A DNA stretch of 12,465 nucleotides, from the NCBI GenBank assembly GCA_027484885.1, contig JAIXSD010000092.1, positions 1-12,465 on the forward strand, given 5' to 3'. Positions within the stretch are counted from its first letter, which is position 1. Each line of letters starts with the position of its first letter. Both the position numbers and the translations under genes were made by a program. This document shows positions 1-12,465 of the stretch, piece after piece. This DNA is from Rubrivivax sp. (GTDB lineage: Bacteria; Pseudomonadota; Gammaproteobacteria; Burkholderiales; Burkholderiaceae_C). The notes beneath the pieces were generated by a model. The model did no database searches. It worked only from the letters and a program-made list of their open reading frames with translations, and was not told the origin of the DNA.

Positions 1-24
1 GCCGCCCATTTTCAAGAATCGCAT
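1..24 (-). CDS. 5' end of a leftward gene cut by the window edge
   Basis: Only the first eight codons are inside the window (Met-Arg-Phe-Leu-Lys-Met-Gly-Gly), so the product cannot be named. The start is supported by a purine-rich ribosome binding site (AAAGGAAG on the minus strand) a few bases upstream and by a predicted sigma-factor promoter at 56-89 pointing this way. A second in-frame ATG lies at 48, but it would almost coincide with the predicted transcription start and lacks a binding site, so 24 is preferred. Its importance is that it appears to be a member of the ECF sigma regulon encoded to the right. Confidence 0.5.
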
Positions 25-55
25 GTGCTTCCTTTCGCATTCAGCCATTGACGAA

Positions 56-89
56 AGGTGAGTGCCTCAGTCCGGCAGAAAAGTTGCAC
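56..89 (-). promoter_or_regulatory. Predicted ECF-sigma promoter P1, leftward
   Basis: Read on the minus strand, 89 to 56 gives GTGCAACTT, then 14 bases, then GGCACTCACCT. The same two blocks with the same spacing occur at 920-953, and a weaker copy occurs at 3582-3614. GCAACTT resembles the AAC-containing -35 elements of ECF promoters, and CACTCA would be the -10. Predicted transcription would start near 50, giving a leader of about 26 bases before the ATG at 24. The assignment to the resident sigma factor is inferred. Confidence 0.62.
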
Positions 90-137
90 ATCACGAGGCA
101 CATGCAAGGCCAGAGCAGCGCGCGCATTGATGCAAGA

Positions 138-914
138 ATGCCGGGCCGAACACCCCAGCCTGCTTCCTTGAAATCGAACTCCCCTCCTATCGCCACGAAG
201 GCCCAAGGGCCGGGCCGCATGAGCGCTGCGCTTTGGGCCGGTCTCTGCGCAGCAATCGCTGCGGCCGCGTGCGCGAGCGAGGTCCAAGCGCAATCGCGTG
301 AATGGACTGCCGAGTTGGCGGTGAGCAGCGAGCTCACGGAGCGCGGCGCTGTCCTCGGGCAGCGCAAGCCGGTCATCCAGGGCAGTGCCAGCTTGTACGA
401 CGCGGCCGGTTGGTCGGTGGGCGGGGTCCTCACCGTGCAACAAGGCCGCCAAGTGAACACACGGGCCATCGTCCACGTCGCCCAGGATTGGGTGCTGGGC
501 AAGGACTGGCAGTCCAGAGCGAGCATGCAGTACTACGCCTACCCTGGAGACCGCGCTTCGAGGGTCTACGATCGCGCCGAGGCCGGTCTGAGCCTCAGCT
601 TTCGGGATCTCTGGGTGTTCGGTGTCTCCGTGTATCGCTACCCCCACAGCCGCATCGACAGCGCACCGATGCGCTGGACGATCGATGTGGGGACGCGCTG
701 GCCACTGAGTGAGCAATTCTCGCTGACCGCAGCCCTGGGCCAAGCCCGGGTGCAGCCACGTGCTGACTATCTGTACGGCAGCACCGGCCTGGCCTGGCAA
801 CACAAGGCGTGGCGTGCCGAGCTCAATTACCTGGACACCGATCGAAACGCGCTGACCGTGCTGAACTCACCCGCGCGCGGGCATTGGTCAGCCACGCTGA
901 CGCATTCTTTTTAG
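138..914 (+). CDS. TorF-like outer membrane beta-barrel protein
   Basis: This encodes a probable outer membrane beta-barrel of the TorF/TIGR02001-like putative porin type. A hydrophobic Ala-rich signal segment ends in Val-Gln-Ala before Gln-Ser-Arg. It is followed by alternating amphipathic strands rich in Trp, Tyr and Arg, and the chain ends His-Ser-Phe, a typical barrel C-terminus. The motif near the mature N-terminus (SSELTERGAVLGQRKPVIQG) is the family's first strand pair. No ribosome binding site decides the start. ATG 138 gives a long, positively charged N-region; ATG 219 gives a short signal peptide without charge; TTG 48 is possible but unlikely. The gene lies directly before the sigma operon, whose promoter begins just after its stop codon. 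It may be a partner or target of that envelope-stress system, but no copy of the sigma motif points at it. Transport substrate is unknown. Confidence 0.72.
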   Translation: MPGRTPQPASLKSNSPPIATKAQGPGRMSAALWAGLCAAIAAAACASEVQAQSREWTAELAVSSELTERGAVLGQRKPVIQGSASLYDAAGWSVGGVLTVQQGRQVNTRAIVHVAQDWVLGKDWQSRASMQYYAYPGDRASRVYDRAEAGLSLSFRDLWVFGVSVYRYPHSRIDSAPMRWTIDVGTRWPLSEQFSLTAALGQARVQPRADYLYGSTGLAWQHKAWRAELNYLDTDRNALTVLNSPARGHWSATLTHSF

Positions 915-919
915 GGCGC

Positions 920-953
920 GTGCAACTTTTTGGGCTGTTGCAGGCACTCACCT
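920..953 (+). promoter_or_regulatory. Predicted autoregulatory ECF-sigma promoter P2
   Basis: GTGCAACTT, 14 bases, then GGCACTCACCT, immediately after the outer membrane protein stop and 33 bases before the sigma-factor ATG. Block sequences and spacing match P1 exactly, while the 14-base spacer is unrelated. That is the pattern expected of two elements bound by one protein rather than a recent duplication. The position before the sigma gene suggests autoregulation, which is common for ECF factors. Confidence 0.65.
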
Positions 954-986
954 GGCAAACCCGCTTTTCTCTCGACGCCCTAGCTC

Positions 987-1583
987 ATGACCATCCCGTC
1001 CCGTGACGACGCGACCGACCTCGCACTGCTGCGCCAGGTGGCCGCAGGCGATCGCGCCGCTTTGGCGGTGCTTTACCGTGCCTACCACCCCAGGCTCGGT
1101 CGTTTCCTCTCGCGCCTGACCCGCCGCAGCGAGCTGATCGAAGAGATCATCAACGACAGCTTCTGGATCGTCTGGCAAAAGGCTGAGAGCTTTCGCGGCG
1201 AGTCTCGTGTCTCCACCTGGCTGATGGGCATTGCCTACCGTTGCGGCCTGAAGTCCGTTCGACAGGACGGCGGCATTGACCTCAGCTTGACCGAGCTGGA
1301 CAGCGAGCTCCCTGAGCACCAGCAGGCCATGAGCGACAACCCCAGCGACAGCCGGGAGCTGCGGGACTGGATCGCCAAGGGCATGGATCGGCTCACGCTC
1401 GAACAGCGACTGGTGCTCGAACTGGCCTACGTCGGCGGGCACTCGCTGGAAGAGATCGCCGTGATCATGGAAACCCCTGTCAGCACGGTGAAGGCCCGCA
1501 TGTTCCATGCACGGGTCAAGCTGCGCAACCTTTTGCCCGTGCTGGCTGAACGGCAAAGCCCTGCCGAAAGACTGCAGAAATGA
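987..1583 (+). CDS. ECF-family RNA polymerase sigma factor
   Basis: This is a 198-residue ECF sigma factor, a normal length for the family. Region 2 spans about residues 24-92, including the core-binding and -10-recognition helices (IIEEIINDSFWIVW-like segment; TWLMGIAYR at 77-85). Region 4 spans about 130-185, with a helix-turn-helix (HSLEEIAVIMETPVSTVKAR) that reads the -35 element. A non-conserved acidic linker (95-128) joins them. The stop codon overlaps the anti-sigma start by four bases (ATGA), a sign of translational coupling and a matched pair. It probably transcribes its own operon from 920-953 and the promoters at 56-89 and 3582-3614. No strong ribosome binding site precedes ATG 987. 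The inducing signal is not evident, but the periplasmic protease and membrane-bound anti-sigma point to an envelope signal. Confidence 0.93.
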   Translation: MTIPSRDDATDLALLRQVAAGDRAALAVLYRAYHPRLGRFLSRLTRRSELIEEIINDSFWIVWQKAESFRGESRVSTWLMGIAYRCGLKSVRQDGGIDLSLTELDSELPEHQQAMSDNPSDSRELRDWIAKGMDRLTLEQRLVLELAYVGGHSLEEIAVIMETPVSTVKARMFHARVKLRNLLPVLAERQSPAERLQK

Positions 1584-2257
1584 AGCCCACTCCAAGTGAC
1601 CCTCAAGACCAGGACTTGTCGCATCTGCTGACTCAGCAGACGCTGCCATGGATCGTCAACGGCACGGCCAGCGAGGCCCAGCAGGCCAGCGTCGCCGCGC
1701 ATTTGCTGAACTGCGCGGCCTGCCGCGCCGAGTTTGAGCACCAGACCCAGTTGAAGGAGCTGCTCTCGCAGCCACTCGCGCCGCTGCCCGATCTTGAATC
1801 CGGCTTGGAACGCATGCTCAAGCGACTGGATCAGGCCGAGGAGATTGCGCGCTCTGCACCCGCGCCGACCGACACACGCTCAACTGCGAGCCGGCGCAGC
1901 ACGCGCATCAGCTACGCGCTGGCCGCATGCGTCGCCTTGCAAGCCATCGCCCTCGGGGTCTTGCTGGCGCCACGGCTCGAGCAAGACAGCCCGAGCTTCC
2001 AGACCCTGAGCCAAGCCAAAGACGGCAGTTCCGCGCCGCGCGCTCAGGTCCGCGTTGTACCCGACGAGCGACTCACCATCGCCGAGTGGAACCAGCTGCT
2101 GCACGAGTTCGGATTGCAAGCGGGCAGCGGCCCCAACACCGCCGGCGCCTACGTCCTCGAGCTGACGGATGGGCGGCGCAGCAGCACCGACACCGTCGAG
2201 CAGCTTCGTCGCACCGGAAAGCTGCGTCTGGTCGAAGCCCTGGGCGAAGCGCCTTGA
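1580..2257 (+). CDS. Membrane-anchored zinc-finger anti-sigma factor
   Basis: This 225-residue single-pass protein is the cognate anti-sigma factor. The cytoplasmic part carries the ZAS zinc-binding signature His41-x3-Cys45-x2-Cys48, in a helical region that in this family wraps around the sigma factor. A membrane helix lies at about 111-131, after an Arg/Ser-rich stretch. The periplasmic tail (132-225) has a compact segment at about 156-222 with the pattern of the small alpha/beta propeptide-like domains (I9-type) seen in subtilisins: an acidic helix, a Gly-Pro turn, a GAYVLEL strand, a helix and an LRLVEAL strand. That similarity is my reading and was not tested by profile search. The gene overlaps the sigma gene by four bases at its start and the protease gene by four at its end, so the three are probably translated together. 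Confidence 0.88.
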   Translation: MKPTPSDPQDQDLSHLLTQQTLPWIVNGTASEAQQASVAAHLLNCAACRAEFEHQTQLKELLSQPLAPLPDLESGLERMLKRLDQAEEIARSAPAPTDTRSTASRRSTRISYALAACVALQAIALGVLLAPRLEQDSPSFQTLSQAKDGSSAPRAQVRVVPDERLTIAEWNQLLHEFGLQAGSGPNTAGAYVLELTDGRRSSTDTVEQLRRTGKLRLVEALGEAP

Positions 2258-3555
2258 AAGCCTGGCTTCTCACGCTGGCCTTGAGCGGCCTCCTGAGCGG
2301 CTGCGGCAGCACGCCGCGGGTCGACGCCACGACGGACGCAACTCCATCGGAGCTGGCCAGCAGCGACGAGGCCCGGATGCAAGCCAACAGCGAGCGCTTT
2401 GTCGTGGTGACCGTCGCCAATCCGCTGAAGCCTGTGCCCAACCGCGCCGGAACAAGCCTGCCCGGCTATGGCGGACGAGCCCGCTACACCCAAGGCGATC
2501 AAGCAGCCCAGACACTCCATGCCATTGCCCAGGACTACCGCCTGAAAGAAGCTGCAGCCTGGCCCATCCCTGCCCTCGGTGTGCACTGTGTCGTCTTCGA
2601 GATCCCCCTCGAGGCCGAGCGCGATCAGCTGGTGGCCCAACTCAGCCGTGATGCGCGCGTGCAGCTGGCGCAAGCGCTGCAAGATTTTTCGATGCACGCC
2701 ACTCCAACAGCTGGCGCTGAGGTCTCGTACAACGACCCCTACCTGTCCTTGCAATCCGGCTTTGCGGCCATGAAAACCGCCCAAGCCCACCGCTGGAGTA
2801 CCGGCAAGGGCGCCCACATCGCGGTCATCGACACCGGGGCACAGACAGAGCACCCCGAGCTGCGCGGGCGCATCCACAGCGCCGAAAACCTGGTCGATGC
2901 CGATCGCTTCCGTTTTGAACAGGACCGCCACGGCACCGAAGTGCTGGGCATCATCGCTGCGGCAGGCAACAACCGGCAGGGCATTGTCGGCATCGCACCG
3001 GATGCGCGCATCAGCCTGTACAAGGCCTGCTGGTACCAACCCGCGCCGGCAGCGGCGCTCGCACGCTGCAACACCTTCACCTTGGCCAAGGCGCTCGCGG
3101 CCGTCATGGCCAGCGATGCCCGCATCCTCAATCTGAGCTTGGGCGGCCCCAACGATCCACTCTTGGCAGAACTGCTGGCCAAGCTGCTGAAGCAGGAGCG
3201 CATCGTCGTCGCCGCACAACCGGCTGCCGGCATGCGCAATGGCTTCCCGGCGAATGTGCCAGGCGTCATCACGGTGGGCGTCGCCGACGCGTCGACCGTC
3301 AAAGCCGAGGCCACACTGCAAGCCCCTGGGCGTGATGTGCTGACACTGGCGCCCGGGGGCCGCTACGACTTTGCCAGTGGTTCATCGATGGCCGCCGCGC
3401 ACATCAGCGGCTTGATCGCCCTGCTCCAGGCCCTCGCACCAGGCATGGATCGCCAGGCCATCGAAAAGACCCTGGGCCATGGGGCCACCATGCCCGACGC
3501 AGCGCTCGCACTGGAAGCAACGCTGCCCGGAACCCGGCGCGTGGCAGAACGCTGA
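2254..3555 (+). CDS. S8 (subtilisin-family) serine protease lipoprotein
   Basis: The proposed start is TTG 2254, which overlaps the anti-sigma stop (TTGA) and gives a perfect lipoprotein signal: hydrophobic LTLALSGLL, then lipobox Leu-Ser-Gly-Cys17. Gly at +2 suggests outer membrane sorting. A longer reading to 1927 would only retranslate the anti-sigma gene. Residues about 45-150 form an N-terminal domain that may be a propeptide. The catalytic domain follows, with Asp193 (AVIDTG), His226 (RHGTEVLGI) and Ser378 (ASGSSMAAAHISG). Total length is 433 residues. The segment that normally supplies the oxyanion-hole Asn (usually AAGN) reads VVAAQPAAG at about 318-326, so that Asn is absent or displaced. 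Position in the operon suggests it acts on, or senses, the periplasmic part of the anti-sigma factor; that is inference. Active protease versus sensor-like pseudoenzyme cannot be decided here. Confidence 0.88.
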   Translation: MKAWLLTLALSGLLSGCGSTPRVDATTDATPSELASSDEARMQANSERFVVVTVANPLKPVPNRAGTSLPGYGGRARYTQGDQAAQTLHAIAQDYRLKEAAAWPIPALGVHCVVFEIPLEAERDQLVAQLSRDARVQLAQALQDFSMHATPTAGAEVSYNDPYLSLQSGFAAMKTAQAHRWSTGKGAHIAVIDTGAQTEHPELRGRIHSAENLVDADRFRFEQDRHGTEVLGIIAAAGNNRQGIVGIAPDARISLYKACWYQPAPAAALARCNTFTLAKALAAVMASDARILNLSLGGPNDPLLAELLAKLLKQERIVVAAQPAAGMRNGFPANVPGVITVGVADASTVKAEATLQAPGRDVLTLAPGGRYDFASGSSMAAAHISGLIALLQALAPGMDRQAIEKTLGHGATMPDAALALEATLPGTRRVAER

Positions 3556-3581
3556 AGCGGGCCCGGTTTTACAACTTGAAA

Positions 3582-3614
3582 CCGCAACCCGGGTGATCGA
3601 TCCCGGCACTCACT
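3582..3614 (+). promoter_or_regulatory. Predicted ECF-sigma promoter P3
   Basis: CCGCAACCC, 14 bases, then GGCACTCACT, between the protease stop and the membrane-protein start. It keeps GCAAC and GGCACTCAC at exactly the spacing of P1 and P2, but has CC instead of TT after the AAC core. The predicted start of transcription is near 3621, giving a leader of about 33 bases. A small inverted repeat (CGGTTT at 3564-3569, AAACCG at 3579-3584) overlaps its upstream edge and may weaken read-through from the protease gene. Confidence 0.52.
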
Positions 3615-3653
3615 GAGCAACAAGCACCTCAACGGCCCTTGGCCCAGGACTTT

Positions 3654-4271
3654 ATGTTGCTCAAGAACGCACTCACTTTTTGCCATCTGCTGGCGATGGC
3701 CTTGGCGGTCGGAAAAATGCTGGACTACGACCTTCGCTTCCTCTGGACCGTGCACACACGGCCATCGGCCCAGCTGCTGCTGGACCTGGAGAGAACCAAG
3801 TCCACGATGACGCTCGCGCTGATCGCGCTCTGGTTGAGTGGTGCGGCCCTGGTCTATGTCGGCTACACCCAGAACCCGGCATACCTGATGAACGAAAAGC
3901 TGTGGATGAAAGTGTTCACGGTGCTGGTGCTGACCCTCAATGGTTGGCTGATGCACCGCCTCGCTTTTCCTGTCCTTCAGCGCGGCCATGCCTTTCTTGA
4001 GCTGCCGTACTTCCAAATGCTCGGCCTGACCCTGTTCGCGACGCTTTCGTCGGTGTCCTGGCTCTACGCGTCCTTTCTCGGCATTGCGCGCTCGTGGAAC
4101 CACACCGCCCCGTTTGGCTTCATCCTGGGGGTCTATGCGGCGCTGATTCTTGTCGCAGCTGGAACTGCCGTGCTCGGCATCACGCTGCTGCGCCAAATTC
4201 ACATGAAACGTCCGCAGTTCAGCCATCCAGCCGAGACCGACATCAAGCACGCGGGCTGCCCCCAGGGATGA
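3654..4271 (+). CDS. Five-helix integral membrane protein, unknown function
   Basis: The start at ATG 3654 is chosen for the AGGA four bases upstream; a TTG at 3639 is in frame but lies before that site. The 205-residue product has about five membrane helices at 5-22, 51-71, 85-104, 121-144 and 153-178, and a short polar tail with Cys202. Conserved-looking features are His11 in helix 1, the Asp24-Tyr-Asp26 motif just after it, the EKLWMK motif entering helix 3 and Asn96-Gly with His101 at the end of that helix. Paired His residues in helices would allow heme or metal binding, but nothing here proves it. I cannot name the family; it resembles widely distributed small hypothetical membrane proteins of proteobacteria. 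It follows the sigma operon by 98 bases and has its own predicted copy of the sigma promoter, so it is a candidate regulon member. Confidence 0.82.
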   Translation: MLLKNALTFCHLLAMALAVGKMLDYDLRFLWTVHTRPSAQLLLDLERTKSTMTLALIALWLSGAALVYVGYTQNPAYLMNEKLWMKVFTVLVLTLNGWLMHRLAFPVLQRGHAFLELPYFQMLGLTLFATLSSVSWLYASFLGIARSWNHTAPFGFILGVYAALILVAAGTAVLGITLLRQIHMKRPQFSHPAETDIKHAGCPQG

Positions 4272-4308
4272 AATCGACCTGCTGATCTGGCTGGCCCGTC
4301 AATCGGGC

Positions 4309-4344
4309 AAAAAAAGGGCCGGCTCCAATGAGCCGGCCCTTTTT
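4309..4344. terminator. Bidirectional intrinsic terminator
   Basis: A perfect 15-base-pair stem (4311-4325 with 4330-4344) closes a CAAT loop. The GC core (GGGCCGGCTC) is flanked by A residues on the left and T residues on the right, so a U-tract follows the hairpin in either direction. It sits between the converging membrane-protein gene and the RRM gene and should end both transcripts. Confidence 0.93.
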
Positions 4345-4366
4345 CCTTCTTGAAACTCAGCAGGGA

Positions 4367-4717
4367 TCAGTAGCGGCCGCCGCCGAAGCCACCGTTGCCG
4401 TAACCCACATCCGCGCGTTTGGGCGCGTTGTAGCCAGCCGCACTGTAGCCACCAGCTTTGGCGCTGTCGTCGCGAGGACGCGCGAGGGTCACCACGATCG
4501 AACGGCCGTCGACGGTCATGCCGTGCAAGGCCGAGATTGCGGCTTGGGCGAACTCAGGGGATGCCATTTCCACAAAGCCGAAGCCTTTGGAGGTTCCGCT
4601 GTCGCGGTCCATCATGACCCGGGCTGAAGACACACTGCCGAACTCGGAGAAGTTGCTCTTCAGGCTGGCATCGGTGACGGAATAGGGCAGGTTGCCGACG
4701 TAGATTTTGCTGCTCAT
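4367..4717 (-). CDS. RRM-domain RNA-binding protein, glycine-rich tail
   Basis: This 116-residue protein has a single RNA recognition motif. RNP-2 is IYVGNL at residues 5-10 and RNP-1 is KGFGFVEM at 44-51, with the aromatic residues that stack on RNA (Tyr6, Phe46, Phe48) intact. A Gly/Tyr-rich tail (about 88-116, ending GGFGGGRY) completes the layout of the bacterial and cyanobacterial Rbp family, often linked to cold or stress and acting on mRNA in the cytoplasm. AAAGG on the minus strand lies about seven bases before the ATG and fixes the start. It converges on the terminator at 4309-4344. The 112 bases upstream to the next gene hold no promoter I can call with confidence; a GCCGC/GCGGC hairpin lies near 4786-4798. 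Confidence 0.94.
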   Translation of the reverse strand: MSSKIYVGNLPYSVTDASLKSNFSEFGSVSSARVMMDRDSGTSKGFGFVEMASPEFAQAAISALHGMTVDGRSIVVTLARPRDDSAKAGGYSAAGYNAPKRADVGYGNGGFGGGRY

Positions 4718-4829
4718 GGGGAGCCTTTCTGGTGGGGTCGTGACGCGCGGTCAGGATGTAGGTTCAGGATGATTCAGGTGGGGGCCGCTGCAACTGCGGC
4801 AGCTGGACCGGATCCGTGAGGGACGAATC

Positions 4830-5039
4830 TCAGCACTCAGGGGGGTGTGACATGCTGGCTTGCAGCCATCCCTGGGTGACCGCCATGAGGCGGGTGCCTT
4901 CGCGCGAGGCAAAGGTCTTGCTCAATCGGAACACACGGCCGGGGCTGCCGTTGCACTGAGAGCGTTGAACCGAGAAAGAGGCTCTGAAACGGCCGCAATC
5001 GGTGGGGTGTGTCGTGGGCGAAACGACGAACTGGCCCAT
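4830..5039 (-). CDS. Small conserved-looking hypothetical protein
   Basis: A 69-residue product starting Met-Gly-Gln-Phe-Val-Val-Ser-Pro. The opening (VVSP, then THPTD, then GRFRASFSV), the Arg-Val-Phe-Arg core and the closing FASREGTRLMAVTQGWL helix resemble, from memory, a family of about 65-residue uncharacterised proteins common in Burkholderiales. There the same positions read VVSPLT, GRF, RVLRF and an Ala-rich helix ending in GLxW. The likely fold is a short beta-rich domain plus one helix, cytoplasmic, with no signal. ATG 5039 is preferred; an upstream in-frame TTG at 5069 falls in the terminator-like element. No ribosome binding site is visible, which lowers confidence. The gene could share a transcript with the RRM gene downstream. 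Confidence 0.52.
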   Translation of the reverse strand: MGQFVVSPTTHPTDCGRFRASFSVQRSQCNGSPGRVFRLSKTFASREGTRLMAVTQGWLQASMSHPPEC

Positions 5040-5067
5040 GGGTATGACGTGATTTGTAATCTTGTGC

Positions 5068-5224
5068 AATCAAAAAACTGCAAGCCTTGAGAAGGCTGCA
5101 TGAGCATCGTGTCGCTCGCTGAGAGGCCGCGCCAGGGCCGTTCAATCGAGCGTATCCGGGTCGCTCCACGCGACCCCAACGGGTTCGCCTGGGCCCGAAA
5201 CAGGCTTTCGGGCGAATTTCCCGC
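5068..5224 (-). ncRNA. Candidate structured small RNA or 5' leader
   Basis: On the minus strand an extended -10 element (TGG-TATAAA, 5238-5230) lies beside an A-rich tract and predicts a start near 5223. The transcript would fold into several stems: GCCCGAAA/TTTCGGGC (5193-5213), GGGTCGC/GCGACCC (5158-5176), CGCTCG/CGAGCG (5113-5118 with 5147-5152) enclosing a GGCC/GGCC helix, and a terminal hairpin at 5083-5097 followed by six Ts. That gives promoter, compact structure and terminator in about 155 bases with no convincing reading frame. It may be a free small RNA, or a leader with attenuator for the small gene starting at 5039. I do not recognise a known RNA family. Confidence 0.42.
5072..5100 (-). 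terminator. Intrinsic terminator or attenuator
   Basis: On the minus strand TGC-AGCCTT, loop CTC, AAGGCT-(T)-GCA forms a nine-pair stem with one bulged base. After it come AG and a run of six Ts at 5077-5072. It lies 33 bases before the small gene's ATG at 5039, so it could end the upstream RNA or attenuate that gene. Confidence 0.5.
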
Positions 5225-5229
5225 AGCGC

Positions 5230-5238
5230 TTTATACCA
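5230..5238 (-). promoter_or_regulatory. Extended -10 promoter element
   Basis: Minus-strand TGGTATAAA fits the extended -10 pattern (TGnTATAAT, one mismatch), which works without a good -35. The very A/T-rich stretch upstream (5252-5283) would act like an UP element. It points into the structured region at 5224-5068. Confidence 0.42.
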
Positions 5239-5251
5239 CCCAAGAACAAAG

Positions 5252-5550
5252 ACTTTATTTTTTATTATTTTTGGTTTTTAAAAGGGACGCAGTGCTCGCC
5301 GCCAGCCCAAAGCACGGTCCGCCCCCAAACATGGGAGACCGCGAGATTTCAGTCCCTGCGCACAGCGAGCGTCGCGCCCTGCCCTGCGCCCCAGGTCTTC
5401 GGCAAGCAGCGCCGGTGAGCGGCGACAAAGAACTGGGGGCGTCGGCGCCCACTGAGCCCCCCGAGGAAAGACGCCGTGCCGGCCTGGCGGGCCACCTCGT
5501 GGGATCTTGAATGCCAAACAAGGTCGGAGGACCGCCCGCCAGCTCCGGCG
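5252..5550. other. Gene-poor stretch: A/T tract, then GC-rich hairpins
   Basis: Bases 5252-5283 are almost pure A/T (29 of 32), in strong contrast to the surroundings. From 5286 to 5550 the sequence is GC-rich and has no reading frame I trust on either strand; the open frames encode low-complexity Arg/Pro/Gly-rich peptides. Inverted repeats are present: CGCCG/CGGCG (5410-5424) and GGGGGC/GCCCCCC (5435-5440 with 5456-5462). It may be untranslated regulatory DNA, a dispersed intergenic repeat or decayed coding sequence. Confidence 0.4.
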
Positions 5551-5553
5551 AAC

Positions 5554-5751
5554 TCAAGGCTTCGGTGGGCTTTCCTCATCCGCTCGCTCGTCGCCGGCCG
5601 TTGTGGAGTCGCTCGGTTCCCGGTGCGCGAGCCGCAGCACGTGCACCGAAACCAGAACACCGCACAGCAAGAGCAAAGCCATGCCCACGCGCGGGGCCAT
5701 GGCCCAACTGAGAACTGAGAGACCCAAGACGATGAGGATGAGACGCGGCAC
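5554..5751 (-). CDS. Possible small two-helix membrane protein
   Basis: The product would have two hydrophobic segments, VPRLILIVLGLSVLSWAMA and GMALLLLCGVLVSVHVLRL, and a 25-residue acidic, Ser/Thr-rich cytoplasmic-style tail ending in Pro-Pro-Lys-Pro. The start is undecided. GTG 5751 puts the first helix at the N-terminus, but no good ribosome binding site precedes it; GTG 5841 adds 30 residues of Cys-rich sequence that look non-coding. No family is recognised. It follows the SOUL-type gene by 176 bases on the same strand. The clean pair of helices argues for a real gene, but random GC-rich DNA can mimic this, so confidence is low. Confidence 0.38.
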   Translation of the reverse strand: MPRLILIVLGLSVLSWAMAPRVGMALLLLCGVLVSVHVLRLAHREPSDSTTAGDERADEESPPKP

Positions 5752-5927
5752 CCTGAAATTGTGCGGGCCTGCATCGCCGCACGCGGCGGGCAATATTTCC
5801 CACGTGGCAGGCAGGCAGCACAGCGCCTGCCACGGCTTCACTGACTGCCTCTCTCAGCGCGCCATTTTTGGCGTGACACACCGGGCAGAATCGCCGGAGC
5901 TCGATGCGGGGCCAGTGAAGCAAGGAA

Positions 5928-6590
5928 TCAGGGCGCTTGCACCAAGCGCAGCCAGATCTCGTTGCGCCGCATGAACCACGGTACGAAGGGCGCGTCGTAG
6001 CGGGAGTACACCGGCTCGCCTTCCCAAGCGAGGTTTGCCGACCGCATGGCGGCTTGCAGCTGGGCCAGATGCGCCTGGTAGTTCGACTCTGACCAGAACC
6101 CCGAGTACCGGATCACCGCGAACCGTGCTGGCGGCACCTGCCGGAGTTGAACACGGGCGTCCAGCGGCTCCGGCGCCGTATCCGCCGTGACCCCTTTGGG
6201 CAAGACGAACTGCACCAGGAAGCCACTGGCCGCGGCGACCTGGGTCACCGGCGTGCTCATGTCCAGCTTCACCGGCACAGCGGCCTGCGCCACGGGGGCG
6301 GTCATCGCGAACTTCCGCTCGCCCTTGTTCTTGCCGAAGATATAGCCGGCCAGTATGGGAAAGGCCTGGTTGCCCGCTTCGCCGGCCGGGCCGGGCACCA
6401 CCACCTCGGCCACTGCATAGGCCGCGTACCGCCGCAGCTCGATCCCACCGAGGTCTTGCACAAGCTGGTACTCGGGCTCTTCGATGGCGTGGCTGGGCAT
6501 GGGCAAGACAGTCAAAGCAAGTGATGACAGCAGGGCTGCGACGAAGGCCTTGCGCGAGTGAAACCGGGTCTGAATGTGATGGGCTGGCAT
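5928..6590 (-). CDS. Secreted SOUL-family heme-binding protein
   Basis: This 220-residue protein has a signal peptide (RKAFVAALLSSLALTVLP, likely cut after Ser-His-Ala35), so it acts in the periplasm or on the envelope. The mature chain begins with the SOUL/HBP hallmark of Glu-Pro-x-Tyr followed by GGIELRRYAAYAVAEV. It then shows the F-x-x-L-x-x-Y-I-F-G-x-N (residues about 77-88), KFAMTAPV (93-100) and DMSTPV motifs, and the late beta strands with GFW. Length is normal for the family. SOUL proteins bind heme or tetrapyrroles in several organisms; the heme ligand is not conserved enough to assign here. ATG 6590 is the only reasonable start before the signal peptide, with a weak GGGAAC site upstream. 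Another candidate heme-binding protein is encoded at 9201-9689, which makes a heme theme plausible. Confidence 0.9.
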   Translation of the reverse strand: MPAHHIQTRFHSRKAFVAALLSSLALTVLPMPSHAIEEPEYQLVQDLGGIELRRYAAYAVAEVVVPGPAGEAGNQAFPILAGYIFGKNKGERKFAMTAPVAQAAVPVKLDMSTPVTQVAAASGFLVQFVLPKGVTADTAPEPLDARVQLRQVPPARFAVIRYSGFWSESNYQAHLAQLQAAMRSANLAWEGEPVYSRYDAPFVPWFMRRNEIWLRLVQAP

Positions 6591-6943
6591 GGGCCCATGT
6601 TCCCATCAACGGCCCCGTTTGTCCGCGACCTGGCCCACAGACCCGAGCTGGCGGGAGGTCACCCACCTTGGACTTCACGGACGATGCCGGCCAGCAAGAT
6701 GCTCGCCGAGGCTCACTTTCACCCCAAGGCTCCCGTCACAGCACACATCACAGCGCCCGCGCTCTTTCAAACACCGCGCCAGAGCAAAAAGCGCTCGCGC
6801 AAGTGCATGAGCGACCATAGAACTGCATCCGCAGGCACTTCTGTGCTGCTGCAGACGTGGGCCGAACACTGGCCGTGCAGCCCCGCGCTCAGGCTTGCGA
6901 GGGCCGATTCACCCAGTCGGGCGCTCGGCCGAGAGGCTGTGCG
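6591..6943. other. Intergenic region without a recognisable gene
   Basis: About 350 bases between the SOUL-type gene and the end of the sensor kinase. Open frames exist on both strands but encode Arg/Ser/Pro-rich sequence without motifs. The only structure I note is a perfect 10-base palindrome, CTCGGCCGAG (6924-6933), just past the kinase stop. It has no T-run, so it is not a canonical terminator. The region should contain the promoter of the SOUL-type gene, but I cannot place it. Confidence 0.5.
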
Positions 6944-8407
6944 CTAGAGCCTGTCCTGCAAAGGAAAGCGCAGCACAAAGCGGATGCGACCGGCCGGGCC
7001 GGCATGCACCTGCGCGCTGCCGCCATGCAGGGTCAGGATGCGGCGGACGATGGCAAGGCCCAGCCCACTGCCGCCCGAATCGGCAGTGCGGGAGGGGTCT
7101 GCTCGAAAGAAGCGATCGAACAAGCGCGGCAGCAGCTCGGCGGGCACCGGCTGGCCTTGGTTGCTGACTTCGAGCACCGCAAAACCTGCGGCACGGATTT
7201 GCAGGCTTGCGGTTTCAGCTTCACAAGCCTGGGCCGTCTCCGTGCGCGCCGACAGCTCGATCACCGTGCCGGCGCTGGCATGCTGAACAGCGTTGGCGAT
7301 CAGATTGGCCAAGGCCCGGCGCAGCATGGCCGGTTCGGCCCACAGGGGCGCATCGCCTTGGCAGTGCAGCTGCAAGCCGCGCTCCTCGGCCAGGTCGACG
7401 AAATAGTCGGCCTGCCGGGCCAGCTCGTCGGCGGCAGACAGCGGCTGGCGCTCGATGGCAGCAGCCGTCGCCTCATGCTCGCTGCGCGCCAGAAACAGCA
7501 GGCTGTCGACCATGCGATTCAGGCGCTCCAGCTCCTGCAGCTGCCCCTCCAGCAATGCGGCGTACTCGGCGGGCGGGCGCGGCCGGCTGAGCATGACCTG
7601 GCTCTGGCCCGTCAGCACGGCCAGGGGTGAACGCAGCTCATGGGCCAGGTCGGCCGCGAACTGGTTGAGCTGGGCATAGCCTTGTTCCAGCCGACTCAAC
7701 ATGGTGTTGATGGCCTCCACCAGGGGGCGCAGTTCCTCGGGCATGTCCACCGCATGCAAACGCAGGTCGAGGCTGTGCGGGCCGATGGCAGCGGTCTGGG
7801 CACGCAGGCGGCGCAGCGGCGCCAGGCCCCGCCAGATCAGCCACAGCACCAAGGCTGCGGACAAGCCTCCGGCCGCCAGGCTGGTGGCGGCGATGCGCAG
7901 CCGGTAGTCGGCCAGCAGCTCGCTGCGCTCCGGGTAGAGGCGGGCCAAGCGGATCTCCACCGGATCCGGGCCCAGCTGCGCCCAGGCGTTGAGCAAGGCC
8001 ACCGGAACCCCGTCTTCGCGAAGCGCATGGCGGATGTCTTGCAGCCCAGCCTGCTGGTTCAGCGGCACTGGCCGGGCTTGCGGCAATGGCAGGCCCGGCG
8101 GGTTGATGCGCAGCAGCAGCGCCGCACCCTGCGCCGGCGCGGCATGAATTTCGATCAGCGCATTGCTCTCCCCGCTCATGGTGTCGCGCAAGTAATCGGC
8201 CTGCTCGCGCAGCAGCTCGGGCGTGCCGCTGTGAGCCAGCAGCTGCCGCAGCTGGCGCAGCTTGCCCAGCAACTGCACATCGTCGCGGTGCAGCAGCTGT
8301 TGCTCGAAGGAGCGGTAAAGATACGCACCCAGCAGCGCACTGGCCACCGCGGCCACCAGCGCACCCGACCAGCCCAGGCGCCAGCCCAAAGACCGCGGCG
8401 GCCTCAT
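6944..8407 (-). CDS. Sensor histidine kinase, CusS/HprS-like
   Basis: ATG 8407 overlaps the response-regulator stop (ATGA) and gives 487 residues. Two membrane helices (about 12-30 and 172-192) bracket a periplasmic sensor domain of about 140 residues. HAMP follows (about 193-245). The H-box is [12 protein letters not shown] with phospho-acceptor His256, then N-box [14 protein letters not shown] with Asn372, and a final GSGLGLAIV glycine box. In the first ATP-lid motif, SNQGQPVP replaces the usual Asp-x-Gly, as in the NxG variant of CusS-type metal and redox kinases. The periplasmic domain has no Cys, one Met and several His, so thiol-based sensing is unlikely. It is co-transcribed with the regulator and probably phosphorylates it. 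Possible inputs are metal, oxidant, or a signal relayed by the secreted GlcG/HbpS-like protein encoded divergently. Confidence 0.95.
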
Positions 8408-9084
8408 TCGCGCAGCTCGCAAACATAACCCATGCCGCGCACGGCATGGATCAAGCGGCCGGGCACTGGGTCGTTGATGCGCAGGCGCAAACGGCGGATG
8501 GCGACATCGACCACATTGGTGTCGCTGTCAAAGTTCATGTCCCAGACATGGGAGGCAATTTCGCTGCGAGACAGCACCTCGCCCTGGCGGCGCATCAGCA
8601 GCTGCAGCAAATTGAACTCGCGGGCGCTGAGGCTCAGGCGTTGCCCAGCCCGGGTGACGGTGCGCGCCGGGGCGTTCAGGCGCAGATCGGCCACGGTCAA
8701 GACATCCTCCTCGCGCTGCGGACCGCGGCGCAACAAGGTGCGTATGCGGGCCAGCAACTCTGCAAAAGCAAAGGGTTTGACCAGGTAATCGTCGGCACCC
8801 AGCTCCAGGCCCTGCACACGGTCGGCCAAGGCATCGCGCGCGCTCAGGAACAGCACCGGCACATGCCGCCCCACGGCGGTCTGGCGCAGGCGCTGCAGCA
8901 CCGTCCAGCCATCCAGGCCGGGCAGCATGACATCCAGCACCACCAGGTCGTAGGCATTCTCCAGCGCCAGATGCAGGCCGGTGTGGCCGTCTCTGGCCAC
9001 ATCCACCACAAAGCCGGCCTCGCCCAGGCCTTGCTTCAGGTAGTCCCCCGCCCGTGTTTCATCGTCCACCACCAGGATGCGCAC
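8404..9084 (-). CDS. OmpR-family response regulator, CusR/HprR-like
   Basis: GTG 9084 is taken as start because GGAG lies about seven bases upstream and the product then opens with the usual RILVVDDE strand; TTG 9102 would add six residues. The 226-residue protein has a receiver domain with acidic pocket Asp7-Asp8, phospho-acceptor Asp51 (VLDVMLPG), Ser81 and Lys103 (LVKPF). A winged-helix domain follows, with the recognition region [26 protein letters not shown]. That last motif ([16 protein letters not shown]) is typical of the CusR/CopR/HprR branch. It overlaps the kinase gene by four bases. A palindrome fitting this branch's DNA site is centred 64 bases upstream of the GTG, so it probably regulates both itself and the divergent 9201-10182 operon. 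Confidence 0.95.
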
Positions 9085-9135
9085 GCCGACCTCCGTGTCC
9101 AACAGACCGCCAGCATGCCTGAAAGCCCGCCAGCC

Positions 9136-9159
9136 TTCGATGGCAAGAATGTCATCGAA
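9136..9159. promoter_or_regulatory. Palindromic operator of CusR/HprR type
   Basis: TTCGATGgCA, four bases, TGtCATCGAA: a 24-base inverted repeat with one mismatched pair. Read on the minus strand its core is TGACA-N4-TGCCA, nearly the TGACA-N4-TGTCA site recognised by E. coli CusR and HprR. It lies in the 116-base divergent gap between the response regulator and the GlcG/HbpS-like gene, about 41 bases before the latter's ATG. A TACAGT at 9189-9194 could be the rightward -10. The spacing would suit an activator. Confidence 0.7.
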
Positions 9160-9200
9160 CGGTCAGCGTCCTGGCAGCGCCGGCTTTCTACAGTGCGGGC

Positions 9201-9689
9201 ATGCCCTTCTCAAACACCCGTCACCCCCTCCCCTGGCTGATCTTGAGCACCCTCCTGACCGGCGCCGTGCGGGCCGATCCTGCAGCGCTAACCTTGGCAC
9301 ACAGCGAGCAACTGGCCAGCGCAGCGCGCCAGGCCTGCCAGGTCTTCGGCCGGGACATCGCCGTGGCTATCGTCGATTTCAGCGGCCAGACCCTGTTGAT
9401 GTCGCGCAGCCCAACGGTCGGCCCCCACAACCTGGAGGCCGCGCGGCGCAAGGCCTACACCGCCCTCTCCACCCGCCAGCCCACGCTGGCGCTGGGCCGC
9501 CAGGCACGCAGCCAGCCCGACACCGCAGCCCTGCAATACCTGCCTGAGCTACTGCTGCTCGGCGGCGGCGCACCGCTGAAGCGCGGAGACGCGGTGCTGG
9601 GTGCCATTGGCGTGGCCGGCGGTGGCGGGCCGGAGAACGACGACCGCTGTGCCCAGGCCGCAGCCACCCGCTTCACAACCTCCAGCTGA
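9201..9689 (+). CDS. Secreted GlcG/HbpS-family (DUF336) protein
   Basis: This 162-residue protein has a signal peptide (LPWLILSTLLTGAV, cut after Arg-Ala25) and a mature domain of the GlcG/HbpS family. Features seen are a Cys46-containing first helix, DIAVAIVDFSGQTLLMSR, the RRKAYTAL helix, and the Gly-rich hallmark GGGAPLKRGDAVLGAIGVAGGG followed by the ENDDRCAQA helix with Cys150. Family members include Streptomyces HbpS, an extracellular heme-binding protein that modulates the SenS/SenR two-component system under redox stress; others have unknown function. Here it is divergent from a two-component pair and 25 bases before the hydroxyisourate hydrolase gene, so the two are one operon. No ribosome binding site is visible before ATG 9201, and if TACAGT at 9189 is the -10 the mRNA could be leaderless. 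Heme binding is inferred, not shown. Confidence 0.88.
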   Translation: MPFSNTRHPLPWLILSTLLTGAVRADPAALTLAHSEQLASAARQACQVFGRDIAVAIVDFSGQTLLMSRSPTVGPHNLEAARRKAYTALSTRQPTLALGRQARSQPDTAALQYLPELLLLGGGAPLKRGDAVLGAIGVAGGGGPENDDRCAQAAATRFTTSS

Positions 9690-9714
9690 TTGCTGAACTC
9701 AACCGGAGCCTCTC

Positions 9715-10182
9715 ATGAGCCACACCCCCTCTCACCACTCGCAGCGCTCGCGCTTCGTCATCAGCGCCAGTGTCTGGCTCGCCAGCCTGGCCGCACTCGG
9801 TCTGCCCGCGCAGGCCGCCCGGGCGGCTGATCACAACCCACTCAGCGTCCATGTGCTGAACCTGCAAACCGGCCAGCCCAGCCCTGGCATCCGTGTGGAC
9901 CTGGAGCGCCGCATCGACGCCACCCACTGGCAGCAGCTGGGCAGCGGCACCACCGACGAACAAGGGCGGGTGCGTGCCCTGGTACCCACGGCCGAGCTGC
10001 CGAAGTGGAGCGCCGGCGAGTACCGCGTGGTCTTTCGCACCGGTGAGTTTTACGCCCGGCAGCAGCAGGCGAACTTCTTCCCCGAGATCCCTGTGGTGAT
10101 CCGGGTCGAGAGCGCCCAGCAGCACTACCACGTGCCGCTGCTGCTCAGCCCCTACGGCTTCTCCACCTACCGGGGCAACTGA
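9715..10182 (+). CDS. hiuH: Periplasmic 5-hydroxyisourate hydrolase (transthyretin-like)
   Basis: HIU hydrolase converts 5-hydroxyisourate, the product of urate oxidation, to OHCU. The 155-residue precursor has an export signal (about 1-38, ending Ala-Arg-Ala) and a transthyretin-fold domain with the catalytic set in place: His46 in LSVHVLN, Arg85 in DEQGRVRAL, and His137/His139 in HYHVPLLLSPYGFSTYRG. The C-terminus reads Tyr-Arg-Gly-Asn, whereas the family signature is Tyr-Arg-Gly-Ser. GGAG seven bases upstream supports ATG 9715. It is the second gene of the operon beginning at 9201. E. coli hiuH is likewise periplasmic and lies beside and under the control of the redox-responsive HprRS system, which matches the regulator here. 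No uricase or other urate gene is in the window. Confidence 0.94.
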   Translation: MSHTPSHHSQRSRFVISASVWLASLAALGLPAQAARAADHNPLSVHVLNLQTGQPSPGIRVDLERRIDATHWQQLGSGTTDEQGRVRALVPTAELPKWSAGEYRVVFRTGEFYARQQQANFFPEIPVVIRVESAQQHYHVPLLLSPYGFSTYRGN

Positions 10183-10308
10183 GGGCGGCAAGGGCTGGCA
10201 GCGATCGGTGGCGCGTGCTCGAGCTTGCCGTTGATCCAATCACCCTCGTTGAAGTTGCGCAACCATCTGGGCCGAAGACTGGCGGCGAAGGCCCGGCCAC
10301 GGTGGGCG

Positions 10309-12057
10309 TCAATGCAAGCGGTAGCGGTGCGCGTCTTCCAGGCTGCCCCGCACATTCAGGCCCTGGGCTTTCCAGCGCTGGATGTGGGGCGCCAGGCGCT
10401 TCACAAACACAGCCGGGCTGGAATTGGCGCTCTGGCGCCAAGCCACTTCGGCCACCGCCGCCAGGCGCGGGTAGAGCATGAACTGCAGATAGCTTTCGCT
10501 GCGCACGTTCTCGGTCCAAAGCGGCGCCTCAATGCCCAGCACCCGCTGGCCCTCCGCCTCGCTCAAACCCTCAGGCATGGGCTCCCAGGCCACGATCTTC
10601 TCGACCGAAACCGGGCCGCCGGTGTTGCCCTCCCAGGGCGCACCGGGCTCACCCAGGCCGGCGGCATAGTCCAGGTACATGCGGTCGGACGGCGACAAGA
10701 TCAGCGACTGCCCCTGCCGCAGCGCCTGACGCGCGGCCTCGGGCTTGTCCATGCGCCACCACTGCACGACCAGCGCAGGGTCATCGAGCCCGGCGGCGAT
10801 CACCTCGTCCCAGCCGATGGGAATGCGGCCATGCTTCTGGATCAGCTGGACCACACGGCGCGCAAACTCAGCCTCCACCGCCTTGAGCTGCGGCGCTTGA
10901 TCGGCCGGCGTGAGCGCGCGCGCCAGGGCCATGACCTCGGGCATGTCCTTCCAGCGGGTGTTGTCCACCCAGACCTCATCGCCACCGAAATGCAAGTAGC
11001 GGCCCGGGAACAGGCGCAGCAGATCGCCCAGCAGGGTGTCGATGAAGCGATAGATCTCGGGCTTGGCGGGGTTGAAAGTGACCCGGCCGTCAAAGAACTC
11101 GGGGTAGGCGCGCGCCGCAGCACCGCTGTGGCCCGGCATGTCGATCTCGGGGATGACTTCGATGTAGCGCTCGGCGGCATAACGCACGATCTCCCGCACA
11201 TCGGCCTCGCTGAAGAACTGGGCCGGGCCTTTGTTGGGCTGCGAATGGCTGCCACGCCCGCCGACCTGGCTCAGCCGCGGCAGGCTACGCAGCTGCACCC
11301 GCCAGCCCTGGTCATCGCTGAGATGCAGATGCAGGCGGTTGAGCTTGTAGGCCGCCATCTGGTCGATGACCCGCTTGACGCGGCCGGCATCGTGAAAATG
11401 CCGGGCCACATCGAGCATCAAGCCGCGCCAGGCGAAGCGCGGCGCGTCCTCGATCTCGGCTGCCGGCAGGCGATAGCGGGCCTCACCCTGGAGGCGGACG
11501 CCCTGCGGCAGCAGCTGGCGCAAGCTCTGGCCGGCGTAGAAAGCGCCGCTGGCCTCGGCCGCTTCGATGAGGATGGCCTCAGCCGCGATGCGCAGACGGT
11601 AGGCGCCGGGCACGGCGGGCAGATCCTTTGCCAGCACCAGGCGAATCTGCCGGGCCGCGGCGCCGCCCGCCGGCGCCTCACCAGCACGCGCCGGGCGCAA
11701 GCCCAGCTCGCGCGCCAAGGCCTGCGCCGCCACCTGCATGGCCGGGTCGGCCCAGACCTGCACCTGCCGATTGAGCTCAAACGGCGCCTGCTCCTCCAGG
11801 GCTTGCAGCCGCTGCGGCTGCGGCAGCAAGGCGGCCAGGGGGATGGGCGGGGCTGCGGCTGCGGCTGCGGCTGCGGCTGCGGCTGCGGCTGCGGCTGCGG
11901 CTGCGGCTGCGGCTTCGGCTGCGGCTGCGGATGCGGATGCGGCTGCGGATGCGGATAAGGGTGCGGCGGCGAGCAGGCCGCTGCTCAAGCTCAAAGCACC
12001 AAGCAGCAGCGCCTGGCGGGCGGCCTTTGCAAGCATCCCTGACGATTCAGAAACCAT
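10309..12057 (-). CDS. GH20 beta-N-acetylhexosaminidase, exported
   Basis: This 582-residue enzyme removes terminal N-acetylglucosamine or N-acetylgalactosamine from glycans or chitin fragments. A signal sequence (about 8-36) is followed by a low-complexity Ser/Ala region with a run of 21 alanines (49-69) encoded by a hexanucleotide repeat. Next comes the small GH20b alpha/beta domain (about 72-195), then the TIM barrel (from about 200: FAWRGLMLDVARHF, RLHLHLSDDQGWR, IPEIDMPGHSGA). The catalytic pair Asp360-Glu361 sits in HFGGDEVW, and the substrate-binding Trp motifs QWWR and APLWTEN are present. All expected catalytic residues are seen, so the enzyme should be active, in the periplasm or outside. 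ATG 12057 overlaps the esterase stop by 11 bases; ATG 12036 is an alternative with a poorly placed site. It forms an operon with the esterase. It converges on hiuH, and I see no clear terminator in the 126-base gap. Confidence 0.95.
   Translation of the reverse strand: MVSESSGMLAKAARQALLLGALSLSSGLLAAAPLSASAAASASAAAAEAAAAAAAAAAAAAAAAAAAAAPPIPLAALLPQPQRLQALEEQAPFELNRQVQVWADPAMQVAAQALARELGLRPARAGEAPAGGAAARQIRLVLAKDLPAVPGAYRLRIAAEAILIEAAEASGAFYAGQSLRQLLPQGVRLQGEARYRLPAAEIEDAPRFAWRGLMLDVARHFHDAGRVKRVIDQMAAYKLNRLHLHLSDDQGWRVQLRSLPRLSQVGGRGSHSQPNKGPAQFFSEADVREIVRYAAERYIEVIPEIDMPGHSGAAARAYPEFFDGRVTFNPAKPEIYRFIDTLLGDLLRLFPGRYLHFGGDEVWVDNTRWKDMPEVMALARALTPADQAPQLKAVEAEFARRVVQLIQKHGRIPIGWDEVIAAGLDDPALVVQWWRMDKPEAARQALRQGQSLILSPSDRMYLDYAAGLGEPGAPWEGNTGGPVSVEKIVAWEPMPEGLSEAEGQRVLGIEAPLWTENVRSESYLQFMLYPRLAAVAEVAWRQSANSSPAVFVKRLAPHIQRWKAQGLNVRGSLEDAHRYRLH
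11851..11952. repeat. Hexanucleotide (GGCTGC)n microsatellite
   Basis: Ten perfect GGCTGC units (11851-11910) are followed by seven variant units (GGCTTC, GGCTGC twice, GGATGC twice and others, ending GGATAA). On the minus strand the unit reads GCAGCC, two alanine codons, so it lies in frame inside the GH20 gene. Gains or losses of whole units would change only linker length. The variant units on the 5' side of the gene look like an older, decayed part of the array. Confidence 0.95.
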
Positions 12058-12463
12058 AGCCTTGCTTCTCGGTCAGGCGCGGCCAGCGGTCGCTGCGGAA
12101 AGCCAAGGCGGGCTGGCCGGCGCGGTTGAACAGATTGATCTGCTGCGGGTTGTCGAGCCAGCCGTAGCGCAAGGCTTGCGGCTGCGGCACGGCGGGGCTG
12201 CTCACGCGCACACGATGTTTGCCGATCAGCTGGGCACGGGCCGGATGAAACACACCATCGGCGCCAGCCACGGTGAAGCCGCGGATCTCGGCGTCGGGGC
12301 AGCTCAAGCCGCCCGCGGTCTGGATGAAGCTCAGCTCCACGACGGGGCCGCGGATGCGCAGGCGCTGCAGAAGCGGGCCGTGGACTTTGCCGTGCAGCTT
12401 CGGCCTCAGCTTGCCGTCCGGCTTGGCGTTCGGCTTGGTGTTCTTCTCGGACTTCGCGTCCTC
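12047..12463 (-). CDS. Sialate O-acetylesterase, C-terminal part (partial)
   Basis: Only the last 138 residues are inside the window; the frame is open to the right edge, so the short ATG/GTG openings within it are not the real start. The end of the protein (EIRGFTVAGADGVFHPARA, RVRVSSPAVPQPQALRYGWL, then the Asn-Pro, INLFNRAGQPALAFRSDRWP segment) is the characteristic beta-rich C-terminus of SGNH-type sialate O-acetylesterases, which remove acetyl groups from sialic acids or related decorated glycans. Just before it is a Lys/Pro-rich hydrophilic stretch (about 12380-12463) that is unusual for the family and may be a surface insertion. The stop lies inside the GH20 coding start, an 11-base overlap, so the two genes are co-transcribed. 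The catalytic residues are outside the window. Confidence 0.88.
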   Translation of the reverse strand, partial: EDAKSEKNTKPNAKPDGKLRPKLHGKVHGPLLQRLRIRGPVVELSFIQTAGGLSCPDAEIRGFTVAGADGVFHPARAQLIGKHRVRVSSPAVPQPQALRYGWLDNPQQINLFNRAGQPALAFRSDRWPRLTEKQGYGF

Positions 12464-12465
12464 GA

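Follow-up and report, generated by a model that had tools for sequence, protein, structure and literature searches.

The locus studied here raises the question of whether an apparently exported HbpS-like protein serves the sensor kinase encoded beside it or the 5-hydroxyisourate hydrolase (HIUase) encoded directly downstream. It was analysed within a contig of Rubrivivax sp. (JAIXSD010000092.1) over a stretch of 12,465 nucleotides, hereafter the window. A first-pass annotation of this DNA had described a four-gene locus and had proposed that the HbpS-like protein feeds the kinase. The four genes were confirmed, as their products all pass family models or carry the expected domains, whereas the proposed role of the HbpS-like protein was not supported by the comparison with other genomes. 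The features are as follows.

6944 to 8407, minus strand: sensor histidine kinase, HprS/CusS type (family models, alignment, fold matches)
8404 to 9084, minus strand: OmpR-type response regulator, HprR/CusR type (family models, trees, start re-call)
9139 to 9156, no strand assigned: inverted repeat of HprR/CusR type, GATGGCA-AGAA-TGTCATC, where the regulator probably acts on transcription in both directions
9162 to 9179, plus strand: direct repeat GTCAGCG-N4-GGCAGCG (alignment of four divergent gaps), putatively functional
9189 to 9194, plus strand: putative -10-like element TACAGT
9201 to 9689, plus strand: HbpS-like (DUF336/PF03928) protein, export signal by inspection (PF03928, AlphaFold2, Foldseek)
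9715 to 10182, plus strand: HIUase (transthyretin-like), periplasmic by its N-terminus (TIGR02962, similarity to E. coli HiuH)

The kinase contains HAMP, HisKA and HATPase domains and passes NCBIfam model TIGR01386 (388.7 bits, cut-off 292.55). Its start is better placed at ATG 8407, overlapping the regulator stop, than at 8422, where the listed reading frame began. A fold search with the kinase model gave the cytoplasmic cores of E. coli HprS (9epn) and CusS (7zp0) as top PDB matches, ranking after one integrative model (9a5d); the pTM of the model is only 0.44, and the usable matches came from the cytoplasmic part alone. The sensor segment queried alone had no sequence match in the PDB. The periplasmic part is indeed free of cysteine, the only two being residues 348 and 394 (positions in the 486-aa alignment row, which are lower by one than those counted from ATG 8407). 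This does not speak for a separate sensor, since HprS of E. coli is reported to sense through two periplasmic methionines (review, PMC10151825) and the kinase family keeps a methionine facing HprS Met72/73, found in column 75 or 76 of the alignment in 14/14 kinases (the window and 13 loci; L097, L130, L139 and L147 were lost, as ORF picking found no kinase frame there). The window kinase has a single periplasmic methionine, and the available text of the review names the two sensing methionines of HprS without numbering.

The regulator passes TIGR01387 (322.6 bits, cut-off 279.2) and is better started at GTG 9084, with GGAGG upstream, than at 9102 as listed. It is 54.7% identical to CusR and 49.5% to HprR, and it reaches neither the HprR equivalog model PRK11517 (271.6 bits, cut-off 353) nor the CusR equivalog cut-off (282.1 against 420 bits). 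Two regulator trees with arbitrary rooting, built from matches of at least 180 aa and one of them without L188 and L189, do not settle HprR versus CusR orthology. The HprRS-like redox circuit of the first-pass annotation stands as a likeness, and a circuit of HprRS/CusRS type divergent from a hiuH operon is supported.

In the 116-bp divergent gap, the TGACA-N4-TGCCA-type palindrome noticed earlier was found again as TGACATTCTTGCCA (9141-9154, minus strand), which departs from a perfect TGACA-N4-TGTCA at a single base, and it extends to GATGGCAAGAATGTCATC (9139-9156). A 9-of-10 match within this gap has a p of about 0.0015; the palindrome count of the whole window is ordinary (66/200 shuffles reach the same count). 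The site is conserved in relatives, with a box preceding the gene pair in 26/26 Pseudomonadota loci, 24 of them at a null fraction of 0.01 or less and two near chance (L148, 0.06; L169, 0.12), in a null test that is partly circular because the same loci, along with the E. coli box, had served to set the score, and that omitted L106, L115, L122 and L124, where the match lies away from the usual place. Identity to the E. coli box amounts to 17/18 bases in a Pseudomonas locus (L163, CATTACAAAATTGTAATC) and 16/18 in L147 (hand count). Upstream box scores of the 35 Bacteroidota pair loci tested resemble the null. The direct repeat between box and -10 is kept in four aligned divergent gaps, its second arm differing by one base in L092. 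The -10-like TACAGT, inside TTTCTACAGTG and with TAGAGT as its counterpart in L090, lies only 6 bp from the ATG of the HbpS-like gene, so a leaderless mRNA is possible. Inspection of the E. coli locus confirmed that hprSR is divergent from hiuH-msrP-msrQ, and a DNA box common to CusR and HprR is published (PMC9302797). The circuit very probably controls the hiuH operon from which it diverges.

A regulon search with a degenerate box pattern in four genomes gave 25, 31, 32 and 28 sites and was mostly uninformative; a reversed-pattern control (0-5 sites) differs in codon content, and therefore no regulon is claimed. MsrPQ was rejected as a regulon member, as the box was above chance in 0/11 msrP upstream regions of 10 genomes (smallest null fraction 0.2).

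The conserved core of the locus is the pair of HbpS-like protein and periplasmic HIUase, not the kinase. The layout recurs in Roseateles, Paucibacter, Hydrogenophaga, Massilia, Duganella and Pseudomonas, and the pair is present in 65/80 loci fetched via HbpS-like motifs, 26 from Pseudomonadota and 39 from Bacteroidota. As retrieval used peptide patterns drawn from four paired proteins, this fraction describes the HbpS-like subfamily at hand, and the pair loci are not independent, several coming from P. oryzihabitans-group and Flavobacterium relatives. Among 55 other HbpS-family loci, drawn from the taxonomic order of the window, none had a HIUase nearby (tblastn at E<=1e-4 over flanks of at most 1.5 kb). 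A search from the HIUase side, independent of the HbpS motifs, covered a draw of 398 Pseudomonadota genomes; an HbpS-like gene lay directly upstream of nine of the 14 nearest non-self HIUases (E<=2e-35) and was missing from the remaining five. In a draw of 296 Bacteroidota genomes, 2/14 non-self HIUases had an HbpS-like gene (both among the four closest, none among the ten that follow), and within the window's family 26/29 non-self HIUase loci fetched were without one. L121 carries an HbpS-like and a Crp gene with no HIUase within 2.4 kb downstream. L107 and L136 appear interrupted in simple ORF calling and were kept unaltered. A SOUL heme gene (5928-6590) was rejected as a member of the unit, being present in 1/80 scan loci (L093, flanks up to 5 kb).

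The available text of a 2012 paper states that periplasmic HIUase genes form no operon and have no consensus context (PMC3528726). For this branch, the recurring pair disagrees with that statement. No description of the pair was found in the literature searched, which covered few subscription papers.

The HIUase passes TIGR02962 (127.6 bits, cut-off 87.45) and stays below the PRK15036 cut-off (141.2 against 217 bits). Its C-terminus reads YRGN instead of YRGS, an S to N exchange seen in 58/80 paired HIUases versus 6/57 unpaired ones, counts that hold a few duplicates since some genomes were entered as more than one locus (L061/L090/L101; L062/L091/L094; L063/L092/L117; L110/L236). With paired HIUases mostly ending in YRGN, normal activity is therefore not to be assumed. 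OHCU decarboxylase was not found in 12/24 hosts tested, including 9/9 Bacteroidota; its absence from half of the hosts suggests that the pair is independent of ordinary purine catabolism. The window genome has a second HIUase together with OHCU decarboxylase on another contig. Salmonella, described in the available text of PMC3528726 as lacking the rest of the pathway, has a periplasmic HIUase proposed to detoxify external 5-HIU. A Riemerella HIUase is reported to be raised on iron restriction (PMC5609570).

The HbpS-like protein scores 103.6 bits against PF03928 (cut-off 25), and its AlphaFold2 model (pLDDT 89, pTM 0.80) has 20 Foldseek matches in the PDB at E<=0.001, comprising DUF336 proteins, Streptomyces HbpS (3fpv/3fpw) among them, and yeast Ybr137w. 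From inspection of the N-termini, both this protein and the HIUase are apparently exported.

The tight pairing in distant bacteria under different regulators suggests a joint role in stress defence for the two proteins, instead of one in which the HbpS-like protein feeds the kinase. On balance, the locus is probably a circuit of the HprRS/CusRS family that is induced by oxidants or metal and whose outputs, the exported HbpS-like and HIUase pair, handle oxidised urate or a like molecule. The kinase would detect either a metal or, by chemistry on periplasmic methionines like that of HprS, an oxidant of the HOCl/peroxide class. The regulator would bind GATGRCA-N4-TGTCATC, which lies some 53 bp ahead of the probable start, and presumably activate the pair. 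Periplasmic oxidation of urate or a similar purine would yield 5-hydroxyisourate for the HIUase to hydrolyse, and the HbpS-like partner may bind or convert substrate or product, or shield the HIUase from heme or metal. That a partner gene persists across two phyla despite a change of regulator offers a concrete way into the role of periplasmic HIUase, and the DUF336 subfamily gains a candidate co-worker. A bolder proposal, which we consider doubtful, is that this HbpS-like subfamily (GxHN...AARRKA) is an enzyme beside the HIUase in an exported urate-oxidation route. It would either use heme and peroxide to convert urate into 5-hydroxyisourate, or dispose of OHCU, the product of the HIUase, and so stand in for the missing OHCU decarboxylase. 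If true, bacteria would have a periplasmic urate module of two proteins that oxidants switch on.

Among the alternatives, a copper- or silver-sensing relative of CusRS, with the pair in metal tolerance and the HbpS-like protein binding metal or heme and protecting a copper-sensitive HIUase, fares best and is still rather unlikely. The window box is closer to the CusR form (13/18) than to the HprR form (11/18), which would allow copper or silver as the signal, and the regulator leans to CusR in identity. Copper is reported to inhibit the Salmonella HIUase strongly (PMC3528726), to raise E. coli hiuH mRNA about 190-fold and to induce the E. coli hiuH-msrPQ operon via CusSR, as HOCl does via HprSR (PMC9302797). 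However, the Met/His-rich copper loop of CusS is absent from the window sensor in an alignment with CusS, no efflux-pump gene was read among the window ORFs, and the regulator falls short of the CusR equivalog cut-off.

The idea weighed first, in which the HbpS-like protein would be secreted and act as an accessory sensor, binding the periplasmic domain of the kinase and feeding it as HbpS does with SenS, was demoted and is now improbable. It draws on the domain family and fold shared with Streptomyces HbpS and on the divergent kinase and regulator that adjoin 17/26 Pseudomonadota pair loci. Against it, the other 9/26, P. oryzihabitans pairs among them, have no kinase or regulator within 5-kb flanks, and 38/39 Bacteroidota pair loci are without a regulator above 35% identity. 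There, a Crp/Fnr-type (cNMP-binding) gene lies upstream in 34/39; L172 has a 45% identical regulator about 3 kb from the pair. In L109, L111 and L112, only generic regulator matches (20-24%) were found, more than 3.5 kb away. The iron motif EXXE of HbpS is not kept either: aligned rows read E/D-x-x-R in 39/39 (one from the window, 38 from among the 65 pair loci), with E (36 rows) or D (3 rows) at column 79 and R at column 82 in all; the pattern ARRKA[YF]TAL had served in part to select the loci. HbpS is reported to be exported by Tat (PMC3754957, PMC8153426), whereas a reading of the N-terminal 25 residues of the window protein showed no twin arginine. Finally, no HbpS-like gene belongs to the hprSR-hiuH locus of E. 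coli, which encodes the DUF336 protein GlcG elsewhere (PMC8153426).

A passenger role for the HbpS-like gene, as one for a generic small-molecule binder that happens to occupy the promoter-proximal slot and shares no function with HIUase, is very improbable. DUF336 proteins do occur in several catabolic gene clusters (PMC8153426) and many HIUases do without an HbpS-like gene, but the pair is found in two phyla under different regulators (65/80 versus 0/55) and in 9/14 cases when counted from the HIUase side.

The favoured circuit, with the pair as its output, resembles several known systems. Streptomyces HbpS-SenS-SenR, reportedly tied to redox stress and lowering urate-degradation genes (PMC4991794), shares the HbpS-like fold and an export signal in the protein, and differs in the iron site (EXXE, PMC3754957) and in that the window kinase is divergent and not always beside the pair, whose second gene encodes a HIUase. 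The DUF336 structures OrfY (2a2l), NahX (9jth), EfgA (6bws) and PduO-C (5cx7) have the predicted fold of the HbpS-like model; nothing on NahX function was found in the literature searched, and EfgA and PduO are described as cytoplasmic or microcompartment proteins (PMC8153426, PMC4923194), whereas the HbpS-like protein seems by inspection to have an N-terminal export signal. E. coli CusRS shares the TIGR01386/TIGR01387 families and the box form, with a regulator to which that of the window is 54.7% identical, whereas the window sensor is without the Met/His-rich loop and no pump genes were read nearby. In E. coli hprSR/hiuH-msrPQ, likewise, the kinase and regulator genes are divergent from an operon for a periplasmic HIUase, and an inverted-repeat box separates the two units (PMC9302797). 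MsrP homologues, part of that operon in E. coli, lie elsewhere in 15/15 Pseudomonadota tested, that of the window genome being on another contig with an upstream box not above chance, and the window has an HbpS-like gene before the HIUase. Salmonella YedX is likewise a periplasmic, transthyretin-like HIUase; no operon is reported for periplasmic members in the available text of PMC3528726, whereas the HIUase described here belongs to a recurring two-gene operon.

The first-pass annotation had placed four genes at 6944–10182 in a divergent arrangement and read them as an HprRS-like redox circuit. The arrangement was confirmed:

within 6944–10182, minus strand: HAMP/HisKA/HATPase kinase, likely start ATG 8407, its start overlapping the regulator stop
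within 6944–10182, minus strand: OmpR-type regulator, most likely start GTG 9084, with GGAGG before the start
within 6944–10182, plus strand: HbpS-like (PF03928) gene
within 6944–10182, plus strand: hydroxyisourate hydrolase (HIUase) gene

The heavy-metal subfamily models TIGR01386 (kinase) and TIGR01387 (regulator) were both passed, and the equivalog cut-offs for CusR and for HprR were not reached. The HprRS-like reading stands in the sense of "works like" but not as strict membership. The host assembly is 76% complete (4.06 Mb, 779 contigs). A SOUL heme-binding protein gene (5928–6590, minus strand) lies directly downstream of the kinase gene; of the 80 loci of the scan described below, L093, from the nearest relative, is the only one in which such a gene adjoins the unit. 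Further off, at 987–3555 (plus strand), an ECF sigma factor is followed by an ORF with a weak match, under the Pfam cut-off, to zf-HC2/anti-sigma and by a subtilisin-type protease-like ORF, called by reading only; the three look like a separate sigma/anti-sigma unit. A beta-hexosaminidase-like ORF (10309–12057, minus strand; family by reading only) contains an extended stretch of alanines close to the N-terminus.

The finding worth keeping is an HbpS-like/HIUase operon that occurs across two phyla. When 84,980 named species genomes were scanned for the peptide patterns VGPHNLEA and ARRKA[YF]TAL, taken from four HbpS-like proteins, the best 80 of 88 relatives were kept, and in 65 of these 80 loci an HIUase gene followed in the same orientation, usually no more than about 100 bp away (simple ORF calls). 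Hosts were Pseudomonadota in 26 loci (including Roseateles, Paucibacter, Hydrogenophaga, Massilia, Duganella and Pseudomonas) and Bacteroidota in 39 (Flavobacterium, Pedobacter, Hymenobacter, Pontibacter, Rufibacter, Chryseobacterium, Kaistella, Arcticibacter and others). Among the 15 unpaired loci were 13 with a more distant HbpS protein (≤41% identity in the best segment), L108, whose contig ends early, and L121, with no HIUase in 2.4 kb. As a control, none of 55 other HbpS-family loci of the window's order had an HIUase within 1.5 kb.

Because the scan patterns themselves select this HbpS-like subfamily, the reverse test from the HIUase side matters. In a 398-genome Pseudomonadota draw, 9 of the 14 closest non-self HIUases had an HbpS-like gene directly upstream; one of the five unpaired loci, L197, carried E. 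coli-type HprR and HprS. Over all 29 non-self HIUase loci fetched from this draw, the HbpS-like gene was upstream in nine and downstream in one (L205). A Bacteroidota draw of 296 genomes gave an HIUase at E≤1e-15 in 15; among the 14 non-query proteins, two had an HbpS-like neighbour, one a Crp gene minus HbpS-like and 11 neither. In the window's family, 29 non-self HIUase loci were fetched; 26, with proteins ~35–40% identical to the window HIUase, had no HbpS-like neighbour. Since so many HIUases in the Bacteroidota draw and the family lack the partner, pairing is a property of one HIUase branch. Searches on an HbpS/HIUase link and on HIUase with copper or regulators found no account of such an operon in the literature covered, and PMC3528726 reports periplasmic HIUase members without operon or consensus context.

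With the HbpS-like protein and the HIUase as queries against 349 genomes sampled, out of a larger group, from the window's family, three other genomes matched both closely and side by side (HbpS-like 60–72%, HIUase 66–73%), each with the full layout (regulators 78–91%, kinases 52–70% identical). In a sample of 250 genomes from the order, 29 loci were fetched for the best non-self HbpS-family matches, and none of them adjoined an HIUase. The arrangement, though real, is therefore sparse in the order. The whole unit, in a Roseateles-like version, was also seen on a contig in a Methylotenera assembly (L098); in the tree its regulator branches at zero length next to that of Roseateles puraquae, and either transfer or mis-binning may account for it.

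Of the 26 Pseudomonadota pair loci, 17 also carried a divergent kinase and regulator. Neither P. oryzihabitans nor P. luteola has them beside the pair; in both, a 60–63% identical regulator with its own kinase is encoded elsewhere. In Bacteroidota, a cNMP-binding (Crp/Fnr-type) gene lay upstream in 34 of 39 loci; L172 alone had a regulator more than 35% identical, some 3 kb off, and L109, L111 and L112 gave generic 20–24% matches farther away. Regulators are thus exchanged beside a kept pair: the kinase is the variable part of the locus and the pair its core. The earlier proposal that the HbpS-like protein feeds the kinase, as Streptomyces HbpS does with SenS, is unlikely, since one would not expect such a protein to accompany HIUase where the neighbouring kinase is missing, as in 9 of 26 Pseudomonadota loci and, with a Crp/Fnr-type gene instead, in most Bacteroidota loci. 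The absence of Cys from the kinase sensor, also noted at first pass, was borne out by alignment; the CusS Met/His-rich loop was likewise absent, and a Met faced HprS Met72/73 in 14 of 14 kinases aligned. Two periplasmic methionines are the sensing residues of HprS according to part of a review (PMC10151825). In P. luteola, the matching regulator/kinase pair adjoins a gene reading like cytochrome b561 (L263 2983–3606, minus strand, script coordinates; L264, L265), and candidate box-like sequences precede the regulator in L263–L265.

The palindrome upstream of the pair (9139–9156) extends to GATGRCA-N4-TGTCATC, and the first four divergent gaps compared keep it with a changed spacer. A site of this type preceded the pair in 26 of 26 Pseudomonadota loci, with a Markov-shuffle null fraction ≤0.01 in 24 (L148, 0.06; L169, 0.12) and a mean of 0.008 versus 0.68 in 35 Bacteroidota loci, although the motif derives partly from these non-independent loci, the E. 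coli box being the outside reference. Two Massilia carried GATGACG-AAAC-TGTCATC and the P. oryzihabitans group TGACAAAATTGTCA; the box of Pseudomonas sp. T1-3-2, CATTACAAAATTGTAATC, is identical at 17 of 18 positions to that of E. coli, CATTACAAAATTGTAATG, also given in an excerpt of PMC9302797. None of 11 regions upstream of msrP stood out against the same null, and all 15 Pseudomonadota tested had their MsrP homologues encoded at other places. Hence hiuH seems to be a target common to E. coli and these bacteria, and what travels with it differs.

The window HIUase shares 48.8% identity with E. coli HiuH, which also provides the closest structures (2igl, 2g2n). Its last residue is Asn, with Ser in most unpaired HIUases; among 137 compared, YRGN (window 10168–10179) replaced YRGS as the final tetrapeptide in 58 of 80 paired versus 6 of 57 unpaired proteins, a split that is partly phylogenetic. 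Of 24 hosts tested for OHCU decarboxylase, 12 gave no match, including 9 of 9 Bacteroidota, which argues that the paired HIUase is independent of the usual purine pathway. The window's genome encodes OHCU decarboxylase and a second HIUase, both on another contig.

Pairing, regulator exchange and box are shown by the comparisons above; the signal, the activation step, the substrate and what the partner does are inferred in the following proposal. An oxidant or metal would induce the pair through the box; the HIUase may then act as proposed for the periplasmic enzyme of Salmonella in part of PMC3528726, removing externally formed, lipid-damaging 5-hydroxyisourate, with the HbpS-like protein as its putative partner. 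The predicted HbpS-like model (pLDDT 89) matches the DUF336 structures HbpS, OrfY, NahX, EfgA and PduO-C and, more weakly, yeast Ybr137w. In 39 paired members aligned, from the window and 38 of the 65 pair loci, D59, G74, H76, N77, A80–A85 (AARRKA), T87, S90, T91, E116 and D147 are invariant, for ARRKA and its neighbours partly as imposed by the search pattern. Whereas the iron site of HbpS is given as EXXE in an excerpt of PMC3754957, all 39 have E/D-x-x-R. Streptomyces HbpS-SenS-SenR lowers urate-degradation genes under oxidative stress (PMC4991794, in part), a link to urate that may be regarded as a suggestive parallel rather than as evidence.
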